DNA from: Flavobacteriales bacterium
Lineage (GTDB): Bacteria > Bacteroidota > Bacteroidia > UBA10329
DNA length: 64,000 bases
Assembly (NCBI GenBank): GCA_016124845.1
Contig: WGMW01000010.1
Coordinates: 1 to 64,000 of the forward strand
Direction of reading: 5' to 3'
In this document: one piece after another, positions 1-64,000 of the stretch
Layout: each line of letters starts with the position of its first letter
Position numbering within the stretch: position 1 is the stretch's first letter
Program-made: the position numbers and the translations under genes
The notes under the pieces: model-generated
Told to the model about the DNA's origin: nothing
Seen by the model: only the letters and a program-made list of their open reading frames with translations
Database searches by the model: none

Positions 1-768
1 AGAAAGGAAAATCACTCAGGATGACCCGCGCACTCCTTTGCGCCCCTGCGTCTTCACGAGCAACCCACGTGAGCGAAGCGAACCTCCATCTCTCTGCGTC
101 TCCGCGTGAATAAAATCTGTGAGCGAAGCGAACCCTGTCTCGAATTCCTCCCCTTGGGGGAGAGCCTGCCCTGAGCTTTGTCGAAGGGTCAGGAGGGGTC
201 AATTCCTTTGCGTCTTGGCGGCTTTGCGAGAACCGACCGTGAGCGTAGCGAACCAAATCTGCTTCTCTGCGGCTCTGTGTGAAAAATCCTTCGATACAAT
301 TTTCCCGAGAAAGGAAAATCACTCAGGATGACCCGCGCACCCCTTTGCGCCCCTGCGCCTTTGCGAGACCTAAACGTGAGCGCAGCGAACCAAATCTGCT
401 TCTCTGCGGCTCTGTGTGAATAAAACCCATTCGCGCAGCGAACTCTTTGCGTCTTGGCGGCTTCGCGAGAACCGACCGTGAGCGAAGCGAACCCTCTCCG
501 TGCATCTCCCATCCTCCATTCCCCTCCGTGCAACAACACCGTGAGCGAAGCGAACCCTTTGCGTCCTTGCAACTTTGCGAGACCTAAACGTAAGCGAAGC
601 GAACCTCCATCTCTCTGCGTCTCCGCGTGAATAAAATCTGTGAGCAAAGCGAACCCTTTGCGTCTTGGCGGCTTTGCGAGAACCGACCGTGAGCATAGCG
701 AACCCCTATCTCGAATTCCTCCCCTTAGGGGAGAGCCTGCCCTGAGCTTTGTCGAAGGGTCAGGAGGT
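1..768. repeat. Mosaic of interspersed short repeats, non-coding
   Basis: No credible gene is seen here. The region is assembled from a few modules in shuffled order: a block at about 1-51 recurs at 308-358; about 68-135 recurs at 589-655; about 206-254 recurs at about 446-494 and 656-704; about 138-203 recurs at about 708-775. The word GAGCGAAGCGAAC, with one-base variants, ends most modules and occurs about ten times. Long open frames on the minus strand (189-773) exist only because the repeats lack stops in that frame; their translation is arginine-rich repetition with no domain. Related words occur inside 27661-27735 and near 56500, so this is a dispersed family rather than a local tandem. 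Function unknown. Confidence 0.85.
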
Positions 769-1062
769 GTCAATCCCCATTATTTCATCGCAAGACACAA
801 TTATTCCCATGCAGACCCCGACAATTTTACCGCAACCCACGATAATTTCCGTGCAGATGGCCATCATTTCACTGTAGCAACCGACAATTCCAGTACAAAT
901 GCCAACAATTCCAATGTAAATGGTCATCATTACATAGTAGAGACCGATAATCCCCGTGCAGCAGCCGACCGTTCCAACGCAACTCCAGACAATTTCCCTG
1001 TAAGACCCATAAATACAGCCGCGTCCCGCAATAATGCAGCCGCCAGTCCAAATAATGAAACC
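769..1062. repeat. Degenerate 21-bp tandem array 1 (about 14 units)
   Basis: Starting at 769 the sequence falls into exact 21-base units (769, 790, 811 ... 1042) with no indels. Within a unit the pattern is GYAR, then about four variable bases, CC, one variable base, AYMATTYC, then about three variable bases. Thus about half the positions are nearly fixed and half vary strongly. Because 21 is a multiple of three, both strands stay open: the plus strand reads heptads around D-N-F, the minus strand heptads around G-I-V-G-x-C. It abuts the repeat mosaic on the left and ends about 80 bases before the flippase gene. It could encode a heptad-repeat peptide or be a non-coding array; the sequence does not decide this. 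Confidence 0.85.
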
Positions 1063-1143
1063 CCGCATGTTTTAACATTCATTCACGCAACTCATTAAAT
1101 CTTGCGACCTTCGGCTCGTTAGCCAACGACCAATACACCAGCA

Positions 1144-2628
1144 TTGTCCGTTCTAAAGAAACTCGCAGGCCAGACCGCCATCTATGGATTGAGTTCCATT
1201 GTGGCGCGGTTTCTCAACTACCTGTTGGTACCGTTGCATACCGCTGTCTTTGTGCCGCAGCAATATGGCATCATCACCGAGATGTATGCCTACGTGGCCT
1301 TCCTCATCATCCTGCTCACCTACGGAATGGAAACGGCTTTCTTCCGTTTTAACTCAAAGGAAGGGCAAGAGCCGAAAACCGTATTCTCCACCATCCTGAG
1401 TTCGCTGCTCGGAACCACTTCCATGTTCATTCTGATGGCCGTGGTATTTGCCCAACCCATTGCCGATTGGTTGCTGTATCCCGACAATAAGGAATACGTG
1501 GTGTGGTTCGCCATCATCGTTGGTCTGGATGCCGTTTCGTCAATCCCATTGGCGCGACTCCGTTCGCAGAACAAGGCCAAGACATTCGCTGGGGTCAATA
1601 TTGCCAATGTGGCCGTAAATGTTGGGCTGAACCTGTTCTTCCTCAAATACTGTCTGCCCTTGGTGAAAAGTGGTGGCGGCAACTGGCTTACCGACACGTT
1701 CTACGACCCGAACACAGGGGTCGGCTACGTGTTCATTGCCAACCTTTTGGCAAGTATCGTCAAGTTCCTGCTGCTGTCGCCAACCATGATCAGCGGGTTT
1801 GTCCGCCCTCATTTCCAACTGCTCAAACCCATGCTCATTTATGCCTTGCCATTACTGGTGGCAGGTTTGGCAGGGATGATGAATGAGATGTTCGACCGTG
1901 TAATGCTGAAGCGGCTGCTTATCCCGACCAAAGGAATGGATGCGGCCATGTTTCAATTGGGCATTTATGGGGCGTGCTACAAACTTTCCATCATCATTTC
2001 GTTGATGATACAGGCGTTCCGCTACGCGGCAGAACCGTTCTTCTTTTCGCAAGAGAAGGAAGCTGGCAGCAGACAGCTCTACGCCAAGGTCATGACCTAT
2101 TTCGTGTGGGTATTGGCGGGCACCTTCCTGTTCGTGATGCTCTATCTCGACCTCTTCAAACACTTTATTCCGAACAAGATATACTGGGAAGGGCTCAAGG
2201 TCGTTCCGATATTGCTCATGGCAAACATTTTCCTCGGCATCTATTATAATCAGTCGGTGTGGTACAAGCTCACCGACAAGACCAGCTATGGCGCGGGGTT
2301 GGCCATCTTCGGGGCCATCATCACCTTGGTTTTGAACCTCCTCTTCATCCCCAAATACGGGTACATGGCATCGGCCTGGGCCACATTTGCCTGTTACGGT
2401 TCCATGATGGTGGTGTCTTATCTGCTTGGCAGGAAGTTCTACCCCGTTCCGTACGAGTTGGGCAAACTGACGCTGATGGTCGGTGGGGCCGTGGTTTTAT
2501 ACTGGGCAAGTGTCGTTCTTCGCGTTTCCGAAATGCCGTACGCCTTGGCCATCAACGTGATATTTTTACTGAGTTATGCGGCACTTTCGTGGTTCTTGCT
2601 CCGCCCCAATTTCAAGCTGAACAGGTGA
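1144..2628 (+). CDS. Oligosaccharide flippase (Wzx-like, MOP superfamily)
   Basis: A 494-residue polytopic membrane protein with about 12-14 hydrophobic helices spread over its length. The N-terminus (KKLAGQTAIYGLSSIVARFL) is the usual opening of the Wzx-type polysaccharide flippases of the MOP exporter superfamily, and the C-terminal helices fit the polysaccharide-biosynthesis C-terminal domain. Members translocate lipid-linked oligosaccharides across the inner membrane for O-antigen, capsule or related glycans; the substrate cannot be told from sequence. The start used is TTG at 1144, because no in-frame ATG precedes the first helix. The gene sits alone between a repeat array and dut, with no glycosyltransferases nearby. 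Confidence 0.85.
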   Translation: MSVLKKLAGQTAIYGLSSIVARFLNYLLVPLHTAVFVPQQYGIITEMYAYVAFLIILLTYGMETAFFRFNSKEGQEPKTVFSTILSSLLGTTSMFILMAVVFAQPIADWLLYPDNKEYVVWFAIIVGLDAVSSIPLARLRSQNKAKTFAGVNIANVAVNVGLNLFFLKYCLPLVKSGGGNWLTDTFYDPNTGVGYVFIANLLASIVKFLLLSPTMISGFVRPHFQLLKPMLIYALPLLVAGLAGMMNEMFDRVMLKRLLIPTKGMDAAMFQLGIYGACYKLSIIISLMIQAFRYAAEPFFFSQEKEAGSRQLYAKVMTYFVWVLAGTFLFVMLYLDLFKHFIPNKIYWEGLKVVPILLMANIFLGIYYNQSVWYKLTDKTSYGAGLAIFGAIITLVLNLLFIPKYGYMASAWATFACYGSMMVVSYLLGRKFYPVPYELGKLTLMVGGAVVLYWASVVLRVSEMPYALAINVIFLLSYAALSWFLLRPNFKLNR

Positions 2629-2755
2629 GGTTCATTGCAGTCAAAAACCGTTTTAAACCAATGAGATGCAAGACATGATTTTTTGTAATAGCCCAAGCTC
2701 TTTCAACAAAATCATAACGAAGTCAGATCGTTGGTTTTGGGAGGTTCCGAAAGGG

Positions 2756-2848
2756 TTTCCACAGTCTAACGCATTCTTCCTCAAAATTTTTTGCATTATC
2801 TCGATAGTGCTTCAAAATTTTGAGTTGACTTCGAAAAGCCTGTGGAAA
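2756..2848. other. Nested inverted repeats in the dut upstream region
   Basis: Two perfect inverted pairs are nested around one centre: TTTCCACAG at 2756-2764 with CTGTGGAAA at 2840-2848, and CTCAAAATTTT at 2780-2790 with AAAATTTTGAG at 2814-2824. Together they could fold into a long interrupted hairpin. There is no T-run on the plus side right after it, so it is not a clear terminator of the flippase gene. The rest of the 290-base gap (2629-2918) shows no gene. Confidence 0.5.
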
Positions 2849-2884
2849 TTTTGACGCTAATGAACCCCATCTGTTCAGCTTCCG

Positions 2885-2892
2885 TAGCTTTG
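2885..2892 (+). promoter_or_regulatory. Probable -7 promoter element for dut
   Basis: TAGCTTTG matches the Bacteroidota -7 consensus TAnnTTTG exactly and lies 26 bases before the dut ATG. No convincing TTTG -33 box is seen at the usual spacing, so the promoter call rests on the -7 element alone. Confidence 0.45.
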
Positions 2893-2918
2893 CACGGCTT
2901 TTCACGAACCGAAACTGA

Positions 2919-3353
2919 ATGGAAGTAGAAGTAGTCAATCGTTCAACCCACCATCTGCCCAATTACGAAACGGAGCTTTCGGCAGGCATGGATCTGCGGG
3001 CGAACATTGAAGTGGACATCGAACTGAAAAGCCTGGAACGCGCATTGGTACCAACGGGGCTGTTCATCGCGTTGCCCAAAGGAACAGAAGCGCAGATACG
3101 TCCGCGAAGCGGTATGGCCTACAAGCACGGTCTGACGGTTTTGAATTCGCCCGGAACCATTGATGCAGACTACCGTGGCGAGGTGAAAGTGCTGCTTGTC
3201 AACCTTTCGAACGAACCGTTTGTTATCAAGAACGGTGAGCGCATTGCCCAGATGGTGGTGGCAAAACACGAGCAGGTAGCTTGGAAAGAAGTGGAAACAT
3301 TGAACGAAACGGTCCGCGGTGCAGGCGGATTCGGACACACAGGAAAGCATTGA
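2919..3353 (+). CDS. dut: dUTP diphosphatase (dUTPase)
   Basis: Hydrolyses dUTP to dUMP and pyrophosphate, keeping uracil out of DNA and supplying dUMP for thymidylate synthesis. At 144 residues it has the normal length of the trimeric dUTPase family. All five family motifs are present in order: AGMDLRA (motif 1), [10 protein letters not shown] (2), [11 protein letters not shown] with the catalytic aspartate (3), RIAQMVV (4) and the glycine-rich C-terminal arm [10 protein letters not shown] (5). It is the first gene of a co-directional run; the next gene starts inside its stop codon. Confidence 0.97.
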
Positions 3354-5071
3354 GGAGACTGTTGCACATAGTACCGTTGGTGGTGTTGATGTTGGCCGTA
3401 AGTGTCGCATCCGCACAGCGGAGAAAGAAGAAGGAGAAAGGCCCCAGCTACGAGGAGCAGCGGCAGATAACCGAACTGTTCTTTGATGCCAGCAAGGAGA
3501 AGATGCTCGGCAACTACGAGGAGGCGGCCGCGCTGTACCACGAATGCATCAAGATCTATCCGAAACATGCTGCCTCGTACTACGAGTTGGGAAACCTGCT
3601 CACCATGAGCCAGCATGTAGACGAAGCGCTGCCCTTTGCCAAACGCGCGCTGGAACTCGACCCCGACAATGAGTGGTATGCGCTTTTTGCCGCAGAGATC
3701 CTTATGAATCTGAATGATTTTGAGCTTGCCGCCAAGATCTATGAAAGGCTGGTGGAACAGCATCCCGAAAAGGTGGAATACATGTACGAGCTGGCCACCA
3801 CGTACATCTACATGAACAAGCCTGAAAAGGCGATTGACGCTTACAACAAGATCGAGGAACAATTGGGTGTGAGCGAGGAGATCTCGGTTCAAAAAGAGAA
3901 GATCTATTTGCAACTTGACCGTTTGGATGACGCGGTGAAAGAGCTGGAAAACCTGATCGCGAACTTCCCTGGCGAGCAACGCTATTTGGGTATGCTGGCG
4001 GAAGTTTACACCGCCAACGACATGCTGGATAAGGCATACGAAGTGTATGAGCGCATGATCAAAAACGATCCTGATGACCCGATCCTGCATCTGAATCTGG
4101 CGGAGTATTTCAAGAAGAAAGATGATTACGACCGTTCGTTCGAGGAACTGAAAGAAGCTTTCGGAAGCCCTGCGCTGGACATTGATCAGAAGATTCAGGT
4201 GATGATGTCCTATTACAATCTCACCGAAGGGAACGACAAGTTGCTTTCACAGGCCTATGAACTGCTTGACCTTCTGACCGCAGCACACCCGAAAGACGCC
4301 AAGGCATTTGCCATGAAGGCCGATTTTCTGCAACGCGATGGCAGGATCAAAGAAGCACGTGAGTCATTCTACAAGACCGTTGCCTTGGACAGCAGCCGAT
4401 TCATGATCTGGAGTTCATTGGTGAACACGAGCTATGAGTTGGGCGATTATGACGCCATGGAACGCGACAGTCGCAAGGCGCTGGAACTGTTCCCAAACCA
4501 AGGTTTGATGTACCTGATGAACGGCATTGCCAACAACAGCCTGAAGCGGTATAAGGAAGCCACAGACATTTTGAATGAAGGTGAGGTTTTCACCCGTTCG
4601 GACACGTACCTGAATGTACAATTGCTTTCTGTTCTGGCGGATGCCTACAACAACTTGAAGCAGTATCAGGAATCGGACGAGGCATTTGATAAGGCGCTTA
4701 AAAAAGACCCTGTGAATGCGCTCATTCTGAACAATTACGCCTACTTCCTTTCGCTGCGCGCAGAGAAATTGGATAAGGCCGAAGAGATGTCGCGCAGGTC
4801 GAATGTGTTGCAATCGCGGCAGCCATCTTATCAGGACACGTATGCGTGGATCCTTTATCAGGAACAGAAGTACGAAGAGGCTTTGGAATGGATTCTGAAA
4901 GCGATGGAGAACGGAGGTTCCACAAGCGGCACCATCGTGGAGCATTATGGCGACATTCTATACAAATTGGGCGAGACCGAAAAGGCGATGGAAGAATGGA
5001 AAGCGGCCTTGGAACTGGGCGACCATAGCGATGAACTTCCCGAAAAAGTAAACGGCAACAAATTGCCATAG
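3350..5071 (+). CDS. TPR-repeat protein, exported
   Basis: A tetratricopeptide-repeat protein of about 573 residues. After a signal peptide ([20 protein letters not shown]) and a short basic stretch, degenerate 34-residue TPR units run to near the C-terminus, for example [20 protein letters not shown] and [20 protein letters not shown]. The open frame extends upstream to 3281 inside dut, but the likely start is TTG at 3350. It overlaps the dut stop as TTGA, follows an AGGAAAG, and places the hydrophobic core correctly. TPR proteins are protein-interaction scaffolds; the partner is unknown. The dut-TPR-DUF4292-EnvC order is common in Bacteroidota, which suggests an envelope role. Confidence 0.85.
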
Positions 5072-5078
5072 TTCTGGA

Positions 5079-5867
5079 ATGAAGTTTCGTCTGTACCTTT
5101 TTCTGTCCGCACTTTCATTTTCCGCACTTGTGGGTTGCAAAACCACGCAAATGGCCACGCGACCTTCTGGTCTGCCGAGCATTACCACAGCCGCGTTGCT
5201 TGATTCGGTAAGGACCAACAGTCCAGAGACGATCGCTGCCAAATTGAGTGTGAATCACTCCACGGAGAAAGGCACACAATCGTTCGGAGCACGCATCCGC
5301 GCCAAGCGCGATAGTGTCATTTGGCTTTCCATCACGCCTGCATTGGGCATTGAAGTGGTACGTCTGGTGATCACACCCGACAGCATCAAAATGCTGAACC
5401 GCATCGACCAGAAATATTTTGTGGAGAGTTTTGAGAAGACGAACGAACTGCTGAAACTGGAGATCAACTTCCAAGTATTGCAATCGGTGCTCACGGGAGA
5501 CTTCGTTTCGCTCTATCCCGAAGACCTGTATTTTCTCACACCGCTCGTAGATCTCTACACGCTCGAGGCCGACACGAACAAGGTCAATCACTCCGAATAT
5601 CCACTCAAATTGAAACAGTACACGGAAGTGGATCCGAGTATATGGCGCGTTACACGATCGGTGCTAAACAATCCTGCACGCGATGAGCGCATATTGGCCG
5701 AGTACAACGATTTCCAGCAGTTGGGAACCATTGTTTTTCCGACCACGATGCGTTTCCGTACACAAGGAAAAGAGAATATTGCCGTTGATGTGAACTGGTC
5801 AAAGATCGAGGAGAAAACTACCTTGCGATTCCCTTTCAGCATTCCGAACAAGTATGTTCCGTACTAA
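5079..5867 (+). CDS. DUF4292 family lipoprotein (LolB-like)
   Basis: A 262-residue protein with a lipoprotein signal: MKFRLYLFLS, a hydrophobic stretch, then the lipobox ALVGC with the cysteine at about residue 20. The mature part resembles DUF4292, a Bacteroidota family with a beta-rich fold that I believe is related to LolA/LolB lipoprotein carriers (strands such as SVIWLSITPALGIEVVRLVI). It starts 7 bases after the TPR gene and overlaps the next gene by 14 bases, so it is probably co-translated. A role in outer-membrane lipoprotein handling is inference. Confidence 0.8.
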   Translation: MKFRLYLFLSALSFSALVGCKTTQMATRPSGLPSITTAALLDSVRTNSPETIAAKLSVNHSTEKGTQSFGARIRAKRDSVIWLSITPALGIEVVRLVITPDSIKMLNRIDQKYFVESFEKTNELLKLEINFQVLQSVLTGDFVSLYPEDLYFLTPLVDLYTLEADTNKVNHSEYPLKLKQYTEVDPSIWRVTRSVLNNPARDERILAEYNDFQQLGTIVFPTTMRFRTQGKENIAVDVNWSKIEEKTTLRFPFSIPNKYVPY

Positions 5868-7080
5868 ACTCAGTCTTCTTTCTTTCGCGCTCATTTTCAG
5901 CTCGTTGCTGCTATTCGGGCAGAACAAGGACGAACTGAGCAAGCAGAAAGACCAGCTGCTGAAGGACATCGAGTTCACGAACAAACTACTGAGTGAGACC
6001 GAGCAGAACAAGAAGGCCACACTGGGCGAACTGAACCTGATCAACGCCAAGATCAATAAGCGGCAGGAGCTCATCAATACCATGCTTCGCGAAGCCGAGA
6101 TCATCGGACGACAGATCGATGAGACCAAAGGCATTATTGAGTCGTTGGAGAACGACCTTGTCCGACTGAAGGAAGAGTACGCCAAAATGCTGTACTACAC
6201 GTACAAGAATCAGAGCCAGTACGACCGTTTGATGTTCATTCTGTCTTCGGAGGATTTCAATCAGGCGTACAAACGCATCAAGTATTTCCAGCAGTACGCC
6301 AAGCACCGACAGGAGCAGGCTGCAGCCATTGAAACCACACGGAAAGTGCTGGAATCGCGAACGGAAGAACTGGCCGAGAAGAAAAAGAAAATGGCCTTCC
6401 TCTTGGAAGACAAGGAGCGAGAGAAATTGCAACTCTCCACCGAAAAAGAAGAACAGGACAAGGTGGTTCAGTCGCTTAAGTCGAAGGAAAGCCAACTGCG
6501 CAAGGACCTGAAGCAGAAGGAACGCGACCGCAAAAAGCTGGAAAGCGCCATTGCAAGGATCATTGAGGAAGAGATCCGAAAGGCCAAGGCCAAAGCCGAG
6601 AAAACAGGCGCCAAGGTTACAAAATCAGGTTTTGCGCTTACGCCAACTGAAATGGCGCTTTCAGGGAAATTCAACGAGAATGAAGGGAAACTTCCATGGC
6701 CGTCAGAACGTGGGGTCATCACTTCGTTGTTCGGTGTGCAGCCGCATCCAACGCTTCGCGACATTAAGATCGAGAACAACGGAATCGACATCACTACGGA
6801 CAAAGATTCGAAAGCACGTGCTGTTTTTGAAGGCGTGGTAAGTATTGTAATGTCCGTTCCTGGAGCGCACAAGGCCGTAATGGTAAAGCACGGTGAGTTC
6901 ATTTCGGTGTATTCCAATTTGGAGAATGTAGTTGTGCAGTCTGGTGACAAGGTCTCCGTAAAACAAGAACTCGGCACCATTGTGACCAACCGCGAGGACG
7001 GCAAAACCGTACTCCATTTCGAGATATGGAAAGGTGCCACCAAACTCAATCCGAGCAAATGGCTTGTGAGTAAAAAGTAA
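5854..7080 (+). CDS. EnvC-like murein hydrolase activator with degenerate LytM domain
   Basis: A 408-residue exported protein: a signal peptide (LSFALIFSSLLLFGQ), a long charged coiled coil over about residues 23-255, and a C-terminal LytM/M23 domain from about residue 280. The zinc ligands of active M23 peptidases are lost: the usual HxGxD motif reads NNGID near residue 308, and the usual HxH near residue 386 reads VLHFE. This is the pattern of E. coli EnvC, which activates amidases instead of cutting peptidoglycan itself. The likely role is therefore activation of a cell-wall amidase at division. It overlaps the DUF4292 gene and is followed by tatA. Confidence 0.85.
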   Translation: MFRTKLSLLSFALIFSSLLLFGQNKDELSKQKDQLLKDIEFTNKLLSETEQNKKATLGELNLINAKINKRQELINTMLREAEIIGRQIDETKGIIESLENDLVRLKEEYAKMLYYTYKNQSQYDRLMFILSSEDFNQAYKRIKYFQQYAKHRQEQAAAIETTRKVLESRTEELAEKKKKMAFLLEDKEREKLQLSTEKEEQDKVVQSLKSKESQLRKDLKQKERDRKKLESAIARIIEEEIRKAKAKAEKTGAKVTKSGFALTPTEMALSGKFNENEGKLPWPSERGVITSLFGVQPHPTLRDIKIENNGIDITTDKDSKARAVFEGVVSIVMSVPGAHKAVMVKHGEFISVYSNLENVVVQSGDKVSVKQELGTIVTNREDGKTVLHFEIWKGATKLNPSKWLVSKK

Positions 7081-7092
7081 TACCTTTGTCGT

Positions 7093-7284
7093 ATGAATTT
7101 CGCATCGATAATCCTTGGTTTTTTCGGCCCTCAGGAGATCATCATCGTCCTGATCATCGTATTGCTTCTTTTCGGTGGCAGAAAAATTCCTGAACTCATG
7201 AAAGGTCTTGGAAAAGGCATCAAGGAATTCAAGGATGCCAGCAAAGCCGATGAACCCGATCAAATCTCTGAAAAGAAGGACTGA
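7093..7284 (+). CDS. tatA: Twin-arginine translocase TatA/TatE subunit
   Basis: A 63-residue protein with the TatA layout: one N-terminal membrane helix ([20 protein letters not shown]), the FGGRKIPEL hinge, an amphipathic helix ([14 protein letters not shown]) and a short charged tail. TatA forms the pore-like assembly that moves folded proteins across the inner membrane. tatC is not in this window. It lies 12 bases after the EnvC-like gene and 17 bases before gatA. Confidence 0.93.
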
Positions 7285-7301
7285 TCTTCGGCCATTGTTG
7301 A

Positions 7302-8723
7302 ATGGGCACCATTGCTTCCTACCATCAGGCACTCAAAAACGGCTCGACCACAGTAAGAAAAACGGTTGAAGACTTCTTGGCTCGTATCGAAGCCGAGAAG
7401 CATCTGAACGCATTTCTTGAAGTTTATGCGGATGAGGCATTGGCTGCTGCCGATGCGGCCGATCAGAAACTGAAAACAGGCTCAGCAGGAAGGCTCGCTG
7501 GTGTGGTCATCGGCATCAAAGACAATATCTGCTACGCGGATCATCACGTTTACGGGTCCAGCAAGATCCTTGGTGGGTTCGAATCACTTTACAGTTCCAC
7601 GGCAGTTGAAAAACTGCTTGCCGAAGATGCCATCATCATTGGCCGTTTGAACTGTGATGAGTTCGCCATGGGAAGTTCCAATGAGAACTCAGCCTACGGA
7701 AATGTGCTCAATCCGCTGGACAACGCGCGTGTACCTGGCGGTTCATCGGGCGGTTCTGCCGTTGCGGTTGCCGCTGGTCTCTGCCATGTTTCGCTTGGTT
7801 CGGAAACTGGAGGTTCAGTACGTCAACCAGCATCTTTCTGCGGCATTGTGGGCGTAAAACCGACCTACGGGCGTGTTTCGCGCCACGGGCTTTTGGCATT
7901 CGCTTCAAGTTTTGACCAGATCGGTCCATTCGCCAAAAATGTAGAAGATGCAGCGTTGGTTCTGGAAGTGATCGCGGGAAGCGATGCGTTTGACAGCACG
8001 GTGTCGAGCAAACCCGTTCCGAGTTACACACCATCGGCCGAAGGCAAAAAGAAGTTCGCTTACCTGAAAGAGTGTGTGGACAATGAGGCCATTGCGCCAG
8101 CCATCAAACACCACTTTTTGGAGGTCGTTGAAAAGCTGAAAGCAGACGGCCACATGGTGGAAGCTGTCGATTTCCCTGTGTTGGATTACCTGATCCCGAC
8201 CTATTACGTGCTTACAACAGCCGAAGCTTCATCCAACCTTTCGCGGTATGATGGCATGCGCTACGGTTATCGCAGTCCGCGCGCCACCGATCTGGAAAGC
8301 ACCTACAAGCTTTCGCGTTCGGAAGGTTTCGGAACTGAAGTGAAACGCAGGATCATGCTCGGAACGTTCGTTCTTTCAGCAGGATATTACGATGCTTATT
8401 ACGGCAAGGCGCAGAAAGTGAGACGCCTGCTGAAGAATACGACTGACGAACTCTTCGCCAAGTACGATATGCTGCTCTCTCCCACCACGCCAGATGTAGC
8501 GTTCAAATTTGGAGAGAATGCAGATGACCCGATCAAGATGTATCTGGAAGACATTTACACGGTTTTCGCCAACTTGGTGGGCATTCCTGCCATTTCGGTT
8601 CCAATGGGCGAAAAAGACGGCCTTCCGTTCGGAATTCAAGTAATGGCCGATCAGTTTGAAGAGGCGCAAATGTTCAGCTACGCCAAATACATAATGGACG
8701 ATTGTTGTGAGCAACTCGTCTAA
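7302..8723 (+). CDS. gatA: Asp-tRNA(Asn)/Glu-tRNA(Gln) amidotransferase subunit A
   Basis: The glutaminase subunit of GatCAB, which converts Glu-tRNA(Gln) and/or Asp-tRNA(Asn) to the correct amide form in the cytoplasm. At 473 residues it has the family length. The amidase-signature triad is intact: Lys73 in VIGIKDN, cis-Ser148 in PGGSSGGSA and nucleophile Ser172 in GSETGGSVRQPA. The spacing equals that of characterised GatA enzymes. gatB and gatC are not in the window, as is usual for unlinked Bacteroidota gat genes. Confidence 0.95.
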   Translation: MGTIASYHQALKNGSTTVRKTVEDFLARIEAEKHLNAFLEVYADEALAAADAADQKLKTGSAGRLAGVVIGIKDNICYADHHVYGSSKILGGFESLYSSTAVEKLLAEDAIIIGRLNCDEFAMGSSNENSAYGNVLNPLDNARVPGGSSGGSAVAVAAGLCHVSLGSETGGSVRQPASFCGIVGVKPTYGRVSRHGLLAFASSFDQIGPFAKNVEDAALVLEVIAGSDAFDSTVSSKPVPSYTPSAEGKKKFAYLKECVDNEAIAPAIKHHFLEVVEKLKADGHMVEAVDFPVLDYLIPTYYVLTTAEASSNLSRYDGMRYGYRSPRATDLESTYKLSRSEGFGTEVKRRIMLGTFVLSAGYYDAYYGKAQKVRRLLKNTTDELFAKYDMLLSPTTPDVAFKFGENADDPIKMYLEDIYTVFANLVGIPAISVPMGEKDGLPFGIQVMADQFEEAQMFSYAKYIMDDCCEQLV

Positions 8724-8788
8724 AACTCAAGCATCTTGCTGCGCAGAAATTCTGCATCTCGCTCTGGCTTGGATAATTTTGTTAGAAC

Positions 8789-10273
8789 ATGCTGCGTTAT
8801 AAAATCACAAAAGTGGAAATGATGAGGCGCGCGGGATTATCGGTTCTTTTGGTGTTGGCAACGGCTTTCAGTTCGTTTGCTGGCGGTTCGGATACATCAA
8901 AGGTCGAGCTACCGAAAGACGACCCGATCCTGGCCGCGTTAGACAGCATGGCCACGGCCCGATTCTTCTTGGCGAGTGAGTTTACTACGGACACGGTTCT
9001 GCTGAATAAGCGCAAATGGAAAAAGGATGAAATTCCTGTGTTTGATGACGCGCATTACAGGGAAGCCTTCAAAAAAATGGACCGTGAAAGTCCGTTCAAC
9101 TTGGTTTACAACGCACCTGTAAAAGCCTACATCGATGCGTATCTGGGCAAGAATCGCGACAAGGTCGGACGCCTTTTAGGATTGGCAGAACTGTACTTTC
9201 CGATGTTCGAAGAAACGCTGGACCGTTACGACCTTCCGCTCGAACTGAAATACTTGGCCATTGTAGAATCTGCGCTGAATCCGGATGCACGTTCGCGCTC
9301 AGGTGCCATGGGACTTTGGCAGTTCATGTACCGCACAGGTAAAATCTATAACCTGAACTCCACTTCGTATGTGGACGAGCGCAGAGACCCGTACAAATCA
9401 ACACAGGCAGCATGCGAGTATTTCCGCTTTCTGTATGATATGTTCGGAGATTGGCAGTTGGTTTTGGCGGCTTACAATGGTGGTCCAGGAAACTTGCTCA
9501 AGGCCATCAGACGTTCTGGTGGAAAACGCGATTACTGGGAACTCCGTCCGTTCCTGCGTCAGGAAACGCAAGGTTACGTTCCTGCCTTCATGGCGGTGAA
9601 CTACGTGATGCAGTATGCGGCCGAGAATAACGTTTATCCCGTCCAGCCCAAGTTCTTCAGCTATGAGTTGGACACGGTTGTGGTGCATAAGCACACCGAT
9701 CTGGTAACGCTTTCGGCTGTCTTACAGATCCCGTATGCCGAGGTAGCTTTTTTGAATCCGATGTACCGCCACAATATTGTTCCAGAGACGGACGAGGGAA
9801 TGTCGTTGATTCTTCCGAAGGATAAGATCGGAGTGTTTCTCACAAATCAGGCTGATATCTACCAGCTTGGAAAAGAACCGCTGAACATGGCCTTTGCCAA
9901 CCAGGGCGAGATCATGAAGGAGACCCGAAAGACCCATAAAGTGAAGTATGGCGAAACGCTTGGCGGCATTGCAGCTCGTTATCGCGTCAGCGTTTCGGAT
10001 CTCCGCGATTGGAATGGCATCCGCGGTAACCTCATTCGTGAAGGACAGACATTGGTGCTTTATACCCAAACGGCAAGCCCATCGCAATCGAGTTCTACCG
10101 CAACGGTTTCAGAATCTTCGGACAAAGGTGGCCGCTACCACGTGGTGCAGGCGGGTGACACACTCTGGGGAATTGCCAAGAACAATGGCATTTCAGTGGA
10201 GAAACTCCGAGAACTGAACAACATTTCCAATCATTATCAGTTGAAGATCGGTACAAAACTGAAGATCGGCTGA
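8789..10273 (+). CDS. MltD-like lytic transglycosylase with two LysM domains
   Basis: A periplasmic or outer-membrane enzyme expected to cleave peptidoglycan glycan strands. The open frame starts at 8789, but ATG at 8819 is the better start because it begins directly at a signal peptide (MMRRAGLSVLLVLATAFSSF). The SLT domain spans about residues 110-260. It carries the catalytic Glu in VESALNPDARSRSGAMGLWQ and the family motif AAYNGGPG. Two LysM repeats follow near the C-terminus (KVKYGETLGGIAARY and HVVQAGDTLWGIAKNNG), which bind the glycan. It is followed after one base by the DUF4837 gene. Confidence 0.92.
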   Translation: MLRYKITKVEMMRRAGLSVLLVLATAFSSFAGGSDTSKVELPKDDPILAALDSMATARFFLASEFTTDTVLLNKRKWKKDEIPVFDDAHYREAFKKMDRESPFNLVYNAPVKAYIDAYLGKNRDKVGRLLGLAELYFPMFEETLDRYDLPLELKYLAIVESALNPDARSRSGAMGLWQFMYRTGKIYNLNSTSYVDERRDPYKSTQAACEYFRFLYDMFGDWQLVLAAYNGGPGNLLKAIRRSGGKRDYWELRPFLRQETQGYVPAFMAVNYVMQYAAENNVYPVQPKFFSYELDTVVVHKHTDLVTLSAVLQIPYAEVAFLNPMYRHNIVPETDEGMSLILPKDKIGVFLTNQADIYQLGKEPLNMAFANQGEIMKETRKTHKVKYGETLGGIAARYRVSVSDLRDWNGIRGNLIREGQTLVLYTQTASPSQSSSTATVSESSDKGGRYHVVQAGDTLWGIAKNNGISVEKLRELNNISNHYQLKIGTKLKIG

Positions 10274-10274
10274 T

Positions 10275-11279
10275 ATGGGAATCTTTCAACGCAGAGAAAT
10301 TGAAAAACTAAGAAATAGGGTCTTCCTGTTTCTGCTTCCATTGTTGCTTTTTGCCTGCAACCCTCCTGAAATGCCTCTTCCGGGCATTACCGGGAAAGCC
10401 GGTGAATTGGTGGTTGTGATGGACGAGAAGGAATGGAAAGGTCTACCTGGCGATACGGTTTTCAACACACTTTCGCAGCACGTTTACGGACTGCCTCAAC
10501 CAGAACCGATGTTCAATGTGGTGCACATCAAATCGGATGCCTTTACCAAGATATTCCAAACACATCGGAATCTGCTGATAACCAGCATCGGGCCTGAATA
10601 CAAGAAGCGCATTGAACTGAAAACGGACGTTTGGTCCACACCTCAGGTGGTCATTGAAATTGCCGCACCCACAGAAGAGGAGTTCATTGAGCTTTTTTCG
10701 GCCAACGCCTCACGCATTATTGGTCACGTGCTGAAAAAAGAAGAAGCGCGCGTCATCAAAAGCTACGCTTCGCAACTGAACAAAGAAGCTGCTGGGAAGA
10801 TCAAATCCAAGTTCGGTGTCTCACTCAGCCTCCCGTATGGCTACAATATTGCAACCGATGAAGACGATTTCATTTGGGCGCGCTATGAGGACAAGGATAT
10901 CACGCAAAGCGTTCTTATTTATTCAGAACCTTACGAAAAGGAGAATACGTTCACCAAGGAAGGAATGGTCGAGGCGATGGACCGCTTCTCCAAGAACTAT
11001 GTTCCCGGGCCTGAAAATGGAACGTTCATGAGCGTTTACACGGATTATCCACCATTGTTTGAGGAAACCTCCATCGGTGGCCGATATGCCTCCAAACTGA
11101 CGGGAATGTGGACGGTGGAAGGTGCTTTGATGGGCGGTCCGTTCGTCAGTTACGCCACCCTTAACCCCACAGAAACCCGCGTAATCTATCTGCATGGCTT
11201 TGTTTATGCCCCAGGCAAGAACAAACGCAACTACATGCGGCAGGTGGATGCCATTCTGAACAGCGCATCGCTGAACTGA
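10275..11279 (+). CDS. DUF4837 family lipoprotein
   Basis: A 334-residue predicted lipoprotein: a basic n-region, the hydrophobic stretch VFLFLLPLLLFAC, and a lipobox cysteine followed by NPP. The mature sequence fits DUF4837, a Bacteroidota family of unknown function. A conserved-looking early block reads GKAGELVVVMDEKEW. It is placed one base after the MltD-like gene and probably shares its mRNA, which suggests an envelope function, but no activity can be assigned. It ends the co-directional block that began at dut. Confidence 0.8.
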   Translation: MGIFQRREIEKLRNRVFLFLLPLLLFACNPPEMPLPGITGKAGELVVVMDEKEWKGLPGDTVFNTLSQHVYGLPQPEPMFNVVHIKSDAFTKIFQTHRNLLITSIGPEYKKRIELKTDVWSTPQVVIEIAAPTEEEFIELFSANASRIIGHVLKKEEARVIKSYASQLNKEAAGKIKSKFGVSLSLPYGYNIATDEDDFIWARYEDKDITQSVLIYSEPYEKENTFTKEGMVEAMDRFSKNYVPGPENGTFMSVYTDYPPLFEETSIGGRYASKLTGMWTVEGALMGGPFVSYATLNPTETRVIYLHGFVYAPGKNKRNYMRQVDAILNSASLN

Positions 11280-11301
11280 GGATTTGTCGTGTAAAGGTTA
11301 G

Positions 11302-11330
11302 TTGAGACCCAGATGAAGAATTTACCTTTA
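11302..11330 (+). promoter_or_regulatory. Probable promoter of the 11359 secreted-protein gene
   Basis: TTG at 11302-11304 and TACCTTTA at 11323-11330 are separated by 18 bases. This is close to the Bacteroidota TTTG-N19-TAnnTTTG arrangement, with one mismatch at the last base of the -7 box. It lies 28 bases before the ATG. Confidence 0.4.
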
Positions 11331-11358
11331 TCTGACTAACCAAACGACACATACGATC

Positions 11359-12450
11359 ATGAAACACATTTTACTTTTTGCTGCCGTACTGTTCTCTTTC
11401 GGCAGTTTCGCCCAAACATGTACACCAGATGCCAATTATTCGGGTGCACCTGCTGGCCTGTATCCGAGCGGCCCCTTGGGCCCAACATGCGAGCTGATCG
11501 CCCCAAAGACCATTGTGAGCCTTACCGACACCACGATGTACAACGCTACAATTTCGCAGAATGTAACGCTCTACATCACGCGGATGCGCATCAATTCGGT
11601 GTCCGGTCTCCCAAGCGGACTCGCGTTAAGTACGGATGTGATGGCCTCGGCCGATGCCAACGGGCCTTGGGGTTATTGGGACAACACCGGTTCGGTGCCC
11701 AACCAGACCGCAGCTTTCGGATGCGCATACGTTTATGGAACAGGTGGAGATTGGGATGCCGCCATCGGTGGCGGACCGAACAACGATGGTGCTTATCCAT
11801 TGGTCTTTGAAGTGGATGCTTACATTCAATCCACCAATCCGGCTGGCATTGCAGCATTCATCGGTGCTCCTACCTGGGTAAGTGCGGTGTCTCCAAGTTT
11901 AGGAGGCGGAGCGTTTTTCATCTACGATACGCTGGTCGTAGCTTCCGATTATGCCAACATCAGCACCACCATTTCTGGAAGTACGAATGTTGACCCGGTA
12001 ACCCAATACATGTATTCTGTTCCGCAGGACCCGAATGTGACCTATGCTTGGACAGCAACCAACGGAACGATTGTTTCCGGACAGGGAACAAACCAAGTAA
12101 CGGTTGAATGGAACGGTAGCGGAAACATTCAGGTTGACCTGACAGATGGCGGCTGCCAAGGAACAGACAACATGGATGTAACGGCCAACCCAACAGGTTT
12201 GGATGAGGTTGCAGGCATAAGCGCAAGCATTTACCCAAATCCGAACAACGGTGTTTTCACGCTACGCATAGGAGCTACGGATGCTATTTCTGTACGCGTA
12301 ATGGATGTTTCTGGTAAGATCATCAGCTCCAAACAGTTCAACGGCAGTGCGCTTTACAGTTTCGACCTGCAGGATGCTCCGGCAGGGGTTTACCTGATGG
12401 AGATCGAAACGGAGCAGGGAAGAACCTTCAAACGATTGGTGAAGAACTGA
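11359..12450 (+). CDS. T9SS-secreted protein with PKD-like domain (paralogue 1)
   Basis: A 363-residue exported protein of unknown function. The signal peptide is MKHILLFAAVLFSFGSFAQ. A Cys-rich N-terminal region follows (QTCTPDANYSGAPAGLYPSG), shared in layout with the products at 12595, 14137 and 23905. A PKD-like segment comes next (YAWTATNGTIVSGQGTNQVT), then a type A T9SS sorting domain with IYPNPNNGVFTLRI and ending GRTFKRLVKN. The T9SS exports such proteins across the outer membrane and removes the C-terminal domain. Its last 100 or so bases and its terminator are nearly identical to those of the gene at 14137. Confidence 0.88.
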   Translation: MKHILLFAAVLFSFGSFAQTCTPDANYSGAPAGLYPSGPLGPTCELIAPKTIVSLTDTTMYNATISQNVTLYITRMRINSVSGLPSGLALSTDVMASADANGPWGYWDNTGSVPNQTAAFGCAYVYGTGGDWDAAIGGGPNNDGAYPLVFEVDAYIQSTNPAGIAAFIGAPTWVSAVSPSLGGGAFFIYDTLVVASDYANISTTISGSTNVDPVTQYMYSVPQDPNVTYAWTATNGTIVSGQGTNQVTVEWNGSGNIQVDLTDGGCQGTDNMDVTANPTGLDEVAGISASIYPNPNNGVFTLRIGATDAISVRVMDVSGKIISSKQFNGSALYSFDLQDAPAGVYLMEIETEQGRTFKRLVKN

Positions 12451-12476
12451 TTCATTCCGCTTCTTGAAATTGGAAA

Positions 12477-12506
12477 GGCGCTCTGAAAATTCAGAGTGCC
12501 TTTTTT
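12477..12506 (+). terminator. Rho-independent terminator after paralogue 1
   Basis: The inverted arms GGCGCTCTGAA and TTCAGAGTGCC are separated by AA and followed by six T. The same hairpin with the same left flank recurs at 15566. Confidence 0.85.
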
Positions 12507-12594
12507 GTCTTAACGGTGTTGGAAGTGTAATTTATCACAAAAAATTGTTTAGTCATTTGGAATATTGATTATACCTTGTGTCATACTTAACTAA

Positions 12595-14025
12595 ATGACC
12601 ATGAAAAACAAGACTTTACTCCTACTATTTTCCATGTTGACCATACTTGGTACGGTCCGTTCCAAGGCACAAGGATGTTTTCCCGACCCTAATTTTGCAA
12701 GTGAAGGGTATGGCGCATATCCTGCCGGCCCTATGCTAACCGACTGTAGCGGGTCGAATTCTTATAAGACCATTATTTCTGTGACAGATACGGTAATGCC
12801 CAACCCTATAAATCCATCTCAACCCATTTCCACTTACATAGATGCCATGCGCATCGTTGGTGATACGGGGCTTCCTGCCGGCCTGATCATCGAAACGGAT
12901 GTATTGAGCAGCGCAACGGCCCAATCTCCATACGGCACATGGGTCAATGGCGGTTCTGTTGGGCAGGGATTGATCGCTGCTATCGGATGTCTCAATATTA
13001 CCGGAGATCCCACTGATTGGGCAGCTGCCTCATCAGGAGGCCCCAACAATGATGGGGTTTATCCGGTCACACTATCGATTGATTTGAGAATTGCTGGAAC
13101 CGTGCCTGATATTTCGTTCCTGATTGCCAATGGCAGTTGGGCTTCTGAAACAGGTGGGCTGGTGGGACCAATCACTTTGGAGCTTGAACTACATGTGAAC
13201 GACACCGACTGCAACGGAACCCTGTTTGCCTTTCCCGAAGTTGTGGCGGACAATGACACGACCCAAAACTGCGATGGAGAAGTCAACGTGGAGGTGTACA
13301 ACGGGGTTCCGCCTTACTCATTCACTTTCTCAACAGGTGCAACCGGAAGCTCTTCGCTGACGGGACTCTGCCCGGGACTCTATTCCGTGTCCATAACTGA
13401 TGCAAACGGAGCTTCTGCGATAACGGATTTTGTGATCGGTTCATCACAGAATGTCTATTCAAACGTTGGTAGTGGCGGTGTTTGGCCTCCTGCTGGTGCT
13501 GACACACTTTTCAGTTCTTACGCTACATGTGATATTGATTACAACCTGCCGCTCGATTCATTTGAAATTGTGAGTGCCGTAACCTCTGGACCTGATACAT
13601 GCTTGGTCACCTGGGTCGTTTGGCAGCAGGGTGCTCCTTATACAGTTACGTCCATCTATCCATTCTTAGGGTCGAACCCAACGGTTTTTTCGTTGATGCT
13701 TTGGTGCGAAAACGGTCGCTCCACATTGGGTGAGTTTGAGATCTATGAATTCATGGATCTCTCGGTAGGAATTCAGGAACATGCATCCTCCATCAACGCT
13801 GAGGTCTTCCCAAATCCAAGCTCAGGACTTTTCAATTTGAGATTGGAAACGACAAAATGGGCAGCCGTTCGGATATCTGACCTGTCCGGAAGATTGATCG
13901 CAAACCGACAGTTCAACGGCAGCACGCTTTACAGTTTCGACCTGCAGGGTGCTCCGGCAGGGGTTTACTTGATGGAGATCGAAACGGAGCAGGGAAGAAC
14001 CTTCAAACGATTGGTGAAGAACTGA
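12595..14025 (+). CDS. T9SS-secreted SprB-repeat protein (paralogue 2)
   Basis: A 476-residue exported protein. Two ATGs (12595 and 12601) both lead into the signal peptide KTLLLLFSMLTILGTVRSKA. The N-terminal Cys-rich domain is shared with its three paralogues in this window. Residues about 220-285 form an SprB-type repeat (PPYSFTFSTGATGSSSLTGL, then DANGASAITDF), as in gliding adhesins. A T9SS type A sorting domain closes the protein (VFPNPSSGLFNLRL ... GRTFKRLVKN). The final about 225 bases nearly match those of the 14137 gene, far closer than the rest of the two genes. No terminator hairpin like that of its neighbours follows it. Confidence 0.88.
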   Translation: MTMKNKTLLLLFSMLTILGTVRSKAQGCFPDPNFASEGYGAYPAGPMLTDCSGSNSYKTIISVTDTVMPNPINPSQPISTYIDAMRIVGDTGLPAGLIIETDVLSSATAQSPYGTWVNGGSVGQGLIAAIGCLNITGDPTDWAAASSGGPNNDGVYPVTLSIDLRIAGTVPDISFLIANGSWASETGGLVGPITLELELHVNDTDCNGTLFAFPEVVADNDTTQNCDGEVNVEVYNGVPPYSFTFSTGATGSSSLTGLCPGLYSVSITDANGASAITDFVIGSSQNVYSNVGSGGVWPPAGADTLFSSYATCDIDYNLPLDSFEIVSAVTSGPDTCLVTWVVWQQGAPYTVTSIYPFLGSNPTVFSLMLWCENGRSTLGEFEIYEFMDLSVGIQEHASSINAEVFPNPSSGLFNLRLETTKWAAVRISDLSGRLIANRQFNGSTLYSFDLQGAPAGVYLMEIETEQGRTFKRLVKN

Positions 14026-14136
14026 TCTTACAAGGTAAGGGCTTCATTGACATGGTTATAGCGATAAATATCCTGAACCTGCTGTTTCCGTGAAATCATT
14101 GTTAATTTAGTCCTTCATTTATCGTGATCCAAGGCC

Positions 14137-15540
14137 ATGAAACAAGTAGTTCTTTTAGTGTTCTCTATAATCCTGTACTGTAAAGGATACGGTCAAACAT
14201 GTGCTGATTCATTGTATGCGCCTAATGGTTTCGGTTTGTACCCAGGCGGATACTTCATGCGCGCATGTAACGAACTGTCAGATGACAAAACCTTCATTGG
14301 AAAGGTTCGGCACCTTGCATTATCCCCTTCTTTAGACTCCCAGATAGTTTACTTTGACGCGGTTAAAATCGATACGGTTTATTATTTACCTCCTGGCTTT
14401 GAACTCACCACAGATGTTATGTCTTCCGCAACACCGGATGCCCCATACGGAATATGGGAAAGTCCAGACCCAATGAATAATGTTCCTTCCATTGGGTGTA
14501 TTTCCATCTCCGCGTCCCAATCAGCATGGGATAGTGCCTCAACTTACAGTGGGATATGGAGTTTAACTCCGGGAATAAACACCTTTGCGTTAAGACTGGG
14601 TTATAGGGTTTTATCCACCGACCCTGATATTTCCTTTCTTTATCCTCCGGGCGTATGGACCTCTGAATCAGACCCTTTTCTTCTATCAAATGGTATTGAT
14701 CGACTTGATACGGCAATCAATGCAACAATCTGCGGAGATATTTGGGCTTACCCTGAAGTCACTCCTGACAACTTTTTCTCATCTGCATGTGAAGGCACGG
14801 TTGATGTTACAGGGCTGAATGGAACTCCTCCATATTCTTATCAGTTTTCCAATGGCATTACGAACAGTACAGGACAACTTGATTCTCTATGTGTTGGGGT
14901 CTATACTGTAGAGGTGACAGATGCCAACGGCTATACAGCGACAGCCACTTTTGCAATCCCTGCCGACTCCAGTATCTACTCCAATATTGCTGCTTCTCAG
15001 ATATGGATTCCATCGGACACATCCTACGCATATGCTCAGACGTGCGATCTTGACTACACTCTTCCTGTTGATTCTTTTCTATTGGTTGATTCTGTTCAGA
15101 TAACTGCGGATACTATGATTGCGACTTGGATTGTTTACCAGTTAGGCGATACATTTACTATAACTGGTTTCTACCCATTTCAAGGCTATGGTCCTTCTAC
15201 CTTGGCATTAGTGGTCTTTTGTATGAATGGCCGATCTCAGCCTGGCGTATTTGCGTTTTTCGATTTCGTAAACATTGGAACAGGTATTTTACCGGAAGAG
15301 CCCAGAATTGTTTCTCAGGTCTTCCCAAATCCAAGCTCAGGACTTTTCAATTTGAGATTGGAAACGACAAAATGGGCAGCCGTTCGGATATCTGACCTGT
15401 CCGGAAGATTGATCGCAAACCGACAGTTCAACGGCAGCACACTTTACAGTTTCGACCTGCAGGATGCTCCGGCAGGGGTTTACCTGATGGAGATCGAAAC
15501 GGAGCAGGGAAGAACCTTCAAACGATTGGTGAGGAACTGA
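14137..15540 (+). CDS. T9SS-secreted SprB-repeat protein (paralogue 3)
   Basis: A 467-residue exported protein with the same plan as the upstream neighbour. It has a signal peptide (MKQVVLLVFSIILYCKGYGQ), the Cys-containing N-terminal domain, one SprB-type repeat (PPYSYQFSNGITNSTGQLDS) and a T9SS type A sorting domain ending GRTFKRLVRN. Function unknown; surface attachment or adhesion is plausible from the SprB repeat. The base composition of the first two thirds is more AT-rich than that of its neighbours, while the sorting domain is almost a copy of paralogue 2. It ends at a terminator that is a copy of that of paralogue 1. Confidence 0.87.
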   Translation: MKQVVLLVFSIILYCKGYGQTCADSLYAPNGFGLYPGGYFMRACNELSDDKTFIGKVRHLALSPSLDSQIVYFDAVKIDTVYYLPPGFELTTDVMSSATPDAPYGIWESPDPMNNVPSIGCISISASQSAWDSASTYSGIWSLTPGINTFALRLGYRVLSTDPDISFLYPPGVWTSESDPFLLSNGIDRLDTAINATICGDIWAYPEVTPDNFFSSACEGTVDVTGLNGTPPYSYQFSNGITNSTGQLDSLCVGVYTVEVTDANGYTATATFAIPADSSIYSNIAASQIWIPSDTSYAYAQTCDLDYTLPVDSFLLVDSVQITADTMIATWIVYQLGDTFTITGFYPFQGYGPSTLALVVFCMNGRSQPGVFAFFDFVNIGTGILPEEPRIVSQVFPNPSSGLFNLRLETTKWAAVRISDLSGRLIANRQFNGSTLYSFDLQDAPAGVYLMEIETEQGRTFKRLVRN

Positions 15541-15565
15541 TCTTTCCGCTTCTTGAAATTGGAAA

Positions 15566-15594
15566 GGCGCTCTGAAAATTCAGAGTGCCTTTTT
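15566..15594. terminator. Terminator between convergent genes, copy of the one at 12477
   Basis: The arms GGCGCTCTGAA/TTCAGAGTGCC are followed by five T; the last base touches the stop of the convergent DUF58 gene. About 50 bases from TTCCGCTTCTTGAAATTGG to the T-run are shared with the region after 12450. Confidence 0.8.
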
Positions 15595-16925
15595 CATATC
15601 AATCCTCTCGATTTGAGTTCCAAGTACTTATTGACCGTGTTGGTGGTCAGGTCTTCCGGTCGGGTCTTAATGGCCTGAATTCCCGCAGTTCGCAATTCAT
15701 AGACGATCTGCGTAAGCTCCTCACTCAACTTATCGGCCATGACCTTCGATGCCATATCAAGGGTTGTTTGTATCGGCTCTTGCCGGAATGTCTCAAGCTC
15801 CGTGTTCTCAAAGAATGTGACCACCAACAGATGGTCGCGATTCAACCGTTTCAATTGCGGCAACACCCTTTTCAGCGCATTCAAACTCTGAAAATTGGTG
15901 AACAGAAACAGCAGCGAACGGTTGCGGATGCGGGTTTTAATGGACGTGAAAAGCTCTGCGTAATTGGCTTCGTTTGTGCTGCTTTCCTGATTGTAAAGCG
16001 CATCCATAATACGGCTCAGTTGGTTGTTCTTTCGCTGCGCGGGAACATAAACACCGAGAGTCTTTGAGAATGACATGAGCCCAGAATGGTCCTGGTTCTT
16101 CAACGCAATATTGAGAATGGCCAAGCTGGTATTGATGGCGTAATCCATCAGGCTCATTCCATTGAACGGCATGCGCATGGTGCGGCTCTGGTCGATGATC
16201 GCATACACTTTCTGCGAGCGCTCATCTTCATAGTTGTTCACCATCAGTTCGCCCATACGACTGCTTGCCTTCCAGTTCACGCTTCGCGGATCGTCCCCGA
16301 TAACGTAATGACGGATGTCGCTGAACTCATATCCGTGTCCGATCCTTCGAAGCCTTCTGATTCCTTCATCCTGCCGCACAGAGTTGAAAGCCATCATCTC
16401 GAACTTCTGCATCTGTTCAAACGAAGGGTACACTTTCACCCGCTGCTGCTGCTCAATGGTCTTCCGGTATTCCACCAATCCCAATGGTGCTTCAAACAGG
16501 ATATTGATGGAATTGAAGATGAACTCGCCCCGCTTTGCAGGAGTTAGTTGGTATTGAATGCTTCGTTCGTCATTGGCAGGCAGCTCTTCTCTCAACAGAA
16601 AATCCCGAACCTGAAACTGAACCGGAATCTCATCAATGATCCGCACCTGTATTGGCCGACCATTCCCATTTTTCATATACAGCTTTACAGAATTGGAATC
16701 GCTCAGAGAAAAATGTGGAGCTACTTTTCGTTCTACTTCTATGTTCTGTGCCAGTTGTTGGGCTGAGCGAATATCGACCGCTACGGCAACCAAGATCATC
16801 GCCAAAAGCAGAAATCCCGCATAAACCAGCCCGCTGAACGAAAAGCCCAATGCGAACACCGTTATGCAGAATCCGAGCAGATAGAACACCCGGTTGGTAA
16901 GGAAGATCGGTCTGAGCAGCCTCAT
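15594..16925 (-). CDS. DUF58 domain protein (MoxR-associated)
   Basis: A 443-residue protein with two N-terminal membrane helices (VFYLLGFCITVFALGFSFSG and the one after it), followed by a DUF58 domain with the signature DPRSVNWKASSR. The C-terminal part has a von Willebrand A-like layout (YAIIDQSRTMRM). DUF58 proteins pair with MoxR ATPases, which act as chaperones for metal loading or complex assembly in the envelope; the client here is unknown. Its start overlaps the MoxR stop by four bases, so the two are translationally coupled. It is the last gene of a five-gene minus-strand operon. Confidence 0.9.
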   Translation of the reverse strand: MRLLRPIFLTNRVFYLLGFCITVFALGFSFSGLVYAGFLLLAMILVAVAVDIRSAQQLAQNIEVERKVAPHFSLSDSNSVKLYMKNGNGRPIQVRIIDEIPVQFQVRDFLLREELPANDERSIQYQLTPAKRGEFIFNSINILFEAPLGLVEYRKTIEQQQRVKVYPSFEQMQKFEMMAFNSVRQDEGIRRLRRIGHGYEFSDIRHYVIGDDPRSVNWKASSRMGELMVNNYEDERSQKVYAIIDQSRTMRMPFNGMSLMDYAINTSLAILNIALKNQDHSGLMSFSKTLGVYVPAQRKNNQLSRIMDALYNQESSTNEANYAELFTSIKTRIRNRSLLFLFTNFQSLNALKRVLPQLKRLNRDHLLVVTFFENTELETFRQEPIQTTLDMASKVMADKLSEELTQIVYELRTAGIQAIKTRPEDLTTNTVNKYLELKSRGLI

Positions 16926-18007
16926 CTCGGCACCTCGATCTCTTCTAAGATACCGTCCAGAATATCAACCGAAGTAAAGCCTTCCATCTCTGCCGTTGCA
17001 CTCGGAATAAGACGATGGTTCAATACCGGAACGCAAGCGCGCTGCACATCGTCCGGTTTCACGTAATTGCGCCCCGCCAATGCTGCAAATGCTTTGGCCG
17101 TGCGCATAATGGCCAAAGACGCCCGCGGGGAGGCTCCCAAATAGATGGAGGCGTGATTGCGCGTGGCATTCACCACCTGCGTGATGTAGCGCAGGATGAG
17201 AGGTTCGATATGTACGCTCTCGATGAACCGTTCGCATTCCTTCATTTTATCGGCATTCATTACCGCATTCACCGTTTGGGAGATCGTCTGGTCAAAATCG
17301 CTCTGGAAACGTTCCAAAATGGCCATTTCCTCTTCTTCCGAAGGATAAGGAACCTTGATCTTGAACACGAAACGATCCAGTTGTGCCTCTGGCAGTCGGT
17401 AGGTTCCTTCCTGATCGATCGGGTTTTGCGTTCCGATAACGAGAAATGGATACTGCAACGCGTGCGTTTCTCCTTCCATGGTCACCTGTCGCTCCTCCAT
17501 CACCTCAAAAAGCGCGGCCTGTGTTTTGGCCGGGGAACGGTTGATCTCGTCAATAAGCACGAAATTGGAGAAGATAGGCCCTTTGTGGAATGAGAAATTC
17601 CCTTTCTTCTGATCGAAAACCATGGTTCCCAACACATCCGAAGGCATGAGGTCCGGTGTAAACTGAATGCGTTTGAAATCCACGCTCAAGGTTCGGGCAA
17701 TGAGTTTCACCAGCAGGGTTTTGGCCACGCCTGGAAATCCTTCGAGCAACACGTGCCCGTTGGTGAAAAGTGCTGCCAGCGTTTCCTCAATGGCGCTGTC
17801 CATACCCACGATCACCTTTTGCACTTCCGTTCTTATCTGACCCAGACTTTCTGATACCGGGTTATAGATCTTGGCCTGTTGCGCCAGCGTTTCTTCTACC
17901 GCAGTTACCTGTGGTTGTTCCTTATCCGTAGCTGCTGCTTCTTGCGGAGTTGGCGCGTTTTCGGGCGTTTCCTGTCCGTCTGTTGCGGGCTTTTCTTCTT
18001 CTGTCAT
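16922..18007 (-). CDS. MoxR family AAA+ ATPase
   Basis: A 361-residue AAA+ ATPase. An acidic, low-complexity N-terminal tail of about 45 residues precedes the ATPase core with Walker A GFPGVAKT and Walker B VLIDEINR. The MoxR signature PFLVIGTQNPIDQEGTY and a C-terminal lid domain (YVKPDDVQRACVPVLNHRL) are also present. MoxR ATPases remodel or load partner proteins, often a vWA/DUF58 protein encoded next to them, as here. Four-base overlaps on both sides indicate coupled translation. Confidence 0.93.
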   Translation of the reverse strand: MTEEEKPATDGQETPENAPTPQEAAATDKEQPQVTAVEETLAQQAKIYNPVSESLGQIRTEVQKVIVGMDSAIEETLAALFTNGHVLLEGFPGVAKTLLVKLIARTLSVDFKRIQFTPDLMPSDVLGTMVFDQKKGNFSFHKGPIFSNFVLIDEINRSPAKTQAALFEVMEERQVTMEGETHALQYPFLVIGTQNPIDQEGTYRLPEAQLDRFVFKIKVPYPSEEEEMAILERFQSDFDQTISQTVNAVMNADKMKECERFIESVHIEPLILRYITQVVNATRNHASIYLGASPRASLAIMRTAKAFAALAGRNYVKPDDVQRACVPVLNHRLIPSATAEMEGFTSVDILDGILEEIEVPR

Positions 18008-19425
18008 CTTTTTGCCTGTTTGTAGTAATCTTCTAATCGGTTGTAGAGTTTGACCACTTCCTTCACCTTGGAAATGGGATTGTAAACAATGGTTCGCTCC
18101 AAGCGGAGAATGTCTTCTACCAACGCCAGATCGACCCGTGCCTTCTTAGAAATATGAAGGGCCGTTTGCTCGTCTTTCTTGTTGCGATTGTACCGGTAAT
18201 GCCTACGGTTGAAATTATCGAACATCCGCATCAGTTCCACCGCCAGAAACCGGCCGCTGGTGGCGTTGTGGTACAGCACGCCAAGCGACTTTGCAAATGC
18301 AATGGACGTATTCTCCACCGCTGGAATGATCGGTATGGGTTTCTGCTCGCGCTTGCTTCTGAACATCAGAAACAGAATGACCGAGGCAACCAACGTCAAC
18401 CACGCATATTTGAGCGGAGGATGTGCAAAAATGAATCGCAACGGGGTCCGTGCCTCATAGGTCTCTTCTCCGGGTTTGGGCCGATAGACCAAGTGATAGT
18501 CATCCCAAACAGATGGGCGGCTGCCCAAACTGGAAAGCACTTCGTTGGTGTACTCAAAACCGTCCTTCTTCATCAGGAAAAAGTTAGAGAACATGATGGG
18601 ATTGGTGTGCAGGTACAGTCGTCCTTTGCCAATATCTGTGGCCAAAAAGTTGATGAACATGGTGTCTTTTCCTGTTTCGGTGCGGAAAAAACCCATCACC
18701 TCCATGTATTCCCAATCTTGGGTCTCGGTTGTAAGGCTGTCTGAGGTTTCGGCCAAATATGTGCTGTCCTGTACCTGTCCGAGTGAATCGATGATCAGGT
18801 CAGCAACATAGGCCGTGTCTTCTTCAACCGATTCCGACACTTCCTCTTCCGAGTATTCCTCATCATATTCTTCGTCATCGTACTCATCATCAAAAACGTA
18901 ATTGGGGTCGGTGTTGATGAAACTCCACCATTTGTCGTCTATTCCAAACGGACCTTTATAACCATACTGGTGCGTATTGCCGAAGTTGGATGCCACCGGA
19001 AACACCGTTGAGCCTTCCGCCCAGTCCTCACCTCCAATGAAAATATTTCGGTCCGATGCCTCATCGAACAATTCTTGGGGCATTCGATTTGCGGCAATGA
19101 AAACGTTGTTTCCGCGTTCCATGAAATGGAAAAGGGCGGCCACCTCCGCAGAATCGAAATAGGCATTGTTTCCGAACAGGAAATAGTTGCAGCCCTGTGC
19201 CGTATCGAGCCAATCGGTTATCGGAATATCGGTGGTTATGAGTTCGCCTGTTGTTGATGAATCGAGCAACGCCTTGAACAGCGTCAGGTCGTAGGGTTCA
19301 TCAGCATGCGTACTGAGGGTTTCATTCCAGTTGTGTTTGGGCATGAGGAAATACACCAAGGCGATCATGCCTACCACCACCAACACAACAAGCACTATGA
19401 TGCCGATATTACTTCGGTTCCCCAT
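18004..19425 (-). CDS. DUF4350 domain membrane protein
   Basis: The open frame reaches 19485, but the ATG at 19425 starts directly before the first membrane helix (IGIIVLVVLVVVGMIALVYF) and avoids most of the overlap with the upstream gene, so it is preferred. The protein of about 473 residues has a periplasmic DUF4350-like region, a second helix (WLTLVASVILFLMF) near residue 350 and a cytoplasmic tail. A long aspartate/glutamate/tyrosine tract occurs at about residues 165-195, unusual inside the domain. It is a standard member of the Bacteroidota MoxR-DUF58 operon; its exact role is unknown. Confidence 0.8.
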   Translation of the reverse strand: MGNRSNIGIIVLVVLVVVGMIALVYFLMPKHNWNETLSTHADEPYDLTLFKALLDSSTTGELITTDIPITDWLDTAQGCNYFLFGNNAYFDSAEVAALFHFMERGNNVFIAANRMPQELFDEASDRNIFIGGEDWAEGSTVFPVASNFGNTHQYGYKGPFGIDDKWWSFINTDPNYVFDDEYDDEEYDEEYSEEEVSESVEEDTAYVADLIIDSLGQVQDSTYLAETSDSLTTETQDWEYMEVMGFFRTETGKDTMFINFLATDIGKGRLYLHTNPIMFSNFFLMKKDGFEYTNEVLSSLGSRPSVWDDYHLVYRPKPGEETYEARTPLRFIFAHPPLKYAWLTLVASVILFLMFRSKREQKPIPIIPAVENTSIAFAKSLGVLYHNATSGRFLAVELMRMFDNFNRRHYRYNRNKKDEQTALHISKKARVDLALVEDILRLERTIVYNPISKVKEVVKLYNRLEDYYKQAKR

Positions 19426-20059
19426 TGGCAATTGTTGAGTTGAGTTGATCGAGAGAGGCAATGATGCCACTGTACTGCGAAGCATCGATCAGCAATTCTC
19501 CATACCACACATCATCAAAGGTCTGCACCGCGCTTCTGAACATCCTAAAAATGTTCTCGTCCTGTAATTCGTGCAGATACTGTTCGTTGGTCTTCCGCTT
19601 TTTCCAAACGATCATGCGCGCATCGATCAAACTCTGTAGCACCATCAGAAACTTGATGCGCAGCGCCTTTTTAAAATCGGACATGGCCATGGCCTCCTCG
19701 TAGATCCTATTGAGCGTGACCATGGGCAAATTCTCTTCAGCCTCCTCCAACGTCTGCGCTTCTATGCGCTCATGTTTCACTTCCTCCACGGGTCGCGCGT
19801 TGCGCAGAATAAGCACAAGCAAAACCACCACTATGAGCACGACCATTCCATAGGCCACATACTTGAATCCGGAAAGATCAGGAAGCGTGGTCTCCTCAGC
19901 CTCACGGGGTTTGCGTTCCCTTTTCTTATCCGGCTCATAGTTCATGTTCTTGATGCTTTTCTCCCAGGCCGTCCTATCAAGTTGAAGCCCATCATCCTCC
20001 GCCTTTCCAACGGAAGCCAGCAACAGAAAAAACACACATAAAACCACGACCCTTTGCAT
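19409..20059 (-). CDS. DUF4129 domain protein
   Basis: A 216-residue membrane protein. It has a signal peptide (VVVLCVFFLLLASVGKA), a charged periplasmic segment, a membrane helix (YVAYGMVVLIVVVLLVLILR) and a C-terminal DUF4129-type helical domain (KKRKTNEQYLHEL, TFDDVWYGELLID). DUF4129 domains accompany MoxR-type operons and transglutaminase-like proteins; the function is unknown. It overlaps the SpoIIM gene by one base and the DUF4350 gene by 17 bases. Confidence 0.8.
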   Translation of the reverse strand: MQRVVVLCVFFLLLASVGKAEDDGLQLDRTAWEKSIKNMNYEPDKKRERKPREAEETTLPDLSGFKYVAYGMVVLIVVVLLVLILRNARPVEEVKHERIEAQTLEEAEENLPMVTLNRIYEEAMAMSDFKKALRIKFLMVLQSLIDARMIVWKKRKTNEQYLHELQDENIFRMFRSAVQTFDDVWYGELLIDASQYSGIIASLDQLNSTIANGEPK

Positions 20060-21918
20060 CAGCTGAACACGTCTTTTCTGAGAATCGTTACCGAATGCCG
20101 AGCGTCATCATCTCTTACAGGGAACAGCGCATCGATGCGCTGGCTCAATGAGGTTGCGGAGCGGATCTCCTTCAGGCTGTAGTAGCTCAAATGCATGGCG
20201 ATATGCACAAGTGCGCTGAAAAGGAACAGCGTTGCCGCTGCGATCATTGCGGGCATCAGATAAAGTGCCAGAACATCGCTATCTGGCACCACGAAATAAG
20301 AGATGAACTCTACCAGTAGATCGCCTACAAATTCGCGCGTAAGCAGGGCTACCAGCATTATGGCAAAGCCATAGAACGCCACCAGCGCAAGCAACTTGCC
20401 GTAGTTTCTGCCAAGCATCTGTCGGGTTATCGTCCACGGACTTTCACCTTTGCCGGTATGGAAGACAAGCACCAGTAGCAGCCCGATAACGGGATACAGG
20501 AACGCGAACAGGAACGTCACTCCCAAGTTGATAAGAACGGCCGTTTCAATGACCGCCAACAGAATGGAGATCAGTATCACATTCCTCCAATTGAATGTGA
20601 ACGTTGATGCTGCGCCTTCGGAACGGACGCGGTTCCAAACCGCCCAATGCGCAACCAGGAGCGAAGACAGAATGACGAGGAAACTACAGGCCATCCGTAT
20701 CACATTTCCATCGGTGTGCAGGTACCAAATAGACGCATTCATGGCATACGCGGTGCTGTTCATCTTACCCTCGGCATTCACTCCCAAAACCCACCAGACC
20801 ACGGTAAGCAATATGCCGAGACCTGACATGACCAACATGAGCAATCGTTTCTGGGCAAACAGAACCCGAATGGATTCCCAAAAAATGGCCGCGTTGGTCC
20901 GAATGCCTGTCAGTGAAAACTCGGAAGTGACCATGGGTTGTGCCGCCACGGATGGTGTCTCTTCTTCCCGTGTTTTGGCAACCATTCTCGGATAGACCAC
21001 GAAGTAGGTAAGGATGAACGTGAGCGAAATAAGAATGGACAACAACCGAATGCTCCAATGTGCATCGGTAAATCTTGTCACGTAAGCCTCAATGGCTCCC
21101 GAGAGCACCAACAGCGGCATAAGTCCGAGCATGATCATCAGGCTTTTGCGACCGTTGATTCTGAAGGAATCCAGCCGTGAATACGAACCGGGAAACAGAA
21201 TTCCTTTGGCAAGCACAAGACCAGCTGCACCGGCCAGCACGATGCACGAAATTTCAATCACCCCGTGCTGCCAAATGGTTAGAAACGACTCGAAGAACAG
21301 CCCTCGCTCAATGAAGAAATACTGGAAAACTCCCAGCATTACTCCGTTGTAGACGATGATAATGATGGTGCCGAACCCGATGAACAAACTGAGCACAAAG
21401 GTTCGGGCAGAGACCAAAATGTTGTTCAAGGTGATCTGAAAGAACATCTGCCCCATCTCGGGTCTCTTGTAAATGGCAAGCGGATCGCCTTTTTCAATGT
21501 TTTCCAGCGTGGTCTCTATGTATTCGGGGCCAAGAATGTAGGTGGCGAACGTCTTATCGTGCATACTGGAGAATATGCCGATGCCAATGGACACACATAG
21601 AATGATGAATGAAAGCAGAAACTGGCGCCTCCCTTCATAGATGGCCAATGGCAGATCGGTTTTCCAGAAGGCCACGATGTTCTTCCGGTAATTGCGCTGC
21701 GAGCGTTGCACCATAAGCGACAGGACCTCCACCACACCGTTGAGGTAGGCGCGCACCATCCGGTTCGGGTAGGTGGTGCGCGCAAACGAAAGGTCATCCA
21801 CCGAGTCGATATACAGATGCGTAATGCTGTCGGGCCTTGCTTCCGTGCCTCGTTGCAGTTCCGCTTCCAGATTCTGCCACTTCTCCTTATTTTGCTCGAT
21901 GAACTCGGTCTCCTTCAT
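20059..21918 (-). CDS. SpoIIM/DUF95 family integral membrane protein
   Basis: A 619-residue protein. A soluble helical N-terminus of about 95 residues is followed by a SpoIIM/DUF95-type membrane domain with several helices and the typical GxxLGxFQYFF-like segment (YNGVMLGVFQYFF, then LTIWQHGVIEISCIVLAGAAG). A second half has about six more helices. The name comes from stage II sporulation protein M, but in Bacteroidota it is a member of the MoxR operon, not a sporulation gene. It is the first gene of the operon, divergent from the RDD gene with only 49 bases between them. Confidence 0.83.
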   Translation of the reverse strand: MKETEFIEQNKEKWQNLEAELQRGTEARPDSITHLYIDSVDDLSFARTTYPNRMVRAYLNGVVEVLSLMVQRSQRNYRKNIVAFWKTDLPLAIYEGRRQFLLSFIILCVSIGIGIFSSMHDKTFATYILGPEYIETTLENIEKGDPLAIYKRPEMGQMFFQITLNNILVSARTFVLSLFIGFGTIIIIVYNGVMLGVFQYFFIERGLFFESFLTIWQHGVIEISCIVLAGAAGLVLAKGILFPGSYSRLDSFRINGRKSLMIMLGLMPLLVLSGAIEAYVTRFTDAHWSIRLLSILISLTFILTYFVVYPRMVAKTREEETPSVAAQPMVTSEFSLTGIRTNAAIFWESIRVLFAQKRLLMLVMSGLGILLTVVWWVLGVNAEGKMNSTAYAMNASIWYLHTDGNVIRMACSFLVILSSLLVAHWAVWNRVRSEGAASTFTFNWRNVILISILLAVIETAVLINLGVTFLFAFLYPVIGLLLVLVFHTGKGESPWTITRQMLGRNYGKLLALVAFYGFAIMLVALLTREFVGDLLVEFISYFVVPDSDVLALYLMPAMIAAATLFLFSALVHIAMHLSYYSLKEIRSATSLSQRIDALFPVRDDDARHSVTILRKDVFS

Positions 21919-21967
21919 TTAGCTAAGCGAACGATAAAAAAACATCTTTAAGCACTAACTTGCAACA

Positions 21968-22672
21968 ATGAGTGTACTTGAATTTGAGAATACACAGGGC
22001 ATTATGCTCACTTACAGCACGGCCTCTGTTCTCCATCGGCTTGCAAGTTATTTCATTGACATGGTAATACTTGGTGTTACATTGGCTTTTCTGAGCATTT
22101 TCATTGCCGCGTCTCAAACATTCGGTTTCGCCATCATGGCCTTGGTATTCATTTTCTACACGCTTTTAATGGAGATATTCAATGATGGGCGGTCGTTGGG
22201 AAAAATGGCATTGGGGCTGAAAGTGGTGCGGATCGATGGCAGACCCGTAACAGGTTATGACTGCCTCATGCGTTGGATGTTCCGTTGGGTGGACATTTAC
22301 ATGAGTTTGGGAAGTATGGCGGCAGTTCTTGTTTCGGCCACACCACGAAGCCAACGCATAGGTGACCTCTTGGCCGATACCACGGTCATCCACACCAAAA
22401 ATCTCCGTATTCCGCTAAAACGCTTGATGGACCTCAACAGGCTTTCTTCTTACAAACCTGTTTACAATGGCGCGGCCCAACTGAGCGAGGAGCAAGTACT
22501 GCTTGCCAAAGAAACCATGCAGCGCAGCCTCAAATACAAGAATCAATCTCACAAGGAGGCATTGCACACGGTTGCCGATCGGATTGCGGACATTCTTGGC
22601 GCTCCAAGACCTGAAAATGCACAGCAGTTTCTCCAAACGGTCATTAAAGATTATATCGCGCTTACGCGGTAA
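21968..22672 (+). CDS. RDD family membrane protein
   Basis: A 234-residue protein with the RDD domain in its first about 140 residues: the start segment TASVLHRLASYFIDMVILGV holds the family's R and D, and SLGKMALGLKVVRIDGRPVT and RSQRIGDLLADTTVI are characteristic. The C-terminal about 90 residues are soluble and helical. RDD proteins are small membrane proteins of uncertain role, some linked to ion transport. It is divergent from the SpoIIM/MoxR operon, the usual arrangement in this phylum. Confidence 0.88.
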   Translation: MSVLEFENTQGIMLTYSTASVLHRLASYFIDMVILGVTLAFLSIFIAASQTFGFAIMALVFIFYTLLMEIFNDGRSLGKMALGLKVVRIDGRPVTGYDCLMRWMFRWVDIYMSLGSMAAVLVSATPRSQRIGDLLADTTVIHTKNLRIPLKRLMDLNRLSSYKPVYNGAAQLSEEQVLLAKETMQRSLKYKNQSHKEALHTVADRIADILGAPRPENAQQFLQTVIKDYIALTR

Positions 22673-22793
22673 CCCTATTTAGGAACCCTGATCACGTAAG
22701 TATCGGTCCACTTGTCATGCCACATGATACCGGAAGAGGAAAACCCGGAAAAGAATTCGAACGGCTCCGCTCCGGAAAGACTTCGCCTTAAAG

Positions 22794-22917
22794 CCGTTCT
22801 GGAGCTTGCAAAGGCGGGGATTTTTAGCACAAAATCCAGTGGAATTACTGCTGTTGAACCTTTCACAAATGTTCAATCTAAGCTCTTAAGCCCCGCTTTT
22901 GGCAAACCCTTGTTACC
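22794..22917. repeat. Imperfect long inverted repeat, left flank of cassette-like patch
   Basis: GCTTGCAAAGGCGGGG (22804-22819) pairs with CCCCGCTTTTGGCAAAC (22891-22907), leaving a loop of about 70 bases. GTTACC follows at 22912, inside the stop codon of the next gene. The shape recalls an attC site of an integron cassette, but the outer core sites do not match the attC consensus well. On the minus strand, 22675-22866 is open and reads like a protein C-terminus (IMWHDKWTDTYVIRVPK); I treat it as a possible remnant, not a gene. Confidence 0.4.
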
Positions 22918-23578
22918 TGCTGGCTTTTCGTAATTCATCGTTTTTAATCAACAAAATTTTCCCGGTTCCAATTACTTTGTCACCTTCTAAAAATTCAAAA
23001 TTGCTTCCTTCTATCAATTTTCCATTCAAATGGGCCTTGGTCGCCAACTTAATTAAAGCATTTAAATTGTCGCCTGGAAAAGCCATTTTATTGTCTACGT
23101 ATGTTTGTTGCCCCGAAGTTTGCATTTCTGTAAAGCCGAATTTCACTTGAGGTCTATATCCACTTATAGCAAAACTTGTCCTTCCTCCATCTTCTGTTTT
23201 CTTAAAACAAAGCCGAGCAACAAAGTCACAGTCATTCTCTTCACATTCAAGTCTATTAGCACAAAATATTTCATACGCTTCGCCTTCAATTTCGCCACAT
23301 TCAGAAATTATTTTACCATCCTCCCCTGTTATTGTAAAGGTCTCTTGTCTTTCACCAATAGAAGCAGAACCGTCAAGCCCTAACAAAACTCCATAAAATG
23401 TGTCCGTCAATAGTGCTGAAATAATATGTCTTAGTTTTTCGGTTTGTTGTTCGTCTAAGTTTAGGTCTTGAGTCTTAGTTGAAACATAGCTTCGTAAATC
23501 CTGCCCGAAGTCAAGCGAACTTTCAATAATTCGCTTTCTTTCATTGTAGAAATTCTTTACAAATTCTTCTGATGTCAT
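22913..23578 (-). CDS. Protein with C-terminal EF-Tu domain 3-like barrel
   Basis: A 221-residue soluble protein. The open frame continues to 23746, but ATG at 23578 begins the conserved-looking part and lies outside the flanking inverted repeat. Residues 1-115 are helical and of no family I know. Residues about 118-212 resemble domain 3 of elongation factor Tu: DGGRTSF, SGYRPQ (139-144), MAFPGDN (165-171) and KVIGTGKILLI match EF-Tu's GGRHTPFFSGYRPQ, MVMPGDN and GAGVV in order and spacing. There is no GTPase domain, so this is not EF-Tu. The gene is clearly more AT-rich than its neighbours and is bounded by inverted repeats on both sides, which suggests acquisition as a cassette. Confidence 0.7.
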   Translation of the reverse strand: MTSEEFVKNFYNERKRIIESSLDFGQDLRSYVSTKTQDLNLDEQQTEKLRHIISALLTDTFYGVLLGLDGSASIGERQETFTITGEDGKIISECGEIEGEAYEIFCANRLECEENDCDFVARLCFKKTEDGGRTSFAISGYRPQVKFGFTEMQTSGQQTYVDNKMAFPGDNLNALIKLATKAHLNGKLIEGSNFEFLEGDKVIGTGKILLIKNDELRKASR

Positions 23579-23610
23579 ATTCTCTGTTGTATCGTTCTGT
23601 TGTGCTGGCA

Positions 23611-23655
23611 GGCAACTGTGGCGTTTACTACCATCGTTCCTGTAACGTACTTGCC
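23611..23655. repeat. Short imperfect inverted repeat, right flank of cassette-like patch
   Basis: GGCAACTGTGGCGTTTAC (23611-23628) and GTAACGTACTTGCC (23642-23655) form an imperfect hairpin just upstream of the EF-Tu-domain gene's start. It lies at the right border of the AT-rich patch. No gene is seen from 23656 to 23904. Confidence 0.35.
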
Positions 23656-23904
23656 AAGACTTCTGCTGGTCAGACCTTCCCAAACAGTAAAGTAGGTTAC
23701 AAGAGAAAATATTCCGATCAGTCTGTCCACCAGGGATTATCATCAAGATCTATGATCTCTTCACTCATAGCTTCGAATTTTCAGGCAAAATAATAAAGTC
23801 ATTGACGTTTTCAACAAGGCCACATCGAATGCCTCCGTTCAACTATTGCACTCAAATAATACCCAACCTTTAACTTTACGTGCTTCAATCTAAATCCAAG
23901 TTCC

Positions 23905-25005
23905 ATGAAAAAACTGTTACTCCTTATCATCACTGCTCTGTCGTTCAGCTACAGCCAAGCACAGGTCTGTAACCCGGATATGACCTATGCTTCATCTGGT
24001 CCGGGCGTTTATCCCTTCACCATTGCAACGCCCGATTGCAGCGATACGCTCGGTTTCAAGACCATCGTAAGCATTTCAGACACTACGGTTCATGTTACCA
24101 GCCCTATAACACTTGATGTTTCCATCTACTACGACTCTACACGGGTGGTAAGTGTATCTGGGCTTCCTACCGGCCTGTATTTTGGAACGGACGTGGACGG
24201 CATGGCCAACTCATTTGCGCCTTATGGAGCTTGGGTCAACAGCGGTACGGTTCCGAATGTGACCCCTGCGATTGGTTGCGTTTATGTGCATGGAAGTCCA
24301 GCAGCATGGCAAGCTGCGCAGTTGGGAGGAGATACCGGTGTTTACGTACTGCAAGTTGAGTATGATGCACGCATTGTACAGACCGTTCCAGATGTAAGTG
24401 CATTCGGTATTCCTAATGGAACATGGCTTTCGGATGTGGATCCGCAGTATGGTGGTGGTTCCATCATAATCCAAGTTCCAATGGACACAGATCCGATCAC
24501 CGACCTTCAGGTACCGACCGTTTCAGGAAATGCCTCTGCTTTTTTGAACACTTCCGAGACGTACACCGCTTCATCTGGCGCAGCATCTTACAACTGGACG
24601 GTTGATGGCGGCACCATTCAAAGTGGCCAGGGAACAGAATCCGTGACCGTGATCTGGGACGGTGGCGTTTCTGATGGCAGCGTAACGGTTGAAGTTGGCG
24701 ATGGCGAAGGCTGCACCAAATCTCAGACCTACGATGTGGCTGTTGCCGGAGTTGGGATTTCCGAAGCCGATATTCTCAACACACATATTTTCCCAAACCC
24801 AAGCACCGGTATTTTCAATGTAGGTGTTGAAACCAACGGAGCAGTTCAACTGACCGTTTTCGACCTATCTGGCAAACTGATCCGTACCGAACAGTTCAGC
24901 GGTTCGGTTTATCGAATGGATGCCTCCGAACTTCCTGCTGGAGCATATCTGTTGAAACTGCAAACCGAAGAAGGCACTTCCGTCAGCAGGATCATCATCG
25001 AGTAA
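23905..25005 (+). CDS. T9SS-secreted protein with PKD-like domain (paralogue 4)
   Basis: A 366-residue exported protein, the dispersed fourth member of the family at 11359-15540. It has a signal peptide (KKLLLLIITALSFSYSQAQ), the shared N-terminal domain (VCNPDMTYASSGPGVYPF), a PKD-like segment (YNWTVDGGTIQSGQGTESVT) and a T9SS type A sorting domain (IFPNPSTGIFNVGV). Domain order is the same as in paralogue 1. Unlike the other three, its sorting domain has its own sequence, so it has escaped the homogenisation seen there. A strong terminator follows. Confidence 0.87.
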   Translation: MKKLLLLIITALSFSYSQAQVCNPDMTYASSGPGVYPFTIATPDCSDTLGFKTIVSISDTTVHVTSPITLDVSIYYDSTRVVSVSGLPTGLYFGTDVDGMANSFAPYGAWVNSGTVPNVTPAIGCVYVHGSPAAWQAAQLGGDTGVYVLQVEYDARIVQTVPDVSAFGIPNGTWLSDVDPQYGGGSIIIQVPMDTDPITDLQVPTVSGNASAFLNTSETYTASSGAASYNWTVDGGTIQSGQGTESVTVIWDGGVSDGSVTVEVGDGEGCTKSQTYDVAVAGVGISEADILNTHIFPNPSTGIFNVGVETNGAVQLTVFDLSGKLIRTEQFSGSVYRMDASELPAGAYLLKLQTEEGTSVSRIIIE

Positions 25006-25026
25006 TTCAATTGAATTCTAAGGGAA

Positions 25027-25057
25027 AGTCCCGCCAGTTTTTGGCGGGACTTTTTTT
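25027..25057. terminator. Rho-independent terminator between convergent genes
   Basis: The stem AGTCCCGCCA/TGGCGGGACT encloses a GTTTT loop and is followed by seven T. It serves the plus-strand gene; the convergent gene stops at 25056. Confidence 0.88.
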
Positions 25058-26657
25058 ATTCCACCAAAGGAATTTTCAGTTGTTTTCGGAATGTCGTTCC
25101 TTCAACGGAAAGAACATACAATCCTCGTGATAGGCCAACGGTTGGCAGAGTCGTCCTCAAGGTCTGTTGAACGAAGGTTTTTCGCATGATCTCTTTTCCA
25201 TCCACCGAACGAAGAACCAGATCGAACCGTTCGTTTGTGGGAAAACCGACCTCAACGGTCAGTTGGTCTTTGGCCGGAACGGGATATGCTTTGAATGTTA
25301 TTTGGGTTGTACCAAAATCTTTTGAGACACCAGTTCCGATATCCGATGTATTGAAAGAATATAAAGGATGTGTCAGATTTTGAATGGTGTCCAGACATCG
25401 GTAGTCGACAAACGGCTTACGGACACGAAGCTTGATCACAACATCCGATTCCAACAAATTATGTCCATCCTCCAGCAAAGGTATTGCAACCCACATGGCA
25501 TCTTTATAGACCCTCCGCTTGGCCGGATCGCCTGGATTAAAACCATTCTCCGACAATTTGGAATAGATGAATGAACCCTCATCGTAAAGTGGAACATCAT
25601 CATTTGGGGAATCTCCATTGTGACCGAAAACATAGATATAATGACCACCTCCGAGAATCGGGTCTCCCGTGGGCGTGCCCACAGTTGATGTCGGATTCCA
25701 AACCATGTCTGCGCCATTGTCGGCCTGTAACCATGAATTCTCCCCGAAAGCCATGTTTAAGCGTTCCCCAGTTTCGAGGTTTACCGCATATCCTGGAAAC
25801 CAACTCATGCCCATAGTACCAGAGCCATCTGGAAGGCCATCCTTGCCAACCGAAGGAGACATACGAAGGTTGAATCTGTCGGTATTGCCAACCGAAGGCA
25901 AGTAACTGTCGGCAATTTCCAGTACTGGACATCTCGTCCATTTATTCTGATCGGAAGTTATTACAACATCTACGGAACTAAGATTATCGAGCTTATTCAA
26001 GGATTTGAATTTGTTCCACGAAGGGGAGGCTACACTATCAGCGTCACTTGCCAATCTCCATGGGGCCCAAGTCCCGTCAAGGATTCGTTCCAGGCAACTT
26101 GCCGTATCAGCATCGTAATCTACCAGCCCACTGGATGGGGGCCATATCCAATTAGAATACTGCAATGATGTACCCGAATCACTAAGAAAGCCCAACCAGG
26201 GAGTTCCACTAAATTCCAACGAACAGTCCAGCATATAGTCGCATTCCTCATTCCATCCTTCAACCTGCTTTACCTGAACAAGAAGACCCCATTGCGAGAT
26301 GATCTGCTCGGCACCAACACCAATGGTTGTGTTTGAGTAAACGGTATCATTCCCACCTGCCACATACATTTTCCACCCACAAGAATCCGCTACACCATCA
26401 AGTGAAATGAACATCTCCGCATTCGGAACAACGGAAGGGTCTATAATTTCAACTCTAACCGGGCCTTTGTTAAAGTCGTATGTAGGTTGAAAAACCCTAT
26501 CCCCTGTCGTTTGGAACAACGAATCATGAACTCCTGAGACAAAATCAAGCGTTCTTCCCATGTTCCCCGAACCTTCGATTCGTTTGATTTTGAAGGTGGA
26601 TTGTGCACTTGTTACAGCGGTTAGGAACAACAGAAAGAGGAGGTTCAAAAGTTTCAT
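25056..26657 (-). CDS. Large T9SS-secreted protein of unknown function
   Basis: A 533-residue exported protein with a signal peptide (MKLLNLLFLLFLTAVTSAQ). A central region of about 420 residues, rich in Trp and Asp and with no domain I recognise, contains phrases typical of extracellular beta-structure (LGGGHYIYVFGHNGDSPNDD). It ends in a T9SS type A sorting domain (FKAYPVPAKDQLTVEVGF, then GLYVLSVEGTTFRKQLKIPL). Its promoter region faces the TetR operators at 26748-26801, about 90-145 bases upstream of its start, so control by that repressor is possible. Confidence 0.8.
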   Translation of the reverse strand: MKLLNLLFLLFLTAVTSAQSTFKIKRIEGSGNMGRTLDFVSGVHDSLFQTTGDRVFQPTYDFNKGPVRVEIIDPSVVPNAEMFISLDGVADSCGWKMYVAGGNDTVYSNTTIGVGAEQIISQWGLLVQVKQVEGWNEECDYMLDCSLEFSGTPWLGFLSDSGTSLQYSNWIWPPSSGLVDYDADTASCLERILDGTWAPWRLASDADSVASPSWNKFKSLNKLDNLSSVDVVITSDQNKWTRCPVLEIADSYLPSVGNTDRFNLRMSPSVGKDGLPDGSGTMGMSWFPGYAVNLETGERLNMAFGENSWLQADNGADMVWNPTSTVGTPTGDPILGGGHYIYVFGHNGDSPNDDVPLYDEGSFIYSKLSENGFNPGDPAKRRVYKDAMWVAIPLLEDGHNLLESDVVIKLRVRKPFVDYRCLDTIQNLTHPLYSFNTSDIGTGVSKDFGTTQITFKAYPVPAKDQLTVEVGFPTNERFDLVLRSVDGKEIMRKTFVQQTLRTTLPTVGLSRGLYVLSVEGTTFRKQLKIPLVE

Positions 26658-26747
26658 GATTTCAAGTTCATGGATGCCCGTGTCTTATCCAAACAACTGA
26701 CTGCCAGTTTACTCCAATAAATTACACTCCTAACCAAAATTTTACAT

Positions 26748-26761
26748 TGACCGTTTGGTCA
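26748..26761. promoter_or_regulatory. Putative TetR operator, copy 1
   Basis: TGACCGTTTGGTCA is a near-perfect palindrome with TGACC/GGTCA arms and a GTTT centre. The same 14-mer recurs 40 bases downstream, on the same face of the helix. Confidence 0.75.
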
Positions 26762-26787
26762 GTTAAAAAATTTACCATTCCTTTGAC

Positions 26788-26801
26788 TGACCGTTTGGTC
26801 A
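26788..26801. promoter_or_regulatory. Putative TetR operator, copy 2
   Basis: An identical TGACCGTTTGGTCA, ending 10 bases before the ATG of the microprotein gene that is coupled to tetR. Position and symmetry fit autorepression of the downstream operon. Confidence 0.75.
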
Positions 26802-26811
26802 ACCAATAACA

Positions 26812-26991
26812 ATGATTGAAACCACAACCAGCACCACCATCCAAGCTGAGGAACTCAAAAACATTTTGATACAGGAAACCGAAACGGGATTCTCCGTTTC
26901 GTTAATCGATAATGAAGGGGATGAGATCGTAAGAGGTTTCGGGACCTCGGTAACGGAAGCATTGAACGACCTGCACAGCAATCTGATATAA
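26812..26991 (+). CDS. 59-residue microprotein coupled to TetR
   Basis: A short open frame starting right after the second operator, with its stop overlapping the tetR start as TAATG, so the two are translationally coupled. After a Thr-rich start, it has ETGFSVSLIDNEGDEIVRGF followed by a helix (SVTEALNDLHSNLI). The beta-strand plus EAL helix layout recalls HicB-like small domains, but it is too short and divergent to assign. Its placement as first gene of the TetR operon argues that it is real; it could be a leader, a co-regulator or a ligand-sensing partner. Confidence 0.6.
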   Translation: MIETTTSTTIQAEELKNILIQETETGFSVSLIDNEGDEIVRGFGTSVTEALNDLHSNLI

Positions 26992-27566
26992 TGACGCCAC
27001 GCTCACCAGAACAGTTTGCACAGATACGCGAAGAGCGCAGGAAACAGATATTGGATGCAGCCCTGAACGTTTTCGGTGAGGACAGTTACCACTTGGCCAG
27101 CATGGCAAGTGTTGCCAAGCGCGCCAACGTCAGCAAAGGGCTCATTTACAACTACTTTGAAGGGAAAGAGCAGATTCTCGTCACATTGGTGGAAGGACTT
27201 TTTGATGAGGTTTTCGATAGCCTCGAACTGAGCATGGACGTACCGCTGACGCGGGAAAAATTCGTTCACATTCTCGAAAAGACCATTGAGATCGTGCTTG
27301 CCAACCCCAAGCGTTGGAAGCTTTACATGGCGCTTTCATTTCAACCGGATGTAACGCCTGTGTTGATGGAGCGCATGATGCCAAGGATCCAACCGTTCAT
27401 GATGCTGATGTACAATTACTTTTCTGAACGCGGCCACAAAGACCCGATGACCATGATGCGGTATTATTCGGCCATATTGGATGGCGTACAGTTCCATATT
27501 CTCCTCGACCCCGAGAATTTTCCGATTGAAAAAGTGAAACAAATGATGATCGACCAATTTGCTTAA
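26991..27566 (+). CDS. TetR/AcrR family transcriptional repressor
   Basis: A 191-residue protein with the TetR N-terminal helix-turn-helix at about residues 15-60 (ILDAALNVFGEDSYHLASMA, then RANVSKGLIYNYFEGKEQIL). A helical ligand-binding domain follows. It most likely binds the two palindromes upstream of the preceding microprotein and represses the whole transport operon to 36349, responding to an unknown small molecule or lipid. Confidence 0.92.
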   Translation: MTPRSPEQFAQIREERRKQILDAALNVFGEDSYHLASMASVAKRANVSKGLIYNYFEGKEQILVTLVEGLFDEVFDSLELSMDVPLTREKFVHILEKTIEIVLANPKRWKLYMALSFQPDVTPVLMERMMPRIQPFMMLMYNYFSERGHKDPMTMMRYYSAILDGVQFHILLDPENFPIEKVKQMMIDQFA

Positions 27567-27593
27567 GGTTACCAATTACGAATACACACGAAT

Positions 27594-28457
27594 ATGACGA
27601 ACAAGAGAACATTGATGGCACAAAAGGAACCGACAACTAAGGACGTTTTGCAGAACGCAGTTCCCCCTTTAAAAGGGGGTGCCGAGGAACGAGGTGGGGG
27701 ATTTTTTCACGTTGCGTCCTTGCGTCTTTGCGTGATATTCTTATTTCTATTTCCCCTTGCGGGAAATGCCCAAACTGCCAAGGAGATCATTGAAAAGGCT
27801 GATGAGTTGACCCGCGGACTGTCCTCGCAAGGATCCATGACCATTCAGATCGTGCGCCCCAAATGGAGCCGCGAAATGACCATGAAGAGTTGGACGCTCG
27901 GAACGGAATACAGCCTTATTCTCATCACTTCTCCCGCCAAGGAAAAAGGCACCGTTTTCCTGAAGCGCGAGAAGGAGATATGGAACTGGGTTCCGTCCAT
28001 TGAACGCACGGTTAAACTCCCGCCAAGCATGATGATGCAAAGCTGGATGGGCACCGACCTCACCAATGACGACCTCGTGAAAGAATCATCCATTGTGGTG
28101 GATTACACCCACAAACTCGAAAAAGACACCACCATGGATGGCCGCAACTGCTGGAAATTGGTGCTTACTGCCAAGCCAGATGCACCCGTAGTTTGGGGTA
28201 GTATCATTACCTACGTGGACAAAGACACCTACATCCAGATGCGTAGTGAATTCTACGATGAGGATGGTTTTCTTGTGAATGTATTCTCCGCCTCGGACAT
28301 CAAAGAAATGGGGGGCAGAACCTTGGCGGGAAGAATAGAGATCGACCCCGTGGACAAACCCGGTCAGAAGACCGTCATCATCCAAAACGACATCAAGTTC
28401 AACACAGGCATTCAGGAGGATTTCTTCACTACGAACAATATGAAACGTGTGAAATGA
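27594..28457 (+). CDS. LolA-like outer membrane lipoprotein-sorting protein
   Basis: A periplasmic protein of the LolA-like family (287 residues from the first ATG). The mature part starts after LFLFPLAGNAQ and shows the family's beta-rich layout (SQGSMTIQIVRPKWSREMTM, WNWVPSIERTVKLPPSMMMQ, SWMGTDLTNDDLV). Such proteins accept lipids or lipoproteins from an inner-membrane ABC complex, which fits the permeases downstream. The N-terminus is odd: codons about 21-47 are a dispersed intergenic repeat, and the signal peptide's basic region and first hydrophobic residues (VASLRLCVI) lie in it. No ATG occurs between the repeat and the hydrophobic core, so the start may be ATG 27594, ATG 27615 or a TTG/GTG inside the repeat. 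Confidence 0.85.
   Translation: MTNKRTLMAQKEPTTKDVLQNAVPPLKGGAEERGGGFFHVASLRLCVIFLFLFPLAGNAQTAKEIIEKADELTRGLSSQGSMTIQIVRPKWSREMTMKSWTLGTEYSLILITSPAKEKGTVFLKREKEIWNWVPSIERTVKLPPSMMMQSWMGTDLTNDDLVKESSIVVDYTHKLEKDTTMDGRNCWKLVLTAKPDAPVVWGSIITYVDKDTYIQMRSEFYDEDGFLVNVFSASDIKEMGGRTLAGRIEIDPVDKPGQKTVIIQNDIKFNTGIQEDFFTTNNMKRVK
27661..27735 (+). repeat. Dispersed repeat inside the LolA-like gene's 5' end
   Basis: The palindromic CCCCCTTTAAAAGGGGG plus the tail GTGCCGAGGAACGAGG is shared with 35095-35132. The following words with GCGTCCTTGCGTCTTTGCG match the style of the modules in 1-768. It lies in frame with the gene. Confidence 0.75.
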
Positions 28458-28561
28458 AAGCCCGCCAAAGGAGGGGAAACCGACAACGATACAGAAATGA
28501 GGGTAACTGAATCACATACAACTCATAGAACTTCCCCCTTTGGGGGATCAAGGGGGCTGCC

Positions 28562-29776
28562 ATGTTGCTAAAACTCGCGTGGCGGAACATTTGGCGCAAC
28601 AAGCGCAGAACGGCCATCACCGTGGCATCGGTGTTCTTTGCCGTATTCTTTGCCGTATTCCTGCGCAGCATGCAATTGGGCACGTACGCCAAAATGATCG
28701 ACAGCGTGGTGCGGTTCTACTCGGGTCACATCCAAGTACACGCCAAAGGGTATTATGACGACCAGACCCTTGACAATTCCTTTAACCTGACTGACGCGCC
28801 CATTGAACAGATTCGAAACACCGAAAATGTAGAACTGGTGGCCGAGCGGTTGGAAGGTTTTGCGCTTTCCTCGTTCAACGAAGTGACAAAGGGAGTGCTG
28901 ATGGTGGGAGTTCAGCCTGCGGTTGAGAGCCAACTGATGGAGCTTGATTCCAAGATCATTGCGGGTTCGCTGTTCTCTGCTGATGACCGCTCCGTACTGG
29001 TGGCCGAAAAGGTGGCCGAGTTCTACAAGCTGAATGTGGGTGATACATTGGTCTTCCTCTCGCAAGGTTATCATGGCGTGAGTGCCGCAGGGAAATATCC
29101 TGTAGCGGGTGTTGCCAAATTCACAGCCGTGATGCTCAACGAAAGTGCGGTATTGCTGCCGCTTAAAGAGGCGCAATATTTCTACGGAGCCGATAATATG
29201 GCCACATCATTGGCTGTCATTCTTCGGAACCAGAACCGACTGAAGCATTCCATGAAACAGATCGAGGCCGAGGTTGATACTTCGCAGTTTGAAGTGATCG
29301 ATTGGCAGACTTCCATGCCCGAACTGGTGCAGGCCATTCAGGCAGATAGTGCAGGCGGCATCATCATGCTTTTGGTGCTTTACATGGTCGTGACCTTCGG
29401 GATGTTCGGCACCATTCTGATGTTGATCCAGGAACGGACGTACGAGTTCGGAGTGCTGGTCTCCATCGGCATGTCGCGGTTACGCATCTGGACGGTTGTG
29501 TTCCTTGAAAGTCTGATGACAACCTTAATGGGCGCGGTTCTGGGCGTGCTTGGAGTTTTTCCATTGGTGCTCTATTTCAACCATCATCCTTACGAATTCA
29601 CGGGAAAAGCGGCCGATGCCATGACCGAACAAGGTTGGGAACCCGTAATGCCCGCTTCGCTCGACCCTTCTATTGCAATGACACACATGCTGCTCATCAT
29701 CGTCATTTCCATTCTGATCACCGCGTATCCTGCGTATGTGATCCGTAAACTGAAACCCGTAGAAGCACGAAGATGA
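28562..29776 (+). CDS. FtsX-type ABC permease 1 (LolC/E-like)
   Basis: A 404-residue permease with the LolC/MacB layout. It has the N-terminal motif LAWRNIWRNKRRTAITV and a first helix, a periplasmic domain of about 200 residues, and three C-terminal helices with the FtsX signature around YEFGVLVSIGMSRLRI. These proteins do not pump solutes; they move or extract lipoproteins or send mechanical force to the periplasm. It overlaps the next ATPase gene by four bases. A GGGGGATCAAGGGGG repeat word lies directly against the start codon. Confidence 0.9.
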   Translation: MLLKLAWRNIWRNKRRTAITVASVFFAVFFAVFLRSMQLGTYAKMIDSVVRFYSGHIQVHAKGYYDDQTLDNSFNLTDAPIEQIRNTENVELVAERLEGFALSSFNEVTKGVLMVGVQPAVESQLMELDSKIIAGSLFSADDRSVLVAEKVAEFYKLNVGDTLVFLSQGYHGVSAAGKYPVAGVAKFTAVMLNESAVLLPLKEAQYFYGADNMATSLAVILRNQNRLKHSMKQIEAEVDTSQFEVIDWQTSMPELVQAIQADSAGGIIMLLVLYMVVTFGMFGTILMLIQERTYEFGVLVSIGMSRLRIWTVVFLESLMTTLMGAVLGVLGVFPLVLYFNHHPYEFTGKAADAMTEQGWEPVMPASLDPSIAMTHMLLIIVISILITAYPAYVIRKLKPVEARR

Positions 29777-30681
29777 CAGCGGCAAATGTCATACGAACCG
29801 ATGCGGTGACCAAACACTTTGGCGCAACCAAGGCGCTGGACAACATTTCCATTGAAGTGCCGCAAGGCGAGGTGTACGGTTTCATCGGGCTGAACGGGGC
29901 AGGAAAGACCACGCTCATCCGCATTCTGCTGGGAATGATCTGGCCAGATGGAGGAAATGTTTCGCTATACGGAAAGCAGCTTACGCGCTCGTTCGACCGA
30001 TGGAACGATGTGGGTTATTTGGTGGAAACGCCTCATTCGTATCCCAACCTGACAGTACGTGATAATCTGAGGATATTTTATCATCTGCGCAAGCTGACCG
30101 AGCCGAAACTGCTGGACACCATCATTGAAAAGCTCAAGTTGAATGCTTATGCGAGCGTGAAAGCTGGGCATCTTTCGTTGGGAAACCAGCAGCGACTGGG
30201 AATTGCCAAGGCGCTGATGCACCGCCCGAAACTGATTATTCTGGACGAACCGATCAACGGCCTCGATCCCGAAGGAATTGTGGAAGTACGCGAACTGCTG
30301 AAGGAACTGGCTGCCAACGGTTCTACTATTTTTCTTTCGAGCCACATTTTGGGCGAAATGTCGAAGGTGGCAGACCGATTGGCAATCATCCACCAAGGCA
30401 AGCTAAGAACGGAACTGACACAGGCTGAACTGTCCCAGCGACTCATCCGAAAAATCGTTGTCAGCACGTTGGACAATTCGCAAGCGTTGAGCCATCTGAA
30501 AGATGCCGAAATCCTTGGTTCATTGAGTGAAGATGGAGAAATTGAGATCATGGATGAAGAGTTGATCTCCAGACCCGAAACGGTAACGCAACTTCTAACG
30601 GAAAAAGGCCTTCCGCCCAAGCTGCTTTTCACCTTTACCGAAGACCTTGAAAAGTTCTTCCTACGAACCATCAAGAACTGA
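29773..30681 (+). CDS. ABC transporter ATPase (ABC-2 type exporter)
   Basis: A 302-residue ATPase. It has Walker A GLNGAGKTT, signature LSLGNQQRLGIAKAL, Walker B LIILDEPINGLDP and the switch histidine in IFLSSH. The C-terminal about 80 residues extend past the core, as in NatA/CcmA-like subunits that pair with ABC-2 permeases. The natural partner is the ABC-2 permease four bases downstream, not the flanking FtsX proteins. Confidence 0.93.
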   Translation: MTAANVIRTDAVTKHFGATKALDNISIEVPQGEVYGFIGLNGAGKTTLIRILLGMIWPDGGNVSLYGKQLTRSFDRWNDVGYLVETPHSYPNLTVRDNLRIFYHLRKLTEPKLLDTIIEKLKLNAYASVKAGHLSLGNQQRLGIAKALMHRPKLIILDEPINGLDPEGIVEVRELLKELAANGSTIFLSSHILGEMSKVADRLAIIHQGKLRTELTQAELSQRLIRKIVVSTLDNSQALSHLKDAEILGSLSEDGEIEIMDEELISRPETVTQLLTEKGLPPKLLFTFTEDLEKFFLRTIKN

Positions 30682-30684
30682 GAG

Positions 30685-31473
30685 ATGAGCACGCAGATAG
30701 GAGCACTTCGGGCAGAATTCATCAAAAACACGCATGAGAATATCCTGTGGCTAACGTTTGTTGCCTTCGGAATTGCGCCTGTTATCGGTGGCGTTTTCAT
30801 GGTCATTATGCGAAACCCCGATGCGCTGGCAAATGCGGGTGCGCTAAGCGCCAAGGCCGCAGCCATGAACTTTACAGACAATTGGGGTTCTTACTTCGGT
30901 ATTCTGACCCAGGCCGTTGGCGTGGGCGGTGTAATGGTTTTCGGGTTTGTTGCCAGTTGGGTGTTTGGCCGCGAATACACGGACGGAACCGCCAAAGACC
31001 TGCTCTCGCTTCCCACATCGCGCACCCATATTATCCACTCCAAGTTCTTTGTGTATGTGTTCTGGTGCTTGGCGCTTGTTGTTTCCAACCTGCTGATCGG
31101 GTTCATCATTGGCACGGTACTGCATATTCAGACAGATTCAGGGTTTTCGCTGTCCGAACTGTTATCAACTTATTTCATTACGGGTGTGCTTACGCTTATG
31201 TTGGGAACGCCCATCGCGTTCTTTGCTATGTGGGGCAAGGGTTACCTCGCGCCCTTGGCGTTTGTGGCACTTACGTTAGTGTTCAGCCAGATCATTGCTG
31301 CCGTTGGCTTCGGGGCTTACTTCCCGTGGGCCATACCAGGATTATACAGCGGGGCGGCTGGAGAATATCGCGATCAGCTTGATTTTATCAGTTACTCCTC
31401 AGTGGTTTTGACCTTCGTCATTGGCTATGCACTCACGGTCAGGTACTGGAAATACGCAGATCAAACGATATGA
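30685..31473 (+). CDS. ABC-2 type permease
   Basis: A 262-residue membrane protein with about six helices and the ABC-2 marker segment FGREYTDGTAKDLLSLPTSR between the second and third helix. It starts four bases after the ATPase gene and probably forms a two-gene exporter with it. The substrate is unknown; lodged between FtsX permeases, it is likely to handle an envelope lipid or antibiotic-like compound. Confidence 0.88.
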   Translation: MSTQIGALRAEFIKNTHENILWLTFVAFGIAPVIGGVFMVIMRNPDALANAGALSAKAAAMNFTDNWGSYFGILTQAVGVGGVMVFGFVASWVFGREYTDGTAKDLLSLPTSRTHIIHSKFFVYVFWCLALVVSNLLIGFIIGTVLHIQTDSGFSLSELLSTYFITGVLTLMLGTPIAFFAMWGKGYLAPLAFVALTLVFSQIIAAVGFGAYFPWAIPGLYSGAAGEYRDQLDFISYSSVVLTFVIGYALTVRYWKYADQTI

Positions 31474-31492
31474 AAAATAGACAGGACGGACG

Positions 31493-32710
31493 ATGACCCT
31501 AAAGCTCGCATGGCGGAACATATGGCGTAATAAGAGGCGAACGGCCATCACGCTCACATCCGTGATGATGGCGGTTTTCCTGTCCAATTTTATGATCAGC
31601 CTCAACGAAGGTATTTTCGGGAACATGCTGGATAACATGACACGGGCATTCCTCGGTCATGTTCAGATACATGAGAAGGGATTTTGGGACGAACCTGTTC
31701 TCGACAATTCGATGGAAGCGAGTCCCGACATTGTCCAAATCGCCTTGGCATCAAAACACGTGACAGCGATCACGCCACGGCTGCAATCGTTCGGGTTGGC
31801 CGCGTTTGGAACACAGACGCGTGCCACACAGGTGATCGGTGTCGATCCCATTAAGGAAGAACAATTGATGAACCTGCAGAAACACCTTTTTTCTGGCAGC
31901 GCCATCACGGAGAATGACAACGGCATCATGCTCGGATACAAATTGGCCGAGTATCTGAAACTCAGCATTGGCGATACGTTGGTAATCATCGGCCAAGGGT
32001 ATCATGGTATCAGCGCAGCTGGAAAATATGAGGTTGTCGGACTGCTGAAGTTGCCATCGCCCGCGCTGAACCAAAGCGTGGTAGTGATGACACTCGAAAA
32101 TGCGCAATACCTCTACTCTGCCGAAAACCGCCTGACGGGCTACACACTTGTGGTGGATGACAGCGACCGACCCGAAAAGGCCGCAGCCGACATCATTCCG
32201 AATATCGACACAAGCAAATATGAAGTGATGACCTGGCCAGAACTGCTTCCAGAGATCATCCAGATGCGTACGACCAAGGTGGCAGGTTCGTACATCTACA
32301 TTGGCATTCTGTATCTCATTGCGGGCTTCGGCATCTTCGCAACCATTCTGATGATGATGGCTGAGCGCTCGTACGAGTTCGGTGTGATGCTTTCCGTTGG
32401 GATGGCCCGCACGCGCCTCATGGTAATGATGGTGGCCGAAACCTTCATGATCACAGTACTGGGAATTCTACTCGGAACGATCATTTCGTACCCTGTGATG
32501 TACTGGATGAAAGTCAGCCCATTTCCGCTCACAGGCGATGCGGTGGAGATCTACGAGCAAATGGGAATTGAACCTTTGATCATGACCTCCACAGACCCGA
32601 GCATTTTCATCAACAATGCCGTAATCCTGTTCGTCATATCAATCCTCATTGCATTTTACCCGGTACACGTGATCCGAAAAATGAACCCCGTGAAAGCGAT
32701 GCATAAATAA
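31493..32710 (+). CDS. FtsX-type ABC permease 2
   Basis: A 405-residue permease and close relative of the one at 28562. It shares LAWRNIWRNKRRTAIT at the N-terminus, the segment GDTLVIIGQGYHGISAAGKY in the periplasmic domain and YEFGVMLSVGMARTRL near the C-terminal helices. The two probably form a heterodimer in the manner of LolC and LolE, powered by the ATPase at 34273. Confidence 0.9.
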   Translation: MTLKLAWRNIWRNKRRTAITLTSVMMAVFLSNFMISLNEGIFGNMLDNMTRAFLGHVQIHEKGFWDEPVLDNSMEASPDIVQIALASKHVTAITPRLQSFGLAAFGTQTRATQVIGVDPIKEEQLMNLQKHLFSGSAITENDNGIMLGYKLAEYLKLSIGDTLVIIGQGYHGISAAGKYEVVGLLKLPSPALNQSVVVMTLENAQYLYSAENRLTGYTLVVDDSDRPEKAAADIIPNIDTSKYEVMTWPELLPEIIQMRTTKVAGSYIYIGILYLIAGFGIFATILMMMAERSYEFGVMLSVGMARTRLMVMMVAETFMITVLGILLGTIISYPVMYWMKVSPFPLTGDAVEIYEQMGIEPLIMTSTDPSIFINNAVILFVISILIAFYPVHVIRKMNPVKAMHK

Positions 32711-32749
32711 GATGGAACTCAACGAAACAAACATTAAGACCTCATTGCC

Positions 32750-33964
32750 ATGTTAACGAAGATCGCTTGGAGAAACGTTTGGCGGAACACGCTCAGAAGT
32801 GGCGTAGTTATCGCGTCCATTGCGCTGGGAATTTGGGCCGGGCTGTTCGTCATCAGCATTTCTGCCGGACTGAACGAGCAGCGGACCAAGGACGCGCTGG
32901 ACACGTACATCTCGCATATCCAGATCCACAACCCCGATTTTGTGAAGGACAATAATGTAGAATATCGCATTGACAACATCGATGCGGTGCGGGAAGACCT
33001 CAAAAATGACCCTGATGTGCGTGCGTTCTCTGAACGCGTGGTGCTCAGCGGCATGGTGTCTTCATCAACCGGAGGTTATGGCGCGCGCATTACAGGTGTG
33101 ATTCCTGAGCACGAGAGGCAGGTTTCCATCATGTACGAGAAAATCGTGGACGGAGCGTATTTCGAAGGCATCAGTAAGAATCCTATCGTCATCGGTAGAA
33201 AACTGGCAGAAAAACTCAATGTGGACGTCCGCAAAAAAGTGGTTCTCACCTTTCAGAAAGACAATGGCGACATCGTGGCGGGAGCGTTCCGCGTAGCGGG
33301 AATTTACAAGACAAGCAACTCCAAGGCCGATGAGATGAATGTGTTCATCCGTGCGTCAGACGCCAACCGATTGTTGGAGGGAAGCGCAGGTTTCCACGAA
33401 GTGGCCGTGATGGTGAACAACTTGGAAAACGTGGATGCCATTGCCGACACCTTGGCTGCGGAACTTCCCAACCTGAAAGTGCAGAGCTGGCGCGAAGTTT
33501 CGCCCGACCTCGGCTACGCGGATGAGATGATGATGCAGATGCTGTACATCATCATCGGCATTATTCTGATGGCGCTTTCATTCGGAATTGTGAACACCAT
33601 GCTGATGGCCGTTCTGGAGCGCAAACGCGAACTCGGCATGCTCATGTCGGTGGGCATGAACAAGACCAAAGTGTTCTTTATGATCGTCATCGAAACCGTG
33701 TTCATCTCGCTGGTCGGTGGACCGATCGGTGTACTGCTCGGATATGTCACCGTCACCTATTTCGGACATCGCGGTATCGACCTTTCCATTGTTGGAAAGG
33801 GGTTGGAATCGTTCGGCATCTCAGCCATCATCTACCCCAGTCTCGAACCGAATTTTTATCTCAATGTGTCCGTGATGGTCATTGTGGCGGCCATTCTTTC
33901 ATCCATTTATCCCGCGCGGAAAGCGTTACAACTGAAACCGGCCGAAGCGGTTCGGGCACTCTAA
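32750..33964 (+). CDS. FtsX-type ABC permease 3
   Basis: A 404-residue permease of the same family but less close: IAWRNVWRNTLRSGVVIASI at the N-terminus and KRELGMLMSVGMNKTKVFFM at the C-terminal helices. Its periplasmic domain lacks the GYHG segment of the other two. Three FtsX-type permeases in one operon is unusual; this one may act as a homodimer or swap with permease 1 or 2. A 308-base gap with repeats separates it from its likely ATPase. Confidence 0.9.
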   Translation: MLTKIAWRNVWRNTLRSGVVIASIALGIWAGLFVISISAGLNEQRTKDALDTYISHIQIHNPDFVKDNNVEYRIDNIDAVREDLKNDPDVRAFSERVVLSGMVSSSTGGYGARITGVIPEHERQVSIMYEKIVDGAYFEGISKNPIVIGRKLAEKLNVDVRKKVVLTFQKDNGDIVAGAFRVAGIYKTSNSKADEMNVFIRASDANRLLEGSAGFHEVAVMVNNLENVDAIADTLAAELPNLKVQSWREVSPDLGYADEMMMQMLYIIIGIILMALSFGIVNTMLMAVLERKRELGMLMSVGMNKTKVFFMIVIETVFISLVGGPIGVLLGYVTVTYFGHRGIDLSIVGKGLESFGISAIIYPSLEPNFYLNVSVMVIVAAILSSIYPARKALQLKPAEAVRAL

Positions 33965-34272
33965 ATTGATGTGAGTTGAAAAGATGACGAGAGAAGTAAT
34001 GCACAGAATCGAATCAGCGCGGATCCTCCTTTGTAAAGGAGGTGTCTCAGCAAGTAATATGATTACCTCCCCCAACCCCTCCTTTCCAGGAGGGGAGTTG
34101 CTGCTTTTCTCTAAGGTTGGAGGAGCACCAATTCTCCCCCTTGAAAGGGGGAGTGTCCGCCTGAGGCGGACGAGGGGGTCAGTCTCCGCAATCACCAACA
34201 CAATCACCCCAAAAACCATGAACCAGATACAACTGTGAGTCTCTCGCAGTTCGAATCATAAAAAGAAAGAAC
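33965..34272. repeat. Intergenic repeat cluster inside the transport operon
   Basis: No gene is supported here. The stretch holds several C/G-rich palindromic words: CCTCCTTTGTAAAGGAGG near 34025, CCTCCTTTCCAGGAGG near 34080, CTCCCCCTTGAAAGGGGGAG near 34134 and GTCCGCCTGAGGCGGAC near 34155. They are of the same style as those at 27661 and 35095 and could form hairpins in the operon mRNA. Confidence 0.7.
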
Positions 34273-34968
34273 ATGACAGCAGTAATAAAGACAAACGACC
34301 TCAAGAAATATTACAATCCAGGCGAGGAGATCGAGGTTCGCGCTTTGGATGGCGTTTCCATCGAAATTGAGCGTGGCGAGTTCACGGCCATTGTCGGGCC
34401 TTCAGGTTCGGGAAAGACCACGCTTCTTAACATCATCGGTGGGCTGGACCATCAGACCGAAGGTTCTGTCCATATCGGTGAAACCGAGATAACGGCTCTG
34501 AGCGACAATCAACTCATCGATTTCCGATTGAACAACATCGGGTTCGTATTTCAGGCGTATAACCTCATCCCTGTTCTTACGGCCGAAGAGAACGTAGAGT
34601 TCATCATGCTTTTGCAGGACCGCCCGAAGGAGGAACGCCACCAACGCGCTTTGGAACTTCTTACCGCTGTGGGTCTTCAGGATAAGATCGATAATCGCCC
34701 CGGTGAGATGAGCGGTGGCCAGCAGCAGCGCGTGGCCGTAGCGCGGGCATTGGCTTCCAAGCCACAGTTCGTTCTGGCCGATGAACCTACTGCCAACCTC
34801 GACAGCCAGTCAACGGCAGACCTGCTTGACATCATGGCAGAATTGAACAGAAAAGAGAACATCACATTCCTGTTTTCAACGCATGATCAACGAGTAATTG
34901 ACCGCGCGCGCAGAATCATCACGTTGGAGGATGGAAAAGTGATCTCTGACGAACTGCACGACCGTTGA
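34273..34968 (+). CDS. LolD/MacB-type ABC ATPase
   Basis: A 231-residue ATPase of the lipoprotein/MacB type, the class that drives FtsX-like permeases. It has Walker A GPSGSGKTTLLN, signature MSGGQQQRVAVARAL, Walker B FVLADEPTANLDSQS and H-loop FSTHD. It is the probable motor for the three FtsX-type permeases upstream. Confidence 0.95.
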   Translation: MTAVIKTNDLKKYYNPGEEIEVRALDGVSIEIERGEFTAIVGPSGSGKTTLLNIIGGLDHQTEGSVHIGETEITALSDNQLIDFRLNNIGFVFQAYNLIPVLTAEENVEFIMLLQDRPKEERHQRALELLTAVGLQDKIDNRPGEMSGGQQQRVAVARALASKPQFVLADEPTANLDSQSTADLLDIMAELNRKENITFLFSTHDQRVIDRARRIITLEDGKVISDELHDR

Positions 34969-34987
34969 GGTTTCTTCGAACGATCCG

Positions 34988-36349
34988 TTGAAAATTGTGA
35001 GTATGAACGCTCGTGAAACAAATCCCCCGTCTTCTCCCTGCGGTCGAAGCCACCCCCTTTCTAAGGGGGAATTCACGCTTCGAAACCTCAGTTCCCCCTT
35101 TCAAAGGGGGTGCCGAGGAACGAGGCGGGGGATTGTGATTCTGCTTTTGTTGAATATGGTCCTCTGTGGTAAAATATTCGCCCAGCAGGACAGTACCCAG
35201 ACCAAACCGAAGCGAAAATTCAAAGACATTGTTCAAATCTATGGCTACATCAAGAACCTGAACATCGTTTCGCTTTCCAGCAATCCGCTTATCGGCAACT
35301 CCAACGAGAACTTCATTCACAACAGGATCAACCTGCGCATTTATCCTGTGAAAGGGCTGACCGTGGGAGCCGAGTTCCGAAACCGTTTCTTCTATGCGGG
35401 AAGAACGGCCACAACGCCTGCTTTGAAACAGAATGTGGGCAGCGATGCGGGGCTGATCGACATGAGTTGGAACATTGGTAATGATGTCAACCCGTTTCTG
35501 CTCAACTGCACGGCCGATCGTCTTTGGGTCGCTTATGGAAACGACAAGATCGACCTGCGGGTTGGACGGCAGCGCATCAATTGGGGCATCAATACGGCTT
35601 GGAATCCCAACGATATTTTCAACGCATACAGCTTTGTGAACTTCGATTATGAGGAACGACCTGGGTCAGACGCGGTGCGGTTCCAGTATTTCGGTAAGAA
35701 CATGAGCGGGTTCGAGGTGGCCGTGGCCCCGCGAAAAGACTGGAAGCAGTCCACGGCCGCGATCATGTACAAGTTCAACGCCAAGCAGTATGACTTTCAG
35801 TTCATTGCTGGTCAGTACCGAACCGACCTTACCGCTGGTTTCGGCTTTGCCGGAAATGCAGGGAATGCAGGACTCAAAGGCGAGATCCAATGGTTTGGAC
35901 CATACCAAGGTTTTACGGATAGCACGCATACGGTAACCGGTTCCGTTTCGGCCGATTATTCTTTCTCGAACTCGCTTTACATCAATGGAGCCGTTCTCTT
36001 CAACAGCAACGGAATTGACAACAGCGATCCGACAAAACTCGCCAAGTTTTTCTCAGGCACCGCACTTACAGCCAAAACGCTGATGCCCACGAAATACAAC
36101 GCCTTTCTGATGATGAGTTACCCGATCACACCATTGCTCGGTAGCAGCTTTGCCGTCATCTATGGTTATGGCCCGAACCTTCTGCTGCTCAACCCAGGTC
36201 TCACCTATTCGCTTGCAGCTAATTGCGAGATCCTGCTTGCAGGACAGCTCTTCTTCACCGAATTCCCCGAAGTGAAAGATGGCACACTCACAAGCAGCTA
36301 TCAGAACATTTCAAACAGCGTTTTTCTGAGGTTGAAGTACAGCTATTGA
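34988..36349 (+). CDS. Outer-membrane beta-barrel protein (porin-like)
   Basis: A predicted outer-membrane barrel of about 400 mature residues with alternating beta-strand pattern and aromatic girdles (YGYIKNLNIVSLSS, WVAYGNDKIDLRVGRQRINW, VRFQYFGKNMSGFEVAVAPR), ending in the strand FLRLKYSY. It somewhat resembles DUF1302/alginate-export type barrels. As last gene of the TetR operon it may be the outer-membrane exit or acceptor of the LolA-like pathway. The first about 50 codons of the open frame (TTG 34988, ATG 35003) are repeat sequence; the signal peptide IVILLLLNMVLCGKIFAQ starts inside the repeat's end, with GTG 35135 as a possible start. Confidence 0.75.
   Translation: MKIVSMNARETNPPSSPCGRSHPLSKGEFTLRNLSSPFQRGCRGTRRGIVILLLLNMVLCGKIFAQQDSTQTKPKRKFKDIVQIYGYIKNLNIVSLSSNPLIGNSNENFIHNRINLRIYPVKGLTVGAEFRNRFFYAGRTATTPALKQNVGSDAGLIDMSWNIGNDVNPFLLNCTADRLWVAYGNDKIDLRVGRQRINWGINTAWNPNDIFNAYSFVNFDYEERPGSDAVRFQYFGKNMSGFEVAVAPRKDWKQSTAAIMYKFNAKQYDFQFIAGQYRTDLTAGFGFAGNAGNAGLKGEIQWFGPYQGFTDSTHTVTGSVSADYSFSNSLYINGAVLFNSNGIDNSDPTKLAKFFSGTALTAKTLMPTKYNAFLMMSYPITPLLGSSFAVIYGYGPNLLLLNPGLTYSLAANCEILLAGQLFFTEFPEVKDGTLTSSYQNISNSVFLRLKYSY
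35030..35137 (+). repeat. Dispersed repeat in the 5' part of the barrel gene
   Basis: CCACCCCCTTTCTAAGGGGG at about 35051 and CCCCCTTTCAAAGGGGG at about 35094, the latter with the tail GTGCCGAGGAACGAGG. That second unit is nearly the same as the one at 27661. Read in frame it supplies an Arg-rich n-region (RGCRGTRRG) before the hydrophobic core. Confidence 0.75.
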
Positions 36350-36450
36350 CCTACGCGCATTACCTGACGTAAGTATTTCTTCCGTCTGACATGTGTCATA
36401 TTCCTTCAAGAAGGGAACGTTCAACTTCGATGAACTGAACTGACCATTCC

Positions 36451-37371
36451 ATGAGACGACTTTTTACCATCAGCTTTTTATGCCTTCTTGTGCTGAACGC
36501 ATTCGGTCAGGCTCCAGAAAAATTCAATTATCAGGGCGTTGCCCGAGATGCCAATTCAAACATCCTTGCCAATCAGAACATATCGCTTCGGTTCAGCATC
36601 ATCAACGGCTCCAATGCCAATGTAGAATACCAGGAAGATTGGTATGTGCAGACGAATGACCTCGGTCTCTTCAATGTAGAGATCGGAGGTGGGCTTTGGG
36701 TTCAAGGCTCGATAAGCGGAATTGATTGGGGCGCAACCACCTACGGCCTCAAGGTTGAAATGGATCCAGCAGGCGGTACCAACTTTCAAAATATGGGTGC
36801 CTCGCAATTACTGTCCGTTCCTTACGCACTTTATGCTCAGAACACTCCGCCTGACGAAGGCTATCATCCTGGCGATTTTGCGCAGGGTGGCATTGTCTTT
36901 TGGGTGGACAATTCGGGACAGCACGGATTGGTATGCGACAAACAGGATCTTGGTGTAGGTCCGCGCTGGTACTTGGGAACTTATGGAAACACCTACGCAA
37001 CTGGTGACGGCCCATTTTCTGGCGAGATGAACACCATGCTGATGATCGCAGGTCAGATGGCCATTGGAAATGATGGCGGTGGCAACGCAGCTACTTACTG
37101 CACAGATCTTGAAGTAACCCAGGGAAGCGTTTCTTATGCCGATTGGTACTTGCCATCTAAAGATGAACTCGCCAAAATGTATCAGAATCGGGTATTGATA
37201 AACTCTGTGGCGCAGGCCAACAGCGGCAATGCCTTCAGCACAACTGATGCTTACTGGACCTCCACGGAATACAGCAACACCGATGCGTACATCCAGAATT
37301 TTGGAACAGGTGCTTCAAGCCACGCTAACAAATCGGGATTCTATGCTGTAAGGGCTATTCGCTCGTTTTGA
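36451..37371 (+). CDS. Exported DUF1566 domain protein
   Basis: A 306-residue exported protein. It has a signal peptide (RRLFTISFLCLLVLNAFGQ), an N-terminal domain common in Bacteroidota surface proteins (APEKFNYQGVARDANSNILA) and a C-terminal DUF1566-type fold with YADWYLPSKDELAKMYQN, YWTSTEYSNTDAY and final VRAIRSF. DUF1566 is related to the C-type lectin-like, formylglycine-enzyme-like folds seen on bacterial surfaces; no catalytic role is evident. There is no T9SS sorting domain. Confidence 0.8.
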   Translation: MRRLFTISFLCLLVLNAFGQAPEKFNYQGVARDANSNILANQNISLRFSIINGSNANVEYQEDWYVQTNDLGLFNVEIGGGLWVQGSISGIDWGATTYGLKVEMDPAGGTNFQNMGASQLLSVPYALYAQNTPPDEGYHPGDFAQGGIVFWVDNSGQHGLVCDKQDLGVGPRWYLGTYGNTYATGDGPFSGEMNTMLMIAGQMAIGNDGGGNAATYCTDLEVTQGSVSYADWYLPSKDELAKMYQNRVLINSVAQANSGNAFSTTDAYWTSTEYSNTDAYIQNFGTGASSHANKSGFYAVRAIRSF

Positions 37372-37403
37372 TAATTCAGAGCGCATCGCCCTGAACCTAT
37401 GGA

Positions 37404-38465
37404 TCAGTCCTTCACACAACGGATAGAATGCCCTTCAAACTTCCCTGCCGAACCGGTCCAAACTCCGTTGGATGTGTAATAGAGTATGCGATGATTCAGC
37501 ACAGAACTGTTCCCCGTTGAGGTCCACCAATAACCGGAACCATAGATCTCTTGGAAATCGCCACCACCCAATCGCTCTCCTCCAGGAAGCGCGGTGAATC
37601 CGCTTGAGTTGGTGGCTCCTGTATTTGGCGATAACCAAATGGTGATTCCCGTTGCTTTCAATGCACCGCCTCCATATGAATATCCTCCGTTTACGGCATG
37701 AAGCGCATCCCACTCAGTTGAGCTGGGGACATGCCAACCATCTGGACAAACGTTACGTGAATCCTCCACAGCCCAACCATTATAGAGTTTCCCGAATACA
37801 TCCATGTTCTGCGGGTTATTGTTGTAAGCACACCAAGCACCATCTGAAGATGATGCCCAGTCCACGTTTGTTTCAAGGTTCAGAATGGAATCACCATTCG
37901 CATATCGACACACCTTGAGGTTCTCAGCCATCCATGTCTGTCCTGAACTGGCAAGGATGGTCGGATAGACATTCCCGTCAATATCCACCAAACTGTCTGC
38001 TGGCTGATAAGGGTCGTTGGTCACCTGAAAAACGATTTCATTTCCGTAGGCCGTACCGGCATTGTTGATGGCATAGGCCCGCGCATGATAGACAGAATCA
38101 ACCGAAAGACCGGTCAGCATGCTTTGGAACGTTCCGGTACCTTGTCCATCCTGAGTCGTATTGTCGGCAGTTGTGGGATTGGAATTTGTACTCCAGCAAA
38201 CACCTCTCTGAGTTACGGAAGTCCCTCCATTGGCATCTACAAAACCTCCCAATTCGGCAGTTGAGGCCGTAAACGCGCCAAGCGGAAGCGTGGTAACCAA
38301 AGGCAATGCTCCCGGATCACCTACTGCTGTATAGGTAATGCTGTCTATATCATTGATCGGGATCTGGATAAGCGGCTCATTCGCCTGATAAATGTTCATC
38401 AATGCCTGACCTTGCGCATCAAGCACCATTAGAACAACCGAAAGAATTGAGATCAGTTTTTTCAT
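37404..38465 (-). CDS. FISUMP domain exported protein
   Basis: A 353-residue exported protein with signal peptide KKLISILSVVLMVLDAQGQA. The middle is an immunoglobulin-like segment (VTQRGVCWSTNSNPTTADNT, YHARAYAINNAGTAYGNE). The C-terminal half is the Fibrobacter major paralogous (FISUMP) domain: YPTILASSGQTWMAENLKVC, CPDGWHVPSSTEWDAL, GYWWTSTGNS and final SIRCVKD. It is a surface or extracellular protein of unknown ligand, probably in an operon with the T9SS gene one base upstream, and convergent with the fold-related DUF1566 gene. Confidence 0.88.
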   Translation of the reverse strand: MKKLISILSVVLMVLDAQGQALMNIYQANEPLIQIPINDIDSITYTAVGDPGALPLVTTLPLGAFTASTAELGGFVDANGGTSVTQRGVCWSTNSNPTTADNTTQDGQGTGTFQSMLTGLSVDSVYHARAYAINNAGTAYGNEIVFQVTNDPYQPADSLVDIDGNVYPTILASSGQTWMAENLKVCRYANGDSILNLETNVDWASSSDGAWCAYNNNPQNMDVFGKLYNGWAVEDSRNVCPDGWHVPSSTEWDALHAVNGGYSYGGGALKATGITIWLSPNTGATNSSGFTALPGGERLGGGDFQEIYGSGYWWTSTGNSSVLNHRILYYTSNGVWTGSAGKFEGHSIRCVKD

Positions 38466-38466
38466 G

Positions 38467-38997
38467 TTACCTGTTTATGATCAGTAATTTGTTGAACTGT
38501 GCATTGCCAATTGCCACACGCACCAAATACGTTCCGTTCGAGATCGAGCCGATATCGGATTCATTGCATGACCAGTTGAAATTCTGAATTCCCGCCTGTC
38601 TGGTCCCGGCAAAAACGGTCTTGACCAGCGCACCGCTTATGGAGTAAATGTTTATTTGCAAAGGTGTGTCCTGCAGCAGGTTGAAACGAATATTCACCTC
38701 ATCCGATGCCGGATTTGGAAAAACATTCAATCCTTGATCATCAACCACCAATCCGTCTGGAACAGACAGATACCATTGATCATACTCATAGAATTTAACT
38801 ACCGAGATGTTCCAACTGACCGTATCGTCAGTGATCAGGTTCAAGTTCATCACATTGTCCGAGAATGTGATACTGCTAACGTCTATCAACGGATAGGTGT
38901 GTGTGGCTCCATCGGTGGTATGAACATAGATGTTCTGACCAAAACCAACATGAAAAGAGAGGAGGCTAAAAACCCAACAGACCAACTTTTTCTTCAT
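38467..38997 (-). CDS. Small T9SS type A sorting domain protein
   Basis: A 176-residue exported protein. It has a signal peptide (KKLVCWVFSLLSFHVGFGQ), a short passenger of about 60 residues (VHTTDGATHTYPLIDVSSIT) and a full T9SS sorting domain (VFPNPASDEVNIRFNLLQD ... NGTYLVRVAIGNAQFNKLLI). The passenger is almost as short as it can be. The FISUMP neighbour's mature start has a similar short block (IPINDIDSITYTAVG) but lacks a sorting domain, so the two may work together. Confidence 0.82.
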   Translation of the reverse strand: MKKKLVCWVFSLLSFHVGFGQNIYVHTTDGATHTYPLIDVSSITFSDNVMNLNLITDDTVSWNISVVKFYEYDQWYLSVPDGLVVDDQGLNVFPNPASDEVNIRFNLLQDTPLQINIYSISGALVKTVFAGTRQAGIQNFNWSCNESDIGSISNGTYLVRVAIGNAQFNKLLIINR

Positions 38998-39139
38998 CTG
39001 CCATCGAGTTTAGAAATGCACGTTCAAAGATAAATGATATTGTTTTTTTGCAAAAACGTCTTTGGAACAAACAATTGTTGATCCCTGGATATCAAAGTAC
39101 GTCCTCTCCACAACGGGTTTTTGACCCATCTTTGACCCG

Positions 39140-40372
39140 ATGAAATCGGCCCGCATCGCTTCGCTTACTCTTTTCCTACTTGCATTCGCATTCAATGAAT
39201 GGGCGTTCCGGTTCATTTTTCCACTGGAGCCGATAGACAGTTTCCTGCGGCTGATGACCCTTGTGTTGGACGGGTTTGTGCTTGTGGCCGTTATTGCTCT
39301 TGGTTGGAAGAATCAGAACTTCATGATGCGTGTGAAGGAAATTGCCAACTCCTTCCCGCGTAGCGTATCCATTTACTTCGGATTGTTTGTGGCCTACTGC
39401 TGCGTGATGGCATTGGAATTCGGCTGCCGCTACTATTTCAAGCATGGTTACAAGGCTCCTTATACCGAAGCAACATATTGGGAGCCAAGTGCGGTGGTTC
39501 CCGATTCGATTCTTGGTTCGGCTCTGCTCAAAGATTCGGTCATCAGCCATGCGTATGTGGTCAACGATTCGCTCATCTACAAGCAGTATTATCATACAGA
39601 TGAATTTGGAAGGCTCATCAATCCTGCTACGCATGCAGACTCAACTTATCGTGAGTTTGTGATGGTTACCGGCTGTTCCTTCGCGTTCGGTTATGGATTG
39701 AACGACCATCAAACACTGAGCTACTTTTTGGATAGCATCAGCAACATGCGCGGCTATAACTATGGCATTGCTGGCCACGGAACGCAACAGACACTGGCGT
39801 TGCTCCGATCGCGAAACCTCCACCAAGAAATCTCTGAACCCAACGGCACATTGATCCATCTTTTCATTGACGACCACATTGCACGGCTCATTGGTTCGCG
39901 CAGACTCATTAAGCTTTGGGCGATAAAATATCCATACTACCGACTGGAAGATGGAACGCCTGTACGCCACGGCAACTTTTGGACGGGGCGACATCTTCTT
40001 ACACGCTTCTACCGTGCCATCAGCCAAAGTGCCATTATCGATCTGTTCGACATTGACATTCCCTGGTATGTGAGCGATGAACATTTGAAGCTGTTTGCTT
40101 CCGTGCTGAAGGAATCGCAAAGTGAATTCAAAAAGCAATATCCCGATGGGACCTTTCTGGTAGTGATCGGTCCTGGAAGTAAATATGGCAAAAGGGCTGT
40201 GGCTGCGTTGGTGGAGGCAAACGTTCCCGTTCTTGACCTCTCAGAACTCCTCGACCCGAAGACAAAGCGATACCGGATCCATTGGACGGAAGGACACCCG
40301 AACGGGAATTACTACCGCGAACTGGCGGACACGATCACGAAAGCACTTCCTCCAGCACCTTATGCGCATTGA
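39140..40372 (+). CDS. Membrane-anchored SGNH-like hydrolase
   Basis: A 410-residue protein with three N-terminal hydrophobic helices (about residues 5-25, 35-53 and 75-95) and a soluble C-terminal region. An SGNH-type layout is visible: a GDS-like block MVTGCSFAFGYGLNDHQTLS with the likely nucleophile Ser, a Gly-rich block NYGIAGHGTQQT and a late His block HWTEGHPNGNYYRELA. This suggests an esterase or acyl-transfer activity on an envelope or glycan substrate; the assignment is by motif shape only. Its 3' end overlaps the convergent recO gene by 38 bases. Confidence 0.6.
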   Translation: MKSARIASLTLFLLAFAFNEWAFRFIFPLEPIDSFLRLMTLVLDGFVLVAVIALGWKNQNFMMRVKEIANSFPRSVSIYFGLFVAYCCVMALEFGCRYYFKHGYKAPYTEATYWEPSAVVPDSILGSALLKDSVISHAYVVNDSLIYKQYYHTDEFGRLINPATHADSTYREFVMVTGCSFAFGYGLNDHQTLSYFLDSISNMRGYNYGIAGHGTQQTLALLRSRNLHQEISEPNGTLIHLFIDDHIARLIGSRRLIKLWAIKYPYYRLEDGTPVRHGNFWTGRHLLTRFYRAISQSAIIDLFDIDIPWYVSDEHLKLFASVLKESQSEFKKQYPDGTFLVVIGPGSKYGKRAVAALVEANVPVLDLSELLDPKTKRYRIHWTEGHPNGNYYRELADTITKALPPAPYAH

Positions 40373-41057
40373 TCTCTTTGATGCCGTGCAAATGCAAGCG
40401 GTAGTAATCGATCAATTTCTGAAGTAGCTGACGCCTGATGTCATTGGTCATCCTCACTGTGGAATGTGCTGACATTTCAATTTCTACCAGTTCGTGGAAC
40501 CGTTGGGTGACCAAACCTTCCATGAAATACGGATGTATCGGTTCGAAGGCGGAGAACTCACCTTCCATCAGGTCGAAATAGCTTTCGGTTGCTGAACGCT
40601 GGTGCGGATAGAAACCGAGGTAACGGGAGAATTCGACCAGAAACTTCAGATGGAAATTATTCACGGAACCTTCCGTGTGGTCAAGCAACAGAATCGCGTT
40701 TTTCAGAAAGGAGAACATACCTGCATTTCCTTCCTCTTCCGCAATGGCGCGGCCAATGACCTCTGCCATGAAGAGGGCAATGCAGGTCTTCATCGTATCG
40801 AACGGAATGCCGTTCAGCGCCACCTCTCGTTCCATTGAGCGCAGATTCTTCAGCGACTTCCGGTCATCGTTCGTAAAACTGACCTCCACCAGACTGAGCG
40901 GCTGCAGCATGGCCAATTTGGGCAGCGCGTTCTTTCCTTTTCCGGTACGCACCATGCACGATTGCAGCCCGGCCTTTTCCGTATAAATCTTGGCTATGAC
41001 CGAACTGTCTGAATACCGAATGGTACTCAGAACAATGCCGCTGGTCTTGATGATCAT
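40335..41057 (-). CDS. recO: DNA repair protein RecO
   Basis: A 240-residue protein of the RecFOR pathway, which loads RecA on gapped DNA. The N-terminal OB-fold is seen in IKTSGIVLSTIRYSDSSVIA and YTEKAGLQSCMVRTGKGK; the C-terminal helical domain has YLGFYPH, typical of Bacteroidota RecO. It stops inside the 3' end of the convergent SGNH-like gene and lies three bases after the porZ stop, apparently co-transcribed with porZ. Confidence 0.93.
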   Translation of the reverse strand: MIIKTSGIVLSTIRYSDSSVIAKIYTEKAGLQSCMVRTGKGKNALPKLAMLQPLSLVEVSFTNDDRKSLKNLRSMEREVALNGIPFDTMKTCIALFMAEVIGRAIAEEEGNAGMFSFLKNAILLLDHTEGSVNNFHLKFLVEFSRYLGFYPHQRSATESYFDLMEGEFSAFEPIHPYFMEGLVTQRFHELVEIEMSAHSTVRMTNDIRRQLLQKLIDYYRLHLHGIKEINAHKVLEEVLS

Positions 41058-41060
41058 GGG

Positions 41061-43394
41061 TTATTTAATGAACAGGATCTTGGTAACGATGGTCTGTTTG
41101 CCGTCACTATTGGTGGCAAAGACCATGTAAACTCCGCTTTGCGCGCGTTCGCCATTCAAATTGTTCCCGTTCCAAATGGCCTGGCCACCGTAGGCAGTTG
41201 TGGCAAAAACAACCCTTCCGGACGCATCGGTGATCTTCACATCCGCATTGCGCGTGAGGCCTTTAATGGCGATCGGCCCCTCGTAATTCGCCTCTACCGG
41301 ATTCGGATAAGCATATACATCGTCTTTCGTTATTGTTTCCACTCCCCAAGTGGCCGTACTCTTGTATGATATGAGTCCCTTGTCTGTTCCGATAAAAACC
41401 TCTCCGCTGAGATGGTCTATACCAAGTGACGTGATCTGATTGCTGAAAAGCGGACTGTTCTCCTCCGTAAAATGATAGATCTGCTGCGTGCCATCGGCCG
41501 ACATCAGGAAAACCCCAGCGTTTCCGGTTCCGATCCATTTTCGGTTGGCACCATCAATGGCAATGGCCGTTACGCTTTCGTTGGCCAACAGATACTGCAC
41601 GTAACCGTCCTGCTCCACAAGAATCTGCTGAGAATCGAAATTACCACCGGAGAAAACACTCTCCGGAGAGTAGAAGACCGATATTCCATTGTCGGTACCC
41701 ACCCATATTTCACCGTCAAAATCAGAGGCAATGCAGAAAACGTTATTGCTTGCCAGATTCCCGTTTCCGGTACTCTGGTTCAACTTTTTCGACTGATCGT
41801 CACTTGTGTAAGCCAGCGTGCCACCATCATTGAAAACAACCACACCGGTACCTCGTGGAGCTACCATCCATTTCTGACCGCTGTTGTCAATGGCAATATC
41901 CCCAATGGTGATGGCACCGACACCTTGAACATGAAAACCGTACCAGTTGCCTTCTCGGTCTTTGGCATGTAGCAGCTTGTCCGTCTCAGATTGGGTCATC
42001 CAGAGCGTTCCTGTATTACGGTCTATTTCCAACCCGCAAACCCTTACCAAACCAGGAACAACTTCAAGTGTTTCCAAACTGCTGTTCGTAGAATCATAAT
42101 GCGCAGCAAACTGGTTGTCGTAGTATTCGATAACACCCGAACCCCAAGTACTTGCATACACCCTTTTGCTGTCGAAAGGATCGACCAGCACACGGATGAA
42201 GTCACCCATTCCGGCTGTTTGAGGCATGGAGCTCGGCAGCAGATTCACCCATTCATTGTCGATGTATGAAAAGACCCCATTGGGATTATATCCTGCACCC
42301 CACAATGAGGTCAAACTTCCAGAGGCCACGTAGCATCTGCCATCCCAAATACTGATGTCGGAATTTAGAATTGAGGCGGGTCCATTGACCGATACGATCT
42401 GGAAACTGAGATCCAACGGATGCCTCACCAGTCCAACGTTCCTGTCGGCTATCCAGATGATGCCATTAGAATCGATGATCGCATGATTGGGATATGCGTC
42501 AATTCCGTTGTAGGAGTAAGCAAGCCGCTGTCTTACCTGATTCACGTCATACTCGGCCACATTGCTTACTCCGATAACGAGCAATCGGTCGTCCGTGCTC
42601 TCAAGTGCTTTGACCATTGTAGGGTCTGTCAGCTGAAATGTGCTCCACTGACCATTGTGATACCAAAAGACCGTGTCGCTGGTCCCGTCCGTCCAGTTGG
42701 CATACAGCCCATTGTTGAACCATGCACAGGTATTGTAGCTTCCTGCCGGAAGGCCACTGAAAAGATTCCAATTCTCGTAATTGGCCAGATTCGGGCTATT
42801 GAGAGGTGCGTGGTAGATGCCCTCTTCTGTGCAGGCAAAGATCTCATTGGCGGAAGTTGACACATCCTGAATGTCCAAACTGGTTCCATTGGGACCGATG
42901 TAATACGTGTCCTTTATCTCATGCTTTACGATATCCAGCACAACCACACCGAAACCGCATGCCAGATATGCATAATCGCCATTCACGTGCATATTATTGA
43001 TGGTCTTCAACCCGAGAATCGATTTATCCTTAATGTCAGGAATATTGATGACCTGCCCATCCTGAAGAAGGTCAATGTTTGTATTGGAGTAAGCAATGAT
43101 CAGCGTTTGGTTGTCATCGCTCCAAGCAATGGATGAGAAACCGATATCTGAAAGACCGCTCACCTTCGACCATCGTATAATGTCTCCTTCGGTTTTGTGA
43201 TGCTGGAAAAGGCCACTTCCCGAAGCTGCGAAGATCCAGTCTCCGGCATCTGCCACCTGCACACCATCATTGTATGGAAGATGGTCGCGCCATTGCCCAA
43301 TGGCTATCTGCGCAAAGAGCGGACAGTTGATCAGAAAGACCAACGAAACAAGGAAGAAGCTTCGCGACATGAGTCTGGTGACGGTTTCTATCAT
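41061..43394 (-). CDS. porZ: T9SS component PorZ-like double beta-propeller protein
   Basis: A protein of about 777 residues with two seven-bladed propeller regions and a C-terminal T9SS sorting domain (YPNPVEANYEGPIAIKGL ... TIVTKILFIK), the same length and plan as PorZ of Porphyromonas gingivalis. The N-terminus after the signal peptide reads IGQWRDHLPYNDGVQVADAG, typical of the PorZ N-terminal propeller. PorZ is part of the surface complex with the sortase PorU that removes sorting domains and attaches cargo to lipopolysaccharide. The open frame runs to 43778, but only ATG 43394 or 43370 gives a signal peptide (MSRSFFLVSLVFLINCPLFA); the extension would overlap the divergent gene. Confidence 0.85.
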   Translation of the reverse strand: MIETVTRLMSRSFFLVSLVFLINCPLFAQIAIGQWRDHLPYNDGVQVADAGDWIFAASGSGLFQHHKTEGDIIRWSKVSGLSDIGFSSIAWSDDNQTLIIAYSNTNIDLLQDGQVINIPDIKDKSILGLKTINNMHVNGDYAYLACGFGVVVLDIVKHEIKDTYYIGPNGTSLDIQDVSTSANEIFACTEEGIYHAPLNSPNLANYENWNLFSGLPAGSYNTCAWFNNGLYANWTDGTSDTVFWYHNGQWSTFQLTDPTMVKALESTDDRLLVIGVSNVAEYDVNQVRQRLAYSYNGIDAYPNHAIIDSNGIIWIADRNVGLVRHPLDLSFQIVSVNGPASILNSDISIWDGRCYVASGSLTSLWGAGYNPNGVFSYIDNEWVNLLPSSMPQTAGMGDFIRVLVDPFDSKRVYASTWGSGVIEYYDNQFAAHYDSTNSSLETLEVVPGLVRVCGLEIDRNTGTLWMTQSETDKLLHAKDREGNWYGFHVQGVGAITIGDIAIDNSGQKWMVAPRGTGVVVFNDGGTLAYTSDDQSKKLNQSTGNGNLASNNVFCIASDFDGEIWVGTDNGISVFYSPESVFSGGNFDSQQILVEQDGYVQYLLANESVTAIAIDGANRKWIGTGNAGVFLMSADGTQQIYHFTEENSPLFSNQITSLGIDHLSGEVFIGTDKGLISYKSTATWGVETITKDDVYAYPNPVEANYEGPIAIKGLTRNADVKITDASGRVVFATTAYGGQAIWNGNNLNGERAQSGVYMVFATNSDGKQTIVTKILFIK

Positions 43395-43493
43395 CAAGGA
43401 ACAAGTATAGTTGTTGCGTGGCGAATTAACTGCAAATGCCGCGATATATTGTGCCGAGCGGGTACACCTTTTCCCATAGCTTTGCCTTGAAGC

Positions 43494-46439
43494 ATGAATC
43501 ACCTGCGGCAAATAGGCGTTCTGGCCATTCTGGTTCTCGTTTGTGTTGGAGCTTATTGGGAGATCGCCACCTTTCAGAATTCCCTCAAATGGGACATGCT
43601 CGACTGCTACTTCCCGTGGCGATTTATTGTGGGAGAAAGCATTCAGCACCGCATTTTCCCTTTCTGGAACCCGTACCAACATCTCGGTTACCCGATCCAT
43701 GCCGATATGCGTTCGGTCTTTTATCCCGAAGCCATCTTGGTCGGACTGTTCGGTGGCTACAACCTCAAGGTCCTCCATTTCCTGTTCATCTTTTACATCA
43801 GCATGGCGGGGCTGGGCATTTACACACTGGCGGGGCTGTTCTTAAAACGTGAGTTCCCCAAGTTGCTGGCGGCCATCTCGTACGTGCTTTGCGGCTTTTT
43901 TGTGGGGCACGGACAGGAGATGTTCGGCATTATTGCCGCCACGTGGATTCCGTGGGTGCTGCATTACTTCATCCGGTTTCAGAGACATGGTATGTGGGCC
44001 GACCTTTGGAAACTGCTCTTCTTCCTGTTCCTGCAATTGACGGGCGGATATCAGGCGCTCAGCCTCATGCTTTTCTACCTGCTTCTCGCGTTGGGCTTGG
44101 CCGAGTTCATCCCCCAAGTAAGAACAGGCCAATGGAAAAACCTGCTGTTCAAGAATCTGGCGTTGGCCAGCGTGCTGTTGGTATCGCTTTCCGTTCTTAT
44201 TGTCACCTACGTTCAGGTTTCCCCCAATGTGGACCGCCTGACCGGCATGTCGCTTCAGGACACCTATTTCGGTTCGCTCACACCCCAGTCGTTGCTATCG
44301 CTGATCGCCCCGTTCTCGGTGGCGGCCGATGGCTCGTTTCTCGGTACCGACAGCACCATGGCCAATGTCTATGTTGGGTTGTTGGTGATGGCGCTTTTCC
44401 TCGTTGGGCTGTTCCAACGAAAGGGACTGCTGCTGAACATCATCCTGATCTTTGGAATCGTGTGCCTACTGGCAAGTTTGGGGCCGAGCACACCTATGCG
44501 GGCATTCCTGTACCACTATGTTCCCGGCATGAACCTCTTCCGCATGTCGAGTTTCTTCTCATATTTCAGCCAGTTGGCGTTCATTCTTGTTGCCGCGCAT
44601 GGCTTTGAACAGATGCTGAAAAAACCAGAGACCCGCTCAAAATGGCTCTTGCGCAGTTCGGTGGTCGTGCTTCTGGCAACGCTCGTCATTGCCGTCACCA
44701 CTTACTTCGATCAGGCATCGGGAGCCAATGTTTCGCTCGATCTGCTTTTGGGGCCTTTCCGCTTTACGCAAGACATGAGCTACCACCAACGCCTGTTCAT
44801 GCACACAGCGTTGCAGGTGATGCTTCTGTTGCTCTTTATCGGTTCGCTGCTGGTTATCCGAAGGAGACCAACGGCCATCGCCCCCACCATCTTGGTGTTT
44901 GTCCTGGTGGAAATGTTCATCTCTGCCCGACTGAACTTTCCCGCCACGGTGGGCGACCACACGCCTCCGGCCCAAACGCAGGCCAAACTCGACCGCCAGC
45001 CAAAAGGTTTTCCGTTCCCAAGTTTGGATGGGTCCATCGCACAGAACACGGAGTACAAACCCGAGATCAGTCCGCTCTACCACAACACCAATACGTTCAC
45101 CAAGACCAATTCGTGGGACGGGTTCAACAGCTTTCAATTGGCGCGGTTCCAGAATTTTACCGGGAAGCAGGAAGCAGATTATCTGAACGACATCAAAAAC
45201 CCCTTCCTGTTCAGTACTGCTGAGAACACTTCCATCGAATTCCTGGAGTATGGGCCTGATGAAATGCTTTGCGAGATAAATGCGCATTCGGCCATGGAGA
45301 TTGTCCTCCAGCAGATCTTCTATCCGGGTTGGGAAGTTCGGGTAGATGGGAATCCTGCGGAGTTGAACATCTATCATGATGCCTATTCATCGGTGCGAGT
45401 GGAAGAAGGAAAACATACGGTCACGTTCCGATACGTGAATGCACCCGTCAAGTACGGCTTCTTCATCTCCTACCTCCTCTTCGGGCTCATCGTGGCGGCC
45501 AGCATCTTTCATCTGCTGAGAACTTATACAGGTTTCGGACAGGCCATGGGTGGAACCGTGGTAATCGTACTTGTTTCGATCGGATTGCTGGGTTTCGAGT
45601 GGTCGAGAACAGCTACGATGGCCTCTCACAGAATGGAGGGTTACCATCGTCTTTCGTCTTTGCTTAGTGAGCAGCTATCATCTGGCGACAGGCTTTTCCT
45701 ACAGGTGGAGAGACCAGAAGTGATGGACAGCGTGCTGAGATCATTGGGCGTTTCCGCCAAGGCCACGTTCATTAACGGCCGAACACGTGTCGGACAGGCG
45801 GAACTTTTGACCGCGTTGGGTACGGATTCCTCCGCATCGCGGCTCATCTATGCGGGCAGCATGCTTCCAACGGATGAGACCACTTTGGCCTACCTCCGCG
45901 CCCATTTTGCGTTGGAATCAACCACGGAGGTCGGTCGCGAGTTCATCCATGTCTTCAGCAAGAACCCTCCATCCGAAATGGTGTTCCATGCCTTGAATGA
46001 TTTCGAGGGACCGAACGCTGCGTGGAACTACGATCTCATACGTGTTGACTCTGCTGCACAGGCTTTCTCGGGCCGGTTCGGGTGGCGCATCCGTTCGGAG
46101 CAACCGGGAAGTCCTGGCCTCACGATTCGAGTGGGAGATGTGACCGATGACCCCAAACCGACCTTGCTTTTCGGACTGAAGGCATTGGTACCATCCGATA
46201 GCGTAAGCAATGCGGGCCTATGGATGGTTGTGGAACGTGATGGCAAGCAGCATTGGAGCCGTGCCAAGGACATTAAACCGAGTGCGCCTGATGCGGAACA
46301 TTGGTTCGAGACCGTGTTGATGGTAAAGCCGGATAGCGAACTGAAACCCGATGACACCATTAAGGTGTTTGTGTGGGGTGGCGAGGGCGATGCCTTGCAC
46401 ATAGACGACACGTGGTTCGCCCTTTTCCCAGCCAAATAA
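43494..46439 (+). CDS. YfhO-like polytopic membrane protein (GT-C type)
   Basis: A 981-residue membrane protein. The first about 500 residues hold 11-13 helices, with the segment FPFWNPYQHLGYPIHADMRS in the first external loop, typical of YfhO/GT-C-type glycosyltransferases. It is followed by a soluble region (QIFYPGWEVRVDGNPAELNI, as in YfhO), two more helices and a C-terminal beta-rich domain of about 240 residues. YfhO-like proteins are involved in glycosylating lipoteichoic acids or other envelope polymers; the substrate here is unknown. It is divergent from porZ with about 100 bases between the starts. Confidence 0.82.
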   Translation: MNHLRQIGVLAILVLVCVGAYWEIATFQNSLKWDMLDCYFPWRFIVGESIQHRIFPFWNPYQHLGYPIHADMRSVFYPEAILVGLFGGYNLKVLHFLFIFYISMAGLGIYTLAGLFLKREFPKLLAAISYVLCGFFVGHGQEMFGIIAATWIPWVLHYFIRFQRHGMWADLWKLLFFLFLQLTGGYQALSLMLFYLLLALGLAEFIPQVRTGQWKNLLFKNLALASVLLVSLSVLIVTYVQVSPNVDRLTGMSLQDTYFGSLTPQSLLSLIAPFSVAADGSFLGTDSTMANVYVGLLVMALFLVGLFQRKGLLLNIILIFGIVCLLASLGPSTPMRAFLYHYVPGMNLFRMSSFFSYFSQLAFILVAAHGFEQMLKKPETRSKWLLRSSVVVLLATLVIAVTTYFDQASGANVSLDLLLGPFRFTQDMSYHQRLFMHTALQVMLLLLFIGSLLVIRRRPTAIAPTILVFVLVEMFISARLNFPATVGDHTPPAQTQAKLDRQPKGFPFPSLDGSIAQNTEYKPEISPLYHNTNTFTKTNSWDGFNSFQLARFQNFTGKQEADYLNDIKNPFLFSTAENTSIEFLEYGPDEMLCEINAHSAMEIVLQQIFYPGWEVRVDGNPAELNIYHDAYSSVRVEEGKHTVTFRYVNAPVKYGFFISYLLFGLIVAASIFHLLRTYTGFGQAMGGTVVIVLVSIGLLGFEWSRTATMASHRMEGYHRLSSLLSEQLSSGDRLFLQVERPEVMDSVLRSLGVSAKATFINGRTRVGQAELLTALGTDSSASRLIYAGSMLPTDETTLAYLRAHFALESTTEVGREFIHVFSKNPPSEMVFHALNDFEGPNAAWNYDLIRVDSAAQAFSGRFGWRIRSEQPGSPGLTIRVGDVTDDPKPTLLFGLKALVPSDSVSNAGLWMVVERDGKQHWSRAKDIKPSAPDAEHWFETVLMVKPDSELKPDDTIKVFVWGGEGDALHIDDTWFALFPAK

Positions 46440-46494
46440 CCTTTCGGTGTCGCTCCTCCAGAGCTCTGGTCAACCTTGATCATCCGTTGCTACC

Positions 46495-46600
46495 AAAATA
46501 AACGTCCCGATGGGACTATCAGAGTTCCGTAGGAACAGGATTATGGTAGAAAAATGTCAGACAGGCCCAAGTCCCGTAGGGACGACACCTACCTGTAGCC
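46495..46600. repeat. Three-hairpin intergenic repeat
   Basis: Three short perfect hairpins of one type lie in a row: GTCCCGATGGGAC (46504-46516), GTTCCGTAGGAAC (46524-46536) and GTCCCGTAGGGAC (46571-46583). The unit lies between the convergent YfhO-like and glycosyltransferase genes. It looks like a dispersed repeat; I do not see a second copy in this window. Confidence 0.7.
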
Positions 46601-46607
46601 GTTCAAG

Positions 46608-47534
46608 TCACTTCCGCTTGCGGATGATGTAGGTCGGTCTGCGCTTGCCTTCCATAAACCCTTTGCCCACGTATTCGCCCAGTATACCGAGCATCACCAG
46701 CTGAACCCCGCCAATGAAAAGCACGCTGGCGGTGGTACTTGCCCAACCCGTTACGGCCTGGTCGGTAAAGGCGAAGATGTAGATGACGTAAATGCCGTAC
46801 AATCCCGCAAGGGAGGCAATGATAAGCCCCAGCAGGATGGAAAGTTGCAGCGGACGGATGCTGAAGGACGTGATGCCCGAAAGCGCCAGCGAGAACATCT
46901 TGCGGTACGTGTAATTGGACTTTCCCGCGAAGCGGTCGCTGGCCTTGTAGCTGATGGCGGCCTGCCGGAATCCGACCCAGCTTACCAACCCTCTGAAGAA
47001 GAGGTACGACTCATCCATTTCCTTCAATACGTCCACCACTTGCCTGTCGAGCAGGCGGTAGTCGGCTGTGCCGGGATGTATCTGCACGGAGGAGAGGCGT
47101 TGCGCCAAACGATAGAACATGCGGGAGGTGGTGCGCTTGAGCCACGAGAGGTTCTTGTCCTCTTCGCGCTGCGTGAACACCACTTCGTAGCCTTCCTGCC
47201 ATTTGGAAACCAACTGCGGAATGAGCGCGGGCGGGTGCTGCAGGTCTGCATCCATGCTGATGACGCAATCGCCATCCGCGTTATCGAGCCCTGCTTTAAG
47301 GGCGGCCTGATGACCGAAGTTTCGGGAGAGTTGCAGCAGCTTCACATTCGCATTCTGCTGCGCGATGCCGTCTATCAGCCCAACGGTGTTGTCTGCGCTT
47401 CCATCATCCACAAAAAGGACCTCATACCTGCTGAACTTCGCGAGTTCGGGAAGCAATTGGTCGTAGAGCGCTTGGATGTTGCCTTCTTCGTTGTAACACG
47501 GAATGACAATGGAAACAAACGGCTGGTCGCTCAT
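46608..47534 (-). CDS. Family 2 glycosyltransferase (polyprenyl-phosphate type)
   Basis: A 308-residue enzyme of the DPM1/GtrB/ArnC group, which moves a sugar from a nucleotide donor to polyprenyl phosphate on the cytoplasmic face. The GT-A domain has FVSIVIPCYNEEGNIQAL, VLFVDDGSADNT and CVISMDADLQHPP with the metal-binding DxD-type Asp. Two C-terminal helices (LSILLGLIIASLAGLYGIYV and SVLFIGGVQLVMLGILGEYV) and the basic tail KRRPTYIIRKRK follow. ATG at 47534 is the right start; the open frame to 47621 includes repeat sequence. Confidence 0.93.
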   Translation of the reverse strand: MSDQPFVSIVIPCYNEEGNIQALYDQLLPELAKFSRYEVLFVDDGSADNTVGLIDGIAQQNANVKLLQLSRNFGHQAALKAGLDNADGDCVISMDADLQHPPALIPQLVSKWQEGYEVVFTQREEDKNLSWLKRTTSRMFYRLAQRLSSVQIHPGTADYRLLDRQVVDVLKEMDESYLFFRGLVSWVGFRQAAISYKASDRFAGKSNYTYRKMFSLALSGITSFSIRPLQLSILLGLIIASLAGLYGIYVIYIFAFTDQAVTGWASTTASVLFIGGVQLVMLGILGEYVGKGFMEGKRRPTYIIRKRK

Positions 47535-47589
47535 GTGGCTAAAGGTAAAAGTCTCGTTCGTTTGAGATGCACACTCACCCAAACTTGCT

Positions 47590-47680
47590 GTCATGCTGAA
47601 TACTTCGACCATGCTCAGCACAGGCTTGTTTCAGGGTCTGTTCACAGTAGCATTAGATGCTGAAACAAGTTCAGCATGAC
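47590..47680. repeat. Double inverted-repeat element between glycosyltransferase and rnr
   Basis: The outer arms GTCATGCTGAA (47590-47600) and TTCAGCATGAC (47670-47680) and the inner arms CTTGTTTCAG (47625-47634) and CTGAAACAAG (47660-47669) are all perfect. This gives a large cruciform-capable element. The word ACTTCGACCATGCTCAGCACAGG inside it is of the same style as the CTGAGCTTTGTCGAAGG word in 1-768. Confidence 0.75.
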
Positions 47681-47706
47681 GGAGGTGATTCCGACAATCG
47701 AACTTC

Positions 47707-49866
47707 TTATTCCCCGTAACCGGTTACGGCAAGGTCTATCTGGCGTTTCTCCAATGATACGCGTAGCACCTTCACTTTCACCGCATCTCCCAAGCGAAAT
47801 GCGTTGCCGGTGGTGGAACCTATCACACTCATCGAGTCCTCATCAAAATCGTAGAAATCGTCTGGGAGGTCTTTGAGGCGAATCATGCCCTCGCACTTGT
47901 TCTCCTTTATCTCCACAAAGATTCCCCATTCGGTAACACCTGATACCAGCCCATCGAACTCCTCTCCGATGTGGTCTTGCAGGTACTTGGCCTGCATGTA
48001 CTTGGTAGATGCTCTTTCGGCTTCCGTTGCCTTCTTCTCCATGTCGGAACTATGGATGCAGAGGTCTTCGTAATCTTTCTTGTAGGCCGATTTGCCGCCA
48101 TCGAGGTAGCGCTGCAACAGGCGGTGCACCATCACATCCGGATATCTACGGATGGGTGATGTAAAGTGCGTGTAGTAATCGAACCCGAGGCCGAAGTGCC
48201 CGATGTTGTCGGTGGTGTATTCGGCCTTGGCCATGCTGCGGATGGCAAGGGTGCTGAGCATGGTCTCCTCTCCCTTTCCTTTAACGTCATTGAGGAGTTT
48301 GTTCAGCGAATCGGTGAGGATTCTGCGTGGACCGAGCTGCACCTTATAGCCCAACTGGCCGGCAATGGTGACGAGCATTTCCAGTTTTTCCTGCTGTGGG
48401 TCGTCATGCACACGGTACACGAAGGTCTTTGCCTGCCCCTGCTTCGGCTTGCCGATAAAGGCGGCCACCTGACGGTTGGCCAGTAGCATGAACTCTTCAA
48501 TGAGCTTGTTGCTGTCCTTGTACTGCTTGAGGTAGAGTTCGATGGGGTTGCCCTTGTCATCCAATCGGAACTTCACTTCCTCCTTCTCGAAGGCGATGGC
48601 CCCGTTTTCGAAACGCTTGGCGCGCAACTGCTGCGCCAGTGCATGCATGGTAAGCACCTCATCCTTCAACGGACCGTTGCCTCCTTCGATAATGGCCTGT
48701 GCCTCATCGTACGTAAAGCGTTGGTCGGAGTTGATGATGCAGCGTCCGAACCACTCCTCTACCACGTTGGCCTTCCCGTCCATTTCGAACACGGCCGAGA
48801 AGACGAGTTTCTCCTCATTGGGACGCAAGGAACAGACCTTGTTCGAGAGTTTTTCGGGAAGCATGGGAATGACGCGGTCCACGAGGTAAACGGATGTGGC
48901 GCGGCTGATGGCCTCATCGTCCAAGGCGGTGCCGGGCTGCACGTAGTGCGAAACATCGGCTATATGCACACCTATTTCCCAGTTGCCGTTCTCGAGTTTT
49001 CGGATGCTGAGAGCATCGTCAAAGTCCTTGGCATCATCCGGATCGATGGTGAAGGTGGTTATCTCGCGGAAGTCTCGCCTCATGGCTATCTCATCCTTGC
49101 TTATCACTTCGGGTATCTCCTCTGCCTCGCGCTCCACAGCTTCTGGGAAGTAAAGCGGGAAATCGAACTCTGCCAAGATGGAGTGCATCTCGGTATCCAT
49201 GTTGCCCGGACGGCCCAGCACGGTGATCACATGCCCAAAGGGGTTGTGTGCACGCTCCGGCCAGTCGATCATCTTTACAATGACCTTGTCTCCATCCTTG
49301 GCACCCTTGAGTTCGTGCATGGGGATGAAGAAATCGATAGGCATGTTGCGGTTGTCGGGCACCATAAAGGCCACTTTGCTTTTGGTGTTGATGGTGAGGG
49401 TTCCGACAAATGTTTCGCGGGCGCGCTCCAGCACTTCCACTATTTCGCCCTCCACGCGGTGGCCCTTGTGGTTGGCATATACGTGCACCTTCACGGTGTC
49501 TCCGGGCAGTGCCTGCCGCACCTTGCGCGGTGAGATGTAGACATCGCGGTCGAACTCTTCTACGGTTACGTAGGCGGCCCCGGTGCTGGTCATATCGACC
49601 TTGCCTACCAACTTAGGTGCTGGCAGGTGTTTGAGCTGGTATTTGCCTCTTTCGGTTTCGCGCAGCAGGCCCTCTCCCTTCATTTGGTTGAGTTCCTGCG
49701 CCAGGCGGGTGCGGTCCTGAATATCGTTAACGCCAATACGCTTGGCTATCTGTTTGTAATTGAGTGCCCGGTCCGGACTTTTGCGTAGGACCTCTAAGAT
49801 TGGTTCTTGGTAGATCGCTTGGGAACGGCCTTTTTTCTTTCCGCTTCCTTTCTTCTTCTTTTTCAA
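47707..49866 (-). CDS. rnr: Ribonuclease R
   Basis: A 719-residue 3'-5' exoribonuclease of the RNase II/R family, which degrades structured RNA. Order: a Lys-rich N-terminal tail, a winged-helix domain (YKQIAKRIGVNDIQDRTRLA), two cold-shock domains, the RNB catalytic domain with DPDDAKDFDDALS (about residues 273-286) holding the metal-binding aspartates, and a C-terminal S1 domain (FDGLVSGVTEWGIFVEIKEN). Length and domain order are normal for RNase R. It stands alone between a repeat and the accessory region. Confidence 0.95.
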   Translation of the reverse strand: MKKKKKGSGKKKGRSQAIYQEPILEVLRKSPDRALNYKQIAKRIGVNDIQDRTRLAQELNQMKGEGLLRETERGKYQLKHLPAPKLVGKVDMTSTGAAYVTVEEFDRDVYISPRKVRQALPGDTVKVHVYANHKGHRVEGEIVEVLERARETFVGTLTINTKSKVAFMVPDNRNMPIDFFIPMHELKGAKDGDKVIVKMIDWPERAHNPFGHVITVLGRPGNMDTEMHSILAEFDFPLYFPEAVEREAEEIPEVISKDEIAMRRDFREITTFTIDPDDAKDFDDALSIRKLENGNWEIGVHIADVSHYVQPGTALDDEAISRATSVYLVDRVIPMLPEKLSNKVCSLRPNEEKLVFSAVFEMDGKANVVEEWFGRCIINSDQRFTYDEAQAIIEGGNGPLKDEVLTMHALAQQLRAKRFENGAIAFEKEEVKFRLDDKGNPIELYLKQYKDSNKLIEEFMLLANRQVAAFIGKPKQGQAKTFVYRVHDDPQQEKLEMLVTIAGQLGYKVQLGPRRILTDSLNKLLNDVKGKGEETMLSTLAIRSMAKAEYTTDNIGHFGLGFDYYTHFTSPIRRYPDVMVHRLLQRYLDGGKSAYKKDYEDLCIHSSDMEKKATEAERASTKYMQAKYLQDHIGEEFDGLVSGVTEWGIFVEIKENKCEGMIRLKDLPDDFYDFDEDSMSVIGSTTGNAFRLGDAVKVKVLRVSLEKRQIDLAVTGYGE

Positions 49867-50215
49867 TGAGTTGTATTCAAATTATGGTGGCAAAGGTAGG
49901 GAAATGCGGGGTGGAGTGAAGAGTGGGATTTCTTGAAGCAGGAATTGTTCATCGTGGATAGTTGCTTTTTAATTCCGTAAATAGTTTACGGTCTGATGTC
50001 CCTGATTTGCGATGCGATCATAATGACAAATCACCTTGGGTTCAACTTCTGTGGACAAAGACAAGCCTAAGCAGATGCTAACAGTCCAACGTGTAGAAGT
50101 GTTATACTTGGAGAATTTAAGCCGCATGGGAATCATACATTTGTTTAAGAGAATGTTGAACAACTGCAATTCGGGTTCAGCCGTGCAGATTACATAGTCT
50201 CATCGGTCAATTTAG
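49867..50215. other. Intergenic region upstream of the R-M-S gene
   Basis: A 349-base divergent gap between rnr and the restriction gene with no credible gene. One perfect palindrome, CCGTAAATAGTTTACGG (49975-49991), lies 225 bases before the restriction gene; it could be an operator or a small hairpin. Nothing else stands out. Confidence 0.5.
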
Positions 50216-53200
50216 ATGATGGAACACAGGAAATTCTTTCAGGCCTTAGGGTTCATCCCAAAGGAGAATACTGCGGAAATCTATACCAAGCGGTATGCTG
50301 GAGATTACACGATAGATATCGATTTTGCCAAGGAACAGATTCTTTACGGAGATAAGATCGTGTGCGAGAGTAAGACCACACAGAACTTCTCGCAGCCTGA
50401 GAATTTTGTGGTGTTGGAGTGTGTGAACCGTCTGCTGGAGAAAGGATACAGACCAGAGAACATCATACTTGAGAAAACATGGGGCGCAGGGCATGGTACA
50501 AGTGGCAGACTCGACATCTGCGTGACCCGCGATGACGGCTCGGAATATCTACTTATCGAGTGCAAGACGCGTGGAAAGGAATTCGAGAAGGAACTGAAGC
50601 GGATGGCGAAGGACGGTGGGCAGCTTTTCACCTACTTCAAGTTCAGCAACAAAGCCGATTTGCTGATGCTCTACGCCTCTGAGGTAAAGAGTAAGGAGGT
50701 GACTTATCAGAATGAGATTGTCAAGGTGGAGGACGATTATCGGGTGGGTGATGTCAAGGACTTCTACGATAAATGGAACAAGCTGACGAAGGATAATGGA
50801 GTGTTCGACTTATGGGTGAACCCCTACCAATTTGTCAGCAAGGCACTGACCCCGAAGCAACTCAAACCCATACAGCAGGAGGACAGTGGCTTTATCTTCA
50901 ACCGTTTCCTGGAGATACTTCGGCACAATGTGGTATCTGACAAGCCCAATGCCTTCAATAAGATATTCACCCTCTTTCTGTGCAAGGTGTATGACGAGAA
51001 GAGTACCAAGCCGAATGAGGAACTGAAATTCCAGTGGCTGGAGGGTGTGGATGATGATGTGAGCTTCCAGATACGCTTGACTGATCTCTACAAGAATGGG
51101 ATGATGGAATTCTTGGAGAAGGAGGTGACTGACTTCTCAGTAGAGGAATTCGAACGGGAATACGTGGACTTGGATGAAGTGCTGAAAAAGCGTCTATTGA
51201 CCAAGATCAACAAACTGCGGTTGGAGAAGAACAACGAATTCGCCATCAAGGAGGTGTTTGATGAGAAATCATTCAACGAGAACGCCAAGGTGGTGAAGGA
51301 GATCGTGGAACTGCTACAAGGTTACCGTCTACGCTACAACAAGCGGCAACAATACCTGAGCGATTTCTTTGAACTGCTACTGACCACGGGACTGAAACAG
51401 GAATCGGGTCAGTTCTTCACGCCTGTGCCCATTGCCCAGTTCATTATCAAGAGCCTGCCTATCGACACCATGGTGGACGAGAAACTGGAAAAAGGCGAAC
51501 GGAATAACCTGCTGCCCTATATCATTGACTACGCGGCAGGCAGCGGACATTTTCTGACCGAAAGCATGCACGAGGTGCAACGACTGGTGGATGCAAAGAA
51601 CCCATCCGACTATATTGAAGACACCCGCAAAAAGGTGGACAACTGGCATGGCAATCATTTCGACTGGGCCACGCAATACGTCTATGGCATTGAGAAGGAT
51701 TACCGACTGGTGAAGGTGGGCAAGGTGGGCTGCTACCTGCACGGTGACGGCCTTGCCAATGTGATATTGAGCGATGGGCTGGGCAGTTTCAGGAACAACA
51801 CGGAATATAAGGAACTGCTGCGGAAGACCGACCCCGACTTTCCGCAGGACAACCGCCAGTTCGATATGCTCGTTTCCAACCCGCCTTATTCGGTGGCGGC
51901 ATTCAAGAATGCGGCAAGGCAGTATTACCGCGATGAAGACTTCGCCTTGTATGACAGGCTCACAGACAACAGTTCGGAGATTGAATGCCTCTTTGTGGAG
52001 CGCACCAAGCAACTGCTGCGTGACGGTGGCGTGGCGGGGGTTATCCTGCCCAGTAGCATCCTAAGCAACTCAGGTATTTACACCCGTGCAAGGGAGGTGA
52101 TATTGAACTACTTCGACATCATTGCCATTGCCGAGTTGGGCAGCAATACCTTCATGGCAACAGGCACCAACACGGTGACCCTGTTCCTGCGCAGGCGCAA
52201 CAATTATATCCACATCAATCTGCGCAAGGCCGTGGAACGCTTCTTTGGCAATGGGCAGGAGGTGACCATGAACGGGGTGGAGCATCCTGTACAGAAATAC
52301 GTGACCCACGTGTGGGAAGGGCTATCTGTGTCCGATTACCTCACCCTCTTGCAGCAGAAGCCCAACGGACAGGCAGCCGTCCATGAGCTCTATAAGGACT
52401 ATTGCAGGAAGATAAAGGCCAAGACCGACAAGGAGTTTTGGGAGAAGTTGCTACGGACGGAGCAGGAGAAGCTGTGTACCTTCCTCTTGGTTTGGGCACA
52501 GCACACCGTAGTGATAAAAAGCGGTGAGAAGGCCGCTGAAAAACGCTTTCTCGGCTATGAGTTTAGCTTCCGTAGGGGCAGCGAGGGCATTCACCCCATA
52601 CAGCGGGGCAAGAGCATTTCCGAATGCACCCAACTCTTTGATGAGGACAGCTTTGACAACCCTGAGAAGGCCGCCACATACATCCATCGCGCCTACAAGG
52701 GCGACTACACCTCTGAGGTGCATGATAGCCTTAAAGCGAACATCACCCGACACCGTCTGGTGGATATGATAACCTTTGACCGTGCCGATTTTGAGAAAAG
52801 CATCTCGTTGGCGGTTAAAAAAAAAGTCACGATTGAAAGTAGATGGACCCTTGTCAGAATTGGAGATGTATGCGAAACCGGTTCAGGAGGAACCCCATTA
52901 TCAGGCACCACTGAGTATTATTTGAATGGCTCCATCCTTTGGATAAATAGTAGTGAGGTCAGGCAAGGTGTGATATTGGACTCAGAGAACAAAATCACCG
53001 AAGCTGGGCTTATTAACTCTTCCGCTAAAATTTTCCCTAAGAATACTGTTCTGCTGGCCATGTACGGAGCAACTGCGGGACAGGTAGGGATTCTTGGAGT
53101 TGAAGCGTCTACAAATCAGGCCGTTTGCGGCATTATGCCAAGTGAGCGGATCCTTCCCTACTATCTGTACTATGTCTTACGAGAACAGTATGAGAATATA

Positions 53201-53974
53201 CTCAGCCTAAGAAGCGGTGTTGCAAGATTGAACATCTCTCAGGAGATTGTAAAAGATATGAGAGTGCCTCTACCTCCTCTGTCGGTGCAACAGCAGGTTG
53301 TGGGTGAAGTGGAGAAGATCGAGAAGCGTGAAGAGGAGTTGAGGGAGGAAGTCGGTAAGTTGCAAGTTAAGATTGATACCATTGTTACAGCGATGGATCA
53401 TCCTACATCTACTTTAGGTCAAATAGCGTCATTTAAAAACGGCCTTAACTATTCAAGAAATAGTTCTGGAGAGTTGGTCAGTATTGTTGGGGTCGGAGAG
53501 TTCCAAGAGAATTTTTCGCCTGATATGGGTAAGCTGGAAAAAGTACAGGTCGAGGGCAAGTTAAGCGAGGAATATGAACTGCGCGCAGGTGATATATTGG
53601 TGGTGAGGTCAAACGGATCTGCAAATCTTGTTGGAAGGTTTCTCTTCATCTCCAAAGTGCTTGAGAAGACCTCATATTCGGGATTTACCATTCGCATACG
53701 TACCAATCCCGAAGAGGTAAACTCTAAATTTCTCTGTCATTGTTTACGCACCAGTGCGGTCAGAGAGAAAATGACCACAGACAGTAAAGGGTCTAATATC
53801 AAGAGCCTGAACCAGACCCTACTTGCCTCAATCCAAGTGCCTTTGCCTCCTCTCTCAGAACAGCAGCGTATCCTATCTGAGATAGAAGCGATAGAAACCC
53901 GTATCCAAAATTTGGAGGAGGAACTTGCGGCACTTCCCCCCCAGAAGCAAGCAGTACTGAAGAAGTACCTCTGA
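50216..53974 (+). CDS. Single-chain restriction-methylase-specificity enzyme (Type IIG/IIL-like)
   Basis: A 1252-residue protein combining all restriction-modification functions. The N-terminal nuclease has the PD-(D/E)XK pattern Asp100 (GRLDI), Glu115-x-Lys117 (IECK) and Gln136. A helical linker follows, then an N6-adenine methyltransferase with motif I DYAAGSGHF near residue 438 and motif IV NPPY near residue 555. From about residue 875 there are two HsdS-like target-recognition domains (WTLVRIGDVCETGSGGTP and STLGQIASFKNG), each followed by a PLPPLS-plus-coiled-coil spacer. It probably cuts and methylates a bipartite site. An A9 run (52817-52825) sits at the methylase/specificity border, and the specificity part is more AT-rich than the rest. 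No separate hsdR, M or S genes flank it. Confidence 0.9.
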   Translation: MMEHRKFFQALGFIPKENTAEIYTKRYAGDYTIDIDFAKEQILYGDKIVCESKTTQNFSQPENFVVLECVNRLLEKGYRPENIILEKTWGAGHGTSGRLDICVTRDDGSEYLLIECKTRGKEFEKELKRMAKDGGQLFTYFKFSNKADLLMLYASEVKSKEVTYQNEIVKVEDDYRVGDVKDFYDKWNKLTKDNGVFDLWVNPYQFVSKALTPKQLKPIQQEDSGFIFNRFLEILRHNVVSDKPNAFNKIFTLFLCKVYDEKSTKPNEELKFQWLEGVDDDVSFQIRLTDLYKNGMMEFLEKEVTDFSVEEFEREYVDLDEVLKKRLLTKINKLRLEKNNEFAIKEVFDEKSFNENAKVVKEIVELLQGYRLRYNKRQQYLSDFFELLLTTGLKQESGQFFTPVPIAQFIIKSLPIDTMVDEKLEKGERNNLLPYIIDYAAGSGHFLTESMHEVQRLVDAKNPSDYIEDTRKKVDNWHGNHFDWATQYVYGIEKDYRLVKVGKVGCYLHGDGLANVILSDGLGSFRNNTEYKELLRKTDPDFPQDNRQFDMLVSNPPYSVAAFKNAARQYYRDEDFALYDRLTDNSSEIECLFVERTKQLLRDGGVAGVILPSSILSNSGIYTRAREVILNYFDIIAIAELGSNTFMATGTNTVTLFLRRRNNYIHINLRKAVERFFGNGQEVTMNGVEHPVQKYVTHVWEGLSVSDYLTLLQQKPNGQAAVHELYKDYCRKIKAKTDKEFWEKLLRTEQEKLCTFLLVWAQHTVVIKSGEKAAEKRFLGYEFSFRRGSEGIHPIQRGKSISECTQLFDEDSFDNPEKAATYIHRAYKGDYTSEVHDSLKANITRHRLVDMITFDRADFEKSISLAVKKKVTIESRWTLVRIGDVCETGSGGTPLSGTTEYYLNGSILWINSSEVRQGVILDSENKITEAGLINSSAKIFPKNTVLLAMYGATAGQVGILGVEASTNQAVCGIMPSERILPYYLYYVLREQYENILSLRSGVARLNISQEIVKDMRVPLPPLSVQQQVVGEVEKIEKREEELREEVGKLQVKIDTIVTAMDHPTSTLGQIASFKNGLNYSRNSSGELVSIVGVGEFQENFSPDMGKLEKVQVEGKLSEEYELRAGDILVVRSNGSANLVGRFLFISKVLEKTSYSGFTIRIRTNPEEVNSKFLCHCLRTSAVREKMTTDSKGSNIKSLNQTLLASIQVPLPPLSEQQRILSEIEAIETRIQNLEEELAALPPQKQAVLKKYL

Positions 53975-54063
53975 ACCAAAACATTTTTTTGAAGGCAGGG
54001 CAGACCATAAATAGGTTATGGTCTTCGGCTGGATTTTTGATATGTTGAATCAACTCTCAAAAC

Positions 54064-54558
54064 ATGGCTATTAGAAAAGAATTCACGTTGGAGGAGCTTT
54101 ACTTCAATGGCTTCTCAGAAAGGGAAGTGGCAATCATGGACTACATACTTCTTGCGGGAACAGATGACGTAGGTCGCTGTGCCGCGTGTTTCAGACGAGG
54201 GCAGTCCTTAACGATAGATGGCGTGCCGACCCCATCAGTCCTTACCGAAAAGTGTCTTCAACTGCTTATTGATGTCGGATTGGTGCACGACACTCACGAG
54301 AGAGGCAATGATGGAACCAATCACGTGTCAATTCATGGGGATCACTATCTAACGATCAAAGGCCGTACTTTCTCCTGCCTTGGGGGCATGAGGCATTACA
54401 TTACAGAGATGAACAAGGATCGCGAGGAGAATGAGCGGGCACGTGCGGCTTCGATAGAGGCAGTGGAATATTCAAAACGAGCGAACGTCATCTCCGTGGT
54501 TTCTGCTGCTGTTTCCGCAGTATCCGTTTTAATTGTAATTCTAACGTCTGTTTTTTGA
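54064..54558 (+). CDS. Hypothetical tail-anchored protein beside the R-M-S gene
   Basis: A 164-residue protein I do not recognise. The N-terminal about 110 residues look like a compact helical, possibly winged-helix domain (TLEELYFNGFSEREVAIMDY) with three Cys (RCAACF, FSCLGG). A charged helix follows (MNKDREENERARAASIEAVE), then one C-terminal membrane helix (VSAAVSAVSVLIVILTSVF). It starts about 90 bases after the restriction gene on the same strand. A membrane-anchored soluble domain next to a restriction system could be defence-related, but that is only context. Confidence 0.65.
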   Translation: MAIRKEFTLEELYFNGFSEREVAIMDYILLAGTDDVGRCAACFRRGQSLTIDGVPTPSVLTEKCLQLLIDVGLVHDTHERGNDGTNHVSIHGDHYLTIKGRTFSCLGGMRHYITEMNKDREENERARAASIEAVEYSKRANVISVVSAAVSAVSVLIVILTSVF

Positions 54559-54666
54559 GACGCCCCCCGCCCGAGCAACGGTTCTGAAGGGTCTCTTGCT
54601 CATAATCAGCACGATCAGCTTATAATTGATCTATAAACTCGCTTCTCCAAACTCACTTCTCGCAGC

Positions 54667-54990
54667 TCACCCACCCCTCTCAATCCTCCTCAGAATCTCC
54701 TCAATTTCCTGAGGCGATTTACCAGCAAGCAGCCGCGCCAATTCAGGAAAATCAGATTTCTTCAACGCATTCAGGTGGCTCTTACGGTCGCCAATCCAAG
54801 TAAATAGATCATTCGGTTGGCAATGGAAGGTGTTGCACAACCGCTCCATGGTTACCAGCCGTACCTCTTTGGCCTCCGTGTGCAACAGACCCCGTGCCTC
54901 GCTCGGTGTAAAACCATGGTTGATCAGAAAAGAACGGCCATAACGGATGTTGTTCAGGGCTAATAGTCGGTGAATGTCAAGACGTATCAT
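54667..54990 (-). CDS. XRE-like helix-turn-helix regulator
   Basis: About 107 residues from ATG 54990 (the open frame extends to 55044, but the first Met at a domain start is MIRLDIHRLLALNNI). Residues about 5-70 form a Cro/C1-type helix-turn-helix (GRSFLINHGFTPSEARGLLH, then VTMERLCNTFHCQPNDLFTW). The tail (SPQEIEEILRRIERGG) is a short amphipathic helix. It is convergent with the gene at 54064 and transcribed away from the 21-bp array that begins about 75 bases upstream of its start, so its promoter lies between it and the array or within the array. Confidence 0.8.
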   Translation of the reverse strand: MIRLDIHRLLALNNIRYGRSFLINHGFTPSEARGLLHTEAKEVRLVTMERLCNTFHCQPNDLFTWIGDRKSHLNALKKSDFPELARLLAGKSPQEIEEILRRIERGG

Positions 54991-55064
54991 CGCAGATAGA
55001 TTTATTCCATCACAACGTCTTGCAAGTTGAGTTTCGTATATCACTACCCACTCTTTTTGTTAAA

Positions 55065-55316
55065 AAATGCCTCACATTGGTATTTCAATCGCCAACAGGT
55101 GCTTTTCAACCACCAACAAGTGTCGTTGAATCACCAACCATGCATTTTCAACAACCAACTCCAGTTGTTCAATAACCAACCTTGGTTGTGCAATCGCAAA
55201 CAGAAATCGTTCAATCGCCATCCGTGCGTTTGCAATAACCAACAGTAATCGTGCAACAGCCATCCACAAGTGTGCAATCACCAACCAGTGGTTATTCAGC
55301 ACACCATAAGTTTCGG
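55065..55316. repeat. Degenerate 21-bp tandem array 2 (about 10 good units)
   Basis: Ten clear units start every 21 bases from 55086 to 55275 without indels; 55065 and 55296 start weaker end units. Each unit is CAAYNRCCAAC, then about seven variable bases, then a G/T-rich end (KTK). The first half is nearly constant and the second half differs in every unit. Both strands are open through the array: plus-strand heptads read F-N-x-Q-x-x-x, minus-strand heptads read x-x-x-L-V-I-x. It lies between an XRE-like gene (minus) and the 55432 gene (plus). The period equals that of array 1, but the unit sequence differs. Confidence 0.88.
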
Positions 55317-55431
55317 CCAATGCAATGCCCGCTTTTTCACCATCGTTAATGGAGCAGAGGGCGCAAGCTTCCTAAAATGCAAAAGCAGCCCTCCCAAAAG
55401 AAAGACCATGAATCATTAAAAACTGGAAATC

Positions 55432-56388
55432 ATGACAGACGATCAATCAAATCAACTCGACATGCTCCTTATTCTTAAGGACTTCTACACCGCCAATCAA
55501 GTGACCATAGACGCAGTACCCATCCTCGCGCTCAACTTTCCCAAGCTCGCCACCAACATTGCCGTTATCAACAGCAACTTGGCGGGGCAATCGGCCAATA
55601 TCAAGGGGGTTGCACAGACCAAGACCAACCTCCGCACAAACCTCAACGAACTCACATTCAACATCCTTGGTATCGCACGCGCTTGGGCCGTGGCCGAGGG
55701 AAATGCAACGCTGGCCGAAGAGTTCAAGGTCACAGAATCGGGCCTCGAGAAAATAAAGGACGACACCGTTGCCGCCTACTGCACCCATCGCTACATCTTG
55801 GTCAACGATAACTTGGCCTCCATGGCCGATTACGGCATTACCGCAGCCACCATGACCACATGGCAGGACGCCATCACCGATTATGAAAGTGCCGTGGCAA
55901 CGCCCCGCGAGGCCGTAAACACACGAAGTACGCACACAAGCAATCTCAAGACCGTCTTCGATGATACCATGAAGCTCCTCAAAGAGAACATCGACCCCGT
56001 CATGCTCAACTTCAAAACCTCCGACCCCGACCTCTACAACGGGTACACAAAAGCCCGAATCGTCATCGATCGCAAAGGACCTGGAGGTGGCACCGATCCT
56101 TCTTCAACAGATGCCAAGCTCTCAGGACAGATAACCGATGCCAACACGCTTACTCCGATCGTTGAGGTGGCCGTTACGCTAACTTCCTCTACCTCGGGTA
56201 CGGCTACGCCTCCCGTAACCGTGCTTACGGATGTCAATGGAAATTACGTGTTTGAGGGCATTACGCCCGGTGGGTTCTCCTTTTTGGCTGAGAAGGTCGG
56301 GTATGAGTCGGTGAGCAATTCGGGTACGCTGGGGGATGGCGAAAGTGCTGTTTATGACTTTCAGATGACGCCTGTGGTGGTGCCTTGA
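55432..56388 (+). CDS. Helical protein with C-terminal carboxypeptidase-regulatory-like domain
   Basis: A 318-residue protein of unknown function. Residues 1-215 are mostly helical and amphipathic with no family I can name (YTANQVTIDAVPILALNFPK, LNELTFNILGIARAWAVAEG, MADYGITAATMTTWQDAITD). A Gly/Ser linker leads to a carboxypeptidase-regulatory-like beta-sandwich (LSGQITDANTLTPIVEVAVT, TDVNGNYVFEGITPGGFSF). Such sandwiches are normally extracellular, yet the N-terminus (MTDDQSNQLDMLLILKDFY) is no signal peptide. It starts about 115 bases after the 21-bp array, on the strand leading away from it. Confidence 0.8.
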   Translation: MTDDQSNQLDMLLILKDFYTANQVTIDAVPILALNFPKLATNIAVINSNLAGQSANIKGVAQTKTNLRTNLNELTFNILGIARAWAVAEGNATLAEEFKVTESGLEKIKDDTVAAYCTHRYILVNDNLASMADYGITAATMTTWQDAITDYESAVATPREAVNTRSTHTSNLKTVFDDTMKLLKENIDPVMLNFKTSDPDLYNGYTKARIVIDRKGPGGGTDPSSTDAKLSGQITDANTLTPIVEVAVTLTSSTSGTATPPVTVLTDVNGNYVFEGITPGGFSFLAEKVGYESVSNSGTLGDGESAVYDFQMTPVVVP

Positions 56389-56704
56389 TGTTTCTCTTAT
56401 TCTTTTGGCTTGATGCTTCGATAAACTCAGCACAGGTGCTACAGGAACAAAAGATCAAGACTGGCCAAAATCAATTAGGGAAATGCTACGGCTCCCGCCA
56501 ACCACAGATGAAAAGAACTCGCTTCGCTCAGACAGCTTTTCATCTAAAGCCCCTCCCTGCAGCCTTGATTTCTAAATTGATTTTGGCAGGTCGGTTGGTG
56601 GGCGAGCAATTGCGTTTGCTATGGTCGAGGGCAATAGTTCTCTGGAGTAAGCACTTCCAACTTCGTGCAAACTGATTATCTTAGTCTGTACCAATTCCAA
56701 CATC
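56389..56704. other. Intergenic region with repeat words
   Basis: No credible gene in 316 bases. GATGAAAAG (about 56507) and CTTTTCATC (about 56536) form an inverted pair around CTCGCTTCGCTCAG, the reverse complement of the GAGCGAAGCGA word of 1-768. TTCGATAAACTCAGCAC near 56416 is another dispersed-repeat word. Confidence 0.55.
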
Positions 56705-57205
56705 ATGGACCTGAACCATTATCCAAACATTTGGCCTGACCTGCTTCCTGTCTTGGAGGCTGCCCTACAGAAGCATGAAGAGGCCACGGCCAAAATGGCC
56801 GATTTCAGAAAGAAGTACACCTCCGTTAAGAATAAAGCGAAGCGGGTAGAGAAGTATCTGGTAACCATGGATGAGGAGATGAGAAAATACCACGAGCTCT
56901 ACATGCTTGACTGTTTGCGTTTGGCCGAGAACAAATTCGCACTCATTGACAAGAAACTGAAGCGTTTCAAGCAGCACGAGCAACTGTATTGCAATCAATC
57001 GCTCAAGCTGCTCAAGGGTTCAAGGGCCATGGAACCCAATACCACACATTGGCACATACAAAGGATATCGACTTACCTCTATAGATCAAATGAACTTATC
57101 AGAGATGTTTCCGATATGCTCCGTATTGCCAAAGGACATCTGGACAAAGTAGACCACATAAAGAAGTATTGGGCTCAGATCCGTAAACGAAGAAGACCAT
57201 CATAG
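56705..57205 (+). CDS. Hypothetical coiled-coil protein
   Basis: A 166-residue, strongly basic, helical protein that I do not recognise. Heptad-like helices dominate (ALQKHEEATAKMADFRKKYT, KNKAKRVEKYLVTMDEEMRK) and the C-terminus is KKYWAQIRKRRRPS. There is no signal peptide or membrane helix, so it is probably cytoplasmic, perhaps nucleic-acid or protein binding. It stands alone between a repeat-containing gap and a secreted protein gene. Confidence 0.6.
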   Translation: MDLNHYPNIWPDLLPVLEAALQKHEEATAKMADFRKKYTSVKNKAKRVEKYLVTMDEEMRKYHELYMLDCLRLAENKFALIDKKLKRFKQHEQLYCNQSLKLLKGSRAMEPNTTHWHIQRISTYLYRSNELIRDVSDMLRIAKGHLDKVDHIKKYWAQIRKRRRPS

Positions 57206-57325
57206 CCGTCACCAACTAATTGTAGACACCGGACAGACGAAGAGGATGGGCAATGGTAGGTGAATTTATTTGAAGCCGCAGGGTGTTTGATTGTTTCTTT
57301 ACCTTTAACAGACAAAACCTTCCTC

Positions 57326-59875
57326 ATGAGCCGCTCGTCCTCCCGTCTTTCCAAAAGACTGTTGTTTCTTTTTTCAAATCTCTTGGTTTCTTCCCATGCT
57401 TTCTCTCAGATAGGACCGGAGCATGTTCTTACCGACCCGATATTGGAATATCCGCGAGTAATGCATGTTGCCGATCTGGATGGAGATGGGCTGGAGGACA
57501 TTATTGCTGCAGGAGGCGACAATTACTATGGGGCAGCCACGGTGATGGTTTGGTGGCGAAATACGGGGAACAACGAATTTACCGATATGGACACCGTGGC
57601 CATCAACACGCAGCAGGTAAGTGATATCCATGCGGCCGATCTGGATGGGGATGAGGACATCGATATCATCTGTACCTACAACAAGTATTACTGCAACCCG
57701 GACAGCTTGATGGGAGAAGAGAACAGAAATTCCCACATTCCACCGCCACCTCCGCCACCAGTGGAGGGTCGCTTAGTTTGGTTTGAAAATTTGGGGAACG
57801 GACACTTCGGGCCAAAGAACTTCATTGAAGACACCATACCTATTGCTGCTTCCGCTTACGCGGCCGACCTGAATGGTGATAGTTTGGTAGATGTGCTGCT
57901 CGGGGCCAGAAGCGCAACAGAGTTTGACTGTCATCCGGATGTTGGCTTTGCCGCCTGGTACGAGAACCTTGGTAGCGGTCAGTTTGGAGCAAGGCAATTG
58001 TTTTCTCCCTTATCGGATGAGTTTTCGGTATCCGTTGTCCGCAGTGCCGACCTTGATGGGGATGGGGACATGGATGTGGTTGCCACGCAGAACAGGGACG
58101 GGCAGGTGGTGTGGTATGAGAATCTCGGTTCTGGGGCATTCGGAACGCAGCAACCGATCGATAGTTCTCTTGCCTTCAACTGTAATCTATTGGAGATCTC
58201 GGATATTAATAATGACCACCGACCCGACCTTCTGTTGGGGGAATACGGCAAGGTCTTCTGGCTGCAGAATGACTCCGCCAGCTTCAGTAGCGTGCCGCAA
58301 TCCATCATCAGCACCGAGGTGGATTATCTAAAATCCATTTACCCGGCCGACTTGGACAATGACGGGGATATTGACGCCATCTCGGCCTCCAAGTTTGACT
58401 CGAAAGTGGCCTGGTACCCGAACCTTGGTCAAGGTATATTCGGGCCGCAGTTGGTCGTTGATTCGGTGGTTAGAGGTGCCAATCAGGTCATGTCCGTCAA
58501 TGCGAACACGGATGGAAATCTCGAAATCGTAAGCTTGGATTCCTATGGTGATAATGAGGTCTCTTGGTACAAGAACTTGGGTTATTGGACGTTTGACCGG
58601 GAAAACATCATTACACCGGACCTTTACAGGCCGCTCGATTTTCTTTCCGCTGATATTGACAGTGACTCTGATAAGGACATCTTCGTGGTGTCTTACAACA
58701 GCGACAGGCTGAGCCTTTTCGAAAACTTGGGTGGAGGTCTCTTTTCAGACCCCAAGATCATTCTGAAAGGTATTGATGGTGCAAGCAAGGTCAGGGTTGC
58801 CGACCTTGACCTTGATGCTGATCTTGACTTCGTTGTTTACAGCTCCGCTCAACGCAAAATTGACCGGATAGAGAATCTTGGAAATGGCACGTTCAGCTCC
58901 TTGGAGTCAATCGATGGGTATGCCAATGTTACTGACATGACCGTAGCCGACATTGATAATGATAATTATCCGGATCTGGTTACGAGCATCAGCGGGGCTG
59001 TTTATTTGAATATGACGCCTGATAAGGTCGGATGGTACAAAAACCTCGGTAACGGAACGTTCGGGACGTTGCAACTGTTGACCGATTCCATTGACGGCCC
59101 CAGAGGCGTGCTTGCAGCTGACATCGATAACGATCTGGATATGGATCTTCTGGTGGCCGGACACGATGACGACAGAATCTACTGGTTTGAGAACAATGGT
59201 GGAAGCCTTGGCGCCCAACAGGTTTTTGCCGATAGCCTGAACAATGTCGCTCGTGTTTTCTCAACAGACCTGGACCATGATGGCGATGTGGACATCATTT
59301 CTGACGGCAACGCTCATCTTTACTGGTTCGAAAATCTCGGAGGCGGAACCTTTGCGCCACTGGTCATTTCTACCTTGGAAATCAGCGATATGGACATTGC
59401 CGACATCAATGTGGATTCAGCATCAGATATTCTGGTTGCCAATGATCTTGGAGTGTATCTGGAGAATGATGGCACCACCCAGTTCGACTCGATACAGAGT
59501 TTCGGTCAAATTCCAGGCATGAGCTACCTCCTTGCTTCCGATGCAGATGAAGACGGGGATGAGGATGTCTTTACACTATGGACCAATGCCAACCGATTGA
59601 GTTGGTTTGAGAACACTACTCTGAATGTTGGTGTTGCTGAACATTTTGAGCCTCAGATCAACCTATACCCGAATCCGACAACAGGCCAAGCCGTCATCAA
59701 AACCAACGAACCGACCCAATTGACCATCTACAACGCTTTGGGCGAACTTGTGGTGACAAAACGATGCAATGGCTGGGCTTCGATCCACTTGGAAGATCAT
59801 CCCAACGGAGTTTACCTCGTCAACCTTGAAACTTCTGCCGGCATCATCACCAAGAAGCTGATCAAAATGAAGTAG
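57326..59875 (+). CDS. T9SS-secreted FG-GAP/VCBS repeat protein
   Basis: About 849 residues from ATG 57326, which begins a signal peptide (LSKRLLFLFSNLLVSSHAFS); the open frame extends to 57260 without a better start. About twelve FG-GAP/VCBS-type repeats follow, each with a calcium-binding-like loop (ADLDGDGLEDIIAAG, SADLDGDGDMDVVATQNRDG, DIDNDLDMDLLVAG) and a WYENLG turn, forming propeller-like structure. The C-terminus is a T9SS type A sorting domain (LYPNPTTGQAVIKTN ... NGVYLVNLETSAGIITKKL). It is a large secreted or cell-surface protein, probably calcium-dependent; binding partner unknown. It is convergent with the next gene with only four bases between the stops. Confidence 0.9.
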   Translation: MSRSSSRLSKRLLFLFSNLLVSSHAFSQIGPEHVLTDPILEYPRVMHVADLDGDGLEDIIAAGGDNYYGAATVMVWWRNTGNNEFTDMDTVAINTQQVSDIHAADLDGDEDIDIICTYNKYYCNPDSLMGEENRNSHIPPPPPPPVEGRLVWFENLGNGHFGPKNFIEDTIPIAASAYAADLNGDSLVDVLLGARSATEFDCHPDVGFAAWYENLGSGQFGARQLFSPLSDEFSVSVVRSADLDGDGDMDVVATQNRDGQVVWYENLGSGAFGTQQPIDSSLAFNCNLLEISDINNDHRPDLLLGEYGKVFWLQNDSASFSSVPQSIISTEVDYLKSIYPADLDNDGDIDAISASKFDSKVAWYPNLGQGIFGPQLVVDSVVRGANQVMSVNANTDGNLEIVSLDSYGDNEVSWYKNLGYWTFDRENIITPDLYRPLDFLSADIDSDSDKDIFVVSYNSDRLSLFENLGGGLFSDPKIILKGIDGASKVRVADLDLDADLDFVVYSSAQRKIDRIENLGNGTFSSLESIDGYANVTDMTVADIDNDNYPDLVTSISGAVYLNMTPDKVGWYKNLGNGTFGTLQLLTDSIDGPRGVLAADIDNDLDMDLLVAGHDDDRIYWFENNGGSLGAQQVFADSLNNVARVFSTDLDHDGDVDIISDGNAHLYWFENLGGGTFAPLVISTLEISDMDIADINVDSASDILVANDLGVYLENDGTTQFDSIQSFGQIPGMSYLLASDADEDGDEDVFTLWTNANRLSWFENTTLNVGVAEHFEPQINLYPNPTTGQAVIKTNEPTQLTIYNALGELVVTKRCNGWASIHLEDHPNGVYLVNLETSAGIITKKLIKMK

Positions 59876-59879
59876 CGGC

Positions 59880-61445
59880 TTACTCCGCTTTAAAGAAGCG
59901 CTGCGTGCCAACCCGTTCGCCCTGTCCGATTCGCAGGAGGTAGCTTCCTGCCCCAAGGCGTGAAACATCAAGCTGATTACCCACACAGTTGGTGCGCCTT
60001 AGAACCTCCCTACCAGCAACATCCAGTATGCTCACATCAAAAGGCGCAGCGTTGGGTAGTTGAATATAGACCCTGTCTCGCACAGGATTCGGGTAGAGAT
60101 GTATTTCAGGGGGTTCCTCCAAGTGATCATCCACCCCTACATACATGCAATTATGCTCGGGATGAACCGTAGTTGTGTCTACCAGAATCTGCTCATCACC
60201 GGGTTCATAAGCCACATAACTGAACAGAATGAGCATCATCTCCTGATCCGAATCATTGCCTGCGCTTACGGTTTGCGGAGGATTGTTCGGGTTATCAGAA
60301 TTGTTGGATGTGTTGTCATAGGTCGCCTCACCATGGAAAACCGTTCCTCCAGGTATTCTTATCGGTTGGCGGAAGTCATAGAATCCCTGCCAATGAAAAT
60401 TCCAATGATCGATCTCCATCAGCGGAACCGTTTCGTTATTTGGCAGAACGGCCCACGTTCTGGCATTGTTTCCCAACAGGTGCATATGAATGTTTACGTC
60501 CAGCAGCGTAATGTCCTGTTGAAGGGGTAGCGTGTACTGCCCCGTGAATGTCCTGACCTCACTGGCCGGAATGGTCAACGTTCCTTCATTCAAATGGAAA
60601 TGGTCGATAAATGAATGGATCTGAATCTCACGAAGCGGCTCGGTAGTATAGATCATATTGATCTTCGACTGATCCGTCTGACCGTTTGAGGTTGCCGGGT
60701 AGTGAACCTGCATTACGATGGAAGCACCAGCTGGAATCCGCACGCCCATACCATCTGGAAAAACCCTTTTGCCCTGCCCCGGCCCCCAACCTGCTACTGG
60801 AACGGATGCTTCGCTATTGGTAGAGCCGAAGCTTGTATATCCAGGTCCTGGTTCGGCCTCATCAAACTGTTGGGGTAGATCTGTCTCGTCATAATAGATC
60901 ATGACATGATGAACTGCCGCGCGATTGCCTGGTACTACTTCAAGTGCGGTGACATAAATATCCTGCGGAAACGAGGTGGGCACAACGAAACATCGGAACA
61001 CGTCCTCTCCACTTGTATTGACGATGTATTCCGGCATTGTCAGCACAAGGTCTGGTGAGGATATCTCCTCATCTCCCGAATAAACAGGCTGAACAGGCGG
61101 CAACCCATTGCCTTCCGGTGTTCCTGCATTCACCCATTCGGTTATCGTCTGTATCTCCTCATCCGTTAGCATACGCTCATGGGCCAAATGGTTATAATCC
61201 GGATTGGGAGGCCAAGGCGGCATGGTGCCCGCATTTACCGATTGCATGACGCCATAAGCTGCGGCCGATGCATCATCATAGCTCATCAATGAAAAAGGAG
61301 CGATTCCACCTACATGGTGGCATGTTGTACAATGCTCGAATAAGATACAGGCCACATCTGAATTGTAAGTCACCGATTGCGCAGAACCATGAATCGGACC
61401 GACAAACGCGCTCATTAACAATATTATTTGGACAACCTGTCTCAT
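59880..61445 (-). CDS. T9SS-secreted cytochrome c / copper monooxygenase-like protein
   Basis: A 521-residue exported protein. After the signal peptide (VVQIILLMSAFVGPIHGSAQ), a cytochrome c-like module has the haem motif CTTCHH and MPPWPPNPDYNHLAHERMLT. Then comes a two-domain copper type II, ascorbate-dependent monooxygenase-like region (PHM/DBM type) with candidate copper ligands in AAVHHVMIYYDE, MQVHYPATSN and NIHMHLLGNNARTWA. It ends in a T9SS type A sorting domain (LYPNPVRDRVYIQLPN ... GSYLLRIGQGERVGTQRF). The predicted role is oxidation of an extracellular substrate, with the haem possibly supplying electrons; this is inference. Confidence 0.85.
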   Translation of the reverse strand: MRQVVQIILLMSAFVGPIHGSAQSVTYNSDVACILFEHCTTCHHVGGIAPFSLMSYDDASAAAYGVMQSVNAGTMPPWPPNPDYNHLAHERMLTDEEIQTITEWVNAGTPEGNGLPPVQPVYSGDEEISSPDLVLTMPEYIVNTSGEDVFRCFVVPTSFPQDIYVTALEVVPGNRAAVHHVMIYYDETDLPQQFDEAEPGPGYTSFGSTNSEASVPVAGWGPGQGKRVFPDGMGVRIPAGASIVMQVHYPATSNGQTDQSKINMIYTTEPLREIQIHSFIDHFHLNEGTLTIPASEVRTFTGQYTLPLQQDITLLDVNIHMHLLGNNARTWAVLPNNETVPLMEIDHWNFHWQGFYDFRQPIRIPGGTVFHGEATYDNTSNNSDNPNNPPQTVSAGNDSDQEMMLILFSYVAYEPGDEQILVDTTTVHPEHNCMYVGVDDHLEEPPEIHLYPNPVRDRVYIQLPNAAPFDVSILDVAGREVLRRTNCVGNQLDVSRLGAGSYLLRIGQGERVGTQRFFKAE

Positions 61446-61576
61446 GTGACAACTGAACGAAGTTACGGTATAAATACGCTTTCGCTGATGAGATGCGGTT
61501 CATCCACCCAGACACACTGAATACCGGCACCGGCCATACCAGATGCTGACCGCTAATACCTAAAAGCTAACAGCTC

Positions 61577-61624
61577 TCAGTAAGCCCTCACATTCTTGCC
61601 CTCCATGTAGTTGATGAAGGCGCG
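61577..61624 (-). repeat. Second copy of the purF 3' end (48 bp)
   Basis: The 48 bases match 62043-62090, the last 16 codons of purF including the stop, with five differences. On the minus strand both read RAFINYMEGKNVRAY-stop; all five differences are third-base synonymous changes (TAC/TAT, GCT/GCG, AGG/AGA, AAT/AAC, CGC/CGT). Identity stops abruptly upstream of the shared Arg codon. It lies beyond the toxin-antitoxin remnant. Confidence 0.92.
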
Positions 61625-61641
61625 ATGCCCATAAGATTCTA

Positions 61642-61827
61642 TCAATCTCTCGGTGAGTTGAGAAGCCTTATCTTGTAACAGTCGTTTCCGAGTGGTGTGC
61701 CTTTTTCAGGGTTCTCTGATAATTCATCGATCAACGCACCCAGATCGCTTTTTAGGGAACGGTGTTTTTTAAGAAGACGTTTGAGTTTTCGCTTGAACGG
61801 CTCGGTGGCAACAACCTCAAAGCTCAT
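61642..61827 (-). pseudogene. Truncated RelE/ParE-type toxin
   Basis: From ATG 61827 it has 61 residues: MSFEVVATEPFKRKLKRLLK, then ALIDELSENPEKGTPLGNDC and YKIRL. This is the N-terminal two thirds of the RelE/ParE-fold toxins of Bacteroidota, which normally have about 90-100 residues and continue after KIRL with the catalytic C-terminal strands. Here KIRL is followed by LNSPRD and a stop, so the active-site end is missing. The start overlaps the antitoxin's 3' end by 11 bases, the normal arrangement. The duplicated purF end lies just 18 bases past the stop. Probably inactive as a toxin. Confidence 0.75.
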
Positions 61828-62029
61828 CCAACAGGTCTTTGGCAGACTGGGGTGTCTTCTTGCCACTCAGATGGGCATTCACATCCTCGAAAGCCTCTTT
61901 CAGATCCTGCACTTGCTTTAGTTTTTTCTTCTCTTCAATGGTTGACTCAACCTTTACAAAATCGAAGCTCTTCAGCAACTCCATGAAAAATGAACTGCGA
62001 CTGTCCTTTATGTCAAGAATGACTTTCAT
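61817..62029 (-). CDS. Antitoxin of a RelE/ParE-type module
   Basis: A 70-residue protein with a short beta-strand start (MKVILDIKDSRSSFFMELLK), the segment SFDFVKVE and a charged helical C-terminus (KKLKQVQDLKEAFEDVNAHL ... SAKDLLDEL), a common Bacteroidota antitoxin layout paired with RelE-like toxins. It overlaps the toxin gene by 11 bases and starts 13 bases after the purF stop on the same strand, so it may be read through from purF. It appears intact although its toxin is truncated. Confidence 0.75.
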   Translation of the reverse strand: MKVILDIKDSRSSFFMELLKSFDFVKVESTIEEKKKLKQVQDLKEAFEDVNAHLSGKKTPQSAKDLLDEL

Positions 62030-62042
62030 TACGCTAAGATAA

Positions 62043-63944
62043 TCAATACGCTCTCACGTTCTTGCCCTCCATGTAGTTGATGAAGGCACGGTTCACCACG
62101 CGGTTACCGCCTGGTGTGGGATAGTTTCCGGTGAAGTACCAATCTCCCAAATGCTCGGGGCAGGCAGAATGCAGCCCTTCAATGGATTGGAAGATGAGTT
62201 TCACCTCGGCCTTGATGCTCGGAGGCGAAATGATCTGGGCTGATTTGTCAGACAACTGCTCGGCTGTGAACGGCTTGTAGATCTCTTTCACCACGTTGAC
62301 GGTGTGTTCCAACGGAAGCTCCATCTGTGCTTTCGCCTTCTCGTACACATCGTCCAGAATGTTCTCCTGCTTGGTCTCCTTAAGGAGTTCCACCGCTGCC
62401 TTGAATACCATGAAATCGCCCAACTTGGCCATGTCGATACCGTAGCAATCGGGGTAGCGGATCTGAGGCGCGCTCGAAACGATCACGATCTTCTTCGGTC
62501 CCAGTCGGTCCACAATTCTCAGAATGGATTGCTTCAGCGTGGTTCCGCGCACAATGGAATCATCGATCAGCACCACGTTGTCTTCTCCTCTTCGCACCGC
62601 ACCATAGGTGATGTCGTACACGTGCGAAACGAGGTCGTCTCGGTGCACATCGTCCGTAATAAAGGTGCGCAGCTTGGCATCCTTGATGGTGAGTTTCTCC
62701 ACACGTGCGCGCATGCTCAGAATCTCACGCACCTGCTTTGCATCCAACGAACGTTTCCCTTGCAGGATCATATCGGTCTTCAGCACGTTCACGTAATCCT
62801 CCACTCCTTTCACCATACCATAGAATGCGGTTTCGGCCGTATTGGGGATGTAACTGAAAACGGTGTTCTTGATGTCGTAATCGATCTCGCGCAGCACAGG
62901 CGCCACCACCAAGCGGCCCAGTTCCTTGCGCTCTTCGTAAATGTCCTTATCGCTACCGCGAGAGAAATAGATGCGCTCGAACGAACATGACTTCCGTTCC
63001 AGCGGCTCCCGAAATGGTTTCTCGGAAACGCTTCCATCCTTCTTGATGATGAGTGCGTGCGCGGGTTGGATCTCCTTTACATCTTCCCACTTCACATTGA
63101 AGGCCGTCTGAATGGCAGGACGCTCACTCGCCACCACAATCACCTCATCATCCATATACCAGTGCGCGGGGCGGATACCTGCCGGGTCGCGCATCACGAA
63201 TGCATCTCCATGTCCGATCATGCCCGCAATGGCATATCCTCCATCCCACTTCTTGGCAGATTCTACCAGAATCCTCTGGATGTCCATGTTCTCCGCAATA
63301 AGCGGTGTGGCCATCAGTTTGCTGATGCCCTGCTTCTTGTACTCGTAGTAAAGTCGGTCGTTCTCCTCATCAATGAAGTGCCCGATCTTCTCCAACACGG
63401 TAATGGTATCGGCCATCTCCTTCGGATGCTGACCGATCTCCACCAACTGCTGGAAAAGCTCATCCACGTTGGTCATGTTGAAGTTGCCTGCCAACACAAG
63501 GTTCCGTGTCATCCAGTTGTTCTGGCGTAGGAACGGATGGCAATGCTCAATGCTGTTTCCACCGAAGGTGCCGTAACGCAAATGTCCGAGGAAGATCTCT
63601 CCAGTAAAGCCCAAGTTCTGCTTCAACCATTCGGGGTCCTGAATGTGTTCGGGATGCTTCTCAAACTCATCCGCGAAGCGCTGATTGATGTACGCAAACA
63701 CATCTTTAATGGGTGTGGATGAGTTGGAACGATGGCGGCTGATGTACCGCTTTCCGGGTGGCATATCGAACTTGATGTTGGCCAACCCCGCGCCATCCTG
63801 CCCGCGGTTGTGCTGTTTCTCCATCAGGAGATACATCTTGTTCAGGGCATAGAAACTCGTACCGTATTTTTCCTTGTAGTAGCTGAGAGGTTTCAGCAAG
63901 CGGACCATTGCAATTCCGCACTCGTGCTTTATAGCGTCACTCAT
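62043..63944 (-). CDS. purF: Amidophosphoribosyltransferase (PurF-type)
   Basis: First committed step of purine synthesis: PRPP plus glutamine to phosphoribosylamine. It is 633 residues long, more than the usual 470-510 but as in a Bacteroidota-type long PurF. The N-terminal glutaminase has its likely nucleophile Cys9 (KHECGIAMVRLL), so a short propeptide must be removed. GHLRYGTFGGNS and NRGQDGAG are glutaminase motifs. The phosphoribosyltransferase part has the PRPP loop VVLIDDSIVRGTTLK at about residues 450-465. The C-terminus RAFINYMEGKNVRAY is duplicated at 61577. The longer length could also mean a paralogue with a changed role. Confidence 0.9.
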   Translation of the reverse strand: MSDAIKHECGIAMVRLLKPLSYYKEKYGTSFYALNKMYLLMEKQHNRGQDGAGLANIKFDMPPGKRYISRHRSNSSTPIKDVFAYINQRFADEFEKHPEHIQDPEWLKQNLGFTGEIFLGHLRYGTFGGNSIEHCHPFLRQNNWMTRNLVLAGNFNMTNVDELFQQLVEIGQHPKEMADTITVLEKIGHFIDEENDRLYYEYKKQGISKLMATPLIAENMDIQRILVESAKKWDGGYAIAGMIGHGDAFVMRDPAGIRPAHWYMDDEVIVVASERPAIQTAFNVKWEDVKEIQPAHALIIKKDGSVSEKPFREPLERKSCSFERIYFSRGSDKDIYEERKELGRLVVAPVLREIDYDIKNTVFSYIPNTAETAFYGMVKGVEDYVNVLKTDMILQGKRSLDAKQVREILSMRARVEKLTIKDAKLRTFITDDVHRDDLVSHVYDITYGAVRRGEDNVVLIDDSIVRGTTLKQSILRIVDRLGPKKIVIVSSAPQIRYPDCYGIDMAKLGDFMVFKAAVELLKETKQENILDDVYEKAKAQMELPLEHTVNVVKEIYKPFTAEQLSDKSAQIISPPSIKAEVKLIFQSIEGLHSACPEHLGDWYFTGNYPTPGGNRVVNRAFINYMEGKNVRAY

Positions 63945-64000
63945 GGTGGATTCTAAGGCGCAAAGTTACGGTTTTGGAAAAAGCCACTATCGTTTTGCGG

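What the first reader, a model, noticed from the sequence alone, without database searches (positions are those of the whole stretch)
55065..55316. 21-bp array with a constant half and a hypervariable half in every unit
Ten consecutive units keep an exact 21-base period. The first 11 bases (CAAYNRCCAAC) are nearly fixed, while about seven following bases are different in every unit. Decay of an ordinary tandem repeat would spread changes evenly and add indels; here change is confined to one segment and length is fixed. It may be a heptad-repeat peptide gene under diversifying selection, a non-coding array with short guide-like variable segments, or a protein-binding array. It is not CRISPR: the period is far too short and there are no cas genes.
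Basis: seen in the sequence. Interest (0 to 1): 0.88.

Follow-up and report, generated by a model that had tools for sequence, protein, structure and literature searches.

The report
Phased operator array beside HTH regulator
The repeat is most likely a row of about ten docking sites for a small DNA-binding protein encoded next door, spaced exactly two turns of the double helix apart; related Bacteroidota carry the same layout with different site sequences, which suggests a widespread regulatory system I could not find described.

Summary
The array is real: 10-11 units, exact 21-bp period, lag-21 identity 0.60 against 0.26 (sd 0.03) for shuffles. Each unit has a conserved ~11-bp half and a variable ~10-bp half. 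It is not generally coding: over 100 such arrays no frame or strand is preferred. CRISPR does not fit.

The main find lies outside the coordinates. The array sits directly 5' of a small HTH_26 (Cro/C1-type) gene. All 21 genes found of this HTH subfamily, in 15 genomes, have a 21-bp-period array just 5' of them (19 clear, 2 weak). None of 16 more distant HTH homologues does. Eleven of the 21 have no other shared neighbour. Unit sequences differ between loci and between close orthologues, but period, position and orientation persist, and array similarity tracks HTH similarity (Mantel p=0.0005).

Separately, 60 of 81 homologues of the 318-aa neighbour (no Pfam domain in its N-terminal region) have a 21-bp array within 800 bp; any other period from 14 to 35 bp occurs at 0-3. 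Two more protein families show the same link.

Best explanation: a phased multi-operator array bound by the adjacent HTH protein. Binding itself is inferred. Known analogues are parC, tubC and omega-parS arrays. I found no published description.

The parts
55066..55316 (.). 21-bp-period array, 10 clear units plus a degenerate one; conserved ~11-bp half CAAYNRCCAAC, variable ~10-bp half. Read on the minus strand (towards the HTH gene) the core is GTTGGYNRTTG.
54667..54990 (-). small HTH_26 (Cro/C1-type) DNA-binding protein gene, 107 aa; its start lies 76 bp from the array, which is therefore its upstream region
   Evidence: Pfam PF13443 E 2.7e-8; 21 of 21 genes of this subfamily have an array 5' of them
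55432..56388 (+). 318-aa protein gene, divergent from the HTH gene, 145 bp from the array; N-terminal ~215-residue all-helical domain without Pfam family, C-terminal CarboxypepD_reg (Ig-like) domain; no obvious signal peptide by eye
   Evidence: 60 of 81 homologues lie within 800 bp of a 21-bp-period array
56705..57205 (+). 166-aa helical protein gene, also present beside the orthologous locus in G002; loosely associated neighbour
775..1064 (.). second 21-bp-period array in the window with a different unit (about 14 units); no HTH gene or 318-aa homologue beside it

Best explanation
The array is a phased row of binding sites (operators) for the small HTH protein encoded next to it. Each unit carries one recognition core of about one helical turn and one spacer of about one turn. 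The 21-bp period equals two turns of B-DNA, so that all the bound proteins sit on one face of the DNA and can form a cooperative row. The spacer sequence is nearly free to drift but its length is not, which gives a constant and a hypervariable half. The array lies in the control region of the HTH gene and, here, of the divergent 318-aa gene, so the likely outcome is autoregulation of the HTH gene and control of the neighbour. HTH protein and array diverge together, so the period persists while the sequence changes. Shown here: anatomy, period, linkage, position, orientation and co-divergence. Inferred: that the HTH protein binds the array, and that it regulates.
For: (1) 21 of 21 genes of this HTH subfamily in 15 genomes have a period-21 array directly 5' of their start, 11 of them with no other shared gene family in the fetched flank; 19 score at least 0.55 and two score 0.53. 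None of 16 more distant HTH_26 homologues reaches 0.55, their best being 0.52. The 13 loci that were not in the search alignment are the independent test: 13 of 13. (2) In six loci of the genus the arrays resemble each other in the same orientation relative to the HTH gene (mean 0.42, null 0.267 sd 0.018, reverse complement 0.31). Mantel test of array similarity against HTH identity: rho 0.35, p 0.0005; reverse-complement orientation 0.16, p 0.019. (3) Conserved columns are contiguous across 100 arrays (p about 1e-11). (4) Arrays beside family C have dyad-symmetric units (59% at p<0.05, against 2% for upstream family-A arrays), with no within-unit covariation and no G-U excess, as expected of DNA half-sites and not of RNA hairpins; some of these have an HTH gene beside the array. 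(5) In G000 the same core occurs in a second array on another contig, as a trans-acting factor would require.
Against: No binding or expression data. Most family-A arrays outside the window's genus, and all family-B arrays, have no HTH gene recognised next to them, so their binder would have to act in trans or be unrecognised. B arrays mostly lie 3' of the gene. Some arrays in G000 lie between convergent genes, where promoter control is unlikely. The plus-strand RNA folds somewhat better than shuffles (z -2.6). The array detector itself favours an exact period. The Mantel and orientation tests include related loci.
Confidence: 0.68

Rival explanations
1. The HTH-array complex is architectural, not mainly regulatory: a chromosomal, centromere-like or DNA-anchoring nucleoprotein row (as with ParR-parC or TubR-tubC), with the linked helical proteins as its partners.
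For: Ten to thirty tandem sites per array are more than simple repression needs; arrays also lie between convergent genes and 3' of family B; parC and tubC are tandem arrays upstream of an autoregulated binding-protein gene (PMC5016525).
Against: No partition NTPase was recognised beside the arrays; the genes are chromosomal and multi-copy within genomes, and tblastn finds no match to the 318-aa N-terminal region in plasmids or phages.
Confidence: 0.15
2. The array is transcribed and acts as RNA, for example as a structured leader of the 318-aa mRNA.
For: The array runs close to the start codon at several loci, and no TAnnTTTG promoter is seen between array and gene in most; plus-strand fold z -2.6.
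Against: Minus strand z -0.64; dyads show no covariation and no G-U excess; no Rfam family above threshold; arrays also lie 5' of HTH genes with no 318-aa gene, and between convergent genes.
Confidence: 0.08
3. A neutral or selfish tandem repeat that expands by slippage and happens to have a 21-bp unit.
For: Unit sequences turn over fast and unit number varies.
Against: Period 21 occurs at 60 of 81 homologues while any other period from 14 to 35 bp occurs at 0-3; strict linkage to particular gene families; contiguous conserved core; orientation and co-divergence with the HTH gene; no noncoding 21-bp array in 400 kb of four genomes lacking the protein family.
Confidence: 0.06
4. A heptad-repeat peptide gene (7 codons per unit) under diversifying selection.
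For: One minus-strand frame is open across this array (82 aa) and across the C9 array.
Against: Over 100 arrays stops are depleted in all six frames alike, the best frame shows no strand or phase preference, and many arrays have stops in every frame.
Confidence: 0.02
5. A guide-storing array with short variable segments.
For: Constant plus variable segments; two orthologous arrays share units at both ends.
Against: Variable halves recur within arrays and between arrays as near-copies; 7-10 bases are too few to address a target; no adaptation genes recognised nearby.
Confidence: 0.01

Closest known systems
Type II partition centromere parC with ParR, and type III tubC with TubR
   Same: Tandem arrays upstream of the gene for a small DNA-binding protein that binds each unit, forms a helical row and represses its own operon (PMC5016525).
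   Different: Plasmid systems with an actin- or tubulin-like NTPase; here chromosomal, with no partition NTPase recognised nearby, an HTH_26 protein, and unit sequences that differ from locus to locus.
Omega repressor of pSM19035 on parS heptad arrays
   Same: Contiguous short binding sites over promoters, where the row of sites matters (four or more are needed; PMC9499535).
   Different: Ribbon-helix-helix protein on 7-bp units; here an HTH protein and a 21-bp unit with a free spacer.
Plasmid iterons bound by Rep initiators
   Same: Direct repeats of about two helical turns next to the gene of their binding protein (own knowledge).
   Different: No replication initiator was recognised here; arrays are many per chromosome.
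CRISPR arrays
   Same: Constant and variable segments alternate at fixed spacing.
   Different: Unit far too short, no cas genes recognised nearby, variable segments are diverged copies of one another.

Membership tests
Tandem-operator / iteron-like binding array with its own regulator | Array lies in the control region of the gene for its binding protein | tested here: met
   21 of 21 HTH genes have the array 5' of the start; position only, binding not shown
Tandem-operator / iteron-like binding array with its own regulator | Sequence-specific binding of the regulator to the units | not testable with these tools
   only indirect: co-divergence and fixed orientation
Tandem-operator / iteron-like binding array with its own regulator | Units helically phased and share a conserved core | tested here: met
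   period 21; conserved columns contiguous
Plasmid-type partition centromere (parC, tubC, parS) | Partition NTPase (ParA, ParM or TubZ) encoded beside it | tested here: not met
   neighbours compared across 81 loci and none recognised as such; no profile search for these NTPases was run
Plasmid iteron origin | Rep initiator gene adjacent | tested here: not met
   Pfam scan of the window's neighbours and neighbour lists
CRISPR | Repeats of about 23 bp or more with spacers of similar length, and cas genes | tested here: not met
   unit is 11 plus 10 bp; no cas gene in the immediate neighbourhood
Heptad peptide gene | One consistently open frame | tested here: not met
Diversity-generating retroelement | Reverse transcriptase and template/variable repeat pair | not tested
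   no reverse transcriptase was noticed among the neighbours, but it was not searched for

The most novel reading that the evidence does not exclude
A Bacteroidota-wide chromosomal system in which a fixed 21-bp pitch, not a sequence, is the conserved element: fast-evolving HTH proteins build rows on self-matching arrays and recruit or control several unrelated families of helical, apparently non-secreted proteins, as a new kind of chromosomal nucleoprotein structure.
Probability: 0.25. Interest if true: 0.9.

Novelty: new variant of a known kind. Interest (0 to 1): 0.74.

Why it matters
A cis element in which spacing is conserved and sequence is not is invisible to sequence searches, which may be why I found no description of it. 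It ties protein families without Pfam domains to a regulator and gives a direct test: does a specificity-drifting HTH protein follow its own array? If the rows are architectural, it would be a new kind of chromosomal nucleoprotein structure. The period-21 scan is cheap and could be run on any genome.

Tried and rejected
Coding: apparent open frames are explained by stop depletion in all six frames. RNA hairpins: no covariation in dyads. DNA binding by the 318-aa protein itself: its N-terminal domain is acidic here (net charge -6) and of mixed charge over the family, so it is not the obvious binder. Fold search of that domain against PDB: no significant match (best E 0.31); the full-length model only hits Ig-like domains. 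Viral contigs, phages and plasmids: no relative of the 318-aa family; two relatives of family B in IMG/VR. Families A, B and C are not related by profile comparison. Finding the array by DNA similarity in relatives fails, because sequence is not conserved. Literature searches found nothing on this array type.

Full report
OBSERVATION. The array at 55066-55316 is real. Ten clear units keep an exact 21-bp period with a conserved ~11-bp half and a variable ~10-bp half. Lag-21 identity is 0.597 against 0.263 (sd 0.032) in shuffles, and no indels are needed. It lies between a small HTH_26 gene (54667-54990, minus) and a 318-aa gene (55432-56388, plus) with a CarboxypepD_reg C-terminus. The nearest named relatives of the 318-aa gene's host are mostly Flavobacteriales MAGs. 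The same repeat occurs once more in the genome, on contig C9, sharing several units. A second array with another unit lies at 775-1064.

PERIOD CONSERVED, SEQUENCE NOT. DNA search of 98 relatives finds no related array. Homologues of the 318-aa protein nevertheless have 21-bp-period arrays beside them, each with its own unit. The closest orthologue (G002; N-terminal domain 77% identical) has a GGCATGCCACACCGTCTTGCT-type unit at the same place. Over 81 homologues in 36 genomes, 60 have a period-21 array within 800 bp; every other period from 14 to 35 bp occurs at 0-3. Array density near the gene is 0.493 per kb against 0.0145 further away. Four genomes without the family gave no noncoding 21-bp array in 400 kb; G000 and G093, which have the family, show further arrays elsewhere.

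MORE FAMILIES. Two arrays in G093 that are not next to the 318-aa family sit beside two other families. Family B (about 250 aa, basic) has a 21-bp array at 24 of 27 loci, mostly 3' of the gene; family C (about 240 aa) at 22 of 30, mostly 5'. Neither has a Pfam family. The three families are not related by profile comparison.

NOT CODING, NOT RNA. In 100 arrays stops are depleted in every frame alike (2603 observed, 3061 expected) and the best frame shows no preference for strand or phase. Arrays of family C have dyad-symmetric units (59% at p<0.05; 2% for upstream family-A arrays), but the two halves vary independently and G-U pairs are not enriched, which fits degenerate DNA half-sites. Rfam finds nothing above its threshold. 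The plus strand of this array does fold somewhat better than shuffles (z -2.6).

THE HTH GENE IS THE CONSTANT PARTNER. In the window's genus the HTH_26 gene is divergent from the 318-aa gene with the array between them. HTH homologues elsewhere in these genomes, with no 318-aa gene nearby, also have the array directly 5' of them. A wider search gave more. In all, 21 of 21 genes of this subfamily in 15 genomes have the array 5' of the start, mostly within 10-200 bp; 11 of them have no A, B or C gene in the fetched flank. Nineteen reach 0.55 and two (L300, L304) reach 0.53. Sixteen more distant HTH homologues reach at most 0.52. Thirteen of the 21 were not in the alignment used to find them. Array similarity follows HTH identity (Mantel rho 0.35, p 0.0005), more strongly in the same orientation relative to the gene than in reverse complement; several of the six loci of the genus share a GGTTGG-like core in that orientation. 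Other small HTH genes flank some arrays of families A and C.

MECHANISM. The simplest account is a row of operators for the adjacent HTH protein: a recognition core of one helical turn and a spacer of one turn, so that all sites face the same way. The spacer may drift but must keep its length. A pair of orthologous family-A loci in genus g4, where the flanking gene is 90.5% identical, shows this: an 11-bp core TGGAAAAAGAA is nearly fixed, a 10-bp spacer differs, and the unit number changes from 10 to about 14 by whole units, with some units recurring. Autoregulation and control of the neighbour are inferred.

LIMITS. Nothing here shows binding or expression. Many family-A arrays outside the genus and all family-B arrays have no recognised HTH neighbour. 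Most genomes are draft assemblies. Further HTH loci could not be fetched. The detector rewards exact period, so arrays with drifted periods may be missed. Neighbours were judged from ORF lists and selected Pfam scans, not by profile searches for every candidate partner.

COMPARISON. It works like parC, tubC and omega-parS arrays, but it is not shown to be a member: no partition NTPase was recognised, and it is chromosomal. I found no paper describing it.

Noticed in passing
window 775-1064: A second 21-bp-period array with a different unit (about CCCGACAATTCCANTGCAAAT), 5' of a polysaccharide-flippase-like gene, with no HTH gene or 318-aa homologue beside it.
   Followed up: partly
L006:4267-4540 (G000 contig C9): An array with the same core as the window array, near a membrane protein gene at 4668-5066 (DUF2177-like, judged by eye); shares whole units with the window array in a different order.
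   Followed up: yes
L231-L257 and L258-L287: Two protein families without Pfam entries (B: ETGHAKNVANF...YNPS; C: helical start with an apparent Ig/Fn3-like end) that are each linked to 21-bp arrays.
   Followed up: partly
L300:6520-7203, L301:5977-6681, L302:6700-7350, L304:6434-7138: HTH proteins of this subfamily with two HTH units in one chain, each with an array 5' of the gene.
   Followed up: partly
window 50216-53974: One 1252-aa gene combining N6 methylase and specificity domains, with a weak (below cut-off) HSDR_N match at its N-terminus: a type I restriction-modification-like protein in one chain.
   Followed up: no
window 1-760: Dense dispersed repeats around GTGAGCGAAGCGAACC and TTTGCGTCTTGGCGGCTTTGCGAGA, also seen at L066:8400-9100.
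   Followed up: no
L065:10361-10889: A 41-bp-period array upstream of a family-A gene, close to but not equal to two units of 21.
   Followed up: no
L061:1245-3140: The frame of the family-A gene runs open upstream through its array, which would give a heptad-repeat extension; judged fortuitous.
   Followed up: partly
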